From the NCBI RefSeq assembly GCF_002813425.1, contig NZ_PHUL01000001.1:3458501-3522500 (forward strand): 64,000 nucleotides of DNA, read 5' to 3'. This DNA is from Cellulophaga sp. RHA19. Lineage in GTDB: Bacteria; Bacteroidota; Bacteroidia; Flavobacteriales; Flavobacteriaceae. A model generated the notes under the pieces. That model saw nothing but the letters and a program-made list of their open reading frames with translations, searched no databases and was not told where the DNA came from. Shown here in pieces: positions 1 through 64,000 of this stretch. The number at the start of each line of letters is the position of its first letter. The stretch's first letter is position 1. The position numbers and the translations under genes were made by a program.

Positions 1-1399
1 CTAGTAAATTACCTCTATCTGTTTTTATAGACGGCACACCACCATCTGCTAAAAAAACACCTAACTTATCTGCTGTACTTTTATTTATTTCAGAAGTTTC
101 ATCTACCATTATGTACTTACTTTTCAATGGTATTTTTTTGTACAAATTTGCTCCACCTGCGGCAAAAAAATGTAGCTCAGTTTTAAGTAAATCTTCTGCT
201 ATTTTTTGTGTTTCTCCCCTATCTTTTTGTTTTGCATAAAAAGAGGACGGAGTAGCACCTGTTATTTGATCTGTAGTTATAATTCCTGTAGAAAAGTTAG
301 ACTTAGCTAGTATGTCTACTAAGGTTGGTAATGGCTTGCCATTTATGTCTGTACCTATAGCCCTATTATTTGTTTTTTGTCCTGTTGCTAATGCTGTACC
401 AGCAGCAGCAGAATCTGTTATTAAATCGTCTGCAGATTGTGTTTTAATTAATCCTATAGATTTAAGCTGTGTAAGGGTTAAGCTGCCGTTATTAGCTAAA
501 ACGGCAGCCGTAATTTGAGATAACCCCATACCGTCTCCAATCATTAAAATTACATTTTTAATTGGCTTTTTACTACCATCTAAAGCATAAGTAGGTTTGT
601 AAACATTAGATGTAATTAAAGCTGTTGTAGTACGGTTTTTTAAAGTTTTTACATAGGTTACACATTTGTTAGGCATATCTGTATTAACAACGTCTACCCC
701 CATTTCTACAAATGCTCTCCAAGCTGTTTTAGAATCTGGAGTTGCCCAAAAACGAAATGGTTTATTTAATTTTTTAGCAGCCACTATTGCTGCATTTACT
801 TTAGCAAAATCATTGTGTGTTAACCTGCCTTTACCATTCCACTCAGTATATTTTTTAAAACTAGTACTAACCATTGCTACTTTTTCCCAGTCTTTATTAT
901 CTAGTGTATTACTAAGTTCTTGATGGTCAAAAGAAATATACTCAGGGTATGTGTGATATGTATTAGCTTTTGGTCTATTACCAGATATTAAAAACTCTAC
1001 ATTATTGTGAGCTATAACTTCTGGATATTTTTTTAGTACAGAGATTACTTTTTTTAAAGTCTTCTCTGCATGAGACTTAACATCTACCATTACTATTAGT
1101 CTAGATGTACTAAGTTGTTTGTTTTGTACCGCTTGTTGTAAAGGATTTAAATATAAACTTTGTAGTGTATTATTTTCTAAAATTTCATTTTCAGTATGTG
1201 CTATGTATAATTCATTGTTTTTTAGCCAAACATCTGCTTCTACAATATTGGCTCCGCTAGAAAAAGCATTCCAAAAAGATACATTTTGTAGATAATCATT
1301 ATGAGAATGAATAAGAACTTGATTTTCTTTTTGAGCAAAAGAAATCATTGAAAAAAAACTTACGGCAAGTATGATACATTTTTTCTTAAATGTTAACAT
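1..1399 (-). CDS. PI-PLC/GDPD-like phosphodiesterase fused to alkaline phosphatase (partial, C-terminus off the left edge)
   Basis: I translated this by hand from the ATG at 1399; it stays open for 466 codons to the window edge. Residues 1-22 form a signal peptide (cleavage near SFAQ). Residues about 28-250 resemble the AIM6-like branch of the PI-PLC/glycerophosphodiesterase superfamily: HSHNDY at 31-36, EADVWL at 54-59 and a later AHT. From about 280 an alkaline phosphatase domain begins, with metal-binding Asp in MIGDGMG (Asp289) and the nucleophile Ser330 in TDSAAAG followed by GTALATGQKT. The likely role is hydrolysis of a phosphodiester and then of the resulting monoester outside the inner membrane, releasing phosphate. 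It lies downstream of susD with a terminator in between. The C-terminal metal ligands cannot be seen. Substrate is inferred; the domain calls are firm. Confidence 0.85.
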   Translation of the reverse strand, partial: MLTFKKKCIILAVSFFSMISFAQKENQVLIHSHNDYLQNVSFWNAFSSGANIVEADVWLKNNELYIAHTENEILENNTLQSLYLNPLQQAVQNKQLSTSRLIVMVDVKSHAEKTLKKVISVLKKYPEVIAHNNVEFLISGNRPKANTYHTYPEYISFDHQELSNTLDNKDWEKVAMVSTSFKKYTEWNGKGRLTHNDFAKVNAAIVAAKKLNKPFRFWATPDSKTAWRAFVEMGVDVVNTDMPNKCVTYVKTLKNRTTTALITSNVYKPTYALDGSKKPIKNVILMIGDGMGLSQITAAVLANNGSLTLTQLKSIGLIKTQSADDLITDSAAAGTALATGQKTNNRAIGTDINGKPLPTLVDILAKSNFSTGIITTDQITGATPSSFYAKQKDRGETQKIAEDLLKTELHFFAAGGANLYKKIPLKSKYIMVDETSEINKSTADKLGVFLADGGVPSIKTDRGNLL

Positions 1400-1410
1400 A
1401 TAAGTATATT

Positions 1411-1440
1411 ATAAAAAGGTGCTGCGCAATTACAGCACCC
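1411..1440 (-). terminator. Intrinsic terminator between susD and the phosphodiesterase/phosphatase gene
   Basis: Perfect 7-bp stem, arms 1418-1424 and 1433-1439 (ggtgctg/cagcacc), 8-base loop, followed on the minus strand by TTTTTAT. It lies inside a same-strand run, 19 bases before the downstream ATG, so it probably trims transcription from susCD rather than ending the unit completely. Confidence 0.75.
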
Positions 1441-1477
1441 TTTCTTGTTAAAAAAAACTAATTGAAACTTTATTATT

Positions 1478-3064
1478 TTACCATCCTTTGTTTTGTGGTA
1501 TTCCTGAAGATTCTATAACAGTATTTGGAATTGGCCATACATTCATAAAAGAAGCATCAAAATTTCTGGCAGGCCATACTATTTCTGATGTGTAAGGAGA
1601 ATCAGGATTAGCTCTGTCTGCATAAATTCTACCATAAATTGGCTCTCCGTAAGTAGCTGCTGCATCTCCCCAACGAACCAAATCAAAATGTCTGTTAGCA
1701 AATTCACCTGCTAATTCTACTCTACGCTCGTGCTTAAGATCTTCCATAGTTGCGTTAGTTACTGGTGCTAAACCAGCTCTATCTCTAACCATATTTAAAG
1801 GAACATCTCCATTTTTACCGTCTGCAATTAACGCCTCTGCTTTCATTAACAACACCTCAGCGTAACGCATTAATGGTACATTGTAAATTGTAGTTGGGTT
1901 ATCTCCATTCGTATTTACATACTCTCCTATTGGATCTTTAAATTGGAACTCATACATATACTTATTAAACTGAAATCCAGAGATTGAATTTTCAGACTGA
2001 TACCTTCTATCTTCTCCAAAATATTTAAAGTCGTCTCCAAAATTTAAGATAGTAACACCTCTACGTACGTCTCCTGCTTCATACTCATTATACAACCCTT
2101 CTGACGGAGTGTAGTATCCCCAGCCGTTATATTTACCCCAACCTTTGTTTTCTAACATAACACCAGATAAAATACTACCACGATCTAAACCAGAATTAAC
2201 AGACCAAATGTACTCGCTTGTCCAGTTGTTTATATGACTATGTAACTCTCTATAGTCTACTTCTGGATTATCTGTATCTATTAAAGCTCTACCAGAACCA
2301 GATGTTGCAATTGCATCTGCATACTTTACAACCTCTGCGTATCTAGAGGCATCATACGCTGCCCAATACAAATTAGTTTTTGCTAAATATCCTAAAGCGG
2401 CATCTTTGTGAGGACGACCGTAATCTTCTGCTCCGTACTCTGTAAACAATGGTAATAAATCCATCGCTTTTTTAAGATCTTCTTCAATTTGCTTGTAGTT
2501 TTCTACAACAGAAGCTGGTCTAGCGTAGCTACCACCGTCATCAAACATATTATCTACGGTAATAATTGGCACACCTCCGTTTACATCATCACCATAAGTA
2601 TGAGCCACCCAAAAGTAACTAAAGGCACGCATAAAATAAGCTTCACCCAACACACGATTTTTTGTGCTTTCAGATATTTCCATTTCTGGTACGTTTAATA
2701 AAATATCATTAGCACGTCTAATTACCTTATAAGATTTAGAATAACAAGTAGACGTGTAACTACCCTCACTACCATCTATATTAAAATCTTTAATAACATC
2801 TGCTGTAGCTTTAATACGACCCGTAATCATATCATCTGATGCATTAATGTACCAGAAAAAACCTCTACCAAACATTTCTTGGTCAGACATTAATAAATAC
2901 AAACCATTTGCTGCCTGTATAGCGTCAGAATCTGTTTTCCAAAAATTCTCGTTAGATACTTTTCCTATTGGCTCTAAATTTGTAAAATCTTCTGAGCAAG
3001 ATGTTAAGCTTACCCCTAAAATAGCTATAGCTATTAATCCTATTTTTTTATATGTATTTTTCAT
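1478..3064 (-). CDS. susD: SusD/RagB-family outer-membrane nutrient-binding lipoprotein
   Basis: 528 residues, the usual SusD size. The lipobox is LTSC (Cys23), followed by acidic residues (SED). The N-terminal pattern (NLEPIGKVSNENFW), the helical TPR-like core (GEAYFMRAFSYFWVAH, ALGYLAKTNLYWAAY) and the C-terminal ERRVELAGEFANRHFDLVRWG block are typical of the family. SusD proteins form the lid of the SusC channel and bind substrate at the cell surface. The gene lies 22 bases downstream of susC, in the same operon. The partner genes here are a phosphodiesterase/phosphatase, not glycoside hydrolases, so the ligand may be a phosphate ester; that is inference from context. Confidence 0.93.
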   Translation of the reverse strand: MKNTYKKIGLIAIAILGVSLTSCSEDFTNLEPIGKVSNENFWKTDSDAIQAANGLYLLMSDQEMFGRGFFWYINASDDMITGRIKATADVIKDFNIDGSEGSYTSTCYSKSYKVIRRANDILLNVPEMEISESTKNRVLGEAYFMRAFSYFWVAHTYGDDVNGGVPIITVDNMFDDGGSYARPASVVENYKQIEEDLKKAMDLLPLFTEYGAEDYGRPHKDAALGYLAKTNLYWAAYDASRYAEVVKYADAIATSGSGRALIDTDNPEVDYRELHSHINNWTSEYIWSVNSGLDRGSILSGVMLENKGWGKYNGWGYYTPSEGLYNEYEAGDVRRGVTILNFGDDFKYFGEDRRYQSENSISGFQFNKYMYEFQFKDPIGEYVNTNGDNPTTIYNVPLMRYAEVLLMKAEALIADGKNGDVPLNMVRDRAGLAPVTNATMEDLKHERRVELAGEFANRHFDLVRWGDAAATYGEPIYGRIYADRANPDSPYTSEIVWPARNFDASFMNVWPIPNTVIESSGIPQNKGW

Positions 3065-3086
3065 TGTATTCTTTTTTTTAGCGTGA

Positions 3087-6000
3087 TTATAATGACAGTA
3101 ATAATCCTAATGTGAATGTTTTAGCTACAGGATATTTAGCTATATCTAGCCCCTTACCACCTACTTCTGGATCTAGACCAGAGTAGTTAGTAAATGTTAC
3201 TAAGTTTTCTCCTGATATGTACATTCTTAATGATGATCCTTTAGATAAATTATCCATTACTTTTGAGCTAAAAGTGTACCCAAATGTTACGTTTTTAATA
3301 CGTAAATATGATGCGTCTTCTAAATACCAGCTAGATGCTGTACCAAAGTTTTTATTATCATCTTTTGTAGAAATAATAGGAATATCTGAATCTGTATTTG
3401 TTGGTGACCAAGCATCTAAAACTCTATTGTCTAAGTTATAACCAGATAATGCAGCATTATAGGTTGTAAATTTATAGCCATTAAAAGCTTTTACTCCTGC
3501 TACACCTTGTAATATCACATTAAAATCGAACCCTTTATAGTCTAAATTAGCACCTAAATTATAAGTTACTTTAGGTTGGTAAGCATCATAATACTTACGA
3601 TCCTCAGACCCTATTTTACCATCGTTATTGGTATCTTGAAACTTAAAATCTCCAGGTCTTGCATTAGGTTGTATTAAGTTACCATCTTTAGTATATGCAT
3701 CTATTTCTGCTTGTGTATTAAATATACCCAATTGTGGTATTAAATATGGTGTATATAAAGCACCTCCAAACCTTGTTTGATAAGGTTTTAAAACACCTCT
3801 TACATTATCTCCATGGTAAAAAACTGTTTGCCCTACAGAACCATATCCATTTAAATTCTCTAACTTATTTTTAATAGAAGTTGCATTGGCATTAATACTA
3901 TAGTTTAAGGCTCCATTTGTGTTTGTGTAAGTAGCAGAAACCTCTAAACCTGTATTTTTAATTTGCCCTCCATTTGTATTAGAAGGATCTATACCTTTGT
4001 TTGCATCTGTAAACCCAAGAATAATCATTCCTTTGGTAGATTTTTCGAAATAATCTACAGTTAAATTTAAACTATTGTTAAATAGTGATGCATCTAAACC
4101 AAAATCTAAAGACTCTGCTGTTTCCCATCTTAAATCTCTATTTGCTTCTCTTTTTACATAACTACCAACTGTATTAAAGTAATTTCCGTTTTCTCCCATT
4201 ACTACATTACTACTAGCTATTGGAACATCAAAAGGATAATACCCATCTACAGATTTTATGTTTCCTATTTCTCCCCAAGATGCTCTAAATTTTAAATCGT
4301 TTATTGCATCTACATTAAAGAAAGACTCGTTAGATATTCTCCAACCTGCAGAAACAGAAGTAAAAGTATCTGACTGATTTTCTAATGCTAACCTAGAAGA
4401 TTTATCTGTACGTAAACTACCAGAGATATAGTATTTATTATCATAATTATACATTAACCTACCTATTGCAGAAGTTAATGCTTCTTCATATGGATTATTA
4501 CTTGGTTTATTTAGTAACTCTGCATTTTGTATGTATTGGTTAAATGGTTCTTCTGATGAAAAACCTGTACCACGCAAAGAAATATAGTCACCTTTTGTAT
4601 TTTGTGCCGAATAAATTGCTGTTGCATTTAAGTTATGCTTACCAAAAGATTTGTTATAAGACAATTGATTGTCCCATATCCATTTATTAACAGTGCTATT
4701 ACTTTGTGTTAATGAATTTTGGTTGTTACTACGTCCTAATTCTGGTACACGAGGGTAAAACTCTTTTGTTTTATTATCTCTATAAGAATAAGAGTAATTA
4801 GACTTAAATGATAAACCGTCTAACAAATCATACTTAAAATATACGTTTGCATTTATAAATGTACTTGGAGACTCCTTTGTTGGTCTTAACAATAAAGATA
4901 AAGGATTGTAAACATCTCCGTAAGCACCTGCAAACTGAGATAAACTTTCTGGTACAACACCAGCAAAACTACCATCCTCATAACGCGTTGGTGATGCTGA
5001 AGGCATATAAATTGCATTTATAATTGTACCAGAGTAAGGATTATCTGTGTTTGTACCATAAGCCTCATCTCTAGAGAAATAAATATTTTCTCCTACTGTA
5101 ATTTTATCTGTAATATTATAGTCAGACTTTAATCTTAAACTATAGTTTTGAGAACTAGTACCTTCTAAAACACCTTCTCTATCTCTAAAAGCAAAAGAAG
5201 TATAATAATTAAATTTTTCACCTGCACCACTTAAATCAATATTTAAATTATTTACAGTGGCATCTCTAAAAATAGCATCAATCCAATTTGTACGGTTTAC
5301 TTGTCCGTAAGGGTTTTGGGCTGCATCATGAGCAGACTGTCTTGGTGTACCTGCATTATCTGCTGCCAAGTTATATACCTCAGATTGTTGTTTTGCCGTT
5401 AAAGGTGTTGGTAAATTAGACGCTGTTTTAATACCTGTATAGTAGTTAATATTTAACCTTGGCTTACCTGTTTTTCCTTTTTTAGTTTCTATTACAATTA
5501 CACCAGATGCAGCTTGTGCACCATAAATTGCAGCAGAAGCCGCATCTTTTAATACAGATATAGAAGCTATATCATTAGGGTTTATTTCTGGTCCGTTATA
5601 CGGCATACCATCTACAACAACTAATGGAGATTCTGAGTTAAAGCTACCAATACCTCTAATTTTTATACTAGCAGTACTTGTTGGGTCACCACCAGAACTT
5701 AATACGGTAACACCTGCTATGTTACCTTGTAAAAACTCTTTATAATTACCAACTGGCCTACTTGTAATTGTACCAACATTTGCCGCTGTACCAATTGCCG
5801 AGGTTAAATCTCCTTTTTTAGTAGAGCCATAACCTATAAGTACAACCTCTTCTAAAGAATTTGTAGCTTCATCTAAACCAACAGATACTGTTTGGTTTCC
5901 ACTATAAGCAATTTCTTTAGATGCAAAACCTAATGAAGATATTACAAGTACTCCATTTTCTTCTTTTAACTCTAAAGTAAAGTTACCATCAAAATCGGTT

Positions 6001-6158
6001 GCCGTTCCTGTTGTAGTTTTACCTTTAATAGTTACTGCGGCACCAGAAATTGGTAACCCATCATTGTTAGACACTACTGTGCCCTTTACTGTTACCTGCG
6101 CTAACATGGTAGATAAACACCCTAAACTGAGTGTTAGAAAAAAGTATATTTTTTTCAT
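3087..6158 (-). CDS. susC: SusC/RagA-family TonB-dependent outer-membrane transporter
   Basis: 1,023 residues. Signal peptide to about residue 20 (cleavage near MLAQ), then a CarboxypepD_reg-like domain (VKGTVVSNNDGLPISGAAVTI, about 22-100), the SusC signature EEVVLIGYG, a plug domain (IRGIGSFNSESPLVVVDGMPY, about 120-230) and a long beta-barrel ending in a short hydrophobic strand (FTLGLLLSL). It imports ligand captured by the SusD partner encoded 22 bases downstream, driven by TonB. A good Bacteroidota -7 element sits 27-34 bases upstream of the start. The regulator encoded just upstream on the same strand is the obvious candidate controller. Confidence 0.95.
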   Translation of the reverse strand: MKKIYFFLTLSLGCLSTMLAQVTVKGTVVSNNDGLPISGAAVTIKGKTTTGTATDFDGNFTLELKEENGVLVISSLGFASKEIAYSGNQTVSVGLDEATNSLEEVVLIGYGSTKKGDLTSAIGTAANVGTITSRPVGNYKEFLQGNIAGVTVLSSGGDPTSTASIKIRGIGSFNSESPLVVVDGMPYNGPEINPNDIASISVLKDAASAAIYGAQAASGVIVIETKKGKTGKPRLNINYYTGIKTASNLPTPLTAKQQSEVYNLAADNAGTPRQSAHDAAQNPYGQVNRTNWIDAIFRDATVNNLNIDLSGAGEKFNYYTSFAFRDREGVLEGTSSQNYSLRLKSDYNITDKITVGENIYFSRDEAYGTNTDNPYSGTIINAIYMPSASPTRYEDGSFAGVVPESLSQFAGAYGDVYNPLSLLLRPTKESPSTFINANVYFKYDLLDGLSFKSNYSYSYRDNKTKEFYPRVPELGRSNNQNSLTQSNSTVNKWIWDNQLSYNKSFGKHNLNATAIYSAQNTKGDYISLRGTGFSSEEPFNQYIQNAELLNKPSNNPYEEALTSAIGRLMYNYDNKYYISGSLRTDKSSRLALENQSDTFTSVSAGWRISNESFFNVDAINDLKFRASWGEIGNIKSVDGYYPFDVPIASSNVVMGENGNYFNTVGSYVKREANRDLRWETAESLDFGLDASLFNNSLNLTVDYFEKSTKGMIILGFTDANKGIDPSNTNGGQIKNTGLEVSATYTNTNGALNYSINANATSIKNKLENLNGYGSVGQTVFYHGDNVRGVLKPYQTRFGGALYTPYLIPQLGIFNTQAEIDAYTKDGNLIQPNARPGDFKFQDTNNDGKIGSEDRKYYDAYQPKVTYNLGANLDYKGFDFNVILQGVAGVKAFNGYKFTTYNAALSGYNLDNRVLDAWSPTNTDSDIPIISTKDDNKNFGTASSWYLEDASYLRIKNVTFGYTFSSKVMDNLSKGSSLRMYISGENLVTFTNYSGLDPEVGGKGLDIAKYPVAKTFTLGLLLSL

Positions 6159-6184
6159 TTTAATTTATAGTTTTTGTTTTTTTT

Positions 6185-6192
6185 CAAATGTA
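6185..6192 (-). promoter_or_regulatory. Putative -7 promoter element for the susCD operon
   Basis: The minus strand reads TACATTTG, an exact match to the Bacteroidota -7 consensus TAnnTTTG, 27 bases before the susC ATG. I did not find a clean TTTG -33 box at the usual distance, which fits a promoter that needs an activator, such as the AraC-type regulator next door. Confidence 0.5.
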
Positions 6193-6338
6193 TTGTGTGG
6201 TTGTTTTTAGTGGGGGTAAAATTGTTTCAGTAAAGAGGATTATTAGTGCAAAAAAACCTTAGTGAGCATCAAAAAATAGGACTTTTGTTACAGTAACATT
6301 AACCTAACATACAGCTAATCCTAAGCATACAATGCACG

Positions 6339-9300
6339 CTATACTTTTTGCTCCTTGTATACCTTGGGGCTTACCCCAAAATGTTTTTTAAATGTGCGTC
6401 CAAAGTATTTGCTATCACTATACCCACACTCAAAACCAATTTCTGAGATGTTAAATTTTTTGTTTTTTAGTAAATATTCGGCTTTTTGTAAACGAAGAGA
6501 TGTTATAACATCTGATGGAGACTGCCCTAAATGCTCCTTGAATAATCTATAACATTTAATTCTAGATATTTCTAAAATAGAAATAAGTTTTTCTACATTA
6601 AAAGATGGGTTAGATAGTTCTTCTTTTATAACTTCTAAACTACGTTTTAACAGCTTTTCATTACCAGATTGCATATCATTTTCTTCAGTAAGAATTTTAA
6701 AAATCTCTTGCTGAAACTTGTTATGTCCCCGACCTAAACTTCTATTAACTAAAGATGTTATTTTATTACTGATAAAAGTTTTACTTGCTGGCAATTGTAT
6801 TACCGCATCTATACCAAACTCTAAAGAAGTCTCTTGTAAAGCATAATTAATTTCTTCTGATATGTACACCAAAGGAACTCTGTCTTTCTTTGGTATTTCT
6901 TTATATTTTTGTAAAAAATAGGCTATTTCTTTAGTAAAACCTACTTGGTAAAAGACCAAAACATCTAAACGTAATTGTTTTAATGCCGATGATAAATTGG
7001 TTACTACATTTTCAAACAGTAAATAATTACTTGTGTTTTTTAATAACTGATTGGTTATATCAAAATTAGATGCATCTGTATAAACAAGAATATTATTTTT
7101 ATTAGCCGGAAGATTTTCTTTTAAGTCTAGATGCTTCCAAGAAATAGTTTCTACTGCCTTAACGTTGTTTTGAAGAACAGCAACTGGCAAACAAAATTGA
7201 AAATTAAACCTATCTGCTTCTAATATATTGCAAGTACCATTTAAATCTTTTATTAAAACCAAAAATGCTTTGTAATAAGGACTATAATTTAAAATATTTT
7301 TTACATTACTTTGCAATAAGGTACTAGTAGATGTTACTTTAAATTGCAGCTGATTACCATTTATAAGAACGGAAACATCTAATGTACTTTTGGTTTCTGA
7401 GTATTTTATAATATCATTAAAAATATACTTTAGTAAAAGTTTAAGCCGCAATAAATCTACCTCTACCCAGGCAATATTTTTATCTAACTGGGCATTAAAA
7501 TTAGCGTTATTTTCTTTTAGTTTTTCTTTTACATTAGTTACTATGCTTTTTAAAATTGGCAGCAAATTAACCGACGTTAATTTTACTTCTCCCAAGTCTT
7601 TAATATGGTCTAAATAGTTCCATTCTGATACTAGATCTATTATTTTTCCTGATTGTTGTAACAGCTCCTTTTTTACATTCTCATTATTTTTTATATCATG
7701 AGATGCCTTTAAGATAATAGATAATGGTTGCTGAAATTGAGATAATACAAAGGTTTTAAACTTATCTACCTCAAAATCCTGATTTTTTAAATTATTATGT
7801 AAGTCTAGTAGCTTTTCTTTTTGAAGTAATATTTCCTGGTTTTTCTCATCTAACTGACCATTTATTTTTAAGAGATCTTGTTTCTGCTTTTCTATTAATT
7901 GTGTACGGTTAGCTATTTGCTCCTCTAGCTTTTTATGTTGTGCTTTAGATGCCTTACTTTTTAAGTGAAAAAATGCAAAAGCCGCACTTATGAATACAAA
8001 TAAAACTAATGTAAAAAAGGTTATGGTTTGATAAAATGCTTTTTCAATATGTAGTGTAAACACCTCTTTACCAGCTTCATTTTTATCATTCTTAACCATA
8101 AAAGAATATGTACCAGAAGCTAAATTTTTAAATTGAAGACGTTGTTTACCCTTTGCTAAAATCCAATCTTCATTTTTACCGTGTAGCTTGTAATAGTAGC
8201 TAGTATTTTTATCAACCGGAAAAACTACAGGGGTAATAGTTACTACAACATCATTTTTACTATGCGCTCTTGTCAGCTTTTTTTCTGTTATTTTTTGCTG
8301 ATTAAACTCTACCTTAAGTTTTGGTTTATTGGGATTAAAACTCATAGCATTAGGATTAAAGTAATTTAACCCATTAACGCCACCAAAGAACAATAACCCC
8401 TTATTGTCTTTATAATATGCTCCTTCAGAAAATTCTGATGCTTGCCAACCTTCTTTAGGATTAAAAGCAGTAATAGTGTAGGTTTGCTTGTCTATTACAG
8501 CAATACCTTTTGTGGTACTAATCCATACTTTATCTTCATTATCTAACAAACCATATACCATATGGCTAGGTAAACCTTCATTGTCTGTACTGTTATTTAT
8601 TATTCCTTTTTGCTTGTTATAAATACTTATACCTCCCAAAGAACCAATCCAGTAATTATCTGTTTTAGGGTCTATGTATAGAGAATAAATACTGTTTCCT
8701 AAAATTCCGTTTTCTTTTTTAAGGTGTGTTAATTCTTCTGTTTGTAAATTAAAAAACAAAACACCGTCATCTTCTGTAGCAAGAACAAGCTCATTTTTAT
8801 ATTTTTTTATATTTCTAATGTGGTAACTATTAAGTAATTCTTGTCCTTTAAAAGACTCAAACTTATTAGTGTTTAGGTTAAATTTTGCTACTCCTCCCCA
8901 ACAAGCAATCCATAGTATTTTATTTTTGTCTTCATAAAAAGAGTAGCTTCTATTGCTGGGCAATTCTGGTATATTTAATGCATTAAAAGCCTTGTATGAA
9001 TTATTTTTTACCCGAAGTAAACCTGCATAAGTACCAGCCCAAATACTACCATCACTTGCTGTATAAAGACTTCTAACACGCTCCCACTCGTAATTATTTT
9101 TTGACTCTTTTACTTTAAACTTTAAATAACACTTAGTTTCTTCACTGTAATGGTATAAACCACCGTTGTAATAGCCTATCCAAATGTTACCATTATTATC
9201 TTTTGTAATTGCCCTTGTAGTTTCTACTGGTAAATGAGGAAACTTAATAGGGTGCGGTGTTACAGACGAAATTTCTTCAGACCCGGTATAAGCCATACTT

Positions 9301-10049
9301 ATACCTCCATCTTTTTGCCCCAGCCATACGTTACCAAACACATCTTGACTAAGTGCTGTTACCTCATTACTATAAAAGCTATACGGTGTATACAAATCAT
9401 AAGTATAATGATGAACCACATTTGTATTTAAATTTGTAGTGTGGTTTGGTATTATATAAATTCCGTTTTTAAAAGTAGCAAACCATAAATTGCCTTGTTT
9501 ATCTTTTAAAACATCATTTATAATTAAATCTGGGTATTTATCTAGAATAAGTTTTTTGTAGGCTTTATTTGGGCTTGTATAATCTATATTCTCTTCTGTT
9601 TTTACAAAACCATTGTTGGTATATGTATACGTAAAACCTCCTGCTTTTACATTAAGGTCTCCGTTAGTTGCTAAGAATAACCTATCTGCTTTGGCTTTAA
9701 AACTAAAATGTTTAAATTTATTATTACCCAGGTACTTACTTATATGCCCTTCTTTAGTATAAATCCAAATATTATCTTCTGCATCTTTTTCTATATTAGT
9801 TAAATAATTATTTGGCAGAGATTCTGGGTCATTTGCGTTATGCTTAAAGGTTTTAAATGTATACCCATCAAAATAATTTAAGCCATCTAAAGTAGCAATC
9901 CATAAACCGCCATCATTATCATTCTCTATGTCTAAAATAGAATTGTTAGATAATCCCTGATCTGTAGTATAACTTATAAATTTTAATTGTTGTGCGCTGC
10001 CAAAGAAACAAGGTAATAAGGCTAATAGTATATATATTTTAGTTTTCAT
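6339..10049 (-). CDS. Hybrid two-component-like regulator (periplasmic propeller sensor, degenerate kinase and receiver, AraC-type HTH)
   Basis: 1,236 residues laid out like a hybrid two-component system: signal peptide (to about 19), two-component-regulator beta-propeller repeats (for example GGLWIATLDGLNYFDG; about 24-570), a Y_Y_Y domain (about 600-665), one membrane helix (about 672-694), a coiled coil (about 695-755), a DHp-like segment (about 755-825), an ATPase-like segment (about 850-960), a receiver-like segment (about 985-1100) and an AraC helix-turn-helix (about 1135-1236, NISEIGFECGYSDSKYFGRT). The signalling core looks dead: the H-box reads LSQFQQPL where SHEFRTPL is expected, no DxGxG ATP lid is seen, the receiver Asp position reads VLVFYQV, and the conserved Lys before Pro is Leu (VIQLPAS). 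The HTH looks intact. It probably controls the adjacent susCD operon, by a mechanism other than phosphotransfer. Confidence 0.85.
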   Translation of the reverse strand: MKTKIYILLALLPCFFGSAQQLKFISYTTDQGLSNNSILDIENDNDGGLWIATLDGLNYFDGYTFKTFKHNANDPESLPNNYLTNIEKDAEDNIWIYTKEGHISKYLGNNKFKHFSFKAKADRLFLATNGDLNVKAGGFTYTYTNNGFVKTEENIDYTSPNKAYKKLILDKYPDLIINDVLKDKQGNLWFATFKNGIYIIPNHTTNLNTNVVHHYTYDLYTPYSFYSNEVTALSQDVFGNVWLGQKDGGISMAYTGSEEISSVTPHPIKFPHLPVETTRAITKDNNGNIWIGYYNGGLYHYSEETKCYLKFKVKESKNNYEWERVRSLYTASDGSIWAGTYAGLLRVKNNSYKAFNALNIPELPSNRSYSFYEDKNKILWIACWGGVAKFNLNTNKFESFKGQELLNSYHIRNIKKYKNELVLATEDDGVLFFNLQTEELTHLKKENGILGNSIYSLYIDPKTDNYWIGSLGGISIYNKQKGIINNSTDNEGLPSHMVYGLLDNEDKVWISTTKGIAVIDKQTYTITAFNPKEGWQASEFSEGAYYKDNKGLLFFGGVNGLNYFNPNAMSFNPNKPKLKVEFNQQKITEKKLTRAHSKNDVVVTITPVVFPVDKNTSYYYKLHGKNEDWILAKGKQRLQFKNLASGTYSFMVKNDKNEAGKEVFTLHIEKAFYQTITFFTLVLFVFISAAFAFFHLKSKASKAQHKKLEEQIANRTQLIEKQKQDLLKINGQLDEKNQEILLQKEKLLDLHNNLKNQDFEVDKFKTFVLSQFQQPLSIILKASHDIKNNENVKKELLQQSGKIIDLVSEWNYLDHIKDLGEVKLTSVNLLPILKSIVTNVKEKLKENNANFNAQLDKNIAWVEVDLLRLKLLLKYIFNDIIKYSETKSTLDVSVLINGNQLQFKVTSTSTLLQSNVKNILNYSPYYKAFLVLIKDLNGTCNILEADRFNFQFCLPVAVLQNNVKAVETISWKHLDLKENLPANKNNILVYTDASNFDITNQLLKNTSNYLLFENVVTNLSSALKQLRLDVLVFYQVGFTKEIAYFLQKYKEIPKKDRVPLVYISEEINYALQETSLEFGIDAVIQLPASKTFISNKITSLVNRSLGRGHNKFQQEIFKILTEENDMQSGNEKLLKRSLEVIKEELSNPSFNVEKLISILEISRIKCYRLFKEHLGQSPSDVITSLRLQKAEYLLKNKKFNISEIGFECGYSDSKYFGRTFKKHFGVSPKVYKEQKV

Positions 10050-10190
10050 CGCTATTTTTACAAATAGCTAAAATACCTTGTCAAAGTCAAGTTAATATTA
10101 GGTTTAGATTAACAAAACCTTTATTTAATATTAGCATATGATGTTACAAAACAACGTTTCTAGTAAATTAAAATAGCGTAAAATTTTAAT

Positions 10191-10235
10191 TATAAAAACG
10201 AAAACGCTGATAACAAATTGCTACCAACGTTTTCC
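10191..10235 (-). terminator. Intrinsic terminator after the aminotransferase gene
   Basis: Outer arms 10200-10209 (gaaaacgctg) and 10225-10234 (caacgttttc) pair over 10 bp with one G-U wobble. The enclosed 15 bases can pair further. On the minus strand it is followed by GTTTTTATA. It separates the aminotransferase gene from the regulator gene, so the latter needs its own promoter in 10050-10190, where I could not pick one with confidence. Confidence 0.65.
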
Positions 10236-10269
10236 AGAAATAAAAACTAAATTAAACTCTTGCTAAAGA

Positions 10270-11757
10270 TTACAAACTAAACCATTTGCAAACTTCTTGT
10301 TTTATAACTTGATCTCCTCTTTGCAAACAATCCCATTCATTTGTTGCTTGGTTGTACCTGTAATCGCCTTTCCAAAGAGAAATCTTTTTTTGTATTTCTT
10401 TAATAGCATCACAAATAAATAATAACTCTTTGTTAGTCATTAGTGGATGTAAAGATAAACGTACCCAACCAGGCTTAATAGTTAGATCTTTATTTATAAT
10501 GTTACGCGTAATTTTTTTAGATGTTCTTTTATCTATATCAAGCAGATAATGACCGTAAGTACTTGCGCAAGACCAACCTCCCCTAACTTGTATACCAAAC
10601 CTATCGTTTAATAAACGTACCATAAGGTTGTAGTGAATATTTTCTACTGTAAAAGAAATACAACCAATTCTAGGAGCATCTAAATCTCCTAAAATATGTA
10701 AACCATTAACCTCTAAAAGCTTTTCGTAACTTAACTTAATAAGTTCATCTTCTCTTCTATGCATTTTAGAAACATCCATTTTGTCTTTTAATCTAATAGC
10801 CAAAGCAGCTCGCATAGTTTGTAAAAAGCCTGGTGTACCACCGTCTTCTTTAACCTCTATATCATCAAAATAACTATAACTTCCCCAAGGATTTGTCCAT
10901 TTTACATTACCTCCTCCTGGAGTATCTGGACATTTAGCATTGTACATTTTTTTATTAAAAACTAGAACTCCACAGCTACCTGGTCCTCCTAAAAATTTAT
11001 GTGGAGAAAAAGCAATAGCATCTAAATAAGCTTCAGGGTCTGCAGGATGCATATCCATTTTTACATAGGGTGCAGATGCTGCAAAATCTACCACGCAATA
11101 CCCATTATGTTTGTGCATAATTTTAGCTAACTCATGGTAAGGAGTAATAATGCCTGTTACATTAGAACAAGCTGTAAATGCACCTATTTTTGTAGGTCTA
11201 TCTGCATATTCTATCAGCTTTTCCTCTAAAATATTTACATCTACAAGTTTATTTTCATCACACTCTAAAATCACAACATCTGCCAAGGTTTCCATCCAAG
11301 AAACATGATTAGAGTGGTGCTCCATATGTGTTATAAAAACAACTGGCCTGTCTACTCTATTTGGTTTGTGTTTAAAGCTTTTACGTAACCCTATTAAACG
11401 TTGAAGCTTAACAATTGCCCCAGTCATACCAGTACCAGTTGTTACTAAAATATCTTCTTCATTTGCATTAACGTGCTCTTTAATTACTTTACGAGCTAAT
11501 TTATATGCGTACGTAGATGCTTTACCTGTTTCACTAGAAAAAGAATGCGTATTAGCAACCATTGGTCCTATTTTATACTGCATTTTTTCTTCAATAGGCG
11601 CATATAACCTTCCACTTGCTATCCAATCTGCATACACCAATTTTTGTTCCCCATAAAGGGTTTTAAAATAATGGTTACTTCCAATGACTCCCTTAGAAAA
11701 TTGCTGAAAGTAATTTTCTAAATTTTCTTTCACTAAGACTTCTTCTTTAACACTCAC
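10270..11757 (-). CDS. Class-V PLP-dependent aminotransferase / cysteine desulfurase-like enzyme
   Basis: 495 residues. A fold-type I PLP enzyme of the aminotransferase class V family: TTGTGMTGAI (phosphate-binding region near 106), HMEHHSN (about 144-150), Asp224 in VVDFAASAPY, and the Schiff-base lysine Lys254 in SPHKFLGGPGS. A C-terminal RGGWSCASTYGHYLL block resembles the Cys-bearing loop of SufS-like members, although relatives usually have a small residue or Cys where this has Trp. Whether it is a true cysteine desulfurase or another aminotransferase cannot be told from sequence. It is monocistronic, bounded by terminators. The start is a GTG at 11757; a second GTG eight codons in is possible. 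A terminator-like hairpin lies about 50 bases upstream. Confidence 0.85.
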   Translation of the reverse strand: MSVKEEVLVKENLENYFQQFSKGVIGSNHYFKTLYGEQKLVYADWIASGRLYAPIEEKMQYKIGPMVANTHSFSSETGKASTYAYKLARKVIKEHVNANEEDILVTTGTGMTGAIVKLQRLIGLRKSFKHKPNRVDRPVVFITHMEHHSNHVSWMETLADVVILECDENKLVDVNILEEKLIEYADRPTKIGAFTACSNVTGIITPYHELAKIMHKHNGYCVVDFAASAPYVKMDMHPADPEAYLDAIAFSPHKFLGGPGSCGVLVFNKKMYNAKCPDTPGGGNVKWTNPWGSYSYFDDIEVKEDGGTPGFLQTMRAALAIRLKDKMDVSKMHRREDELIKLSYEKLLEVNGLHILGDLDAPRIGCISFTVENIHYNLMVRLLNDRFGIQVRGGWSCASTYGHYLLDIDKRTSKKITRNIINKDLTIKPGWVRLSLHPLMTNKELLFICDAIKEIQKKISLWKGDYRYNQATNEWDCLQRGDQVIKQEVCKWFSL

Positions 11758-12373
11758 AACTTTTAATTTAATTCGGTTTTTTTGGTCGATTTTTAATGTA
11801 ATATTTAAAAAGGGCTACCCACTAAAAAATAGCCCTTTAAACAACATTCTTTCATTTTTTATTGATTGACTAATTCAAAAATTTATACTAAAAAACAAAG
11901 CATAAAGAAAGGTGCTGTTATAGATATACTTTACTACAAAATAATAAAGCTTTATTTTTTTATTATTGATATTGTACTATATATTATTAAGACGATTAAT
12001 TTTTAATTAACCCTTACTTATGTAATGTTAATTTTATTTTTATGTTATTTTTTTAATCAAAATCAGAAAAATTAAAGTTCTTTATTTTTTAAAAAAAGTA
12101 GTGTAATTACTTTACTAAAACAGAGAAAACAAGCCTTAACAGAGAAGCACTTTACAGTCGTAATATGTTAACTAAGTAAAAACAAATGTTCATTTTAATT
12201 TCTTCAACTACATCTATTCAATTAAAAAAAAGTATCATAAATAAGCTTACGCATACAAAAGCCTAGTATTCACAACATTAATACACTGTTCGGTATTTTT
12301 CAATATAAATTAGCTATTTAAATTGAATAACTTTTTTAACCAAACCATTAGTTTATTCATAAGAAACTTTTTT
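11758..12373. other. Long AT-rich intergenic region between divergent genes
   Basis: About 600 bases with no convincing gene. It holds an orphan minus-strand terminator at 11805-11840 and, overlapping it, a 16-codon minus-strand reading frame (ATG at 11855, stop at 11805; MKECCLKGYFLVGSPF). The remainder is AT-rich with several T and A runs. It should contain the promoters for the aminotransferase and for the giant adhesin, but no element matched the TTTG/TAnnTTTG pattern well enough to mark. Confidence 0.6.
11805..11840 (-). terminator. Orphan terminator-like hairpin upstream of the aminotransferase gene
   Basis: Perfect 9-bp stem, arms 11809-11817 (aaagggcta) and 11830-11838 (tagcccttt), 12-base loop, followed on the minus strand by a T run (TTTTTAAAT) and on the plus strand by AAACAAC. 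It therefore acts on minus-strand transcripts, yet no minus-strand gene lies upstream. It may end a small RNA or act as an attenuator in the aminotransferase leader. Confidence 0.6.
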
Positions 12374-15300
12374 ATGATAAAATTGAATCTAATATTATCT
12401 CTCACAAACAGAATAAAATTTGCCAAACTATTCACGCTTTTTATTTTCTTATTTGTGTCTCAATTATTTTTTGCGCAAACCTCTGGCGTATGGTCAGATG
12501 CTGGTGGGGGAAAATGGACATCTATAAGCTCAGATGGTTTAGTTAGAATTGAGGTAACCGTTACTGGCTACGTAGATATTCTTGGCGGTGATACTATGCT
12601 TTGTTCTCCTGATGCTTTTAGTGACCCAACTATTACGGGAACTCCTTCTCTTGCATTAGACATTGATGGCAGTAATGGTACTATCTCATTTGAGTTTTAT
12701 GACACCAGAACAAATGCATTAGCAGATATACAAAACCCTATTTTACACGTTGATAAAGTTGGAGCAACTGGTGGAATATTTACTAATACTACAGGTGTTT
12801 TCTATTTACAAGACGGATACACTTGGAATGAACTAAGCGCTACTGATAGATTAGAAACTGACTCTGTTTTTTTTAGAGGAGAAAATTTATTTGAAATATT
12901 AGGAGGAACTGGTGAATGCGCTAATACCGCTGGAGGTAGTTTACAAATAACAGATTTATTAAACACAATAAATATTAATACAAGTTTAGAAAAAAACCCT
13001 ACTCTAGTAATACCCGCACCTGACAGAGACGAAGTAGAATTTGCTTTTTCTAACCTGGTAATAAACCCTTGTACTTCTGGAGCTATAATTGGTACACCTA
13101 CAGAGAACGACACAGATGGTGATGGTATAAATAATAGTTGCGATTTAGATGATGATAACGATGGTATTTTAGACACAGAAGAAGGTATTTGTACTCCTGT
13201 ACAGTCTGGTTCTTGGACAATTGCTGGCACTACTGCTTCTTTTGACTATGGTAACGGAGTTATTGCTAATGTTACTACTACAAACTCTACCAACTTTGTA
13301 AGCGGTAATTTTACTAGTCCAGCTCCAAATTTCTGGACAGAAGATTTACAAGGAGATACTTCTCTTGCTGCAACCTATGATAACGGAGTAACAGTTACAG
13401 TTGAATTTGTAGATGCTGCCAACAATCCTGTTTTTGTAGATAAACCTACGCTCCATTTAGACCGTATTGGTGGTGACGATGGCACCGATCAGACCTCAGC
13501 AGAGATAAGCCTTTTAAACGGTTTAACGTGGTCAGAACTTGCTGGTACATTCGATTTTGTTTCTACTGCAACCACAGTAAAAGATGGCGGTACTGGTTTA
13601 CCATCAGACGGATATAGTCCAGAAAGTTCTTTAAAAGATAGTGATGGTTCTGCTGCTGGTACGTTACAAATTAATCAAAGGGTATCTACTTTTACATTGC
13701 AATTGGCACAGACATCTTCTACAGGAGCTGAGGATGAAATAGAACTTATACTTTTTGCTTGTAAAGACAGAGATTCTGATAACGACGGAATTCCAGATTT
13801 ATTGGATTTAGATTCTGATAACGATGGTATTTTTGATGTTATTGAAGCCGGACATAAACAACCGCATACAAACGGAATTCTAGGAACAACAGTTAGTGAT
13901 GATGGTATTTTTGATGCCTTGCAAACTAGTAGTGGTGTTAATAGCGGTAGTGTAGATTATACAATTACCGACTCAGAAGCTACACCAAATGGCACTCCAG
14001 ATTATTTAGAGCTAGATGCTGATGGTGATGGTTGTAATGACGTTTTAGAAGCAGGATTTACAGATCAAAATAACGACGGAATACTTGGTAATTTACCAAC
14101 AGTTACTGCAGCTAATGGTACTGTTATTAGTGGTATGGTTGTAGACGGTTATACCACGCCTACCAATACAGATAGTGGTTCTGGAAATACTGACTTTGAT
14201 TTTCAACAGGTAGGACAAGCGCCAACTATAATTAATACAGCAAACCAACCACAAGATATTTTAACCAATGGCACTAACCCAGAAAATTTTGTAGTTACTG
14301 CAACTGGCGAAGCTTTAGCTTATAAATGGCAAGTAGACCGTTTAGATGGTAATGGTTTTGTAGATATAAATGATGCCAACACTGTAGATATTTATACAGG
14401 AAGCACAACTAGCACTCTTACATTAACAGGAATAACAGCTAGTTATGATGGTTTTTTATATCAGGTTATTATTAATGATGAAACTTTTTCTTGTGCCACT
14501 CTTACTTCTAATAGTGCCACAATTATTTTTGATGATACACCACCAGATGCCCCTATAGTTGTAATTACTGAAGACGTAAATAATGATGGTTTTTTAAATA
14601 CAAGCGAATCTGTTGGAGATGTTGATGTTACTATTACATTACCTGCAAATGCCGCTGAGAATGATATTTTAACTGTAAACGGTACAAATCAAACATTAAC
14701 TGCTACAGATATTACAAACGGAGAAATACTTGTAACCTTTACTCCTCCTGCAGAAGATGGCTCTTTAACTGTGACTGCTACTATTACAGATCCTGTAGGT
14801 AATACAAGTAATCCTGGGGTAGATACTATCACTGTAAATACTGCTCCAACTTCTGCTCCTACAGTTGTAATTACTGAAGATATTAACGATGATACTATTA
14901 TAAACAGTACGGAATTGGTGGGAGATATTGATGTTACAATCACTTTACCTGCCGAAGCTGTAGAGAACGATATTTTAACCATAAATGGGACTAATCAGAC
15001 TTTAACAGCGGCCAACATTACAGCTGGTGTTGTAACTACAAGTTTTGTTAGTCCGGGTGAAGGTAATACAATTACTGTAACTGCATCAATAACTGATACT
15101 GCAGGAAATACAAGTACAAACGGAAGCGATTCTGCTACAATAGAAACTGTTGCTACATCTGCCCCTATAGTTGTTATTACTGAAGATGCCAATAATGATG
15201 CTATTATAAACAGCACAGAATTGGTGGGTGATATTGATGTTACCATTACGTTACCTGCTGAAGCTGTAGAGAACGACATTTTAACCATAAATGGTACTAA

Positions 15301-18300
15301 CCAAACTTTAACTGCTACAGATATTAGTACTGGTACTGTAACTACTAACTTTGTTAGTCCGGGTGAAGATAACACCATTACTGTTACAGCATCAATTACA
15401 GATGTCTCAGGAAATACGAGTCCAGAAGCTAGTGATTCTGCTAAAGTAAATACTACCTCAACTTCTGCTCCTACAGTTGTAATTACTGAAGATATTAATG
15501 ACGATGCTATTATAAACAGTACAGAATTAGTGGGTGATATTGATATTACTATTACATTACCTGCCGAAGCTGTTGCTGGAGATATTTTAACTATAAACGG
15601 TACTAACCAAACTTTAACAGCTACAGATATTACTGCTGGTACTATAACGACTAGTTTTGTTAGTCCGGGTGAAGGTAACACCATTACTGTGACTGCATCA
15701 ATTACTGATGCTGCAGGAAACACTAGTACAAACGGAAGCGATTCTGCTACAGTGGAAACTGTTGCTACATCGGCTCCTACAGTTGTAATTACTGAAGATG
15801 CTAATAATGATGGAATTATAGGTAATTCTGAGCTTTCTGGCAATATTGATGTTACCATTACTTTACCTGCTGAAGCTGTAGAGAACAATATTTTAACCAT
15901 AAATGGTACCAATCAAACTTTAACTGCCACAGATATTACTGCTGGTACTGTAACTACTAGCTTTGTTAGTCCGGGTGAAGGCAATACTATTACTGTGACT
16001 GCATCAATCATTGATACTGCAGGAAATAGAAGTCCAGAGGCTAGTGACTCTGCTATAATTGACACTACAGCAACTTCTGCTCCTTCAGTTGTAATTACTG
16101 AAGATATTAATAATGATGCTATTATAAACAGCACGGAATTAGTTGGTGATATTGATGTCATTATTACGTTACCTGCCGAAGCTGTAGAAAACGATATTTT
16201 AACCATAAACGGTACTAATCAGACTTTAACTGCTACAGATATTACTGCTGGTACTGTAACTACAAGTTTTGTTAGTCCGGGTGAAGGCAATACAATTACT
16301 GTTACTGCATCAATTACTGATGCTGCAGGAAACACTAGTACAAACGGAAGCGATTCTGCTACAATAGAAACTATTGCTACATCGGCTCCTACAGTTGTAA
16401 TTACTGAAGATGCTAATAATGATGGAATTATAGGTAATTCTGAGCTTTCTGGCAATATTGATGTAACCATTACTTTGCCTGCTGAAGCTGTAGAGAACAA
16501 TATTTTAACCATAAATGGTACAAACCAAACTTTAACTGCTACAGATATTACTGCTGGTACTGTAACTACTAGCTTTGTTAGTCCGGGTGAAGGCAATACT
16601 ATTACTGTGACTGCAACTGTTACAGATACCTCAGGAAATATAAGTCCAGAGGGTAGTGATTCTGCTGTAATTGACACTACAGCAACCGCTGCTCCTACAG
16701 TTGTAATTACTGAAGATATTAATGATGATGCTATTATAAACAGCACGGAATTAGTTGGTGATATTGATGTCACAATTACATTACCTGCCGAAGCTGTTGC
16801 TGGAGATATTTTAACCATAAACGGTACTAATCAGACTTTAACTGCATCAGATATTACTGCTGGTACTGTAACTACAAGTTTTACTAGTCCGGGTGAAGGC
16901 AATACAATTACTGTTACTGCATCAATTACTGATGCTGCAGGAAACACTAGTACAAACGGAAGCGATTCTGCTACAATAGATACCACTGCTCCTGTTCCTA
17001 CTTTAACTATTGATAACGTTACTGCAGACAATGTAGTAAATGCTAGTGAGGCAACATCAACCATAACTATCACGGGTACTGTTGGTGGCGATTTTAATAC
17101 TGGAGATCTTGTGACTCTTACGATAAATGGAAATTCGTATTTTAATGGTGTAGATGCATCTGGTAATTTTAGCATTCCAGTTAATGGTAGTGATCTTGCC
17201 GCAGATGCAGATTTCGTTATAAATGGCGAGGTAAATACCTTAGATTTGGCTGGTAATGTTGGTACTGCTACTAACAATAAACTTTATGATGTAGATACTA
17301 CTTTGCCTATACCCATTATTACAATAAATAATATTACGGCAGACAATACTATTAACACTACTGAAGCTACAACCACAATAACAGTAATTGGTAATGTTAG
17401 TGGAGACTTTTTAACCGGTGATGTGGTTACTTTAGTAGTAAACACTATATCATACACTAATACAGTAGATGCCTTAGGTAATTTTAGTATACCTATTACG
17501 GGTTCTGAACTTACTGCAGATGCAGATTTAACCATAAATGGTAGTGTTAACACAACAAGCACAGCAGGAAATACAGGTACAGGAACAACAAACAAAACAT
17601 ACAATGTAGATGTTACTGCTCCTACACCTACCCTAACAATAAATGATGTTACTACAGATAACATTATAAATGCCACAGAATCAACATCAAACATAACTAT
17701 TACAGGTAGTATTACAGGAGAATTTAATAACGGAGATACAGTTACGCTATTAATAAACGGTGTTTCTACTACAGGTACTGTTAATGCTTCCGGTATTTTT
17801 AGCATTACTGTTAATGGTGGAGACCTCCTTGCAGATGCAGATGTAACTATAAATGCTAGCTTGGCTACCACAGATACTGTTGGTAATAGCAATACAATTA
17901 ATGCAACAAAAATATATGCTTTAGATATTACTGCTCCTACACCAACAATTATTATTGATAATGTAACCGCTGACAATACCATTAATGCTATTGAAGCTTC
18001 TGGTAATATAACTGTAACTGGTACTGTTACCGGAGAATTTAACACTGGAGATACGGTTACACTTTTAATAAACGGTATATCTATTACTGGTACTGTTAGC
18101 AATACCGGAACGTTCAGTATAATAGTGTCTGGAAATAATTTAGCTTTAGATGCAGATACTACTATAAATGCTAGTTTAACTACTACAGACTCTGCAGGCA
18201 ATAACAATACAGTTGCTGCTACTAAACTATACAATGTACAAACTGCAACTATTGCTACACCAGTTATTAGTAGCATTAGTATTGATACAAATATTCCTGA

Positions 18301-19468
18301 TGATGCAATTACATCTGACAATACTCTGTCTATTTTTGGAACATCTGAACCAAACAGAATTATAGATATTTATATTGATGGTGTTATAATAGGTACTGCA
18401 ACTGCTAATGCTACAGGTAATTGGACTTTAGACCACACTGCAACTGTTTTACCAGATGGAAACTATGATATTACTGCAGTAGCAAGCGATACTTTTGGCA
18501 ACATTAGTTTTTCTTCTACAGTATATCCTATTGTTATAGATACCGTAACTCCTATTGTAAACGATGAAATAACAGATAACCTTACTCCTGTTATTACTGG
18601 TACTGGCAGTATAAATGAAACCTTGCTTATTAGTATAGATATTGATGCTGATGGTACACCTGAAGTTACTTATACAGTTATAACAGATGCTGCAGGTAAC
18701 TTTAGTTTAGATACAAACATGGTTAGTCCAAATAGTGGTGTTTTACCTAATTTAAGTTTCCCTAATACATTAGATATTACGGTTTCTGATACAGCAGGTA
18801 ATACTAATACAGCTGTTATTTTTATTACAGATGATTTTGATAATGATGGCTTAACAAATGATGATGAAGTTGCACTTGGTACAGACCCTAATGACGCAGA
18901 TACAGATGATGATGGCGTTACAGACGGACAAGAAGTTACTGATAATACAAATCCTTTGGACGATTGTGATTCTCTTAACGGCACTCCTTTAAACACGTCT
19001 GATTGTGATGCAGACGGCTTAACTAATGAAGAAGAAAATACAATAGGAACAGATCCTAACGATGCTGATACAGATAAAGATGGCATTTTGGATGGGCAAG
19101 AAGTTGTAGATAATACAGATCCTCTAGATGCTTGTGACTCTATTGGCGGTACACCTCCTTTAGGAGTTGCTTGTGATATAGAAATACAAAATGAAAACAT
19201 TACGCCTGGTACTGCAGATGGCACATTTGTAATAGTAAACATAGAAGCTTTTCCTGATAATACTGTAGAAATATTTAACAGATGGGGTGTAAAAGTATAC
19301 AGCACAAAATCTTATGATAACGCATCAAGAGCATTTACAGGTATTTCTAATGGTAGAGCCGTAGTTAAATCTAGTAGTACGTTACCTGCTGGTGTGTATT
19401 ATTACATAATTAACTATTTAAAAGATGGAGAAGCTAAAACTAAAAATGGCTATTTGTACCTAAATTAA
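12374..19468 (+). CDS. Giant repetitive T9SS-exported surface adhesin with gliding-type C-terminal domain
   Basis: 2,364 residues from ATG 12374; the frame is open 17 codons further up to a TTG, but the ATG gives a sensible long signal peptide (about 1-35, ending LFFAQ). Two related N-terminal modules (about 36-235 and 265-470) are split by Asp-rich thrombospondin type-3 motifs (DTDGDGINNSCDLDDDNDG). Then come an Ig-like module, eight near-identical 102-residue repeats (SAPTVVITED type, 14549-16987), four 105-residue repeats (APTPTLTIDNVTADN type, 16988 to about 18247), two more Ig-like modules, two further TSP3 clusters (about 2155-2260) and a gliding/CHU_C type-B C-terminal domain (VEIFNRWGVKVYSTKSYDN, ending in a YLYLN strand). 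Such proteins leave the cell by T9SS and need a PorP/SprF partner, encoded 9 bases downstream. Likely calcium-binding, elongated and adhesive; the ligand is unknown. Confidence 0.92.
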   Translation: MIKLNLILSLTNRIKFAKLFTLFIFLFVSQLFFAQTSGVWSDAGGGKWTSISSDGLVRIEVTVTGYVDILGGDTMLCSPDAFSDPTITGTPSLALDIDGSNGTISFEFYDTRTNALADIQNPILHVDKVGATGGIFTNTTGVFYLQDGYTWNELSATDRLETDSVFFRGENLFEILGGTGECANTAGGSLQITDLLNTININTSLEKNPTLVIPAPDRDEVEFAFSNLVINPCTSGAIIGTPTENDTDGDGINNSCDLDDDNDGILDTEEGICTPVQSGSWTIAGTTASFDYGNGVIANVTTTNSTNFVSGNFTSPAPNFWTEDLQGDTSLAATYDNGVTVTVEFVDAANNPVFVDKPTLHLDRIGGDDGTDQTSAEISLLNGLTWSELAGTFDFVSTATTVKDGGTGLPSDGYSPESSLKDSDGSAAGTLQINQRVSTFTLQLAQTSSTGAEDEIELILFACKDRDSDNDGIPDLLDLDSDNDGIFDVIEAGHKQPHTNGILGTTVSDDGIFDALQTSSGVNSGSVDYTITDSEATPNGTPDYLELDADGDGCNDVLEAGFTDQNNDGILGNLPTVTAANGTVISGMVVDGYTTPTNTDSGSGNTDFDFQQVGQAPTIINTANQPQDILTNGTNPENFVVTATGEALAYKWQVDRLDGNGFVDINDANTVDIYTGSTTSTLTLTGITASYDGFLYQVIINDETFSCATLTSNSATIIFDDTPPDAPIVVITEDVNNDGFLNTSESVGDVDVTITLPANAAENDILTVNGTNQTLTATDITNGEILVTFTPPAEDGSLTVTATITDPVGNTSNPGVDTITVNTAPTSAPTVVITEDINDDTIINSTELVGDIDVTITLPAEAVENDILTINGTNQTLTAANITAGVVTTSFVSPGEGNTITVTASITDTAGNTSTNGSDSATIETVATSAPIVVITEDANNDAIINSTELVGDIDVTITLPAEAVENDILTINGTNQTLTATDISTGTVTTNFVSPGEDNTITVTASITDVSGNTSPEASDSAKVNTTSTSAPTVVITEDINDDAIINSTELVGDIDITITLPAEAVAGDILTINGTNQTLTATDITAGTITTSFVSPGEGNTITVTASITDAAGNTSTNGSDSATVETVATSAPTVVITEDANNDGIIGNSELSGNIDVTITLPAEAVENNILTINGTNQTLTATDITAGTVTTSFVSPGEGNTITVTASIIDTAGNRSPEASDSAIIDTTATSAPSVVITEDINNDAIINSTELVGDIDVIITLPAEAVENDILTINGTNQTLTATDITAGTVTTSFVSPGEGNTITVTASITDAAGNTSTNGSDSATIETIATSAPTVVITEDANNDGIIGNSELSGNIDVTITLPAEAVENNILTINGTNQTLTATDITAGTVTTSFVSPGEGNTITVTATVTDTSGNISPEGSDSAVIDTTATAAPTVVITEDINDDAIINSTELVGDIDVTITLPAEAVAGDILTINGTNQTLTASDITAGTVTTSFTSPGEGNTITVTASITDAAGNTSTNGSDSATIDTTAPVPTLTIDNVTADNVVNASEATSTITITGTVGGDFNTGDLVTLTINGNSYFNGVDASGNFSIPVNGSDLAADADFVINGEVNTLDLAGNVGTATNNKLYDVDTTLPIPIITINNITADNTINTTEATTTITVIGNVSGDFLTGDVVTLVVNTISYTNTVDALGNFSIPITGSELTADADLTINGSVNTTSTAGNTGTGTTNKTYNVDVTAPTPTLTINDVTTDNIINATESTSNITITGSITGEFNNGDTVTLLINGVSTTGTVNASGIFSITVNGGDLLADADVTINASLATTDTVGNSNTINATKIYALDITAPTPTIIIDNVTADNTINAIEASGNITVTGTVTGEFNTGDTVTLLINGISITGTVSNTGTFSIIVSGNNLALDADTTINASLTTTDSAGNNNTVAATKLYNVQTATIATPVISSISIDTNIPDDAITSDNTLSIFGTSEPNRIIDIYIDGVIIGTATANATGNWTLDHTATVLPDGNYDITAVASDTFGNISFSSTVYPIVIDTVTPIVNDEITDNLTPVITGTGSINETLLISIDIDADGTPEVTYTVITDAAGNFSLDTNMVSPNSGVLPNLSFPNTLDITVSDTAGNTNTAVIFITDDFDNDGLTNDDEVALGTDPNDADTDDDGVTDGQEVTDNTNPLDDCDSLNGTPLNTSDCDADGLTNEEENTIGTDPNDADTDKDGILDGQEVVDNTDPLDACDSIGGTPPLGVACDIEIQNENITPGTADGTFVIVNIEAFPDNTVEIFNRWGVKVYSTKSYDNASRAFTGISNGRAVVKSSSTLPAGVYYYIINYLKDGEAKTKNGYLYLN
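14549..16987 (+). repeat. Tandem array of eight 306-bp repeats within the adhesin gene
   Basis: Units start at 14549, 14855, 15161, 15467, 15773, 16079, 16385 and 16691, an exact 306-bp (102-codon) period; the last unit is 297 bp. Unit 1 is diverged; units 2-8 are near-identical at DNA level. Units alternate between two types: INDD/INND with an STNGSDSAT tail (2, 4, 6, 8) and ANND with an SPEASDSA-like tail (3, 5, 7), so the real unit of copying looks like a 612-bp dimer. Confidence 0.95.
16988..18247 (+). repeat. Tandem array of four 315-bp repeats within the adhesin gene
   Basis: Units start at 16988, 17303, 17618 and 17933, an exact 315-bp (105-codon) period. Each encodes a beta-sandwich-like module opening with a PTLTIDNVTADN-type motif and containing GDTVTLLINGxS and DADxTINASL. 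They are more diverged from each other than the preceding 306-bp array, hence probably older. Confidence 0.9.
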
Positions 19469-19477
19469 TTATAAAAA

Positions 19478-20431
19478 ATGATATCAATATATAAACATAA
19501 AAAACACGTATTTAGCCTTATTGGTGTACTGTTATTTGCTTTTGGAGTTAACGCTCAACAAGATGCGCAGTATACACAATATATGTACAATACAATTTCT
19601 ATAAATCCGGCTTATGCTGGCTCTAGAGGTGCGTTAAGTATAGCCGCATTACACCGCTCACAATGGGTTGGTTTAGATGGTGCGCCTGTTACACAAACTT
19701 TTAATATTCACGCTCCAGTTTCTGCAAAATCTGGCTTAGGATTATCTGTTGTTAATGATGAAATTGGTAACGGTACAAACCAAGACACTTACATAGATGC
19801 TTTGTATTCTTATACCATTAAAGCATCAGAAAAAGGAAAAATTTCCTTTGGATTAAAAGCTGGTGGTCATTTTTTAAATATAGATCACAACAAACTAAGA
19901 GCCAACAACCCTACAGTTGCTGTACCAGACAATGGTGTAGATAAGCAATTTTCTCCAAATTTTGGTGCGGGTATTTATTATCACGAAGATCGGTTTTATG
20001 CAGGTTTATCTGTTCCTAATTTTTTAAAGACCAAACATTTTGATGAATCTTCAACAAGCACATCATACATTGCAGAAGAGCAAGTAAACTGGTATTTAAT
20101 TACAGGTTATGTTTTTAATTTAAATTCTGATTTAAAAATGAAACCAGCCACATTACTTAAAACAACTTCTGGTGCACCGTTACAAGTAGATGTATCTACT
20201 ACGTTTTTGTACAAAGACAAATTTTCTATGGGTGTTGCTTACAGGTGGGATGCTGCCTTAAGTGCACTTATTGGCATACAAGCAACCCAACGCTTAATGC
20301 TTGGTTTGGCTTATGATAAGGAAACTACAGCTTTAGGAGGAACCAATTTTAATGATGGTTCTTTTGAGGTTTTCCTTAGATATGATTTTAAATCTAAGAT
20401 TAGAAATGCACTAACACCAAGATTCTTTTAA
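19478..20431 (+). CDS. PorP/SprF-family type IX secretion system membrane protein
   Basis: 317 residues. Signal peptide (to about 26, GVNAQQ), then the family hallmark QDAQYTQYMYNTISINPAYAGSRG, RSQWVGLDGAP, and an outer-membrane beta-barrel ending in FLRYDF. PorP/SprF proteins act at the outer membrane; family members work with a partner large adhesin carrying a type-B gliding C-terminal domain and help its export or attachment. It follows the adhesin gene by 9 bases and precedes the OmpA-family gene by 1 base, so the three should be one transcript. Confidence 0.93.
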   Translation: MISIYKHKKHVFSLIGVLLFAFGVNAQQDAQYTQYMYNTISINPAYAGSRGALSIAALHRSQWVGLDGAPVTQTFNIHAPVSAKSGLGLSVVNDEIGNGTNQDTYIDALYSYTIKASEKGKISFGLKAGGHFLNIDHNKLRANNPTVAVPDNGVDKQFSPNFGAGIYYHEDRFYAGLSVPNFLKTKHFDESSTSTSYIAEEQVNWYLITGYVFNLNSDLKMKPATLLKTTSGAPLQVDVSTTFLYKDKFSMGVAYRWDAALSALIGIQATQRLMLGLAYDKETTALGGTNFNDGSFEVFLRYDFKSKIRNALTPRFF

Positions 20432-20432
20432 T

Positions 20433-22364
20433 ATGAAGATAGATAAAACTATAATTGGTTTGTTTTTGCTTGTAATTGCACAGTTCTCTGCTGTTGCACA
20501 GACAAAACAGTTAGCAGAAGCAGACAGACTTTTTAATACTAAAGCCTATGCACTTGCAATAGATGCTTATACTAAAGCAATAGAAAAAGGAGAAACCTCT
20601 ATAGATATTTATAAAAAATTAGGTGATGCTTATTACCTAAATGCTAACTATAAAGAAGCTGCTAATTGCTATTCAAAATTAATAATGCCAGATCTGAAAA
20701 ATTCTGATTCTGAATACTTATTTAAATACGCTCAAACGCTAAGGTCTAACGGTAATTATGACCAAGCAGATAAAATAATGCTTCAGTTTAATAAAATTAA
20801 ACAGCAAGACTTAAGAGCTTCTAAATTTATTGAAAAACTAGATTATTTAGAGAATCTAAAAAACATCAAACAAAAATATACTTTAACTAATTTAGAATCT
20901 AACTCTGTAGAGTCTGACTTTGCCCCGTCGTTTTACAAAGACTCATTAGTTTTTTCTAGCGCAAGAGATACCGGTTTTTTAGTAAATAACTTACACGAGT
21001 GGAACAATAGGCCTTTTTTAAATTTACATACCGCAAAAAAAGACAGTTTAAATTATGTATACCTTGGCAATTTTGCAAAAGAATTAAACACAAAAACACA
21101 CGAGTCTTCTTCTACATTTACAAAAGATGGTAAAACAGTATATTTTACAAGAAATAACTCTGAAAACGGTAAGTTTTCTCCAGATAAAAACGGGCTAAGC
21201 AGACTTAAAATTTACAAGGCTACATTAGAAAATGGAAAGTGGACAAATGTAACCGAGTTACCTTTTAATAATGATGAGTATTCTGTTGCTAACCCAACCT
21301 TAAATTACACAGAAGATAAGCTTTATTTTGCTTCAGATATGCCTGGTACACTTGGTGCTTCAGATATTTTTGTTGTAGCTATTAATAGTGATGGTAGCTT
21401 TGGTGAACCACAAAATTTAGGAGCTACAATTAATACCGAAGGCAGAGAAACATTTCCTTTTATTTCTGAATCTGAAACCTTGTATTTTGCTTCAGACGGA
21501 CATCCTGGTTTAGGTGGTTTAGATATTTTTTACATCAACCTACAACAAGAAAATGCTGAGGTTCGTAATATGGGAAAAGGAGTTAATAGTAGGCAAGATG
21601 ATTTTTCTTTAATTATAAACGAATCTAAAAATGAAGGTTTTTTAGCATCAAACAGACCAAAAGGTAAAGGAAGTGATGATATTTATAGGTTTATTAGAGA
21701 ATCTGTAACCAAAGTAATAAAGGGTAAAGTTATAGACAAAGAGACCAATACAATTGTAGCTAATGCTATGGTAACCATTTATGATTATGAGAATAATAAT
21801 TTAGTAGAAACTGTTAGTGATGAAAATGGTTTTTTTACAACAGAAGTAAATTTACCTGAGAAAAAATATCGTTTTACAGCTAAGAGTGATGGTTATGCAA
21901 ATGCTGTAAAATATATCTACTCACCTAAAAACAATACTAAAATTGAAGAAGTAGTTTTAGAGTTAGAAAACTCTAAAGAAGCAACTGCTGTAGGTTCTGA
22001 CTTATCAAATTACTTAAAACTAAAATCTATTTATTTTGATACAAATAGTTCTTATTTACGAGTAGAATCTTATCCAGATTTAGACAAAGTTGCAAACTAT
22101 ATGCTAGAGAACCCTACGGTTGTAATAGAAGTTGGCTCGCATACAGATAGCACAGAGAGTGATACCTACAACCTGTGGTTATCTAAAAGAAGAGCAAAAT
22201 CTACTGTAAAATATCTTGTATCTAAAGGTGTAGACCAAAGTAGAATTACGGGTATTGGTTTTGGAGAATCTCAACTACTTAATAAGTGTAAAAACGGTGT
22301 AAAATGTTCTAATGAAGAACACGCTGTAAACAGAAGGTCTGAGTTTATTATTATTACCAAATAA
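20433..22364 (+). CDS. OmpA-family protein with TPR, PD40 propeller and carboxypeptidase-regulatory domains
   Basis: 643 residues. Signal peptide (to about 22), TPR-like repeats (about 24-130; YALAIDAYTKAIEKGETSIDIYKKLGDAYY), a PD40/WD40-like propeller (about 165-405; FSSARD, YFASDMPGTLGASDIFV, FASDGHPGLGGLDIFY), a CarboxypepD_reg-like domain (about 428-505; KGKVIDKETNTIVANAMVTI) and a C-terminal OmpA peptidoglycan-binding domain (about 528-643; IYFDTNSSYLR, EVGSHTDSTESDTYNLWLSKRRA). This architecture is standard for the OmpA partner encoded with PorP/SprF in Bacteroidota, and resembles PorE of the T9SS. It probably anchors the secretion or attachment complex to the cell wall. The gene ends convergently to the next operon. 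Confidence 0.93.
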   Translation: MKIDKTIIGLFLLVIAQFSAVAQTKQLAEADRLFNTKAYALAIDAYTKAIEKGETSIDIYKKLGDAYYLNANYKEAANCYSKLIMPDLKNSDSEYLFKYAQTLRSNGNYDQADKIMLQFNKIKQQDLRASKFIEKLDYLENLKNIKQKYTLTNLESNSVESDFAPSFYKDSLVFSSARDTGFLVNNLHEWNNRPFLNLHTAKKDSLNYVYLGNFAKELNTKTHESSSTFTKDGKTVYFTRNNSENGKFSPDKNGLSRLKIYKATLENGKWTNVTELPFNNDEYSVANPTLNYTEDKLYFASDMPGTLGASDIFVVAINSDGSFGEPQNLGATINTEGRETFPFISESETLYFASDGHPGLGGLDIFYINLQQENAEVRNMGKGVNSRQDDFSLIINESKNEGFLASNRPKGKGSDDIYRFIRESVTKVIKGKVIDKETNTIVANAMVTIYDYENNNLVETVSDENGFFTTEVNLPEKKYRFTAKSDGYANAVKYIYSPKNNTKIEEVVLELENSKEATAVGSDLSNYLKLKSIYFDTNSSYLRVESYPDLDKVANYMLENPTVVIEVGSHTDSTESDTYNLWLSKRRAKSTVKYLVSKGVDQSRITGIGFGESQLLNKCKNGVKCSNEEHAVNRRSEFIIITK

Positions 22365-22366
22365 AC

Positions 22367-22397
22367 AAAAAAAGCCAGAAATACTTCTATTTCTGGC
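22367..22397 (-). terminator. Intrinsic terminator of the starch-utilisation susCDE-amylase operon
   Basis: Perfect 10-bp stem, arms 22374-22383 and 22388-22397 (gccagaaata/tatttctggc), 4-base loop CTTC, followed on the minus strand by TTTTTTTG. It lies between the convergent OmpA-family gene and the small lipoprotein gene; the plus side lacks a T run. Confidence 0.85.
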
Positions 22398-22425
22398 CAA
22401 ACAAAAAAACTTACTAACATCTGGT

Positions 22426-23133
22426 TTAATTAACTTTAAACTCAAATATTTGTGAATTAGAACTGTTATTCTCTTGGTCTGTTGTAACAACTTGCCAATA
22501 ATACACAGTTCCAGAACTTACAGAACTCTCTAAAAAAGCATCTGTAGTTGTACCTATACTTGTTGCTGGCGGTGATGTTGTAGCTAAAAACACTTCATAA
22601 TCTTTAATGTCATTATCTACATCTGCTCCGTGCCAATGCAATGTAATTTTGTTGTTAGATGCAGATACCGTTTCTCCTATCTCTGGAGATATTGCTTCTG
22701 CCATAAAAGGTGCATAATTTACAATTCCGTCTCCTGCTAAATAAAATTTCCAAACATCACTCTCTGCAGTTTCTGTAGTTGTGTTAGATGTAGAAACTAC
22801 GTACCAAGAATACGGTTCCCCTTTTGTTAAGGTAATTGTTGTTGTTTCTGCTGTTGCCGTAAATGTATTAATTTGCTCTGTAGTCAAATTTTTAACAACA
22901 ACATTGTAACCATTTGCATTAGTTGCTCCTTGCCACGTAAATGCTACCGAAGCCTGGGTGTTATTTATAGTTGTACCTGTTAAGCAAACCTCGTCATTAG
23001 CTGGCAAACTTAATGTAGATGCTGTTGGAGCAAAAACTTCTGGTTCTGCCGGACTATCATCACCTCCGCCACCGCAACTAGATAAAATTACTGCAGCTAT
23101 AAATCCGTATATTTTTAAATACTTTGTATGCAT
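22426..23133 (-). CDS. Lipoprotein with two fibronectin type III-like modules
   Basis: 235 residues. The lipobox is LSSC (Cys20), followed by GGGGDDS, an acidic tail after the Cys that fits surface export in Bacteroidota. Two modules of about 95 residues follow (SVAFTWQGATNANGYNVVVKN with PYSWYVVSTS, and ITLHWHGADVDNDIKDYEVFL with VYYWQVVTTD), the FN3-like pattern. Its ATG overlaps the amylase stop (TAATG), so the two are translationally coupled. It probably binds glucan or supports the amylase at the surface, a SusG/SusF-like accessory role; that function is inferred from position only. Confidence 0.8.
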   Translation of the reverse strand: MHTKYLKIYGFIAAVILSSCGGGGDDSPAEPEVFAPTASTLSLPANDEVCLTGTTINNTQASVAFTWQGATNANGYNVVVKNLTTEQINTFTATAETTTITLTKGEPYSWYVVSTSNTTTETAESDVWKFYLAGDGIVNYAPFMAEAISPEIGETVSASNNKITLHWHGADVDNDIKDYEVFLATTSPPATSIGTTTDAFLESSVSSGTVYYWQVVTTDQENNSSNSQIFEFKVN

Positions 23134-26100
23134 TACTTAATAATTTTAAATGTTTTGTTTATTGTTTTTCCTTTTACCACAACAACATACTTACCTGTTT
23201 TTAAGCTCGTAGTTTGTATCGCTATTTCTCTATTAGCATCAATACTTTTAGTATCCGTTAGTAATTGTCTTCCTGTAAAATCAAACAAAGAAACAGTTAC
23301 ACTGGTATCCTTACCTGCACAGTAAACCGTTAAATTTGTTACAACAGGATTAGGAAAAAAGCGTACTTCCTCAGATACAAAAACTTCTTCGGTAAACTTA
23401 CCTTGACAATCTATACCCGTTTGGGCAGATATCCTGTTCATTCCTGGTTGCAACTGTAAATCAATATGTTTATCACTAGTTTCATACGTAATTCCATTTA
23501 AGGTTACAAAGTAGACCTCAGCCCCCTTTAAGGATAAACTCACGCTTTTTGAAGATCTATCTATTTTAGAAGAAACCGATAAATCTTCAGGCTCAGTAAT
23601 AACCAGTGTAAAACATTGCTCGTAATCTGTTTCACCCTCAATAGTAAAACAAACTGTATATGTACCGGCACTTAAATCTTCTAAAACTAGCTCTGCTGTA
23701 AAGTTTTCCTGTACAGAAAAACTATTAGGTCCAGATACTGTTGCCGTGTAATTTAAATTTTCTGCCGTAGTAATATTAATTTTGCCGTTGTTAGCATCTT
23801 TACAAGTTTCGCTAACAGTAGCAATTTGGTAATTTGTAGCGGGTAATGTAAACAGACTACAACCGGTAACAGTTACAGTAGTGCCAACAGGAGTGTTAGG
23901 ACATGCGTCATTAGCATTTACAACACCATCACTATCCAAATCATTAGGATCTACAAAAGGTTTATCTGCATAAATTATGAACTCACCTGCTTCTAAATTT
24001 ATGCCTGTAGTGGTTGCAGTTACTTCTAGCGGTGTGTTTTTACTTAAAAGATTATACCAAGTACCAGTTTCCTGAAAATCTGCAATTATACTTTGCGCAG
24101 ACATTCCAAAATTACCTAAAACAACTATATGCTTTATTTGGTCTACTGTTGCACTCTCTAGCGTTAAATGTATTTTCTTTAAACCGTTTGTGTTAGATGC
24201 ATCAATAGTAAAATTAGAGGTGCTAAATACTTCTGCATTTTTCTTTAAATTGATAATCTTGCTCCAACTATTGTAAACTGCTTTTCTATTAGGATTATCT
24301 GCATACTCCCACAGTATTGGCTTATTCCCTACTCGGCCATTTTCATCAATAGAAATATCATACCCTAATTCTCCAAACTGCCATATCATTTTAGGTCCAG
24401 GAACTGTAAAGAAAAAAGCTCCTGCTGTTTGCAAACGCTCTAAAGATGTATTTAAGTTTTTAGTAGAGTAATTACCTTCTTCGTTACCAAAATTTAAACT
24501 CTTATAAAGCAATCGTTCCTCATCGTGACTCTCCATAAAAGATACTGCAGAAGCTTGCTTAAATCCTTTTTGAGCATAAGAAACTTCAGAAAAATTAGAT
24601 TTCCCAGCTGTATTGTAGCCCATTAAAGCCTCGTTGTAAGCCTCCGTTTGTTTGTTCCAAAGTAAAATACCTTTGCCTTCTGCTACTCTATAATCTGCCC
24701 ATTGCTCTTCTTCTGTTATACCACCTAGATGCTCAAAAATGATATAAAAATCATCATTTACAGCCCATTGGTCATCTGCATATTGTTTTAAAACATCTAC
24801 TCTGTCTTGCTGGTATGCGTTGGTACAAGCATCATCGCTTTCTGCACAATTTTGAGTAAACCCTTTTGTTAAATCCCACCTAAATCCGTCTAAATTATAT
24901 TCATTAATCCAATATTGAGCAGTACGTTTAACGTAGTCTTGTGTTGCCGTAGATTGATGATTATAATCGTTAAAAACGCTATAAGAGTGCTTTGCTTCCT
25001 GGTTAAAAAATGGATTATCTGCAGTAGCTTTTCCTCCTAAGCCACCATTACTATCATTCCAAAGCCTAAAATATGGGTTTTGACCACTAGCGTGATTGTA
25101 AACTACATCCAAAATTACAGCTATACCTCTGCTATGGCATTCATCAATTAAACTTTTAAAAGCATCTTTTGTACCGTAATATTTGTCTAATGCCATATGA
25201 AAAGATGGATTATATCCCCAGCTTTCATTACCATCAAACTCACTCACAGGCATAAGTTCTATAGCATTTACTCCTAACTTTTGTATATAGTCTAACCTGT
25301 TTTCTAAAGCTTCAAAAGAATGCAAAGCATCAAAATCTCTAAGCAATACCTCATAAACTACTAGGTCTGTTTTGTCTGGTGCAACAAAATTTGTTGTTTC
25401 CCAGTTATAATCTGTATCACCAGTACGCAAAACAGTTACAGCCTCAGTTGTCAAATTTGTTGGGTAAGCAGGTAAATTAGGATAAGTAACCTCATCTATA
25501 AATTGATCTGAATATGGGTCTAAAACTAAAGTAGAATAAGGATCTGCCACATTAATTTCAAAATTCACCAAATACTGATACATATGGTTGGTTTGCGGTG
25601 TTAAACCTGTTAACTCTACCCAAAACCTATCTGATGCACTATCTTTTTTCATAAGATAGTTATTGTCTATTTGCCAGTTATTAAAATCGCCAATAACGTG
25701 CACAAAATCTTTTAAAGGAGCATATAAAACCAGTGTTGCTTTTGTAGCGTCTACTGGGTCTAAATTAATACCGTCTAACATACCAGCAGGTACTGGAGCT
25801 TCTTCTACCGTTGGTGAAACTACAGCATTAAATAGTGCCGACTTAGTTTCAGTATCTTTTGTAACTTCTAAACTAAAGTTACTATTTTCTGTTACAGCAT
25901 AGCTATAACTATAGTCTGTAATTGCTGTTTGCGTGTCTACTATTATATTGTTTGCCTTTAAAACAAACGTTGCACTTATTGAAGAAGTAGCAACAACGGA
26001 TATACTCTCGCCAGAATTTAAAACAGTTGTAGTTTTTGCTGGTGAATTAAGGTTAAATTGAAATGTGCCAACATTAAAAATATAGTCTTGCGCTTTTTTA

Positions 26101-26480
26101 TCACCATCCCCATTTTTTGCTTTAATAAGTATTCCTATTTGTCCAATATTAGTTCTATTAAAAAAACTAGAGGGAGTTAAGGTAAAGCTATAAGTACCAT
26201 CACCATTGGCTGTAAGTTTTTGGTTTTCATTAGAGTTTGTCCAGCTACCATTAGTAGGAGAATCTTGAGAGTTTTCACCGTCTGCATCTAAGGACCAAGC
26301 CCAAAGATATGCATCAGAAACACCCCAAGCAGATACATCTAAATTAGATACTGTAATGGTAATTTCATCGTTCTCACCAAAAGCTTCTGGAGAAACTGAA
26401 TAGGTTATGTTTTGCTGTTGTGCAAAACAATAACCACTTATTAAAATAATAAATATTAAACACTTTTTCATAAGGTTCAA
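23133..26480 (-). CDS. T9SS-secreted GH13 alpha-amylase family enzyme
   Basis: 1,115 residues. Signal peptide to about 20 (GYCFAQQ); Met4 (base 26471) is an equally good start. Two E-set-like domains (about 22-215), a CBM48-like domain (about 235-325, VHVIGDFNNW), then the GH13 barrel (about 370-800): DVVYNH 458-463, nucleophile Asp536 in GFRWD, acid Glu583 in IIFEH, and ESHDEER with Asp653. A short TSP3-like stretch (DLDSDGVVNANDACPNTP, about 847-864), an Ig-like region and a type-A T9SS sorting domain (VRFFPNPVVTNL to the C-terminal KTFKIIK, about 1039-1115) follow. It should be exported and anchored or released by T9SS to cut starch or related glucans outside the cell. It is the fourth gene after susC, with a terminator-like hairpin just upstream. 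Confidence 0.93.
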   Translation of the reverse strand: MNLMKKCLIFIILISGYCFAQQQNITYSVSPEAFGENDEITITVSNLDVSAWGVSDAYLWAWSLDADGENSQDSPTNGSWTNSNENQKLTANGDGTYSFTLTPSSFFNRTNIGQIGILIKAKNGDGDKKAQDYIFNVGTFQFNLNSPAKTTTVLNSGESISVVATSSISATFVLKANNIIVDTQTAITDYSYSYAVTENSNFSLEVTKDTETKSALFNAVVSPTVEEAPVPAGMLDGINLDPVDATKATLVLYAPLKDFVHVIGDFNNWQIDNNYLMKKDSASDRFWVELTGLTPQTNHMYQYLVNFEINVADPYSTLVLDPYSDQFIDEVTYPNLPAYPTNLTTEAVTVLRTGDTDYNWETTNFVAPDKTDLVVYEVLLRDFDALHSFEALENRLDYIQKLGVNAIELMPVSEFDGNESWGYNPSFHMALDKYYGTKDAFKSLIDECHSRGIAVILDVVYNHASGQNPYFRLWNDSNGGLGGKATADNPFFNQEAKHSYSVFNDYNHQSTATQDYVKRTAQYWINEYNLDGFRWDLTKGFTQNCAESDDACTNAYQQDRVDVLKQYADDQWAVNDDFYIIFEHLGGITEEEQWADYRVAEGKGILLWNKQTEAYNEALMGYNTAGKSNFSEVSYAQKGFKQASAVSFMESHDEERLLYKSLNFGNEEGNYSTKNLNTSLERLQTAGAFFFTVPGPKMIWQFGELGYDISIDENGRVGNKPILWEYADNPNRKAVYNSWSKIINLKKNAEVFSTSNFTIDASNTNGLKKIHLTLESATVDQIKHIVVLGNFGMSAQSIIADFQETGTWYNLLSKNTPLEVTATTTGINLEAGEFIIYADKPFVDPNDLDSDGVVNANDACPNTPVGTTVTVTGCSLFTLPATNYQIATVSETCKDANNGKINITTAENLNYTATVSGPNSFSVQENFTAELVLEDLSAGTYTVCFTIEGETDYEQCFTLVITEPEDLSVSSKIDRSSKSVSLSLKGAEVYFVTLNGITYETSDKHIDLQLQPGMNRISAQTGIDCQGKFTEEVFVSEEVRFFPNPVVTNLTVYCAGKDTSVTVSLFDFTGRQLLTDTKSIDANREIAIQTTSLKTGKYVVVVKGKTINKTFKIIK

Positions 26481-26507
26481 ATTATGTGGTTGATTATTAA
26501 ATATTAA

Positions 26508-26547
26508 TTATAAAAAATAAGGCTGATTACAAATTATAATCAGCCTT
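26508..26547 (-). terminator. Terminator-like hairpin between susE and the amylase gene
   Basis: Perfect 11-bp stem, arms 26519-26529 and 26537-26547 (aaggctgatta/taatcagcctt), 7-base loop, followed on the minus strand by ATTTTTTATAATT. It lies inside the operon between the SusE/F and amylase genes and would set a lower level of the amylase than of the uptake proteins, as in other sus-type operons; the effect is inference. Confidence 0.8.
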
Positions 26548-26580
26548 AAAAACTAAAACTTAACTACTTACTCAGCAACT

Positions 26581-27609
26581 CTATTTTATGCTATATTCTA
26601 AAGTTACTGGGTTAAAAGTTATACTATAATCTCCTGCAGATACTGCAATGTTGTTTTCAGATTCCGTATCTAAAATTCCGTCTAACTCTAGATCTCCAAA
26701 GTTTACTTTCCAATCATTATTTTTCCTTATTTTTATTTCACCATCAACTAAGGTAACCTCAGCTACCCAGTTGTCAAACAAAGGATTGTAAGTAAAAGGC
26801 ATATCTGGACCATCCCATCCATTTGTTGTTGCACTACCTACAACTCCCCATGAATACAACTCTATAGAGTAGGTTAAATCATTCTCGTTAAAAACGATTT
26901 TATATGTACCAGCTGTAACGACTATATTTGATCCATCTGCCTCTAAAACACCATCAGATCCACCATAATTTGTATCCCAAGCATTGTCTGCTCTAATCTT
27001 TATTTCACCATCTGTTAATGTTACATAAGCAACAAAAGTACCTGCGTCCAAAGATTTATCTGTAGTCTGATAAAATGGCATATCTGGACCATTCCAACCA
27101 TTTATTGTAGCATCACCCACTAATCCCCATTTAGAGCTTAAATCTAACTCTGCAGCGTACGGTGTTATGCTTAACGTACTAACGTCAGAGAACATACTGG
27201 TATCAGAAGATAAAATAGTTTCTATTTTTACTTGAATTTCTGTAGCTACACCCGGCTCAGCTCCCAAGTTTATTAAAATCTGATTTACTTCTTCTGTCTT
27301 AAAAGTAAAAGTTGTATTTTCTTCAATACTTTTAACCTCTGCACCACTAAAATCACCTCCTACTAAATCAAATAAAAGTTGGTAACTTTTTCCTGAGGCA
27401 ACTCCTAATTCTGGTTCATTAAAATTAATAGTTAAAGCATCTGCCTCTTTATCGTCTTTATCTAACACTAATGTAGTAGTAGAAAAATTTGCAACTCCTG
27501 TAGATGCTGTTGATGATATTTGTGCCAAGTCTGAGTCATCATCACAAGATGTAAACAGTGCAAGACTCAAACAAAGAATCCATATATTTTTTAATATTAT
27601 TTTCATCAT
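26581..27609 (-). CDS. susE: SusE/SusF-type starch-binding outer-membrane lipoprotein
   Basis: 342 residues. The lipobox is FTSC (Cys22), followed by DDDSD, a run of acids that fits a surface-export signal. Residues about 35-145 form a SusE N-terminal Ig-like domain (ALTINFNEPELGVASGKSYQLLFDLVGGDF). Two homologous starch-binding modules follow (about 150-250 and 255-342), each with the set WGLVGDATINGWNGPDMPF or WGVVGSATTNGWDGPDMPF, a GEIKIRxNNxWxxNFG motif and a closing beta-strand. It binds starch chains at the cell surface next to SusCD. It follows susD by 14 bases. Confidence 0.9.
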   Translation of the reverse strand: MMKIILKNIWILCLSLALFTSCDDDSDLAQISSTASTGVANFSTTTLVLDKDDKEADALTINFNEPELGVASGKSYQLLFDLVGGDFSGAEVKSIEENTTFTFKTEEVNQILINLGAEPGVATEIQVKIETILSSDTSMFSDVSTLSITPYAAELDLSSKWGLVGDATINGWNGPDMPFYQTTDKSLDAGTFVAYVTLTDGEIKIRADNAWDTNYGGSDGVLEADGSNIVVTAGTYKIVFNENDLTYSIELYSWGVVGSATTNGWDGPDMPFTYNPLFDNWVAEVTLVDGEIKIRKNNDWKVNFGDLELDGILDTESENNIAVSAGDYSITFNPVTLEYSIK

Positions 27610-27623
27610 TTTAAGTTTTTAGG

Positions 27624-29225
27624 TTAGTATCCAGGTGTTGGTACAAGGTTTGGATTTGCATTTAACTCTGCACTTGGCATTGGATACAAATCTCTAAAAC
27701 TTTCTGAGGTTCTACCTGCCGGAATTCCTCCTTTAAACGGCCAAACACCTACATCTGAAAATTGTCCAAAACGAATTAAATCTGTTCTTCTATGGTTTTC
27801 CCAATATAACTCTCTTGATCTTTCATTTAGAATAAAATCTAAGGTTAAATCGCTTGCTGTAATGTTACCACTAGTATCACCATAAGCTCTTTCTCTTAAC
27901 AAGTTTACATAGTTAACAGCATTTGTAACATCACCACCTGCACCTCTAACATAAAGCTCTGCATACATTAAGTAAGCATCTGCTAAGCGAAAAACAGGAA
28001 AATTAACATCTACATTATTACCAGAAGCATCTGACCCTTGTACACCATTAATATCTACATTACGATATTTAGTTACAGCATATCCTTCTGTAAAATCAAA
28101 CGGGTTAGTAATTTCTAAAGACTGACCATCTGTATAAAACATTGCTCTAGAATCTGTATCGCCAGAAATATCATCAAACTTTTCTACAAGACCTTTAGTA
28201 CTTCTAAGACCTCCCCAGCCACCATTGACTCCAAATTCTGCAGGATCCATTGTGCCGCCAATTGCCGCATGAACTAGATAAGTTGTACCTCCAAATGCTG
28301 CATTTGTAATACCATCAAATAAGAATGGATAAATAATTTCATTCTCGGCTCCGTTTCTGTCATTGTCGGCTAAAAACAAATAGTTATAATTTGGAACTAA
28401 AGAATAAGCGTTGCTGTTAATAATTTTACTAGTAAAATCTAAAGCTTCTACATTCATTGCAGTACCCGTATACACTTCTGCATTTTGGTATAATTTAGCT
28501 AGTAACATCCAAGCAAAAGCTTTATCTGCTCTACCATATTCATTTTGGCGAGGTTCTGGCAATCTTGTTTCTATGTCTAACAACTCAGCTTCTACAAATT
28601 CAAACACCTCTTTACGTGTAGCTTGTGTAGGTAAAAAAGCTCCAACAGGATCGTTTTCATCTACTAATGGGATATTACCATACATATCTATACCGTGCCA
28701 ATAACTAAAAGCTCTTAAAAAACGAACTTCATCTCTATATCCGCTTATTTCACTTTTTAAAGAAGCATCAACATTACCACGACCATCTAATACACTTTCT
28801 TCTGTTTCTCTTAAAAACTGATTAGCCAATCCTATTTGAAAATAAATTCTTGCATACATTGCTGTTACAAAAATATCTGAAGAAGTCCATACGTGGTTAT
28901 TAATATTATGTATGGTCTGATCATTCCATGCAATAATTGCTTCTTCTGTAGACAATTCCTGAATAGTAAATAACATTCTTAAATAGTTAGAAAAGTTACC
29001 GTCTATACCAGAAATATCATCAAAATTACCACTAGTGTCTTGTCCTCTTAAAGAAAAACCTCCATATATTTTAGCCATAAACTGTTTATATGCAGCAGTA
29101 TCACTAAATGTATTACTAGATGTTTGCGATGTAAGAGGCTCTAAATCTAATTCGCTTTCACACGAAGAAAAAATAAAAGCAAAAACAATGGCAAACGCTC
29201 CTAATTTTAATTTTATATTTTTCAT
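27624..29225 (-). CDS. susD: SusD-family starch/maltodextrin-binding lipoprotein
   Basis: 533 residues. The lipobox is FSSC (Cys22), then ESELDLEP. Family blocks are present: SGYRDEVRFLRAFSYWHGIDMYGNIPLVDE, RADKAFAWMLLAKLYQNAEVYTG, VFRLADAYLMYAELYVRG and the C-terminal ILNERSRELYWENHRRTDLIRFG. It caps the SusC channel and captures maltodextrins. It sits 10 bases downstream of susC and 14 bases upstream of susE. Confidence 0.94.
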   Translation of the reverse strand: MKNIKLKLGAFAIVFAFIFSSCESELDLEPLTSQTSSNTFSDTAAYKQFMAKIYGGFSLRGQDTSGNFDDISGIDGNFSNYLRMLFTIQELSTEEAIIAWNDQTIHNINNHVWTSSDIFVTAMYARIYFQIGLANQFLRETEESVLDGRGNVDASLKSEISGYRDEVRFLRAFSYWHGIDMYGNIPLVDENDPVGAFLPTQATRKEVFEFVEAELLDIETRLPEPRQNEYGRADKAFAWMLLAKLYQNAEVYTGTAMNVEALDFTSKIINSNAYSLVPNYNYLFLADNDRNGAENEIIYPFLFDGITNAAFGGTTYLVHAAIGGTMDPAEFGVNGGWGGLRSTKGLVEKFDDISGDTDSRAMFYTDGQSLEITNPFDFTEGYAVTKYRNVDINGVQGSDASGNNVDVNFPVFRLADAYLMYAELYVRGAGGDVTNAVNYVNLLRERAYGDTSGNITASDLTLDFILNERSRELYWENHRRTDLIRFGQFSDVGVWPFKGGIPAGRTSESFRDLYPMPSAELNANPNLVPTPGY

Positions 29226-29235
29226 ACTGTTATCT

Positions 29236-32181
29236 TTAAAATTTTAAGTTTAATCCTAACAAGAAAGTTCTTGGTCTAGGGTAAAAATTATTATCTATAC
29301 CACCACTAATCTCTGGATCTATACCATCATAATTAGTAATTGTAAACACATTTTGTACAGTAGTTTGTAATCTTAAACTAACTTTATCATCTTTAAATGC
29401 ATTCTTAAAATTGTAACCAAGCGTTACGTTGTCCATTTTTAAGAAAGAAGCATCTTGAATATAGTAATCTGACAATAATTGGTTGTTTTTAAAACCTGTA
29501 TCTAAAATAGAAGTACTTACGTTTCTGTTAGAGCTTAATGAATTTAAACCAAACTCGTTACCCGTAGAAGAAGCAACGTTGTTATAGGCGTAATTACCTA
29601 TACTAGCTCTCATTGTAAAGTTTAAATCCCAATTTTTATAATTTGTATAAGAAGAAAAGCCTAGTAAATAATCTGCAGAAGGGTTTTCTTTAACATATAA
29701 ATCTCCTGTATCTGATGAACCACCAGAAACACCATCACCATCCCTATCTACATATACACCTTCTAATGGTTTACCATCTGCATCATAAACTTGTTGGTAT
29801 ACAAGAAAAGAACTTTGTGCAGAACCTACTTGGTGTATTTGCACAGTGTTACCTACTCCTCCAGATATACCTCCTGTAGCTACGCCTATAAAACTAGGAT
29901 CATCAACAGTGTTTAATTTTGTTATTTTATTAGTTAAATAAGATAAATTAAAACCAAGGTTCCAATTAAAATCTTCTCTGTGAAAAATATCAGAGTTTAT
30001 AGAAAATTCAAAACCACTATTCTCTAAATCTCCAATATTTGTAATTAATTGGTTTGTAAGATTAGATCCAGAAGGTATAGGTATTTGGTTTAAAATATCA
30101 TTACTTTCTCTTGTATAATACTCTATACTACCATTAATTCTATTATTAAAAAAACCATAGTCTAAACCAATATTGTATGTTTTAGATTCTTCCCACTTTA
30201 TATTAGCATCATAACCTGCTGGTCTTATAGTATTGTAAAAAGTATCTCCTAATTGATATTGCTGATTATCTGTACTAACTTGGTAAACTGGAAGGTATCC
30301 AAAATCCTGATTAATTTCTTGTTGTCCTGTTTCTCCGTAACCAATACGTAATTTTAAATTAGATACAGTTTCAGAATCTTTTAAAAAGTTTTCTTCAGAT
30401 ATGTTCCAAGCAAAAGCTGCTGCAGAGAAATTACCCCATCTGTTATCTCCACTAAATCTAGAAGAACCGTCTGTTCTATAACTTAGCGTTAATAAATATT
30501 TACTATCATATGAATATCGTAATCGAGATACATAAGACTCAATTGCATTGTGCGTAGCAAAAAAAGTAGAATTTTCTGTACCTGATATCAAAGGATTGTT
30601 TGCATAGTTTTCTCTATAAAATTTTTGAAAAGTATGACCTACTGTTAATTCAAAAGTACTTTTAATACTTTCTACCTCTTTCTTATAATTAACAAAAAAG
30701 TCTGCTAAAGTACTTCTACGCAAGCTACCGTAGCTACCAGTAATACTTTGTGCATTTTGTGCTGAAGCTGAGTTAGGGTCTGTACTTGTTTTACCATATC
30801 TCTCGTTATAATCAAAACCAAGAGTAACATTAAAGTTAAGTCCGTCTAAAAAAGGAGCATAATAATCTAATTTAATATTACCTATTGCTCTTTTTGTTTC
30901 CGCTTCATTTGATGACTGATTAATTAACCCTAGTGGGTTTCTAGGAGCTAAGTTATTTATACTTCCATCATTATTTAACCACTCATAATAACCTCCATAA
31001 TTGTTATTACCACTATATATTGGTTGTGTAGGATCAAACTGTAAAGCTGCCCCTATTACACCTCCGTTAACAAAATCATCATTGGTTATAGATCCATTTA
31101 GGTTTACGTTAATTTTTAAGTCATTATCAAATAAGTTCTGACGAAAATTTAAAGAACCAGAAGTACGCTCAAACTTAGAAGTTTTTACAAGTCCTTCTTG
31201 AGTTGTGTATCCAATAGACCCTCTGATCGCAGAACTTTCAAAACCTTTTGAAATTGTTAAGTTAGCATCTGTACCATAAGCTTCTTGAAAAATTTGATCT
31301 TGCCAATCTGTATCTGCATTTCCTAATAAAGGAACAGCTAAAGCTTCGTTTTGACTACCAATTAGCACATTTCTGTACTGACTAGCGTTAAGTACATCTA
31401 ATTTTTTTTGAACTGTACCAACAGAACCATTTGTATTTACCTCTACTTTTAAAGGAGCATTTAATTTACCACTTTTAGTAGTTATTAAAATTACCCCTGC
31501 AGAAGCTCTAGAACCATATATTGCTGTAGAAGACGCATCTTTTAAAACAACAAAACTTTCTATATCATTTGGGTTAATTGAGTTTAAAGCAGAAACAGAA
31601 CTTCCGCCTGTTGTACCTTGATCTACAGGAACACCATCTATAACAACAAGTGGACTATTATTAGCTGATAATGAAGAATTACCTCTAATAGTTATAGTTG
31701 CTCCTTGTCCTGGCTGGCCTCCTGGTGCAACTACGCTAACACCTGCAGTCTTACCTGTAATTAATTGCTCTGGTGAAGTAATTGCTCCAGAGTTAAATTC
31801 ATCTGTACTCACTTTTTCAATAGATCCAGTAGCATCTTTTACGGTTGTAGTACCGTAACCTATAACTACTACTTCGTCTAAAGCTTCTGTAGATTCTGTC
31901 ATTTCTACATTTAAAGTACTAGAAGTAACTTTCACTTCTTTAGGATTATAACCAATAGAAGTAAATAAAAGTACATCACCCATATTTACATTCTTAATTT
32001 CGTACAATCCATCAAAATCTGAAATAGATCCATTAGTTGTTCCTTTTACAACAACATTTACTCCTAATAATGGAGACTTTGTAACGTTGTCTGTAATTTT
32101 TCCTGATACTGTTTGTTGTGCAAAAAACAGTAAGGGAAAAAGAAGAAACACTCCTAAAAAGATATTCTTTAGTTTATTCAT
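29236..32181 (-). CDS. susC: SusC-family TonB-dependent transporter of the starch locus
   Basis: 981 residues. Signal peptide (to about 22, LLFFAQQ), CarboxypepD_reg-like domain (VSGKITDNVTKSPLLGVNVVVKG, about 24-105), the signature LDEVVVIGYG, plug (ITIRGNSSLSANNSPLVVIDGVP, about 115-235) and barrel ending in TFLLGLNLKF. It imports maltodextrins bound by SusD. It is the first gene of the minus half of the starch locus; the divergent LacI-type gene starts 265 bases away, with a palindrome and promoter-like elements between. Confidence 0.95.
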   Translation of the reverse strand: MNKLKNIFLGVFLLFPLLFFAQQTVSGKITDNVTKSPLLGVNVVVKGTTNGSISDFDGLYEIKNVNMGDVLLFTSIGYNPKEVKVTSSTLNVEMTESTEALDEVVVIGYGTTTVKDATGSIEKVSTDEFNSGAITSPEQLITGKTAGVSVVAPGGQPGQGATITIRGNSSLSANNSPLVVIDGVPVDQGTTGGSSVSALNSINPNDIESFVVLKDASSTAIYGSRASAGVILITTKSGKLNAPLKVEVNTNGSVGTVQKKLDVLNASQYRNVLIGSQNEALAVPLLGNADTDWQDQIFQEAYGTDANLTISKGFESSAIRGSIGYTTQEGLVKTSKFERTSGSLNFRQNLFDNDLKINVNLNGSITNDDFVNGGVIGAALQFDPTQPIYSGNNNYGGYYEWLNNDGSINNLAPRNPLGLINQSSNEAETKRAIGNIKLDYYAPFLDGLNFNVTLGFDYNERYGKTSTDPNSASAQNAQSITGSYGSLRRSTLADFFVNYKKEVESIKSTFELTVGHTFQKFYRENYANNPLISGTENSTFFATHNAIESYVSRLRYSYDSKYLLTLSYRTDGSSRFSGDNRWGNFSAAAFAWNISEENFLKDSETVSNLKLRIGYGETGQQEINQDFGYLPVYQVSTDNQQYQLGDTFYNTIRPAGYDANIKWEESKTYNIGLDYGFFNNRINGSIEYYTRESNDILNQIPIPSGSNLTNQLITNIGDLENSGFEFSINSDIFHREDFNWNLGFNLSYLTNKITKLNTVDDPSFIGVATGGISGGVGNTVQIHQVGSAQSSFLVYQQVYDADGKPLEGVYVDRDGDGVSGGSSDTGDLYVKENPSADYLLGFSSYTNYKNWDLNFTMRASIGNYAYNNVASSTGNEFGLNSLSSNRNVSTSILDTGFKNNQLLSDYYIQDASFLKMDNVTLGYNFKNAFKDDKVSLRLQTTVQNVFTITNYDGIDPEISGGIDNNFYPRPRTFLLGLNLKF

Positions 32182-32240
32182 AAAGTTAGTTTGAGTTAAT
32201 AATTTGATTAAAACTTAACACATTTTTATATTTCGCTTTG

Positions 32241-32273
32241 TGAAAGTATATGCTTAACTTTAATTTAACAAAT
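32241..32273 (-). promoter_or_regulatory. Putative promoter of the starch susC operon
   Basis: On the minus strand ATTTG (32269-32273) is followed after 20 bases by TACTTTCA (32241-32248). The -33 box is good and the spacing is right, but the -7 box departs from TAnnTTTG at its end, as expected of an activated promoter. Confidence 0.4.
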
Positions 32274-32285
32274 CTGAAGAGTTAC

Positions 32286-32297
32286 GCAACGGGTTGC
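32286..32297. promoter_or_regulatory. Candidate LacI-family operator palindrome
   Basis: GCAACGGGTTGC: two perfect 5-base inverted arms (gcaac/gttgc) around GG. It lies between the divergent susC and LacI-type genes, 12 bases upstream of the proposed susC -33 box, and is strikingly G+C-rich for this intergenic region. LacI-type proteins bind such short palindromes. Its place upstream of the promoter would suit an activator. Only one copy was found by eye. Confidence 0.4.
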
Positions 32298-32446
32298 ATG
32301 TTAACAACTTTATCAAAAAGTGTGTTTTTATGGTGAAAAATTAGTCCAATTTTAATAGATTGTTATTTATTTGCTATAAAAAATTAAGTATTATCAATTT
32401 AGAGTTAATACTTAGTTGATGTTCACAAACGTTGTATCTTTATACT

Positions 32447-33484
32447 ATGAAAGCCAAAATTACCATAAAAGACATTGCAAAAGAACTTGGTGTGTCTTCT
32501 TCTACTGTCTCTAGAGCCTTAAAAAACAGTCCAGAAATTAGCGAAGAAACTCGTAAAAAGGTAAAAGCTTTTGCAGACCTATACCATTACAAACCAAATA
32601 TGCTAGCGCAAAAACTACGCAATAATAAAACAATGGTTATAGGTGTAATTATTCCTGAAATTGTACATCACTTTTTTTCTAGAGTTATTAGCGGAATTGA
32701 AAAAATAGCTAACGGTAGAGATTACAATGTTATGATATGTTTATCTAACGAGTCTTACGAAAAAGAAAAGTTAAACATACAAATGATGGCTAACGGAAGT
32801 GTAGATGGTTTACTTGTTTCTATAGCCAAGGAAACCCTAGAAAAGGGAGACTTTGAACACTTTAATGAGTTAAAAGATTATAATATTCCTTTGGTTTTAT
32901 TTGACAGAATATCTGATGATATTACTTGTGATAAAGTTATTGTAGATGATATTGGTGGTGGTTACAAAGCAACAAAACACTTACTAAATGTAGGATGTAA
33001 AAATATTGCTATTTTGTCTACACCAGACCACGTAAATGTTGGAGCATTACGCACAATTGGTTACAAGAGAGCCTTAGAAGAAAAAGGAATTACCATTAAT
33101 GAAGATCTTATTTTTAAAGTTAATGATAACTCTAGTATTACAGAGCAAATAAGTGCATTTATGCATAATTCTACTTTAAATTATGATGGTGTTGTTGCTG
33201 TAAATGAAATATATGCTGCCAACGTTATTAAAATTGCCAAAGAAAAAGATTTACAAATACCTAATGAGCTTTGTGTTGTTGGCTTTACAGATGGATTAAT
33301 ATCCTCTTTTTCAACACCTTCTCTATCTACAATAGACCAGCATGGTATAACCATTGGTGAACATGCGGCTGAGTTATTATTGGATCGTATTCAAAATAAA
33401 GACATAAATAAAGAATACCAACGAAAGGTTATTTCTACAGATTTAATCATTAGAAAATCATCAGAAAAAAATACAGTTTTGTAA
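32447..33484 (+). CDS. LacI-family transcriptional regulator of the starch/maltose locus
   Basis: 345 residues from ATG 32447; an upstream in-frame TTG at 32432 would place five residues before the helix-turn-helix and is less likely. The LacI HTH (ITIKDIAKELGVSSSTVSRALKNS, 4-27) and hinge (HYKPNMLAQKLRNNKTMVIGV) are followed by a periplasmic-binding-protein-like effector domain (LVDGLLVSIAKET region; DHVNVGALRTIGYKRALEEKG; STPSLSTIDQHGITIGEHAAELLL). It most likely senses maltose or a related sugar and controls the divergent susCDE-amylase operon and the transporter/phosphorylase operon that follows, as LacI-type regulators do in other flavobacterial starch loci. Confidence 0.92.
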   Translation: MKAKITIKDIAKELGVSSSTVSRALKNSPEISEETRKKVKAFADLYHYKPNMLAQKLRNNKTMVIGVIIPEIVHHFFSRVISGIEKIANGRDYNVMICLSNESYEKEKLNIQMMANGSVDGLLVSIAKETLEKGDFEHFNELKDYNIPLVLFDRISDDITCDKVIVDDIGGGYKATKHLLNVGCKNIAILSTPDHVNVGALRTIGYKRALEEKGITINEDLIFKVNDNSSITEQISAFMHNSTLNYDGVVAVNEIYAANVIKIAKEKDLQIPNELCVVGFTDGLISSFSTPSLSTIDQHGITIGEHAAELLLDRIQNKDINKEYQRKVISTDLIIRKSSEKNTVL

Positions 33485-33510
33485 TCTGTATCAAAAATTT
33501 TATATCTTTA
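33477..33510 (+). promoter_or_regulatory. Putative promoter of the maltose transporter operon
   Basis: TTTTG (33477-33481), 21 bases, then TATCTTTA (33503-33510), close to the Bacteroidota pattern TTTG-n19-21-TAnnTTTG with one mismatch at the last base. It overlaps the end of the regulator gene and would give a leader of about 100 bases before the transporter ATG. Confidence 0.45.
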
Positions 33511-33566
33511 CCGCATCAAAATATTAAACTTAACACTTAATATTTTTATACTTCGCACCGTATACA

Positions 33567-33604
33567 CGCCATACAGACACTAATCTTGGCGCTGTATTTT
33601 TATA
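33567..33604 (+). promoter_or_regulatory. Attenuator-like leader with two exclusive hairpins
   Basis: CGCCA (33567-33571) can pair with TGGCG (33587-33591), while the adjoining ATACAG (33571-33576) can pair with CTGTAT (33592-33597). The second stem is followed by TTTTTATATTT and looks like a weak terminator. The first uses the intervening bases and shares base 33571, so the two cannot both form fully. It lies 16 bases before the transporter ATG. Regulation is inferred only. Confidence 0.3.
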
Positions 33605-33619
33605 TTTAATATTTACATT

Positions 33620-34996
33620 ATGGAAAAACAGAAACTTGGTTTCTGGCAGATCTGGAACATGAGTTTCGGGTTTCTGGGAATTCAATTTGGATTTGCCTTA
33701 CAAGGAGGTTTTATGTCCAGAATTTTTCAGACGCTAGGTGCAGAAAAAGATGATATACCTCTTTTATGGATTGCTGCTCCCTTAACGGGACTGGTTGTAC
33801 AACCAATTATTGGTTATTTAAGCGATAGGACTTGGAGTGCTCGTTGGGGAAGAAGAAAACCTTACTTTTTAATTGGTGCTATACTTAGTTCCCTTGCTTT
33901 ATTTTTAGTACCACACTCACCTGTTCTATGGGTTGCTGCTGGTTTTTTATGGATTTTAGATGCATCTATAAATGTATCTATGGAGCCATTTAGAGCTTTG
34001 GTAGCAGATAAATTACCAGATTCACAACGTTCTTATGGGTTTGTTATACAAACTTTAATTATTGGTATTGGCACCTGGGTAGCTAGTAACCTACCTTGGA
34101 TGGTTTCTAAACTTGGTGTTAGTGATGCTGCTCCGTCTGGAGTTGTCCCTATGTCTGTTAAAGTAGCTTTTGCTATTGGCGCTGTAGTGTTTTTAATAAG
34201 CATACTGTATACCATTTTTACAACCTCTGAGTATCCACCAGAGGATATGGAAGAGTTTAAAAAAGAGAAAGCTAAAAAAAATCAGTTTATTCCAGATATC
34301 CTAAACAATATCGGAAATATGCCTTCTACTATGAAAAAATTAGGAGTTATTCAGTTTTTTAGCTGGTTTGCCTTTTTTACAATGTGGAGTATGGCCAATC
34401 CTGCCTTAACAGAGCACGTATTTAATTCTCCTGCTCCTATAGAGGCTAATTATAATATGGAAATAGCTTCTGATGTAGAAGCTTTTAATATAACAAACGA
34501 AGCGTTTCAGAAATCATCAAACTTAGTAGGTTCTTACATGGGAACTTACGGTTTATCATCTATGGCATTTGCTTTAATTCTAGTCTTATACACTTCAAGA
34601 AAAAGAATTAACAGAAAAATGGTACATATGTTTTCTTTAATTATTGGAGGTGCAGGTTTTATACTAATGTATTTTATTCCGTCTCCAGAGTACTTAACAG
34701 TTTGCTTTGTACTTATTGGTTTTGCTTGGGGTAGTATTTTATCTATGCCATATGCAATGCTTTCTAGTGCTGTAGATCCAAAAAGAATGGGAGTTTTTAT
34801 GGGCATTTTTAATATGTTCATTGTAATACCACAAATTATTGCGGCTATTGGCGGCATAAATATTATATCAAACTTATTAGGAGAAGAAGCTATAAATGCA
34901 ATGATTGTTGCTGGTATCAGCTTGATTATTGCAGGATTATGCAACTTCTTAATTACCGAAAAAAGTGCAATTTCTTATCAAACAATAGAAGAATAA
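33620..34996 (+). CDS. MFS/GPH-like inner-membrane maltose transporter
   Basis: 458 residues with about 12 hydrophobic helices. MFS features: PIIGYLSDRTWSARWGRRKPYFLIGA between helices 2 and 3 (the cation:sugar symporter loop), RSYGFVIQTLIIGIGTWVASNLPWM, and a second-half GFAWGSILSMPYAMLSSAVDPKRMGVFMGIFNM. A longer periplasmic or cytoplasmic segment (about 275-300) interrupts the second half. It resembles the sugar symporters encoded in flavobacterial starch loci, which bring maltose or short maltodextrins from periplasm to cytoplasm. It is the first gene of the plus operon, 1 base before the mutase gene. Confidence 0.9.
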   Translation: MEKQKLGFWQIWNMSFGFLGIQFGFALQGGFMSRIFQTLGAEKDDIPLLWIAAPLTGLVVQPIIGYLSDRTWSARWGRRKPYFLIGAILSSLALFLVPHSPVLWVAAGFLWILDASINVSMEPFRALVADKLPDSQRSYGFVIQTLIIGIGTWVASNLPWMVSKLGVSDAAPSGVVPMSVKVAFAIGAVVFLISILYTIFTTSEYPPEDMEEFKKEKAKKNQFIPDILNNIGNMPSTMKKLGVIQFFSWFAFFTMWSMANPALTEHVFNSPAPIEANYNMEIASDVEAFNITNEAFQKSSNLVGSYMGTYGLSSMAFALILVLYTSRKRINRKMVHMFSLIIGGAGFILMYFIPSPEYLTVCFVLIGFAWGSILSMPYAMLSSAVDPKRMGVFMGIFNMFIVIPQIIAAIGGINIISNLLGEEAINAMIVAGISLIIAGLCNFLITEKSAISYQTIEE

Positions 34997-34997
34997 A

Positions 34998-35654
34998 ATG
35001 AAAAGAAAAGGATTCATATTTGACCTAGATGGCGTTATTGTAGATACTGCCAAATACCATTTTTTAGCTTGGCAAAAACTAGCTAATTCTATTGGTGTTG
35101 AATTTACTCATGAACAAAATGAGCAATTAAAAGGTGTTAGTAGAGTAAAATCTTTAGAAAAAATACTTAACTGGGGTAATATTACTCTAGAAAACGAAGA
35201 GTTTATTGGCTTAATGGCTAAAAAAAATGAAGATTATTTACAACATATAGAAAAAATGGATGCTTCTGAAATTTTACCAGATGTACCAAGAATTCTAGAG
35301 TTATTAGAAACACAAAACCAAGGCATTGCTTTAGGTTCTGCAAGTAAAAATGCAGAAGTAATACTACAAAAAGTAAGCTTAATACAAAAATTTAGTGCCA
35401 TTATAGATGGTAATGGTGTTACTAAAGGCAAACCAGATCCTGAGGTATTTTTAAAAGCTGCAAATGCACTATCTATTGCCCCTGAAGATTGTATTGTTTT
35501 TGAAGATGCAACAGCTGGTATAGATGCTGCTAATGCCGCAAATATGATTAGTATTGGTATTGGAGATGCATCAATATTAAGCAAGGCTGACTATGTTTTT
35601 AAAGATTTTACAGAAATCTCATCAGACTTTATACAAGAATTAATAAAAAAATAA
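34998..35654 (+). CDS. pgmB: Beta-phosphoglucomutase (HAD family)
   Basis: 218 residues, the normal length. HAD motif I FDLDGVIVDTAKYH (nucleophile Asp8 and acid/base Asp10), cap-domain LKGVSRVKSLEKIL, motif II GSASKNA, motif III Lys in KGKPDPEVFLKAA, motif IV EDATAGIDAA. It converts beta-glucose 1-phosphate to glucose 6-phosphate in the cytoplasm. Its gene lies directly before the GH65 phosphorylase that makes beta-glucose 1-phosphate from maltose, which fixes the function well. Confidence 0.95.
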   Translation: MKRKGFIFDLDGVIVDTAKYHFLAWQKLANSIGVEFTHEQNEQLKGVSRVKSLEKILNWGNITLENEEFIGLMAKKNEDYLQHIEKMDASEILPDVPRILELLETQNQGIALGSASKNAEVILQKVSLIQKFSAIIDGNGVTKGKPDPEVFLKAANALSIAPEDCIVFEDATAGIDAANAANMISIGIGDASILSKADYVFKDFTEISSDFIQELIKK

Positions 35655-35713
35655 ATGTAGATAATAGCTTACTCAAAAAGTAACATCTGCAAGAATCAAT
35701 AGCATAAGAAATT

Positions 35714-38017
35714 ATGAATCAAGATTATATTATACCAAACAACTGGTCTATCATAGAAGAAGGTTTTAACACAGACAGAGTTAAATCTTCAGAAAGCTTG
35801 TTTAGCATTGGAAACGGTGCAATGGGACAAAGAGCTAATTTTGAAGAACACTACTCTGGACCTACTTTTCAAGGTAGTTACATAGCTGGTGTTTATTACC
35901 CAGATAAAACTAAAGTTGGTTGGTGGAAAAAAGGATACCCTGAGTATTTTGCTAAAGTATTAAATGCTCCTAATTGGATTGGTATTAACGTGCAAGTTAA
36001 TGGCGAAAACCTGGATTTATTTACGTGTAAAGTAGATAATTTTAAAAGAGAATTAAATATGCAAGAAGGTTGGCTGTCTAGAACTTTTACAGCTACTCTA
36101 AAAAATAACGTAATTGTTTCTGTAAAAACAAAACGTTTTTTAAGCTTAACATTAGATGAAGTTGGTGCTATTGACTATACCATTACTCCTATAAACGTAG
36201 ATGCTACAATAACATTTAGTCCTTATTTAGATGCAGGTATTACCAATGAAGACACTAACTGGGATGATAAGTTTTGGGAAATAACAAACATAAATTCTAT
36301 AGACAACAAAGCATTTATAGAGGCACATACTTTAAAAACAGAGTTTAACACCTGTACTTTTATGGAGTCCGAATGTTTTTTGAATGATAAAAAAGCAGGT
36401 ATTGTTCCTATAGTTGAAAAAATAAAAAACAAAATAACATATAGCTACACTGCAGATGTAGATGCAAACTCTACTTTTTCTATACATAAATTTGCAGGGT
36501 ATACAGTAGATAGGAATCACGCTAAAGAAAACTTAATTTCTGCAGCTACAGAAGCATTAAACAAAGCTACTAAAACAGGTTTTACTGCATTATTGCAATC
36601 ACAAAAAGATGCTTGGGCTACTATTTGGGAAACATCAGACATAACAATAGATGGCGATGTAAAAGCGCAACAAGGTATTCGTTTTAATATTTTTCAGTTA
36701 AACCAAACATACTTAGGTACAGATGCACAACTAAATATTGGACCTAAAGGTTTTACCGGCGAAAAATATGGTGGTAGTACGTACTGGGATACAGAAGCTT
36801 ATTGTTTGCCATTTTATATGGCTACTAAAGACCAAAATGTTGGTCGCAATTTATTAGCATACAGGTACAATCACTTAGAAAAAGCTATTGAAAATGCAGA
36901 AAAATTAGATTTTTCTAACGGAGCTGCCTTGTACCCAATGGTAACTATGAATGGCGAAGAGTGCCATAATGAATGGGAAATTACCTTTGAGGAAATACAC
37001 AGAAACGGAGCCATTGCTTTTGCTATTTATAATTATTATAGGTATACAGGAGACTACAGCTATATTCCAGAGAAAGGATTAGAGGTGCTTATTGGTATTG
37101 CTCGTTTTTGGCACCAAAGAGCTACTTTTTCTACCAAGCAAAATAAATATGTTATTCTTGGTGTTACTGGTCCTAATGAGTACGAAAATAACATAAACAA
37201 TAACTGGTATACCAACTATATGGCACAATGGTGTATTAATTACACCGCAGAAACTATAGCTACTGTTAAAGAGAAATACACTACAGATTATGAACGTGTT
37301 ATGTCTAAAGTTAATTTAACTTCTGATGAAATTAAAAAGTGGAAAGACGTAGCAGATAATATGTATTTCCCTTTTTCTGAAGAGCATAATGTATTTTTAC
37401 AACAAGACGGATTTTTAGATAAAGAATTAACTCCTGTTTCTGATTTGGATACTGCTTTTAGACCTATAAATCAGAAATGGTCTTGGGACAGAATTTTACG
37501 CTCGCCATACATTAAACAAGCAGATACTCTACAAGGTTTTTACTTATTTGAAGACAACTTTACAAATGAAGAAATAGAGCGTCATTTTGATTTTTATGAG
37601 CCTTTTACAGTGCACGAAAGTTCACTCTCTCCTTGTGTACATAGTATTTTAGCTGCAAAGTTAAACCGTATGGACCAAGCATATAGCTTTTATTTAAGAA
37701 CATCAAGATTAGATTTAGATGATTATAATAAAGAGGTAGAAGAAGGCTTACATATTACATCTATGGCTGGTACTTGGATGAGTATTATTGAAGGCTTTGG
37801 TGGTATGCGCGTACGTAACCACAAACTATCTTTTAGCCCTAAAATACCTAAAGAATGGGAAGGCTATTCTTTTAAAGTTAATTTTAGAAACCATACAATT
37901 AAAGTAAGTGTAACTCAGTCTAAAAATATTTTTGAGCTATTAAAAGGAGAAGAGCTTACGATACTTGTAAATGGCAACTCTATTACTATTAAACAGAATA
38001 ATTTAATTACTGCTTAA
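35714..38017 (+). CDS. GH65 maltose phosphorylase
   Basis: 767 residues, typical for GH65, without a signal peptide, hence cytoplasmic. An N-terminal beta-sandwich (about 1-290), then the (alpha/alpha)6 barrel (about 320-690) with FTGEKYGGSTYWDTEAYCLPF, the catalytic general acid Glu489 in GVTGPNEYE, and DTAFRPINQKWSWDRILRSPYIKQADTL. It cleaves maltose with phosphate to beta-glucose 1-phosphate and glucose, feeding the mutase encoded upstream. Trehalose or kojibiose phosphorylases are relatives, but the surrounding starch locus favours maltose. It lies 59 bases after pgmB and 14 before the next gene. Confidence 0.92.
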   Translation: MNQDYIIPNNWSIIEEGFNTDRVKSSESLFSIGNGAMGQRANFEEHYSGPTFQGSYIAGVYYPDKTKVGWWKKGYPEYFAKVLNAPNWIGINVQVNGENLDLFTCKVDNFKRELNMQEGWLSRTFTATLKNNVIVSVKTKRFLSLTLDEVGAIDYTITPINVDATITFSPYLDAGITNEDTNWDDKFWEITNINSIDNKAFIEAHTLKTEFNTCTFMESECFLNDKKAGIVPIVEKIKNKITYSYTADVDANSTFSIHKFAGYTVDRNHAKENLISAATEALNKATKTGFTALLQSQKDAWATIWETSDITIDGDVKAQQGIRFNIFQLNQTYLGTDAQLNIGPKGFTGEKYGGSTYWDTEAYCLPFYMATKDQNVGRNLLAYRYNHLEKAIENAEKLDFSNGAALYPMVTMNGEECHNEWEITFEEIHRNGAIAFAIYNYYRYTGDYSYIPEKGLEVLIGIARFWHQRATFSTKQNKYVILGVTGPNEYENNINNNWYTNYMAQWCINYTAETIATVKEKYTTDYERVMSKVNLTSDEIKKWKDVADNMYFPFSEEHNVFLQQDGFLDKELTPVSDLDTAFRPINQKWSWDRILRSPYIKQADTLQGFYLFEDNFTNEEIERHFDFYEPFTVHESSLSPCVHSILAAKLNRMDQAYSFYLRTSRLDLDDYNKEVEEGLHITSMAGTWMSIIEGFGGMRVRNHKLSFSPKIPKEWEGYSFKVNFRNHTIKVSVTQSKNIFELLKGEELTILVNGNSITIKQNNLITA

Positions 38018-38031
38018 ATATTATTTTAGCT

Positions 38032-39954
38032 ATGAAAAAAGGATTTTTAAGTGTTTTTGTATTAGTTTTTGCTCTTTTTGTTTCTTGTTCTCCTAAAAAA
38101 GAACAGAAACAAGAAGTAGCGCCTATTACAATTTCTAATGATATAGAGCGCATAGAACCACCAAATTGGTGGGTAGGTTTTAAAAACAATAATTTACAAT
38201 TGCTTGTTAAAGATCCAAATATTACAGAAGCTACTGCTACTATTTCTAAAACAGGTATTTCTATAAAAAAAGTAACTAAAGGTGATAGTCCTAACTATTT
38301 GTTTGTTGATTTAGAAATTGATGAATCAGTAACCGCAGGCAAATTCAACATTACTTTTACTACTAAAGATGGTGCTAAAAAAGTTGAGACATATGAACTT
38401 AAAGAACGAAATAAAAAAGCTGATGATTACTTAGGTTTTTCTAGCGCTGATGCTGTTTACTTAATTACCCCAGACCGTTTTGCAAATGCTGATACTAGTA
38501 ATGATATAGACAGCACCTTAAATGAAAAAGCAATAGACCGTACTAACGATTATGCCAGACACGGAGGAGATATTAAAGGCATTACAAATAATTTAGATTA
38601 TATAGATAAATTAGGTTTTACCGCTATATGGCCAAGTCCGCTTTTAACAAATAATATGTATAATGCATCTTACCATGGCTATGCTATTACAGATTTTTAT
38701 GGTGTAGATCCTAGATTTGGTACTCTGGAAGAGTATAAAGAGCTTGCTGTAAAAGCAAATAAAAAAGGTATTAAAATTATTATGGACCAAGTGGCTAATC
38801 ATTGCGGATTAGAACATTGGTGGATGAAAGATTTACCTTTTAAGGATTGGGTTAACTACCAGGATGAGTTTACAAACAACAAACCTGTAGAAATATCTAA
38901 CCATAAAAGAACCAGTAACCAAGATATTTATGCATCTAAAACAGATAATAAAATAATGACTCACGGTTGGTTTGGTAACCATATGCCCGATTTAAATCAG
39001 CGTAATCCTTTTTTAGCAACATATATAATTCAAAATAGTATCTGGTGGATAGAGACTTTAGAATTAGGAGGTATACGCCAAGATACATACCCTTATCCAG
39101 ATAAATATTTTATGGCAAATTGGGCCGGCTCTATTATGGCAGAATATCCTAACTTTTCTATTGTTGGTGAAGAGTGGAGTTACAATCCTTTACTAATTGC
39201 TTATTGGCAAAAAGATAATAAAAATAAAGATGAATACCAGTCTAACCTTACCTCTACTATGGATTTTGCCATGCAACAAAACATTGTAGATGCCTTAAAC
39301 CAAGATGAAACTTGGGGTACAGGACTAGTAAAAGCATATGAAGGGTTAGCTAATGATTTTGCGTACCAATCTCCTAAAGATATTATGGTGTTTTTAGACA
39401 ATCATGATATGGACAGAGTGTTTACTCAACTTAATGAAAATGTAGAAAATACAAAAATGGCAATAGCCTACACAGCTTTGTTACCACGTATTCCTCAGTT
39501 TTATTACGGTACAGAAATTTTAATGCAAAACACGGCTAAACCAGGAGATCACGGTTTAATACGTACAGATTTCCCAGGAGGATGGAACACTGACACTACA
39601 AATGCATTTACAGGAGAAGGCTTAACTACCAATCAAAAAGAAATGCAAAACTATATGAGTACACTATTAAATTTCAGAAAAAATAGTGAGACTATTCATA
39701 ATGGCAAAACTATACATTTTGCTCCTGAAAATGGCGTTTATGTATTATTTAGAATTTTAAATGATGACGTAGTTACCATCATCCTAAATAAAAATGAAGA
39801 TCCACACCAACTAGATCTTTCTAGGTTTAAAGAGGTTGGTTTAGAGGGTAAAAAAGTAACTAATATTATAACAAACAAATCTTTTAATTGGAAAGAAAAT
39901 TTACTATTACCAACCAAAGGAGCTACAATACTAACAACAAAAATTAATAAATAA
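38032..39954 (+). CDS. GH13 neopullulanase/cyclomaltodextrinase-like lipoprotein
   Basis: 640 residues. The lipobox is FVSC (Cys19), followed by SPKKEQKQ. An N-terminal cyclomaltodextrinase-type Ig domain (about 35-125; PPNWWVGFKNNNLQLLVK) and a GH13 barrel: DQVANH 252-257, nucleophile Asp351 in GGIRQD, acid Glu380 in VGEEW, and DNHD with Asp459. All three catalytic residues are present. SusA-like enzymes of this type sit in the periplasm and cut imported oligosaccharides to maltose and glucose. The post-Cys sequence lacks the acidic run of a clear surface-export signal, which favours the periplasmic face. Confidence 0.93.
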   Translation: MKKGFLSVFVLVFALFVSCSPKKEQKQEVAPITISNDIERIEPPNWWVGFKNNNLQLLVKDPNITEATATISKTGISIKKVTKGDSPNYLFVDLEIDESVTAGKFNITFTTKDGAKKVETYELKERNKKADDYLGFSSADAVYLITPDRFANADTSNDIDSTLNEKAIDRTNDYARHGGDIKGITNNLDYIDKLGFTAIWPSPLLTNNMYNASYHGYAITDFYGVDPRFGTLEEYKELAVKANKKGIKIIMDQVANHCGLEHWWMKDLPFKDWVNYQDEFTNNKPVEISNHKRTSNQDIYASKTDNKIMTHGWFGNHMPDLNQRNPFLATYIIQNSIWWIETLELGGIRQDTYPYPDKYFMANWAGSIMAEYPNFSIVGEEWSYNPLLIAYWQKDNKNKDEYQSNLTSTMDFAMQQNIVDALNQDETWGTGLVKAYEGLANDFAYQSPKDIMVFLDNHDMDRVFTQLNENVENTKMAIAYTALLPRIPQFYYGTEILMQNTAKPGDHGLIRTDFPGGWNTDTTNAFTGEGLTTNQKEMQNYMSTLLNFRKNSETIHNGKTIHFAPENGVYVLFRILNDDVVTIILNKNEDPHQLDLSRFKEVGLEGKKVTNIITNKSFNWKENLLLPTKGATILTTKINK

Positions 39955-39955
39955 A

Positions 39956-41389
39956 ATGAAAAAAGTAATTGCAATTTTATCCTTATTTACAGTAGTATTA
40001 TCCTGTAAAGAAGAAGTAAAAAAAGAAGAAAAAGTAGTTGCAGAAAAAGAACCAATTGCCGTAACACAAGTTATGGAAGATGGAGTTATTTATGAAGCAA
40101 ACATTCGTCAATACTCACCAGAAGGAACTTTTAATGCTTTTTCTAAGGATATTCCTGTACTAAAAAAATTAGGCGTTAAAGTTATTTGGGTAATGCCAAT
40201 TAATCCTATTTCTAAAATAAAGCGTAAAGCTACTGGAGAAAAATTTACAAGTGAAATTGAAAATGAAGAAGAACGTAAAAAATACTTGGGAAGCTACTAC
40301 TCTGTATCAGACTATAAAGCAATAAATCCAGAATTTGGTACGTTTGATGACTTTAAAAATATGGTAACTACTGCACACGATAATGGTATTTTAGTTATTG
40401 TAGATTGGGTACCAAACCATACAGGTTGGGATCATCCTTGGATTAAAGATCATCCAGAATATTATACTCAAAACGAGCAAGGAGAAATTATAGATCCTAT
40501 AAACCCAGAAACAGGAGAATCTTGGGGATGGACAGATGTTGCTGATTTAAATTACGATAATAAAGATATGCGTAAGGAAATGATTAGTGATATGAAATTT
40601 TGGGTAGAAAAAGCAGATATCGATGGTTACCGAATGGATGTTGCACACAAAGTCCCTGTTGATTTTTTTAATACTGCTATAAAAGAAATGAAAACTGTAA
40701 AACCTGTTTTTATGCTGGCGGAAGCAGAACAACCAGATTTGCTACAAAATGGTTTTGATATGCAATATGGTTGGGAAGTTCACCATATTTTTAATGAAAT
40801 AGCTAAAGGAGAAGCTTCTGTTTCTGAGTTTGATACTTATATGGTTAAACTAGATACTATTTTAGAAGCAGATGATATTAATATGAACTTTGTTACCAAC
40901 CACGATGAAAACTCTTGGAACGGTACTTTATTAGAAAGAATGCCTAATAACAAAGAAGTATTTACAGCATTAACTTATGTTATGCCTGGTATGCCATTAA
41001 TTTATTCTGGTCAAGAGTATGATATGGAACATAGATTACGCTTTTTTGAAAAAGATACAATTCCTAAAACTAAAGGAAAGTACTTTACTTTATTAGAAAA
41101 ACTAGGAGCTCTAAAAAATACAAATGCGGCTTTAAATGGTGGTAAAAAAGCGGCTAATTATACCAGAGTAAATACATCTAATAACGAGGCTATTTTAGCT
41201 TTTAAAAGAGAAAAAGATGAAGAAACTGTTTATTTTATTGCTAACTTAAGTGATAATGAAGAGAAAGTAACAATAGCTTTAAACGGCGATTTTACCGACT
41301 ACATCTCTAACAACACTTTTGCCATTGAAGAAAACACAGATTTAAAATTAGCTCCTTGGGAGTATCATATTTTAATTGCTAAAAAATAG
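39956..41389 (+). CDS. GH13 alpha-amylase/alpha-glucosidase family lipoprotein
   Basis: 477 residues, a compact GH13 enzyme. The lipobox is VLSC (Cys17), followed by KEEVKKEEK; Lys-Glu-Glu directly after the Cys resembles the K-(D/E)2 lipoprotein surface-export signal described in Bacteroidota, so it may face outward. The barrel has DWVPNH 150-155, nucleophile Asp228 in DGYRMD, acid Glu256 in MLAEAE, and NHDE with Asp317. There is a small C-terminal beta domain. It lies 1 base after the preceding GH13 gene and ends the operon. It probably cuts maltodextrins; exact linkage and product are unknown. Confidence 0.92.
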   Translation: MKKVIAILSLFTVVLSCKEEVKKEEKVVAEKEPIAVTQVMEDGVIYEANIRQYSPEGTFNAFSKDIPVLKKLGVKVIWVMPINPISKIKRKATGEKFTSEIENEEERKKYLGSYYSVSDYKAINPEFGTFDDFKNMVTTAHDNGILVIVDWVPNHTGWDHPWIKDHPEYYTQNEQGEIIDPINPETGESWGWTDVADLNYDNKDMRKEMISDMKFWVEKADIDGYRMDVAHKVPVDFFNTAIKEMKTVKPVFMLAEAEQPDLLQNGFDMQYGWEVHHIFNEIAKGEASVSEFDTYMVKLDTILEADDINMNFVTNHDENSWNGTLLERMPNNKEVFTALTYVMPGMPLIYSGQEYDMEHRLRFFEKDTIPKTKGKYFTLLEKLGALKNTNAALNGGKKAANYTRVNTSNNEAILAFKREKDEETVYFIANLSDNEEKVTIALNGDFTDYISNNTFAIEENTDLKLAPWEYHILIAKK

Positions 41390-41405
41390 AAAACACACTT
41401 ATAAA

Positions 41406-41440
41406 AAAAGCGCCAATTTTAATTTAAAATTGGCGCTTTT
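41406..41440. terminator. Bidirectional terminator between convergent operons
   Basis: Perfect 15-bp stem, arms 41406-41420 and 41426-41440 (core gcgccaatttt), loop AATTT, with T runs on both strands. It ends the maltose operon on the plus strand and the acyl-CoA carboxylase operon on the minus strand. Confidence 0.9.
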
Positions 41441-41457
41441 ACTTTTTAAAATATAAT

Positions 41458-43005
41458 CTACAACGGAATATTACCGTGTTTACGCTTAGGCACATTTACA
41501 ACTTTATCCTCTAACATTGCCATAGCTTTTATAAGTTTTTTACGGGTATCTTTTGGCAAAATAACCTCATCTATAAAACCTCTTTGAGCAGCACTGTAGG
41601 GATTAGCAAATGCATCTGCATACTCTTGTTCTTTTTCTGCTAATTTGGCTGCAGAATCTTCTGCCGCTTGTATTTCTTTTCTAAAAATAATTTCACTAGC
41701 TCCCTTAGCTCCCATTACTGCTATTTCTGCTCCAGGCCAAGCATAGTTCATATCTGCACCAATGTGTTTAGAATTCATAACATCATAAGCTCCACCATAA
41801 GCTTTACGTGTAATTACGGTTACTTTTGGCACTGTAGCTTCACTTAAAGCATATAACAATTTGGCTCCGTTTGTAATAATACCATTCCATTCTTGATCTG
41901 TTCCTGGTAAAAAACCTGGTACATCTACCAATACAAGTAGAGGAATATTAAAACAGTCACAAAAACGTGTAAAACGAGCTCCTTTCTTAGAACTTTCTAC
42001 ATCTAAAACTCCTGCTAAACTCATTGGTTGGTTGGCAACAATACCAATACTCCTACCCGCTAAACGAGCAAAACCAACAACTAAATTATCTGCGTAATCT
42101 TTATGTATTTCAAAAAACGAATCTTCATCAATAATTCCGTTTATAACAGTACGCATATCATAAGGCTGATTTGCGTTTTCAGGAACCATAGTTTCTAATT
42201 CCTCTCTAATTTCATCACCCAAAGTATAAGGTAATTTAGCTGGTTTATCCTCACAATTTTGAGGCATATAGCTAATCATTTCTTTAATTTGGTTAATACA
42301 TTCTATGTCATTGGCTGCAGTAACGTGTGTTACTCCAGATTTAGTAGCGTGTGTTTTTGCACCTCCTAATTCCTCTGAGGTTACCTCCTCATTTGTTACT
42401 GTTTTTACAACATTAGGACCAGTTACAAACATATAGCTAGAGTTTTCTACCATTAAAGTAAAATCTGTCATAGCTGGCGAGTAAACAGCACCACCTGCAC
42501 AAGGTCCCATAATTGCAGAAATCTGAGGTATAACACCAGAAGACATCACGTTTTTATGAAAAATATCTGCATAACCACCTAAAGAACGTACACCTTCTTG
42601 TATTCTTGCTCCTCCACTATCATTTAATCCAATTACAGGTACGCCAATTTTCATAGCCATATCCATAATTTTACATATTTTTTCTGCGTGGGTTTCAGAT
42701 AATGCACCTCCAAAAACAGTAAAATCTTGTGCAAAAACACAAACTTGTCTTCCGTTTATTGTTCCGTAACCAGTTACAACACCATCACCATAAAACTGTT
42801 GTTTATCCATTCCAAAGTCAGACGTTCTATGGGTTACTAAAATTCCCATTTCTTCAAAAGAACCTTCATCTAACAAAAAATGAATACGCTCACGAGCAGT
42901 TAATTTACCTTTAGCGTGCTGTTTTTCTATACGTGCTTTACCACCGCCTAATTTAGCTAAATCTATTTTAGACTGTAATATATTTTCTTTGCTTTGCTCT
43001 CCCAT
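41458..43005 (-). CDS. Acyl-CoA carboxylase carboxyltransferase (beta) subunit
   Basis: 515 residues, the usual length for propionyl-/methylmalonyl-type carboxyltransferases. N-terminal half [23 protein letters not shown] and [13 protein letters not shown], oxyanion-hole [19 protein letters not shown] and [17 protein letters not shown]-terminal half [18 protein letters not shown] and [21 protein letters not shown]. It moves CO2 from carboxy-biotin to an acyl-CoA. Last gene of a three-gene operon with the biotin carboxylase and carrier. Such trios usually act on propionyl-CoA or acetyl-CoA; the acyl chain cannot be told from sequence alone. Confidence 0.92.
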
Positions 43006-43006
43006 T

Positions 43007-44485
43007 TTACTTTGTATTTCTGTTAGTTCTCCAATTGGAAGTTTCTTGTTCTGGTGTTTTTACTATTTTAGTATACTCGTTAAATAAGTGTACGCCAAAT
43101 AAGGCTGCCACTTTATGTTCTGGTAAACGAGCTGCTATTAACTTATCTGCAGAATAGTATTTTTTAACAAAATGTGTATCAAAATCTCCAGATAAAAATG
43201 CAGGATGCTCACAAACAAACTTTCCAAAAGACAGTGTTGTAGATGCTCCTTCAATTTTATAATCTTCAATAGCAGTAAGCATTAATTGTATTGCTTCTTC
43301 TCTGGTATCTCCGTAGGTTATTAATTTAGACAACATAGGATCATAATAAATAGGTATTTCCATACCTTCTTCAAAACCATCATCTAAACGTATGCCTTTA
43401 CCTTTTGGTCTTTTGTAGGTTGATAACGTACCAATACTAGGCATAAAGTTATCCAAGGGATCTTCTGCATAAACCCTAACTTCTACAGCATGACCTTTTA
43501 TTTTTAAATTGTTTTGTGTGATTTGCAATGTCTCATTTCTTGCAACTTTAATTTGTTGCTCTACCAAGTCTACACCTGTAATTAATTCTGTAACAGGATG
43601 CTCTACTTGTAAACGTGTATTCATTTCTAAAAAATAGAAATTTTTATCAGCATCTAATAAAAATTCAACTGTACCCACACCAACATAGTCACAGGCTTTT
43701 GCCACTTTTATAGCAGCATCTCCCATAGCTTCTCTAATTTCTGGAGTTAGTACAACAGAAGGCGCTTCTTCTACCACTTTTTGATGTCTACGTTGTATGC
43801 TACATTCGCGCTCATATAAATGAACCACATTACCGTGATTATCTGCTAAAACCTGAATTTCTATATGTCGTGGAGAAGCCACATATTTTTCAATAAAAAC
43901 AGATCCGTCTCCAAAGGCAGCAACAGCTTCACTAATGGCACGTTTCATTTGCTCTGGCAACTCTTCAATATTTTCTACAACTCGCATACCTTTACCACCC
44001 CCACCAGCAGCAGCTTTAATAAGTATAGGAAAGCCTATTTCTTTTGCTATTTTGGTTGCCAAAGCTACATCTGTAATAGCTTCTTCAATACCAGGAACCA
44101 TAGGAATATTATAATCTTTAACCGCTTCTTTTGCAGCTAACTTATTTCCCATAACTTCTATAGCGTGTGGCCTTGGACCAATAAATGTGATACCTGCTTT
44201 TTCTACTTTTTTAGCAAATTCAGCATTTTCACTTAAAAAACCATATCCTGGATGTATACCATCTGCCCCAGTATCCTGTGCAGCTTTTAAGACTTTTTCC
44301 ATAACCAAGTAAGACTCAGAAGATGGTGCTGCTCCCAAGCATACCGCTTCATCTGCAAACTTTACGTGTGGTGCCTCCCTATCTACATCAGAAAAGACAG
44401 CAACAGTTTTTATTCCCATTTTTTTAGCAGAGCGCATTACTCGTAATGCAATTTCTCCTCTATTTGCAACTAGAATTTTTTTCAT
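43007..44485 (-). CDS. accC: Biotin carboxylase subunit of acyl-CoA carboxylase
   Basis: 492 residues. ATP-grasp enzyme: [18 protein letters not shown] start, [17 protein letters not shown]-binding [13 protein letters not shown] (about 155-170), [17 protein letters not shown], and [18 protein letters not shown] with the catalytic Arg. It carboxylates biotin on the separate carrier protein using bicarbonate and ATP. About 40 residues longer than a bare AccC, with a short C-terminal tail. Genes abut: 2 bases to the carrier gene and 1 base to the carboxyltransferase gene. Confidence 0.93.
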
Positions 44486-44487
44486 TT

Positions 44488-44967
44488 TTATGCGATCTCT
44501 ATTAATAATTGTCCTTTTTCTACCGCATCATCCTTAGCAACATTTATTAACTTTACTACGCCATCACTAGGTGCCGTAATAATGTTTTCCATTTTCATTG
44601 CAGATAATACCAATACTTGCTCTCCTTCATTTATCTCTTGACCTTCAGCAACCAAAATATCTAAAATAAGCCCTGGCATAGGAGCATTAATATTCTTTTC
44701 TTTTTTAGTGTTAGATGTTAGTAACCCCATTTGTTTAACCATTTGGTCGTACTCATCTGCAATAGCAATAGTATATGTATTTCCGTTTACCTCTACGGTA
44801 AGCTCTTTTGCTAAATAATTTGCGTGCAATAATTTAGCACTATACTTTTTATTATCTTCTAAAATATGGAATTCCGATTCTGATTTTTTAACAATATCTA
44901 ACTCAGAAATATCCTTACTATCTAAAGCTATTTCTTCATTATTTACTGAAACAACGTATGTTTTCAT
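44488..44967 (-). CDS. Biotin carboxyl carrier protein of acyl-CoA carboxylase
   Basis: 159 residues. The C-terminal biotinyl domain (about 90-159) contains APMPGLILDILVAEGQEINEGEQVLVLSAMKMENIITAP with the biotin-accepting Lys in AMKM. The N-terminal half (about 1-75) matches the small domain seen in Bacteroidota carriers of this type. First gene of the carrier-carboxylase-carboxyltransferase operon. Confidence 0.92.
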   Translation of the reverse strand: MKTYVVSVNNEEIALDSKDISELDIVKKSESEFHILEDNKKYSAKLLHANYLAKELTVEVNGNTYTIAIADEYDQMVKQMGLLTSNTKKEKNINAPMPGLILDILVAEGQEINEGEQVLVLSAMKMENIITAPSDGVVKLINVAKDDAVEKGQLLIEIA

Positions 44968-45014
44968 AATATAATAGTTTATAAAATTTAATGGTTAGTT
45001 AGAGTAACTTTTAA

Positions 45015-47084
45015 TTACTCTGGATATTCTATTCTAAGGTGATAAATATTGGTAAGCTTTAACTTTAAGACCTTTTTAATTTCTACAATTTCTTTAAAGG
45101 TAATGTTTGCATTAGAGTATTGGTTGGCTCTCATTTGTCCGTCTATAATCTTATCTACAAACTCATCTATCATTAAAAAAGTAGGATTTTTTAAACTTTT
45201 AGATGCAGCTTCTACAGCATCTGCCATCATTAAAATTGCTGTTTCTTTAGAAAAAGGTAATGGACCAGGATATTTAAAATCGTCCTCATTTACATTTTCA
45301 TCTATCTCAGATTGCTTTTTGTAAAAATAATACACTTTAGATGTTCCGTGGTGTACTCTAATAAAATCTATAACACGGTCTGGCAAATTATTTTTACGTG
45401 CTATTTCTATTCCGTCTAAAACGTGATTAATTATAATTTTTGCACTTTCTATTGGTGTGTGCTCGTTATGCGGATTTACATTAGTTACCTGATTCTCTGT
45501 AAAATAGGTAGGATTTTTCATTTTACCAATGTCGTGGTATAAAGCACCTACCCTAACCAACATTGCATTTGCTCCAATTTCTTGTGCTGCAGCCTCAGCT
45601 AAATTTGCTACTTGTAAAGAATGATGAAATGTACCTGGTGCTTTGTTAGACAGTTCTTTAAGCAACTTAGAGTTGGTATCTGATAGTTCTAGTAGAGACA
45701 CATCAGAAACCAAACCAAATATTTTTTCATAAATGTAAATAAGCGGTTGCACAAAAAGTGTAATCATTCCGTTTAATAAAAATACTCCAAAAGTAATAGC
45801 GTACATATTATTTAAATTACCCTCGTGTATAATATGAAAAGCAAAATAACCTATAATATATATTAACGTAATTTGACCAACAGAAATAAATAAATTGGCT
45901 CTTTTATATAGTTGAGAAACTGTTAAAATGGTTACAATACCTGCCATTATCTGAAGAAAAATATACTCAAAACTATTAGGCACTACAAAGCCTAAAATAA
46001 GCAATGTAAGTACGTGTACAAAAAGTCCCAAACGGGCATCAAAAAAAGTTTTTAATATTAACGGTAAAATACAAAGTGGTACTACGTAAACATAGGCTTC
46101 ATTATACTTTATAACCATAGTAGTTATAAAAACCATTAATAAAATATTGAAAAAGATAAAGGTTACCTTGGTGTTATTTTTAAATACAGATGTTCTATAT
46201 TTTTTTAAAAAAAGTAATAACATAAGTAATACTAATGCTACCAAAATAGTGTAACCAGATACTATTACGTAATAATTATTTTCAGTCCAAAGCTCAGACT
46301 CAAACTCCTGTTTTAAAGAGTTTAATATTTTATAGTTTTCTGCCTCTACAACTTCTCCTTTTACAATAATTAGCTTACCCTCGTCTACGGTTCCTCTTGT
46401 TACAGAAATTTTAGCTAATTCTTCATTTAAAGATTTTTTAGAGATATTATCATTGTAAAACACATTAGGTTTAACAATATCAAAAAACAATTGTTTAAAC
46501 TTTGTATTATACCCTGTTAACTGTTTTTCACGTAATACAGAAGTTATAATTTTATCTATATTTTGTATGCTTGTAATATCTTTAAAGCTTAATTCTTTAG
46601 CTTCATTATTACGTAGTAAAAAAAGCTTTTGGGCTTTAGACGTAACTTTATTCTTTTTTAAAATTCCGTTAGCATAAAGTGTACCTAATATTTCTTTACC
46701 AACAGTTTTTAAGTATCTTTTTTCTTCGGAATTAAAATCAGAATTTTTAAAAACCTTATCAAAATTAGTCGTGTAGTTTTTATAAACAGATGAAACTATG
46801 TCTTGATTGTAGCTGTAATAGTCTAGATGATTATTTGTAACCGTTTGCTTTTCCTTATCAATCTCAGATACATCTTTCTTTATTGAAAAATCAAACGGTG
46901 CGTATAAATTCTCGTACTGCCAAGGTTTTCCTTTTTGAAACTCATACTTAAACTTACCTCCTTTTGGAAAGAAAAATACAATTAAAAAGATAGTGCCAAC
47001 ATAAAGAAAGCACTTGTAAAGTAACGATTGATTTTTATATATTTTCTCCAAGATATTTTTTGTAGTTAAAGTAACTTTTTCCAA
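45015..47084 (-). CDS. 7TM-HD family (PgpH-like) cyclic-di-AMP phosphodiesterase
   Basis: Up to 689 residues: a first membrane helix (about 24-38), an extracellular 7TMR-HDED domain (about 40-270), about seven hydrophobic helices (about 275-460) and a cytoplasmic HD domain with PGTFHHSLQVANLAEAAA, RVGALYHDIGKMKNP and RVIDFIRVHHGTSKVYYF holding the metal-binding His/Asp set. Family members degrade c-di-AMP. The start is uncertain: 47084 is a TTG overlapping a perfect -7 promoter element, and a second TTG at 47051 may be the true start, as there is no nearby ATG. Divergent from the thiolase gene. Confidence 0.88.
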   Translation of the reverse strand: MEKVTLTTKNILEKIYKNQSLLYKCFLYVGTIFLIVFFFPKGGKFKYEFQKGKPWQYENLYAPFDFSIKKDVSEIDKEKQTVTNNHLDYYSYNQDIVSSVYKNYTTNFDKVFKNSDFNSEEKRYLKTVGKEILGTLYANGILKKNKVTSKAQKLFLLRNNEAKELSFKDITSIQNIDKIITSVLREKQLTGYNTKFKQLFFDIVKPNVFYNDNISKKSLNEELAKISVTRGTVDEGKLIIVKGEVVEAENYKILNSLKQEFESELWTENNYYVIVSGYTILVALVLLMLLLFLKKYRTSVFKNNTKVTFIFFNILLMVFITTMVIKYNEAYVYVVPLCILPLILKTFFDARLGLFVHVLTLLILGFVVPNSFEYIFLQIMAGIVTILTVSQLYKRANLFISVGQITLIYIIGYFAFHIIHEGNLNNMYAITFGVFLLNGMITLFVQPLIYIYEKIFGLVSDVSLLELSDTNSKLLKELSNKAPGTFHHSLQVANLAEAAAQEIGANAMLVRVGALYHDIGKMKNPTYFTENQVTNVNPHNEHTPIESAKIIINHVLDGIEIARKNNLPDRVIDFIRVHHGTSKVYYFYKKQSEIDENVNEDDFKYPGPLPFSKETAILMMADAVEAASKSLKNPTFLMIDEFVDKIIDGQMRANQYSNANITFKEIVEIKKVLKLKLTNIYHLRIEYPE

Positions 47085-47089
47085 AAATA
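47082..47089 (-). promoter_or_regulatory. Putative -7 element for the 7TM-HD gene
   Basis: The minus strand reads TATTTTTG, an exact TAnnTTTG match. It covers the TTG proposed as start at 47084, so either this is not the promoter or translation begins at the TTG at 47051. No clear TTTG -33 box at standard spacing. Confidence 0.35.
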
Positions 47090-47152
47090 GAAAATTATGC
47101 GCTTAAAAAATGGTTTTGACAAAAGAACCCTGTTCTATGTGCATTAATTTAT

Positions 47153-47160
47153 TAATTTTG
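47153..47160 (+). promoter_or_regulatory. Putative -7 element for the thiolase gene
   Basis: TAATTTTG, an exact TAnnTTTG match 23 bases before the thiolase ATG. The -33 region is weak. Confidence 0.45.
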
Positions 47161-47183
47161 CAACACCAAAAAATTTAGAATTT

Positions 47184-48359
47184 ATGAAAGATGTTGTTAT
47201 AGTTTCTATGGCAAGAACTCCAATTGGGAGTTTTTTAGGATCATTATCTAGTGTTGCTGCACCAAAATTAGGTGCAATTGCTATAAAAGGCGCTTTAGAT
47301 AAAATAAAACTAGAGCCATCTCAGGTTCAAGAAGTTTTAATGGGTAATGTAGTACAAGCTGGTGTAGGGCAAGCTCCTGCAAGGCAAGCGGCTATTTATG
47401 CTGGTATACCTAACACAGTTCCTTGCACAACAATAAATAAAGTTTGTGCTTCTGGTATGAAAACTATAATGCAAGCTGCACAATCTATTGCTTTAGGTGA
47501 TAATGATATTGTTGTTGCTGGTGGTATGGAAAATATGAGTATGGTACCACACTATGTACATTTAAGAAACGGACAAAAATTTGGACCAACATCATTAGTA
47601 GATGGTTTACAAAAAGATGGTTTAGTAGATGCGTATGACCAAAACGCTATGGGCGTTTGTGCAGATGCATGTGCTACAGAATATGAGTTTAGTAGAGAAG
47701 ATCAAGATAATTTTGCAATACAGTCTTATAAGAGATCTGCAGCTGCATGGGAACAAGGTAAGTTTGCTAATGAAGTAGTACCTGTAGAAGTACCACAAAG
47801 AAGAGGCGAGCCTGTTATTGTTTCTGAAGACGAAGAATTTAAAAACGTTAAACTAGAAAAAATACCAGCATTAAGACCTGCTTTTACAAAAGAAGGTACT
47901 GTAACTGCTGCTAACGCATCTACTATTAATGACGGTGCTGCTGCTCTTGTACTTATGAGTGCAGATAAAGCAAAAGAATTAAACCTAACACCATTAGCTA
48001 AAATAAAAAGTTATGCAGATGCTGCACACGAACCAGAATGGTTTACAACAGCACCATCTAAAGCATTACCAAAAGCTTTAGGAAAAGCAGGTATAGAAAT
48101 AGGAGACGTAGATTATTTTGAGTTTAACGAGGCTTTTTCTGTTGTTGGTTTAGCAAATATGAAAATATTAGGTTTAACAGATACTAATGTAAATGTAAAT
48201 GGAGGCGCAGTATCTTTAGGACACCCACTTGGTTGCTCTGGAGCCAGAATTGTAATTACTTTACTAAGTGTATTAGAACAAAATAACGGAAAAATTGGAG
48301 CTGCTGCTATTTGTAATGGCGGTGGTGGTGCATCTGCAATTGTTTTAGAAAAAGCGTAA
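47184..48359 (+). CDS. Acetyl-CoA C-acyltransferase (thiolase)
   Basis: 391 residues, standard for thiolase II/biosynthetic types. Active-site Cys88 in NKVCASGMKT, GGMENMS, His in NGGAVSLGHPLGCSGAR (about 348) and the second Cys in AAICNGGGGASA (about 378). It interconverts two acetyl-CoA (or acyl-CoA plus acetyl-CoA) and acetoacetyl-CoA. It could serve fatty-acid breakdown or ketone-type metabolism; no other beta-oxidation gene is adjacent. It is 23 bases upstream of the NlpC/P60-like gene. Confidence 0.93.
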   Translation: MKDVVIVSMARTPIGSFLGSLSSVAAPKLGAIAIKGALDKIKLEPSQVQEVLMGNVVQAGVGQAPARQAAIYAGIPNTVPCTTINKVCASGMKTIMQAAQSIALGDNDIVVAGGMENMSMVPHYVHLRNGQKFGPTSLVDGLQKDGLVDAYDQNAMGVCADACATEYEFSREDQDNFAIQSYKRSAAAWEQGKFANEVVPVEVPQRRGEPVIVSEDEEFKNVKLEKIPALRPAFTKEGTVTAANASTINDGAAALVLMSADKAKELNLTPLAKIKSYADAAHEPEWFTTAPSKALPKALGKAGIEIGDVDYFEFNEAFSVVGLANMKILGLTDTNVNVNGGAVSLGHPLGCSGARIVITLLSVLEQNNGKIGAAAICNGGGGASAIVLEKA

Positions 48360-48382
48360 TATAGCGGAATAGAACAATTTTT

Positions 48383-49135
48383 ATGCAATACGGTATTTGT
48401 AATCTTAGTATAGTTCCAGTAAGGTTAACCCCAGAAGAAAATTCAGAAATGGTCGCACAGCTTTTATATGGCGACCATTTTAAGGTTTTGGAACACCGTA
48501 AATTTTGGAGTAGAATAAGAATTGCTTTTGATGGTATTGAAGCTTGGGTTAGCAATAACCAATACGTACTTATAGAGGAAGATGAATATACAGCTTTAGA
48601 AGCCACTACAGATGTTGCTTTAAGCTCTGACTTAATAGCTTTTATATCTGCAGGTAGTAATGACTTAATGCCAATTTTAGTAGGTTCTGTTTTAAACGGA
48701 ATTCCAATATTAGACCACTCTTATGATGGTAACTATATACAGGGTGTACAAGCTAAAGCAAAACTTATAGATGCTGCATTAATGTACTTAAACAGTCCGT
48801 ATTTGTCTGGCGGAAAAACTCCGTTTGGTACAGATAGTGCTGGTTTAACACAAATGGTTTATAAAATAAGTGGGTACAAATTATTACGTACAGCACAAGA
48901 ACAGTCTACACAAGGAGAACCTTTAAGTTTTATTGAAGAAAGTGAACCTGGAGACTTGGCATTTTTTGATAATAAGGAAGGTATTATAGATCACGTGGGT
49001 ATTATTATGCAAGACAATTATATTATTCATTGTCACGGAAAAGTACGTATAGACCGTATAGACCATACTGGAATTTTTAATGCTGAATTGAAAAAATACA
49101 CTCACCAGTTACGAGTTATAAAAAAGATTATTTAA
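48383..49135 (+). CDS. NlpC/P60 (C40)-like cell-wall protein lacking the catalytic Cys
   Basis: 250 residues, no clear signal peptide. N-terminal SH3-like modules (about 1-110; YGDHFKVLEHRKFWSRIRIAFDGIEAWVSNNQY) and an NlpC/P60 fold (about 130-250; YLNSPYLSGGKTPFGTDSAG, then SEPGDLAFFDNKEGIIDHVGIIM and YIIHCHGKVRID). The usual DCSG motif reads DSAG: bases GAT AGT GCT GGT, so the nucleophile Cys is Ser, while the partner His in DHVGI and the later His remain. It could be inactive, a Ser-type variant or a binding protein. It probably acts on peptidoglycan stem peptides, but activity is doubtful. Confidence 0.85.
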   Translation: MQYGICNLSIVPVRLTPEENSEMVAQLLYGDHFKVLEHRKFWSRIRIAFDGIEAWVSNNQYVLIEEDEYTALEATTDVALSSDLIAFISAGSNDLMPILVGSVLNGIPILDHSYDGNYIQGVQAKAKLIDAALMYLNSPYLSGGKTPFGTDSAGLTQMVYKISGYKLLRTAQEQSTQGEPLSFIEESEPGDLAFFDNKEGIIDHVGIIMQDNYIIHCHGKVRIDRIDHTGIFNAELKKYTHQLRVIKKII

Positions 49136-49163
49136 TAACAATTTAACTTGTTTTACACGCATA

Positions 49164-49193
49164 AAAAAAGCCTTCATTTCTGAAGGCTTTTTT
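49164..49193. terminator. Bidirectional terminator
   Basis: Perfect 13-bp stem, arms 49164-49176 and 49181-49193 (aaaaaagccttca/tgaaggctttttt), loop TTTC, T runs on both strands. It serves the thiolase/NlpC unit on plus and the gyrA/TPR unit on minus. Confidence 0.9.
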
Positions 49194-49213
49194 AGTTATT
49201 ATATATTAAAAGA

Positions 49214-50479
49214 TTACTCTCCTAACAACTTCTTTAAACGCATAAAGTTTTCTGTATCACCTAATGCACCATAAATATTCTTTAACTGTGATAACAATGC
49301 TTGGTTACCTGGAGTTTGTTTTAAAGCATCTTCTAAAATTTGAGCTCCTTCTTTAAACAACCCGTCTTTTTGTGCTTTTAACTCATCATACTTAGCAATA
49401 TCTGCTCTAGAACTTCCTAGTGCATTCATCGCATCAATTAATCCGTTACCTTCGTTTACATACGTAGTAGATAAGTTTAATTGCGCGTTAACATAAGCTG
49501 GATTAAGTTCAATTGCTTTTTCATAAGCAGATCTTGCTTCTGCAATATTATCTTGCTCCATATTAATAACACCAATATTGTAAAACAAATCTGGATTGTT
49601 AGGGTCTACTCTAGTAGCTTCTGCCATTAATACTTTAAACTGATCTTTATGACCCAATTTATACTGTAAGTTAGCCTCGTTTAAAATTAAATTTACATCA
49701 CCAGGATTATTGGCTCTTGCTTCTTTGTAAGCTTCTAATGCTTTTTCATCTTCTCCTAATTGAGTATAAATAAGTGCTATGTTTTTAACAATTTCTGCTT
49801 TTCTAGATGGAGACTTCTCCTCTTTTGGCTCTTTGTATTGTTTAGACTTCACCATCAAATCTCTTTGTGCTTTAGCCATTTCTTCTCTTTCTCCTGTTGC
49901 AATGTTTACAGCAGAGTATTTTACTTCGCTACCATCATAGTTTAAGTCTTTAAGTTCATTATAGTACTTAAGTGCTTTTTCCATATTTTGTGCATTAACA
50001 GCACTGTTAGCAGCATAAAATAAATAAACTGTATCTTTTTTACTTAAATTATATGCTAAGTAAAGTTTATCTGCACCAGCATCAAACTTTTTCTCGTTAT
50101 TATCTTTAATTGCAGCATTAACAATATCACCAGTCATACCAGTCATAGCCTGTTTAGCTTCTACTGTGTATTTCTTTTTACCTACTTCTTCTTCGTAAGC
50201 AATTAAATCATTAAAAGCAGCAATAGACTCTTTAAAAGCACCTTGCTCACCAGCCTTAGCTAGTTTAGAATATGTTTTTCCTTTTACTAAGTAGTATAAC
50301 GCTTTTGTTTTTGCATCTGCAGATCCTAATAATGGTTCTGCTTTTGCTAGAGCAGCTTTAGCTTCTGCTGCATTATCAGATTTTAATGCTTTATCAGCAG
50401 CCTTAACTTCATTCTTTTGTGCAAAAGTCATTGCAGAAAAAGACATTGCTGCCGTTAATATTAAAAATTTAGTTTTCAT
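49214..50479 (-). CDS. Periplasmic tetratricopeptide-repeat protein
   Basis: 421 residues. Signal peptide (to about 20, AMTFAQ), an Ala/Lys-rich helical N-terminal half, then TPR motifs about 225-345 (AEIVKNIALIYTQLGEDEKALEAYKEARANNP; NPDLFYNIGVINMEQDNIAEARSAYEKAIELNPAYVNAQLNLSTTY) and a C-terminal helical pair. No enzyme motif. It follows gyrA by 33 bases on the same strand, a likely two-gene unit. It is probably a scaffold in the periplasm; partner unknown. Confidence 0.88.
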   Translation of the reverse strand: MKTKFLILTAAMSFSAMTFAQKNEVKAADKALKSDNAAEAKAALAKAEPLLGSADAKTKALYYLVKGKTYSKLAKAGEQGAFKESIAAFNDLIAYEEEVGKKKYTVEAKQAMTGMTGDIVNAAIKDNNEKKFDAGADKLYLAYNLSKKDTVYLFYAANSAVNAQNMEKALKYYNELKDLNYDGSEVKYSAVNIATGEREEMAKAQRDLMVKSKQYKEPKEEKSPSRKAEIVKNIALIYTQLGEDEKALEAYKEARANNPGDVNLILNEANLQYKLGHKDQFKVLMAEATRVDPNNPDLFYNIGVINMEQDNIAEARSAYEKAIELNPAYVNAQLNLSTTYVNEGNGLIDAMNALGSSRADIAKYDELKAQKDGLFKEGAQILEDALKQTPGNQALLSQLKNIYGALGDTENFMRLKKLLGE

Positions 50480-50512
50480 TTCAATTTCTATTAAATAATT
50501 AGTGTAAAAAAT

Positions 50513-53068
50513 TTATTCTTCAGTTGATTCCGTTGTATCATTATCAAGAGCCGTGCCATCTTCTGTAGAAGCATCACCTTCTATAGCGTCAGGAGTTTCT
50601 CCTTCTAAACCTTCTTCGTCTACAGCGTCTTCGTCTTTCATAACTTTTGCAACTGCTGCAATAGAATCTTTTCCTTTTATATTTATTAATCTAACACCTT
50701 GTGTTGCTCTACCCATTACACGTAAATCTTCTACGCCCATACGTATTGCAATACCAGACTTATTAATAATCATTAAATCATCAGAATCGGTAACATTTTT
50801 AATAGCTACAAGTCCTCCTGTTTTATCAGTAACACTAATAGTTTTAACACCTTTACCTCCTCTGTTTGTAATTCTGTAATCTTCTAAGCTAGAACGTTTT
50901 CCGTAACCTTTTTCAGAAACTACTAAAATATTATCATCAAAGTTGTGTACAGATATCATACCTACAACTTCATCATTATCGTCTGCAAGTGTAATACCTC
51001 TAACACCAGAAGCATTTCTACCCATTGGTCTAGTCTTGCTCTCCTCAAACCTAATTGCTTTACCAGATTTTAATCCTAAGAATATTTGACTAGTACCTGT
51101 TGTTAATTTAGCTTCTAATAACTCATCACCGTCTTTAATACCTATAGCATTAATACCGTTTAAACGAGGTCTAGAATACTGTTCTAAAGATGTCTTTTTA
51201 ACAGTACCTTTTTTAGTTGCCATAATAACGTAGTGACTATTTACGTACTCTTCATCTTTAAGATCTTGTGTACATATAAAGGCCATTACCTTATCATCTT
51301 GCTCTATATTAATTAGGTTTTGTATTGCTCTACCTTTAGATGTTTTACTACCTTCTGGTATTTCGTAAACACGCATCCAGAAACATTTTCCTTTTTGTGT
51401 AAAGAACAACATATATTGGTGATTTGTACCAACAAATAAATGCTCTAAAAAGTCTTCGTTTCTTGTAGATGATGCTTTTTGTCCTACACCACCTCTATTT
51501 TGTGTTTTGTACTCTGTTAATGGTGTACGTTTAATATAACCTGCATGAGAAATGGTAATTACCACTTGCTCATCTGGTATCATATCTTCAATACTTAAAT
51601 CGCCACCTGCAAAATTAATTTCAGATCTTCTTTCGTCTCCGTATTTCTCTTTAACTTCAGTAAGCTCATCCTTAATAATTTGCATTCTACGCTCTTCATT
51701 AGCAAGAATATCTTTTAAGTCTGCTATAGTTTTTACTATTTCGTCATACTCTGCTCTTAACTTGTCTTGTTCCAGACCTGTTAATTGACGCAAACGCATT
51801 TCTACAATTGCTTTAGCTTGTATTTCTGAAAGTTTAAACCTCTCTATTAAGTTTTCTCTAGCTTCATCAGCATTAGAAGAGCCTCTAATTATAGCAATTA
51901 CTTCATCTATATTATCAGATGCAATAATTAAACCTTCTAAGATATGAGCTCTGTCTTCTGCTTTTTTAAGCTCGTACTGCGTTCTACGTACAACAACCTC
52001 ATGCCTATGTTCCACAAAATAGTGAATCATTTCTTTAACATTAAGTAACTGTGGTCTACCTTTTACAAGTGCAATATTGTTTACACTAAAAGATGTTTGT
52101 AACGCTGTATATTTAAATAAGGTATTAAGTACAATATTAGGTATAGCATCTCTTTTTAAAATGTATACAATACGCATACCGTTTCTATCAGATTCATCTC
52201 TAATAGTAGAAATACCTTCTATTTTTTTATCGTTAACAAGATCGGCTGTTTTCTTAATCATATCAGCCTTATTCACCTGGTATGGTATCTCTGTAACTAC
52301 AATACACTCTCTACCTTGAACTTCTTCAAAAGTAGCTTTTGCACGCATCATTACACGACCACGACCTGTTTTAAAAGCCTCCCTAACACCGTCATAACCA
52401 TAAATAATACCACCCGTTGGAAAATCTGGTGCCTTAATATGTGTTATTAACTCATCAATCTCTATATCATTGTTATCTATATATGCTATTGTACCATCTA
52501 CAACTTCAGACAAGTTATGTGGTGGCATATTTGTAGCCATACCTACTGCAATACCAGAAGCTCCATTAACTAATAAGTTAGGAATTCTTGCAGGTAAAAC
52601 TGTCGGTTCTTTTAAAGAATCGTCAAAGTTTAACTGGTGATCTACTGTATCCTTATCTATATCTGCCAACATGTCATCGGCAATTTTACGCATACGTGCT
52701 TCTGTATAACGCATTGCTGCAGGGCTATCACCATCTATAGAACCAAAGTTACCTTGACCATCTACAAGCATATAACGTAAACTCCACTCTTGAGCCATAC
52801 GTACCATAGAATCATAAACAGAAGTATCTCCGTGTGGGTGATACTTACCTAAAACCTCACCCACAATACGGGCAGATTTCTTATGTGCGCTATTGGAACG
52901 AACACCCAATTCATGCATACCATATAAAACCCTCCTATGTACTGGCTTTAAACCATCTCTTACATCTGGCAAGGCACGTGATACTATAACCGACATTGAA
53001 TAATCAATGTAGGCAGATTTCATTTCGTCTTCTATGTTTATTGGAATAATTTTTTCCCCTTCTGCCAT
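50513..53068 (-). CDS. gyrA: DNA gyrase subunit A
   Basis: 851 residues. N-terminal breakage-reunion domain with [15 protein letters not shown], the quinolone-resistance region [20 protein letters not shown] and the catalytic Tyr121 in [10 protein letters not shown]. The C-terminal DNA-wrapping pinwheel includes the GyrA box ([21 protein letters not shown]). It ends in an acidic tail (about 815-851). It is a housekeeping supercoiling enzyme. The residue at the E. coli Ser83 position is Thr82. Confidence 0.97.
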
Positions 53069-53270
53069 ATTAAAATCTTAAATACTAATTTGATTAAAAA
53101 TTCATGCCAATATACATAAAAACATCACGAGAAAAGTAATATTTACTCACTTTAATACATTATTTATTAACACTTTTTAATATGCAAATAGTTAATAATT
53201 ATTTAAAATATGATAGTCCAAGCCGCTTTTTTCGACAAATAATCAAACTTTAACGAATATAGGAACAGTA

Positions 53271-53304
53271 TTTGCCTTATATAAAAATAGATTTATTACT
53301 TTTA
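53271..53304 (+). promoter_or_regulatory. Putative promoter of clpC
   Basis: TTTG (53271-53274), 22 bases, TACTTTTA (53297-53304), 21 bases before the ATG. The -7 box has one mismatch to TAnnTTTG. Confidence 0.45.
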
Positions 53305-53325
53305 TAATTGATTAAGGATTAATTT

Positions 53326-55875
53326 ATGGATGACAATTTTTCACCTAGAGTAAAGGATGTAATTGCGTATAGCAAGGAAGAGGCGTTAAGACTTGGACAC
53401 GATTTTATTGGTACCGAGCACTTAATGCTTGGGTTACTAAGAGACGGAAACGGAAAAGCAATTAACATATTAGATGCATTAGAGGTAGATTTAGATCATT
53501 TGCGACGCAAGGTGGAAATACTAAGCCCAGCAAACCCTAGTTCTGACAATTTGCAAAAAGATAAAAAAAACTTGCACTTAACAAGGCAAGCAGAACGCGC
53601 GTTAAAAACAACATTTTTAGAAGCTAAACTTTTTCAGAGTTCTTCTATTAATACTGCGCACTTATTATTATGTATTTTGAGAAACGAAAACGACCCTACA
53701 ACAAAACTTTTACACAAGCTAAAAGTAGATTATGATAATGTTAAAAGCGAATTTAAAACTATCATCACTAAAGATGAAGACTATATAGATACACCAAGAG
53801 CAGAATCTTTTCCTGGTGACTCTGATAGTGACAATGATGAAAAGGAAAGCTTTGGAGGCTCTACCGCTGGCCCAAAATCTAACAAAAAATCTAAAACTCC
53901 TGTTCTAGATAATTTTGGTAGAGATTTAACCAAAATGGCAGAAGAAAACAAGTTAGACCCTGTTGTTGGTAGAGAAAAAGAGATAGAGCGTGTATCGCAA
54001 ATTTTATCTCGTCGTAAAAAGAACAATCCGCTTTTAATTGGTGAACCTGGCGTTGGTAAAAGTGCCATAGCAGAGGGCTTAGCTTTACGTATTATAAATA
54101 AAAAAGTATCTAGAATTTTATACAACAAGCGTGTTGTAACACTAGACTTAGCTTCTTTAGTTGCTGGCACAAAATACCGTGGACAGTTTGAGGAGCGTAT
54201 GAAAGCTGTTATGAATGAGCTAGAAAAGAATGATGATATTATTCTTTTTATTGATGAAATACACACTATTGTTGGTGCTGGTGGTGCTACCGGAAGCTTA
54301 GATGCATCCAATATGTTTAAACCTGCATTAGCTCGTGGAGAAATTCAATGTATTGGTGCTACAACTTTAGATGAGTATAGACAGTATATAGAAAAAGATG
54401 GTGCCTTAGAACGTCGTTTTCAAAAAGTAATTGTAGAGCCTACTTCTGTAGATGAAACAATAGAAATTTTGCAAAATATTAAAGGTAAGTATGAGGAACA
54501 CCACAATGTAAATTATACAGATGAAGCTTTAGTAGCCTGCGTAAAATTAACGAACCGTTATATGACAGATCGTTTTTTACCAGACAAAGCTATTGACGCT
54601 TTAGACGAAGCAGGATCTAGAGTACACATTGTAAATATGGATGTACCTAAACAAATTCTTGAGTTAGAAAAACAATTAGAAGATGTTAGGGAACTTAAAA
54701 ATACTGTTGTTAAAAAACAACGTTATGAAGAGGCTGCTAAGTTAAGAGATGATGAAAAAAGAATTGAAAAAGATTTAGCACTTGCTCAAGAAAAATGGGA
54801 AGAAGAAAGTAAATTACATAGAGAAACTGTAACAGAAGAAAATGTTGCAGATGTTGTATCTATGATGAGTGGTATCCCTGTAAACAGAATTGCACAAACC
54901 GAAATTAATAAGTTAGCTGAATTACCTAACCTTATTAAAAGTAATGTTATTGGCCAAGATGATGCAGTTGCAAAAGTATCTAAAGCAATACAACGTAACA
55001 GAGCCGGACTTAAAGATCCTAACAAGCCAATTGGTTCGTTTATATTTCTAGGTCAAACTGGTGTTGGTAAAACACAATTAGCAAAAGTACTTGCTAAAGA
55101 GTTGTTTGATTCTGAAGATGCACTTATACGTATTGATATGAGTGAGTATATGGAGAAATTTGCAATCTCTAGATTAGTAGGTGCACCTCCAGGATACGTT
55201 GGCTATGAAGAAGGAGGACAATTAACTGAAAAAGTACGTAGAAAACCTTACTCGGTTGTATTATTAGACGAAGTAGAAAAAGCGCATCCAGATGTGTTTA
55301 ACATGATGCTACAAGTATTAGATGATGGTTTTTTAACTGATAGCTTAGGTCGTAAAATTGATTTTAGAAACACTATCATTATTATGACATCTAATATTGG
55401 TGCACGTCAATTAAAAGACTTTGGACAAGGTGTTGGTTTTGGTACGTCTGCTAAAAAAGCACAAGCAGATGAACACCAAAAAAGTGTTATAGAAAACGCT
55501 CTTAAAAAAGCGTTTGCTCCAGAATTTTTAAATAGAATTGATGACGTTATCGTCTTTAATCCTTTAGAAAGAGCAGATATTCACAAAATTATTGACATAG
55601 AATTAAGTAAACTATACACTAGAATTAAAGATATAGGATACATTTTAACATTATCTGAAAAAGCTAAAGACTACATTGCAGATAAAGGATTTGACAAACA
55701 ATATGGCGCAAGACCTTTAAAAAGAGCTATTCAAAAGTACATTGAAGATGCTTTAGCTGAAGAAATAGTAAATTCTAAACTAGAAGAAGGTGATAGTATT
55801 TTTATGGATTTAGATGATGACAAAAATGAACTTACAATTAAAATTGAAAAAGAGGGTAAAGCTTCTGAAGCATAA
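53326..55875 (+). CDS. clpC: ATP-dependent Clp protease ATP-binding subunit ClpC
   Basis: 849 residues. N-terminal double Clp repeat (1-145; EALRLGHDFIGTEHLMLGLL), first AAA+ domain with Walker A GEPGVGKSAIAEG and Walker B IILFIDEIHTIVGAGGATG, a UVR/coiled-coil M domain (YEEAAKLRDDEKRIEKDL), and second AAA+ domain with GQTGVGKTQLAKVL and VVLLDEVEKAHPDVFNMMLQVLDDG. It unfolds proteins for the ClpP protease. Single-gene unit ending in a strong terminator, divergent from gyrA. Confidence 0.96.
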   Translation: MDDNFSPRVKDVIAYSKEEALRLGHDFIGTEHLMLGLLRDGNGKAINILDALEVDLDHLRRKVEILSPANPSSDNLQKDKKNLHLTRQAERALKTTFLEAKLFQSSSINTAHLLLCILRNENDPTTKLLHKLKVDYDNVKSEFKTIITKDEDYIDTPRAESFPGDSDSDNDEKESFGGSTAGPKSNKKSKTPVLDNFGRDLTKMAEENKLDPVVGREKEIERVSQILSRRKKNNPLLIGEPGVGKSAIAEGLALRIINKKVSRILYNKRVVTLDLASLVAGTKYRGQFEERMKAVMNELEKNDDIILFIDEIHTIVGAGGATGSLDASNMFKPALARGEIQCIGATTLDEYRQYIEKDGALERRFQKVIVEPTSVDETIEILQNIKGKYEEHHNVNYTDEALVACVKLTNRYMTDRFLPDKAIDALDEAGSRVHIVNMDVPKQILELEKQLEDVRELKNTVVKKQRYEEAAKLRDDEKRIEKDLALAQEKWEEESKLHRETVTEENVADVVSMMSGIPVNRIAQTEINKLAELPNLIKSNVIGQDDAVAKVSKAIQRNRAGLKDPNKPIGSFIFLGQTGVGKTQLAKVLAKELFDSEDALIRIDMSEYMEKFAISRLVGAPPGYVGYEEGGQLTEKVRRKPYSVVLLDEVEKAHPDVFNMMLQVLDDGFLTDSLGRKIDFRNTIIIMTSNIGARQLKDFGQGVGFGTSAKKAQADEHQKSVIENALKKAFAPEFLNRIDDVIVFNPLERADIHKIIDIELSKLYTRIKDIGYILTLSEKAKDYIADKGFDKQYGARPLKRAIQKYIEDALAEEIVNSKLEEGDSIFMDLDDDKNELTIKIEKEGKASEA

Positions 55876-55895
55876 ACAATTATAAGTAACTTATT

Positions 55896-55931
55896 AAAAA
55901 AGGGATCAATACATATTGATCCCTTTTTTTT
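55896..55931 (+). terminator. Intrinsic terminator of clpC
   Basis: Stem arms 55896-55910 and 55915-55929 (aaaaaagggatcaat/attgatccctttttt), loop ACAT, followed by further T residues. Confidence 0.92.
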
Positions 55932-56082
55932 ATACCTAAAAACTTTTAACTTAAAGATTTTGCCATTCATTATTCATATTAGCAACTGTTAAAGGATATA
56001 TTAACCTTTTATCTAGTTTTTTTCTAATTATCTTAACATAAAATTATTTTAGCGCCCGAACACTATTTTATTACATACATAT

Positions 56083-56505
56083 ATGAAGATGGGGCAAACC
56101 AGAAAGGCTGTAATTGTTAAAGAATATCAATTAGAGTCTGGAAAAATATACATCTATGATAATTATATGGTAGCTTCTTTTGATGAAGGCACTACTATTA
56201 CATTAGAAAAAGTTTTTCAAATTATAGGCATTTCAGAAATACATTTTAGAGACAGAGATTTTGGATACATTAGTTTACGCAAAAACTCTTACGCAATAGA
56301 CCCTACAGTTTATAACTTTGTTAGAGGATTAGAAAATTTAAAAGCATTAGCAATTGTTTCTGTAAAAGAAATAGATATGCATAATTTTAAAATTGAAAAA
56401 ATGTTCTACAAAAAACCAATGAAGTTTTTTATAGAATACTCTAACGCATTAACTTGGGTAAAAAGAAGATTAGGTTCTGCAGCGACAGCAAAAGCTAAAG
56501 AATAA
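56083..56505 (+). CDS. Conserved-looking small cytoplasmic protein, possible STAS/SpoIIAA-like fold
   Basis: 140 residues, no signal or membrane segment. It opens with a beta-rich half (VKEYQLESGKIYIYDNYMVASF, ISEIHFRDRDFGYISLRKNSYAIDP) and ends KMFYKKPMKFFIEYSNALTWVKRRLG. That closing pattern, an aromatic-rich strand then a helix with a Trp-Val pair, resembles STAS/SpoIIAA-like proteins. I do not recognise it firmly. Start could be the second Met at 56089. It lies alone after clpC and convergent to the NAD(P)HX repair gene. Confidence 0.65.
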   Translation: MKMGQTRKAVIVKEYQLESGKIYIYDNYMVASFDEGTTITLEKVFQIIGISEIHFRDRDFGYISLRKNSYAIDPTVYNFVRGLENLKALAIVSVKEIDMHNFKIEKMFYKKPMKFFIEYSNALTWVKRRLGSAATAKAKE

Positions 56506-56533
56506 CTTTTAGTGCCGCTACTCTAACCTATAT

Positions 56534-58078
56534 TTAAGCTTTTTGCTGTTCCTGTTGTTGTGGAGCCTCTGGCCTTTTAAATAATTCTATAAACGCCCCT
56601 CCTATAGAATTTGCAATATTAGAAGCTGTTAGAGATTGATATCCCAAACTCTCTACAGCCAAGTCCCCTGCACTACCGTGTAAATAAACACCAAAAATTG
56701 CAGCAACTACTTGCGGATATCCTTGTGCAATTAACCCAGTTATTACTCCTGTTAACACATCACCACTACCAGCAGTTGCCATCCCTGGATTACCTGATGT
56801 ATTTATAAATCCTTTGCCTTTATATAATACTATAGTATGGGCTCCTTTTATAACAAGCACACATTTGTGTTCTACAGAAAACAACTTAGCTTTTTCTAAT
56901 TTATCAAAATCATTATCCCACTTACCAACCAAACGCTCTAACTCTTTAGGATGCGGTGTTAACACACTATCTTCTGGTAATAAACTAAATAATTCTTTAT
57001 TTTCTGATAAGATATTTAGAGCATCAGCATCTATAACTAAAGGTGATTTATTTTGCTTTAAAAAGCTTACAAAAGCAGTCACAGTTTCCTTTTCTTTTCC
57101 TAAACCAGGACCAACACCTATTACTGTTGGCTCTAAATCAAAATTAAAATCAGAAACAATAGTGTCATTGTCTGCTGTCTGCACCATAATTTCTGGCATA
57201 GAACTCTGCATAGGCACATAACCACACTTAGGTAAAAAGGCAGATACCAATCCGCTACCAGCATTTAAAGCTCCTTTAGCTGCTAGTATTGTAGCTCCAA
57301 TTTTACCATAACTACCACCAATTATTAAAGAATGACCATAAGTTCCTTTATGACCAAATTTTTCTCTGGGAATATAACTTTGTAAAACTTCATTTTTACT
57401 AATTAATGTGTACTCCGTTTCTGTAACGGTTAAATATTCTACATCAACACCTATATCTATTATTTCCCACTGATTGCAATAAATACCCGTTTGCGGTAAA
57501 AAGAAAGCTAATTTAGGTGACTGAAAAGTAAGTATATGATTTGCCTGTATTATAGCATTAGGATCCTCTACAACTTTATTTAAAAATAAGCCCGATGGAA
57601 CATCTACCGCTAAAATAAAAGCTTCTGTTTTGTTTATATGAGTCATCAACTTAGCTACCCAAGTCACAGGTGTTCTATTTAAACCAATACCAAAAATAGC
57701 ATCTACAACAATATCTTCTCTACCTATTTGTGGTAATTCCGTCTCCTCAGACAAAAAGTTAGGCCAAACATTTCTATCCTTTAAACGTTTTAAGTTTGTT
57801 AAAAACTCATCTGTTCTTTTTTCATTATAATTTACAATGTACACTTCTATATTATAACCGTGCTCTTGTAAATGTCTTGCAACAGCTAAACCATCTCCTC
57901 CATTATTACCTATACCACAAAACAAATGTATTTTAGGTTGTGCTCCTTGCAAACGCAAGTGCAACCAGTTAAATATTTGTACTGCAACACGCTCCATTAG
58001 CTCATCACTAGTAATTTGCTGTTTTTTAATTGTAAATTTATCAGCTTGGTATATCTGTTCTCCTGTAAAAATCTTCAT
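56534..58078 (-). CDS. nnr: Bifunctional NAD(P)H-hydrate epimerase / ADP-dependent dehydratase
   Basis: 514 residues, fused two-domain repair enzyme. N-terminal YjeF epimerase (about 1-215; FCGIGNNGGDGLAVARHL, VDAIFGIGLNR, LAVDVPSGL). C-terminal ribokinase-like dehydratase (about 235-505; FGHKGTYGHSLIIGGSYGKIGA, VIGVGPGLGKEKET, LTPHPKELERL, VIKGAHTIV, NPGMATAGSGDVLTG with the catalytic Asp). It repairs damaged NAD(P)HX. A polar Gln/Pro tail follows. Divergent from the threonine operon. Confidence 0.95.
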   Translation of the reverse strand: MKIFTGEQIYQADKFTIKKQQITSDELMERVAVQIFNWLHLRLQGAQPKIHLFCGIGNNGGDGLAVARHLQEHGYNIEVYIVNYNEKRTDEFLTNLKRLKDRNVWPNFLSEETELPQIGREDIVVDAIFGIGLNRTPVTWVAKLMTHINKTEAFILAVDVPSGLFLNKVVEDPNAIIQANHILTFQSPKLAFFLPQTGIYCNQWEIIDIGVDVEYLTVTETEYTLISKNEVLQSYIPREKFGHKGTYGHSLIIGGSYGKIGATILAAKGALNAGSGLVSAFLPKCGYVPMQSSMPEIMVQTADNDTIVSDFNFDLEPTVIGVGPGLGKEKETVTAFVSFLKQNKSPLVIDADALNILSENKELFSLLPEDSVLTPHPKELERLVGKWDNDFDKLEKAKLFSVEHKCVLVIKGAHTIVLYKGKGFINTSGNPGMATAGSGDVLTGVITGLIAQGYPQVVAAIFGVYLHGSAGDLAVESLGYQSLTASNIANSIGGAFIELFKRPEAPQQQEQQKA

Positions 58079-58131
58079 TCAATAAAAATATTAGGCTTTT
58101 ACTATTAAAATGGTAAAAGTTTTAGAAATCA

Positions 58132-58162
58132 TTTGTTTAAAAAGACAAAAGTACTACATTTG
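58132..58162 (+). promoter_or_regulatory. Strong Bacteroidota-type promoter of the threonine operon
   Basis: TTTG (58132-58135), exactly 19 bases, then TACATTTG (58155-58162): both boxes match the consensus TTTG-n19-TAnnTTTG. Transcription should start near 58169, giving a leader of about 180 bases before the thrA ATG. Confidence 0.75.
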
Positions 58163-58347
58163 ATTTGTTAATAAGCAAAGCTTAAACAAACATTTTGGAC
58201 AACGTAACTACATTTTCTACTACAATTTTTACTTGTGTTATTACTAACACAACAATTACCCCATTGGGGTAATTTGCTATATAATACACGTCCGTTATAC
58301 GTATTGTTTTATCAATACAACTTACAAAAATCTATAATTATTTTACA
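58163..58347 (+). promoter_or_regulatory. Threonine-operon leader with stacked hairpins (candidate attenuator)
   Basis: Between the promoter and thrA lie three potential hairpins: TTGTGTTA/TAACACAA (58233-58240 with 58245-58252, 8 bp, loop TTAC), AATTACCCC/GGGGTAATT (58254-58262 with 58266-58274, 9 bp, loop ATT) and a weaker GTATTG/CAATAC (58301-58306 with 58313-58318). The first two lie inside the Thr-rich reading frame, and ATTAC is repeated so that alternative pairing with GTAAT (58269-58273) is possible. No long T run follows the second stem, so a translational or Rho-linked mechanism is as likely as a classic terminator. Confidence 0.55.
58195..58272 (+). CDS. Candidate threonine leader peptide
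   Basis: 25 codons from TTG (or one codon earlier from ATT) to TAA, starting about 26 bases after the predicted transcription start. The peptide (DNVTTFSTTIFTCVITNT then TITPLG after the start) has nine Thr codons and three Ile codons of 25, far above chance, with a Thr-Thr pair three times. Thr and Ile are the products regulated by the aspartate pathway, exactly as in the enterobacterial thr leader. The lack of an ATG is the main doubt. Confidence 0.55.
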   Translation: MDNVTTFSTTIFTCVITNTTITPLG

Positions 58348-60792
58348 ATGAAAGTATTAAAGTTCGGCGGAACTTCGGTTGCCAATGCCAATAACATAGG
58401 GTTAGTTAAAAATATAGTTAAAAATTCTACTGAAAAGACAGCTGTAGTTGTTTCTGCTTTTGGAGGCGTAACAGATCTATTATTAAAAGCTGCAGAATTA
58501 GCTTCAATACACCAAGAAGACTACAAAAAAGTATTTTTAGAGATTGAAGATAGACACCTTTCTACCATAAAAGAACTAGTGCCTGTTACTAACCAAAGTA
58601 GAGTTTTAAGTAAAGTAAAAAACGAGCTAAACATTTTAGAAACCTTATTAGAAGGTGCATTTTTTATTGGAGAAATAACACCAAAACTATCTGATAAAAT
58701 TGTTAGCTATGGCGAGTTACTATCTTCTTATATAATTAGTGAATATTTTATTTCTCAAGACTTAGATGCTGTATATAAAGATAGTAGAGAGCTTTTAAAA
58801 ACAAATTCAAATTACGGAAAAGCAGCTATTTATAATTTTGATGACACAAATAATTCAATTGAAGATTTTTTTAATAATAATTCTGCTAAAATTACGGTAT
58901 TGGGTGGTTTTATAGCTTCTTCAGTAAAAGGAGACTCTACTACTTTAGGTCGTGGTGGATCAGATTATACAGCTGCAATTATTGCAGCTGCTGTTAACGC
59001 AAATGATTTAGAGATTTGGACAGACGTTAGCGGTATGTATACTGCCAATCCAAAACTTGTAAAACAAGCTAAAGCTATAGTTAATATATCATATAAAGAA
59101 GCAATGGAGCTTTCTCACTTTGGTGCCAAAGTACTGTATCCTCCTACAATACAACCTGTACTCACAAAAGGAATTCCTATTACAATTAAAAACACATTTA
59201 ATCCTGAATCTCAGGGTACTACTATTACAAAAAATCTGGAACAAAATGGTAAAACAGTTCGCGGTATTAGTCATATAGAAAATATAAGCCTTATTTCTTT
59301 AGAAGGTCCAGGTATGGTAGGAATTCCAGGAATATCTAAGCGCTTTTTTGAAGTTTTATCTATAGCACAAATAAGCATTATACTTATTACTCAAGCATCA
59401 TCAGAACACTCTATTTGTGTTGCAATTGATGCCAATGACGTTAATTTAGCAGAAGAAGCTATTAATAATGAATTTGAATATGAAATCTCATTAAAAAAAA
59501 TAAAACCAGTATTAGTAGAAAATGATCTTGCTATTATAGCTTTAGTTGGTGATCATATGAAGAATCACCAAGGGTTAAGCGGTAAAATGTTTAGCACGCT
59601 AGGAAAAAATAATGTAAACATTAGAGTTATAGCTCAGGGATCATCAGAACGTAATATTTCTGCTGTTATAGATAAAAATGACGTTAAAAAAGCCCTAAAC
59701 TCTCTTCACGAAAAGTTTTTTGAAGAAAACACAAAACAATTAAATTTGTTTATTATGGGAGTAGGCAATGTAGGTTCTAAACTATTGCATCAAGTTAAAC
59801 AACAAAAAAAATATCTAAAGGAAAATTTAAAACTAAATATAAGAGTTATTGGTATTTCCAATTCAAGAACTATGTTTTTTGACGAAGAAGGTATCTCTCT
59901 AAAAAATTGGGAAACATTGCTTACTAGTGGAGAAAAAGCAAATAAAGAAGCCTTTTTTGATAAAGTAAATAAACTAAATTACAGAAACAGCATATTTGTA
60001 GATAATACAGCTAGCGCAACAGTATCTAATACTTATGCAGACTATTTAAGCAATAGTATTTCTGTGGTTACATGTAATAAAATTGCCTGTTCATCTGAAT
60101 ATACTAATTATAGTAAATTAAAGTATTTAGCGCAAAAATACAATGCTCCGTTTTTATTTGAAACTAATGTTGGTGCTGGCTTACCAATTATAGATACTCT
60201 AAAACATTTAATTGCTTCAGGAGATAAAATTTTAAAAATACAAGCTGTTTTATCTGGTAGTTTAAATTTTGTATTCAATAATTTTAATGATAAAACTACA
60301 TTTCATGATGTTGTAAAACAAGCACAAGAAGAAGGCTACACAGAACCCGACCCTAAAATTGATTTAAGTGGGATTGATGTTGCTCGTAAAATTTTAATTC
60401 TAGCAAGAGAAAGTGGTTATAAATTAGATATTGAAGAAATTAAAAATGCACCGTTTTTACCTGAAGAAAGTTTAAAAACAACTAATAATGATGACTTTTT
60501 TGCTTCATTGATTAAACATGAAGCATCTTTTCAAGACATGTATAAAGCAGCGGCAGAAAAACACTCAAAATTAAAGTATGTAGCTCAATTTGAAGACGGT
60601 AAAGCTAGTGTTGGACTACAACATATTCCTAAAGGACACGATTTTTATAATTTAGAAGGAAGTGACAATATTGTTTTATTTTTTACTGAAAGATACCCTA
60701 ACCAACCTATGATTATTAAAGGTGCTGGTGCAGGTGCAGATGTTACGGCTTCTGGAATTTTTGCTGATATAATAAGAATAGGAAACTTTTAA
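58348..60792 (+). CDS. thrA: Bifunctional aspartokinase / homoserine dehydrogenase
   Basis: 814 residues, the normal length for ThrA. Aspartokinase domain (about 1-290; MKVLKFGGTSVANA, VVSAFGGVTDLLL, TTLGRGGSDYTAAI), two ACT-type regulatory segments (about 305-450; ISLISLEGPGMVGIPGISKRFF, AIIALVGDHMKNHQGLSGKMFSTLG) and homoserine dehydrogenase (about 460-814; LFIMGVGNVGSKLL, VVTCNKIACS, ETNVGAGLPIIDTL, EGYTEPDPKIDLSGIDVARKI). It makes aspartyl phosphate and reduces the semialdehyde to homoserine. It is 2 bases upstream of thrB and follows the Thr-rich leader. Confidence 0.97.
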   Translation: MKVLKFGGTSVANANNIGLVKNIVKNSTEKTAVVVSAFGGVTDLLLKAAELASIHQEDYKKVFLEIEDRHLSTIKELVPVTNQSRVLSKVKNELNILETLLEGAFFIGEITPKLSDKIVSYGELLSSYIISEYFISQDLDAVYKDSRELLKTNSNYGKAAIYNFDDTNNSIEDFFNNNSAKITVLGGFIASSVKGDSTTLGRGGSDYTAAIIAAAVNANDLEIWTDVSGMYTANPKLVKQAKAIVNISYKEAMELSHFGAKVLYPPTIQPVLTKGIPITIKNTFNPESQGTTITKNLEQNGKTVRGISHIENISLISLEGPGMVGIPGISKRFFEVLSIAQISIILITQASSEHSICVAIDANDVNLAEEAINNEFEYEISLKKIKPVLVENDLAIIALVGDHMKNHQGLSGKMFSTLGKNNVNIRVIAQGSSERNISAVIDKNDVKKALNSLHEKFFEENTKQLNLFIMGVGNVGSKLLHQVKQQKKYLKENLKLNIRVIGISNSRTMFFDEEGISLKNWETLLTSGEKANKEAFFDKVNKLNYRNSIFVDNTASATVSNTYADYLSNSISVVTCNKIACSSEYTNYSKLKYLAQKYNAPFLFETNVGAGLPIIDTLKHLIASGDKILKIQAVLSGSLNFVFNNFNDKTTFHDVVKQAQEEGYTEPDPKIDLSGIDVARKILILARESGYKLDIEEIKNAPFLPEESLKTTNNDDFFASLIKHEASFQDMYKAAAEKHSKLKYVAQFEDGKASVGLQHIPKGHDFYNLEGSDNIVLFFTERYPNQPMIIKGAGAGADVTASGIFADIIRIGNF

Positions 60793-60794
60793 TT

Positions 60795-61721
60795 ATGAAA
60801 AACGAAATCAGAGTATTCTGTCCTGCAACTATTGCTAATATTTCTTGTGGTTTTGACGTTCTAGGAGTTGCACTAGACAATGTTGGCGATGAAATGGTTG
60901 TAAAAAAAACAACTAAAAAAGGCATTACAATAACCAAAATAGAAGGTCAAGATTTACCTTTAGAAACACATAAAAATGTAGCTGGCGTAGCTGGCTTAGC
61001 GTTATTATCTGCTACTAATTACAGTGGTGGTTTTGAAATAGAAATTTATAAAAAAATCAAAGCTGGCAGCGGTATTGGAAGTAGTGCAGCCAGCTCTACT
61101 GGTGCCGTTTGGGCTATGAACAAGTTATTAGGAGAACCTTTTTCTAATTTAGAATTAGTGCAATTTGCTATGAAAGGTGAAGAATTAGCCAGTGGAGTAC
61201 AACATGCAGATAATGTTGCTCCTGCTATATATGGCGGTTTTACTTTAGTCCGAAGCTATAATCCTTTAGATATTATAAAAATAAATACACCTAGAGAATT
61301 ATACGCTACTGTAATTCACCCGCAAATAGAAATTAAAACATCAGACTCAAGAAAAATACTAAAAACAACTATTTATTTAGCAGACGGTATAAAACAATGG
61401 GGAAATGTTGGCGGATTAATAGCTGGTCTTTACACAGAAGATTATGAGCTAATAGGAAGATCTCTAGAAGACCACATAGTAGAACCTATAAGATCTATTC
61501 TTATACCTGCTTTTGACAATGTTAAATCTGCATCGTTAAATGCTGGTGCGTTGGGTTGTGGTATTTCTGGTTCCGGACCTTCAATCTTTGCTTTAAGCCA
61601 AGGAAAAGAAATTGCAGAAAAAGTAGCAAAAGAAATGCAAAATGTATATAATAAAGTAGGTATAGACTATGATATTCACGTTTCTAACATTAATACCATT
61701 GGAGTAAAAAAAATAGCATAG
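60795..61721 (+). CDS. thrB: Homoserine kinase
   Basis: 308 residues. GHMP kinase: N-terminal FCPATIANISCGFDVLGVAL, ATP-binding loop AGSGIGSSAASSTGAVWAMN (about 93-112), SGVQHADNVAPAIYGGF, and the C-terminal LGCGISGSGPSIFALS. It phosphorylates homoserine for threonine synthesis. It is immediately downstream of thrA. Threonine synthase (thrC), usually next, does not follow. Confidence 0.96.
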   Translation: MKNEIRVFCPATIANISCGFDVLGVALDNVGDEMVVKKTTKKGITITKIEGQDLPLETHKNVAGVAGLALLSATNYSGGFEIEIYKKIKAGSGIGSSAASSTGAVWAMNKLLGEPFSNLELVQFAMKGEELASGVQHADNVAPAIYGGFTLVRSYNPLDIIKINTPRELYATVIHPQIEIKTSDSRKILKTTIYLADGIKQWGNVGGLIAGLYTEDYELIGRSLEDHIVEPIRSILIPAFDNVKSASLNAGALGCGISGSGPSIFALSQGKEIAEKVAKEMQNVYNKVGIDYDIHVSNINTIGVKKIA

Positions 61722-61878
61722 CATTTAAATTTTTACAACAACACATTAATTATAATAACAACAACATTCAAGACCTGTTTTATATTGATTTTTAGACATC
61801 TAAAAAAACATATTAAGTTTTGTGGTTTGTTTGGTTGTTAGTATATTACCAGTATAAAGAAATCCAAATACAAACATT

Positions 61879-63873
61879 ATGTTGGAAGACAGCAAAGAAG
61901 AACTACAAAACAATGTAGGGGGTGAAGAAAATTCAGAAACTACTGATGCTAATACTGTTTCAGAGAAAACTACTGAAATAACAAGCGAAGGTGCAGCTAA
62001 AAAAGAAACATCTGAGGAAATAAACAAAGATGAAAAAGAAATTTTAGATGAGATTGAAGAAACCAATGCAGAAGATGCAGAGGATAATGACAATCAACAA
62101 AGACACGAAATTCCCCTATTAGATTACCATGCTATGAGTATGGAAAACCTAGTTGGAGAACTACAGCGCTTAGTAAAGAATGAAAAAGTACAAGCCATTA
62201 AGAAACATATTGATGGTATCAAATATGAATTTGATTTAAAATTTCAAGAATTTCTTGAGCACAAGAAAGAAGAATTTATAGCTAATGGTGGTAATGAAAT
62301 TGACTTTAGATACAACTCCGTAACTAAAAGACAGTTTAATGAAGTGTATTCGGATTATAGAGAAAAAAAAGATGCTTATTACAAAAACTTAGAAAGCAAC
62401 TTAAAAACTAATCTAGAAAAGCGTCTTCAAATAATTGAAGACCTAAAAGGGTTAGTAAATGTTGAAGAGGATATAAACACTACCTACAAAAACTTTAAAG
62501 ACCTACAGGAAAATTGGCGTAACGCAGGTCCTATTCCTAGGACCGACTATAACAATGTATGGCGTACTTACCACCACCACATTGAAATATTCTACGACTT
62601 TTTACACTTAAACAGAGAGTTAAGAGATTTAGATTTTAAGCACAATTTAGAAGAAAAACTTAAACTTATTGTTCGTGCTAATGCATTAGCCAATGAACCA
62701 GACTTAAACAAAGCTTTTAGAGAGCTACAAACATTACATAAAATCTGGAAAGAAGATATTGGTCCTGTTGGTAAAGATCATAGAGAACAAATTTGGGAAG
62801 AATTTAGTAACGCTACTAAAGTTTTACATCAAAGAAGACAAGATTACTATAAAGATCTAGACAAAGTTTACGAGGTTAACTTAGAGAAAAAGAATGATAT
62901 AATTTCTAAGATCAAAGACATTGCAGAAAACACTTCTAGCAATCACAAAGAACTTCAAAAACAAATTAAAGAAATTGAAGCTCTAAGAGAAGAATTTTTT
63001 AAAGCAGGTAAAGTACCTCAGAAATTTAATGAGGAAACTTGGGCAACATTTAAGGAAGCCGTTAAAACATTTAATAAATCTAAAAATGCTTTCTACAAAA
63101 ATTTAAAGAAAGAACAACAAGACAATTTAGATAAAAAAAGAGCATTATTAGAAATTGCTCTTGCCACCAAAGATAGTGAAGATTGGGATGTTGCTACTAA
63201 AGAAATGAAACGTATACAAGGCGAATGGAAAACTATTGGCCATGTCCCTAGAAAGTATTCAGATAAAATATGGAACGAGTTTAAAGGAGCTTGTAATCAT
63301 TATTTTGATAGATTACACGCTTTAAAAAATCAATCTAGCAAAGAAGAACTTGTAAACCTTGAACACAAAACAGCGTGTTTAAACAAACTTAAAGAATTTC
63401 AATTATCTGGAGACAGATCTAAAGACGTTGCTGATATAAAAGAATTTATTAATGAATGGAAAAAGTATGGTCACGTACCTTTCAAAAAGAAAAACATTAA
63501 TAACAAGTTTAATACCATTTTAGATGCTATTTTCAGAAAGCTAGATATTAGTAAACAAGAATCTGAATTACTTAAGTACGGTGATAAAATTCAAAAATTA
63601 TCTGCAAGCGATAATGAAAACGCTATCTACAAAGAAAGATTATTTATTAAAAGGAAAATTGATGAAAGTAAAAATGAAATACGTCAATTAGAAAATAATT
63701 TACAATTCTTTTCTAACGCTTCAGAAGAAAATCCTTTAGTAAAAAATGTTCTTAAAAATATAAATAGTCAAAAAGATTCTTTAAATACCTGGAAAGCAAA
63801 GCTGAAGAAGTTAAACATACTAGAAAACAGTATTAACAAAGAAGAGGAAGATACTTCAGGAGAAGAAGAATAA
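61879..63873 (+). CDS. DUF349 repeat protein with acidic N-terminus
   Basis: 664 residues, no signal peptide. Residues 1-75 are strongly acidic and probably disordered; from about 85 come helical DUF349 units of about 75 residues. At least five carry the W-x-G-x-V/I-P signature: WRNAGPIPRTDYNNVW, WKEDIGPVGKDHREQIW, FFKAGKVPQKFNEETW, WKTIGHVPRKYSDKIW and WKKYGHVPFKKKNINNKF. A coiled coil closes the protein. Function is unknown; related DUF349 proteins are common in Bacteroidota and likely bind protein or nucleic acid. It lies 157 bases after thrB, so may be transcribed separately. Confidence 0.88.
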   Translation: MLEDSKEELQNNVGGEENSETTDANTVSEKTTEITSEGAAKKETSEEINKDEKEILDEIEETNAEDAEDNDNQQRHEIPLLDYHAMSMENLVGELQRLVKNEKVQAIKKHIDGIKYEFDLKFQEFLEHKKEEFIANGGNEIDFRYNSVTKRQFNEVYSDYREKKDAYYKNLESNLKTNLEKRLQIIEDLKGLVNVEEDINTTYKNFKDLQENWRNAGPIPRTDYNNVWRTYHHHIEIFYDFLHLNRELRDLDFKHNLEEKLKLIVRANALANEPDLNKAFRELQTLHKIWKEDIGPVGKDHREQIWEEFSNATKVLHQRRQDYYKDLDKVYEVNLEKKNDIISKIKDIAENTSSNHKELQKQIKEIEALREEFFKAGKVPQKFNEETWATFKEAVKTFNKSKNAFYKNLKKEQQDNLDKKRALLEIALATKDSEDWDVATKEMKRIQGEWKTIGHVPRKYSDKIWNEFKGACNHYFDRLHALKNQSSKEELVNLEHKTACLNKLKEFQLSGDRSKDVADIKEFINEWKKYGHVPFKKKNINNKFNTILDAIFRKLDISKQESELLKYGDKIQKLSASDNENAIYKERLFIKRKIDESKNEIRQLENNLQFFSNASEENPLVKNVLKNINSQKDSLNTWKAKLKKLNILENSINKEEEDTSGEEE

Positions 63874-63896
63874 ATAACATAAATACAATTTTACAG

Positions 63897-63929
63897 AAGA
63901 GAGTAACATAATGTTGCTCTCTTTTTTTG
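63897..63929 (+). terminator. Intrinsic terminator after the DUF349 gene
   Basis: Stem of AAGAGAGTAAC (63897-63907) with GTTGCTCTCTT (63913-63923), one G-U wobble, loop ATAAT, followed by TTTTTG. Confidence 0.85.
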
Positions 63930-63951
63930 TTTACACGCATAAATATAAACA

Positions 63952-63987
63952 ACAAAAGTCCTAGAAGTTAGCTTCTAGGACTTTTGT
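63952..63987. terminator. Second terminator, apparently bidirectional
   Basis: Perfect 16-bp stem, arms 63952-63967 and 63972-63987 (core agtcctagaag), loop TTAG, with T-rich flanks on both strands. It probably also serves a convergent gene beyond the right edge. Confidence 0.85.
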
Positions 63988-64000
63988 TTTGTTTGGTATA

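Follow-up and report, generated by a model that had tools for sequence, protein, structure and literature searches.

Attenuation is a textbook case that rests on intrinsic terminators. In enterobacteria, the threonine leader (thrL; Rfam family Thr_leader) lies before thrA and encodes a short Thr/Ile-rich peptide, with hairpins overlapping the end of the leader. Leader peptides that control Rho are also known (tnaC, mgtL and corL), and the stretch on which Rho loads is said to be C-rich and G-poor. Bacteroidota ribosomes largely manage without Shine-Dalgarno pairing. A 2010 comparative study of attenuation by Lopatovskaya et al. may cover part of the thr-leader finding described here.

In a 2021 transcriptome study of F. 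psychrophilum, 'strong clues' pointed to attenuation by leader peptides upstream of amino-acid operons, and conserved elements are named there for pheA and hisG (PMC9723704); the words 'thrA' and 'threonine' are absent from its main text, and its Table S7 may list thr. The B. thetaiotaomicron map mentions leader-like short ORFs in general (PMC7366714), and the main text of a paper on premature terminators (PMC2965389) contains none of the terms 'Bacteroid-', 'Flavobacter-' and 'threonine'. No description of the thr leader presented here was found in the literature searched, which takes in few subscription papers. Going by the main text of the F. psychrophilum study, clues to leader-peptide attenuation before amino-acid operons have already been reported in that species; what appears unusual here is the near absence of an intrinsic terminator across a whole clade, beside his and ilv attenuators of textbook form in the genus of the window.

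The thr leader and its conservation

The window analysed in this study is a 64,000-nucleotide stretch of the Cellulophaga sp. RHA19 genome (assembly GCF_002813425.1, contig NZ_PHUL01000001.1, positions 3,458,501 to 3,522,500), and Table 1 lists the features of the thr locus in window coordinates. The promoter, the Thr/Ile-rich frame, the two perfect hairpins and the order of thrA and thrB described in a first-pass annotation were all confirmed in the sequence. Read from TTG at 58195 to TAA at 58270-58272, the leader translates as LDNVTTFSTTIFTCVITNTTITPLG and holds 9 Thr and 3 Ile residues in 25 codons, and its last Thr codon, ACC (58258-58260), is part of the 5' arm of H2. Two starts, TTG or ATT, had been offered for this frame; TTG is the better reading and ATT is set aside, because TTG 58195 aligns with an ATG in the sister species. 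From the family names in the annotation, we take thrA to encode a bifunctional aspartokinase-homoserine dehydrogenase, and thrB is presumably homoserine kinase. By comparison with the best 80 of 306 named records, the genome of the window is close to those of Cellulophaga omnivescoria and C. fucicola, with thrA identities of 91% and 87%. No thrC lies behind thrB (window positions 61722-61878), and the sole thrC match above the family cut-off is found elsewhere in the genome, at C1:2145497-2146492.

Table 1. Features of the thr locus in the Cellulophaga sp. RHA19 window
Feature	Position	Strand	Basis or detail
Promoter, Bacteroidota-type, TTTG-19-TACATTTG	58132..58162	+	TTTG at 58132, 19-nt gap, TACATTTG ending at 58162
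Leader ORF, Thr-rich, TTG start, 25 codons and TAA	58195..58272	+	Sequence; start alignment with sister species
P1 5' arm, TGGAC, candidate long-range helix	58196..58200	+	Single-sequence folds
H1 hairpin, TGTGTTA-TTAC-TAACACA, perfect, within leader ORF	58234..58251	+	Seen directly
H2 hairpin, TTACCCC-ATT-GGGGTAA, perfect, overlapping leader stop codon	58256..58272	+	Sequence and comparison
Untranslated spacer rich in C and poor in G, candidate stretch for Rho loading	58273..58347	+	Base composition in relatives
P1 3' arm, GTCCG, within conserved CTATATA..CGTCCG stretch 3' of H2	58290..58294	+	Folds and alignment
H3 hairpin, GTATTG-TTTTAT-CAATAC, in the spacer ahead of thrA, lacking a following T run	58301..58318	+	Seen directly
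thrA, 814 aa, candidate regulated gene	58348..60792	+	ORF and homology searches
thrB	60795..61721	+	ORF; directly after thrA

Regions upstream of thrA were taken from related whole genomes (60 searched, 58 matching; the 30 best loci and 16 further stretches) and from the best 80 of 306 named records. Three duplicates, one region cut by a contig end and nine other loci of the aspartokinase/homoserine dehydrogenase type were dropped, leaving a set of 113 regions from Cellulophaga and its relatives; because these species are related and mostly belong to one family, counts across them are not independent events. H2, searched for as ACCC, 2 to 6 nt, GGG (a pattern that fixes the letters of ACC and leaves their frame free), is present in 105 of the 113. 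In each of these 105, the first ACC of H2 encodes Thr in the leader frame, and the preceding 20 codons are free of stops, while over the same 20 codons the other two frames contain stops in 58 and 72 regions. The leader frame averages 5.25 Thr (26%) and 3.09 Ile per 20 codons, compared to 0.4 and 1.1 Thr (2% and 5.5%) in the other frames, and mononucleotide shuffling of the 75-base leader of the window, repeated 200,000 times, never yielded as many as nine Thr codons. The in-frame start past the promoter is ATG in 93 of the regions, TTG in 7 and GTG in 3, with none in 2; an exact TAnnTTTG lies 45-170 nt 5' of H2 in 92, and the leader stop falls 6, 12 or 15 nt past the start of ACC in 102.

Conservation of the hairpin can be separated from that of the peptide. 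The ends of the leader peptides vary (TPLG, TLWG.., TL, TPFGV) and H2 is kept; therefore, the RNA shape seems to be under a constraint of its own. In an alignment of 56 sequences the inner three C-G pairs of H2 are invariant, and mean column identity outside H2 is 47%. H2 is the sole structure that RNAalifold recovered from these sequences, with zero covariation because its core never varies. Since ACCC..GGGT occurs across the Cellulophaga sp. RHA19 genome at near background frequency (51 occurrences versus 39 of the reversed pattern), H2 alone is not specific. H2 is absent from the nine loci set aside above, a weak control because several of them start inside longer fused frames. The conserved CCC/GGG core and the conserved CTATATA..CGTCCG stretch might suggest a ligand-binding riboswitch or a protein-binding RNA in which the ORF is incidental; such an element is hardly credible here, given a frame that is open in every H2-bearing region, Thr enrichment confined to that frame, and the divergence of the sequence on either side of the hairpin.

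The eight regions lacking H2 are of several kinds. In L029 and L087 (L numbers designate individual upstream regions), promoter-like sequence is retained and the Thr frame is gone, so that the case expected to speak against a Thr leader, a kept promoter and thrA with the frame lost, does exist but is rare. The leader is degenerate in L064 and absent from L035, L037 and L109, and in L030 and L032 thrA stands immediately behind another gene, which we take to be ilvA-like. In addition, one of the H2-bearing regions, L031, has a leader with only 3 Thr, and a second promoter-like stretch lies between that leader and thrA. Across the set, conservation strongly supports the proposal of an attenuator-type thr leader. 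The locus shows what broadly marks an attenuator, namely an ORF rich in cognate codons and predicted to be translated, a site between promoter and cognate operon, and a hairpin on the codons or stop. Judged by these sequence comparisons, the leader is real and well conserved and very likely has a Thr-sensing role, and we infer that thrA and thrB would be regulated by Thr through it.

Intrinsic terminators at the thr, his and ilv leaders

No U-run intrinsic terminator was found between the leader and thrA in the window. Terminators were scored as a hairpin followed by a T run, and the version of the test used for his, which is nearly the same, was then run as a lenient scan over the 260 nt before thrA. 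Among 104 thr regions (the 105 with H2, less L031), a terminator downstream of H2 was scored in two, L033 and L034, both weak. The lenient scan found some site in 20 of the 104, for the most part within the leader or close to the promoter; six of these sites (L025, L074, L078, L106, L111 and L113) use H2 as the stem, followed by a T-rich stretch. Thus, in eight of the 104 regions a weak terminator could be present 3' of the Thr codons and ahead of thrA; the energies of these sites range from -6.9 to -10.7, compared to -13.5 to -24.2 for the his and ilv terminators. The missing T run remarked on in the first-pass annotation is a trait of the clade, with weak exceptions.

Other leaders of the same genus present a different picture, with a terminator in 9 of 9 regions upstream of ilvD and 9 of 9 upstream of hisG. 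In a wider his set of 32 (the 30 best loci of the search and two more), 31 have a terminator and all 32 have a His-rich short ORF. Outside the window in the same genome, hisG (L139, C1 ~2790478) follows the leader MRNKNTHHHHFTPCFQAS, read to its stop, and the hairpin on this stop together with an intrinsic terminator makes it a textbook attenuator; ilvD (L128, C1 ~3091807) follows a leader that is Ile-rich by eye, MKNNIIIIVLVIIISLWG, again read to its stop, and a strong terminator of the intrinsic type. Full his leaders folded at equilibrium made a useless control, as the terminator wins every time, and partial transcripts were used instead; in the predicted folds of these transcripts, antiterminator-type pairing increases upon ribosome stalling in 9 of 9. 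At the thr leaders, the freed GGG arm of H2 pairs in 102 of the 104 regions with partners scattered over approximately 100 nt, and no consistent antiterminator partner for this arm was found across the same regions. A strict terminator/antiterminator switch at the thr leader receives no support from these predictions.

Relatives outside the order were represented by 24 of the 25 best full-length thrA matches among 119 genomes across the class, two of which (L145 and L146) are of the same family. By eye and ORF scan, a Thr-rich leader precedes thrA in approximately 14 of the 24, scan matches in L149 and L161 having been discarded. The terminator test was positive in five: L156, L159 and L166, which belong to one family and where the terminator comes after a Thr leader, L161, which has no accepted leader, and L164, which is marginal. 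L155, L157 and L163 carry a different stop-codon hairpin, of the ACGGGGTAACCCGT type (ACGGGG-stop-CCCGT), in which a Thr codon, ACG, again lies in the 5' arm.

It is possible that the locus is a classical transcription attenuator in which H2, H3 or P1 serves as an intrinsic terminator and Bacteroidota tolerate a poor U run. The terminators of the three thr leaders from one outside family would agree with this, as would the six H2 stems with T-rich stretches, the weak sites further down in L033 and L034, the T runs that follow CGTCCG in Muricauda-type leaders, and the stability of the local hairpins. Compared with dinucleotide shuffles, the best local hairpin is stabler in 89 of 104 relatives for the 75 nt preceding H2 (H1; mean z -1.47) and in 74 of 104 for the stretch after H2 (H3; mean z -1.35). 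Even so, we consider a classical attenuator rather unlikely, in view of the few and feeble sites yielded by the lenient test, the lack of a consistent alternative pairing for the GGG arm, and the coexistence of H1, H2, H3 and P1 in the predicted fold of the window. In the Gelidibacter-type regions L106, L111 and L113, A-T pairs lengthen H2 ahead of the T-rich stretch, so that termination might occur at H2 itself in these three. At the thr leader the sensor half of an attenuator is present, and nearly all regions lack the classical output half or have it in weak form.

Candidate output of the thr leader

The spacer between H2 and thrA differs in composition from the gene behind it, with 7.2% G and 18.1% C (C/G 2.5) compared to 18.9% G and 18.8% C (C/G 0.99) over the first 900 bases of thrA; of 101 relatives, 100 have more C than G in this spacer. 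The same excess is seen over the last 75 nt ahead of thrA in 99 of 104 regions versus 138 of 219 control upstream regions, and the controls lean to C as well (C/G 1.21). Of 11 outside leaders classed as having no strong terminator, eight have more C than G, the exceptions being L145, L164 and L165. A rho gene is present in the genome. A C-rich, G-poor spacer fits Rho-dependent termination and does not prove it, an excess of C over G being a weak mark of Rho sites.

H1 and H3 vary in sequence between species. The recurrence of a hairpin of variable sequence upstream of thrA (H3) would suit a role in which hairpins shield the mRNA from nuclease or expose it, Thr-dependent stalling altering mRNA stability, but we regard this as very improbable. 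The candidate helix P1 joins the first leader codons to the conserved CGTCCG after H2 and is predicted in many single-sequence folds; in the alignment of 56 sequences, 84% of cells are paired across its five inner pairs. When native partners were compared with swapped ones, the native did better in 66 of 112 cases (p=0.011). Duplex z-scores against shuffles gave no signal for P1 (mean z -0.15; n=108 regions, duplicates included). In pair counting on the 56 sequences, the covariation score of P1 and H2 together was matched by 39 of 500 shuffles, and four pairs were changed on both sides, below the shuffled mean of 5.4. P1 is retained as a candidate helix with weak to moderate support. In two of the outside thr leaders, L164 and L165, a strong candidate P1 helix can be seen by eye directly after H2 (AACTATTC/GGATAGTT and TACTATCC/GGATAGTA, respectively), in agreement with high swap-test scores.

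A further possibility is that the leader governs the translation of thrA, by masking of its start site or by coupling, and not its transcription. The leader is compact and structured, and H2 begins a median of 90 nt (69-188) before thrA. The mean unpaired probability of the thrA start is nevertheless the same with no ribosome (0.539), a stalled ribosome (0.535) and a ribosome at the stop (0.536; n=100), with Wilcoxon p values of 0.24 for stalled versus stop and 0.26 for none versus stalled. These predicted folds give no support to structural masking of the thrA start, and ordinary coupling would call for a leader stop nearer to thrA. Translational control appears improbable.

The reading that we prefer, with slightly better than even confidence, is that thrA and thrB are preceded by a Thr-responsive, ribosome-mediated attenuator whose off-output is not a standard intrinsic terminator and is most likely Rho-dependent. 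Its components differ in strength, since Thr sensing by the leader is highly probable, an output other than an intrinsic terminator is probable, and Rho as that output specifically is a tentative choice that falls somewhat short of even. When Thr is ample, the ribosome would reach the stop codon at H2 and depart; H2, and possibly P1 as well, would then form, and the bare C-rich RNA would admit Rho, ending transcription before thrA or early in it. When Thr is scarce, the ribosome would stall at the Thr codons beside or inside H2, hold H2 and P1 open and remain linked to RNA polymerase, so that transcription would continue. More tentatively still, much of the Bacteroidota may have a thr attenuator of this sort, in which a leader that senses charged tRNA, with its last Thr codon within the stop-codon hairpin, controls Rho-dependent or other non-intrinsic termination while his and ilv keep textbook terminators.

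Comparison with described leaders

If this reading is true, the existence of a conserved leader with a sensor but no strong terminator would mean that sensor and output are exchangeable. The thr and his leaders would also form a clean pair for testing Rho and transcription-translation coupling in Bacteroidota. In addition, the thr leader is probably a conserved short ORF of the type that gene annotation tends to overlook.

Neither the window nor ten related loci gave a match to any Rfam family at the gathering score. A permissive Rfam scan of the leader region, to E=5, gave five unrelated sub-threshold matches at chance level, and Thr_leader was not among them. The first-pass annotation had suggested an independent origin; there is no Rfam match to the enterobacterial leader, and in so short a leader dissimilarity proves little on this point. 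The enterobacterial leader, thrL, shares with the Cellulophaga leader its position before thrA, a Thr/Ile-rich peptide and hairpins at the leader end. The Cellulophaga leader differs in its Bacteroidota promoter, in the TTG start found in the clade of the window, in the lack of a strong U-run terminator, and in a stop-codon hairpin whose arm includes a Thr codon. Closer at hand, the genus has hisG and ilvD leaders (L139 and L128) that resemble the thr leader in their cognate codons (four His; many Ile) and in a hairpin at or close to the stop, as judged by eye in nine his and several ilv leaders; unlike it, they bear strong intrinsic terminators with T runs, and his also has antiterminator-type pairing. 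A Thr/Ile-rich leader before thrA is likewise common to the clade of the window and to L156, L159 and L166 of one outside family within Bacteroidia, whereas a classical intrinsic terminator follows the leader in those three and no strong one does so in the clade. With tnaC, mgtL and corL, the proposed thr system would share the principle that translation of a leader decides whether Rho acts, but its signal would be charged tRNA-Thr and not free Trp or Mg2+.
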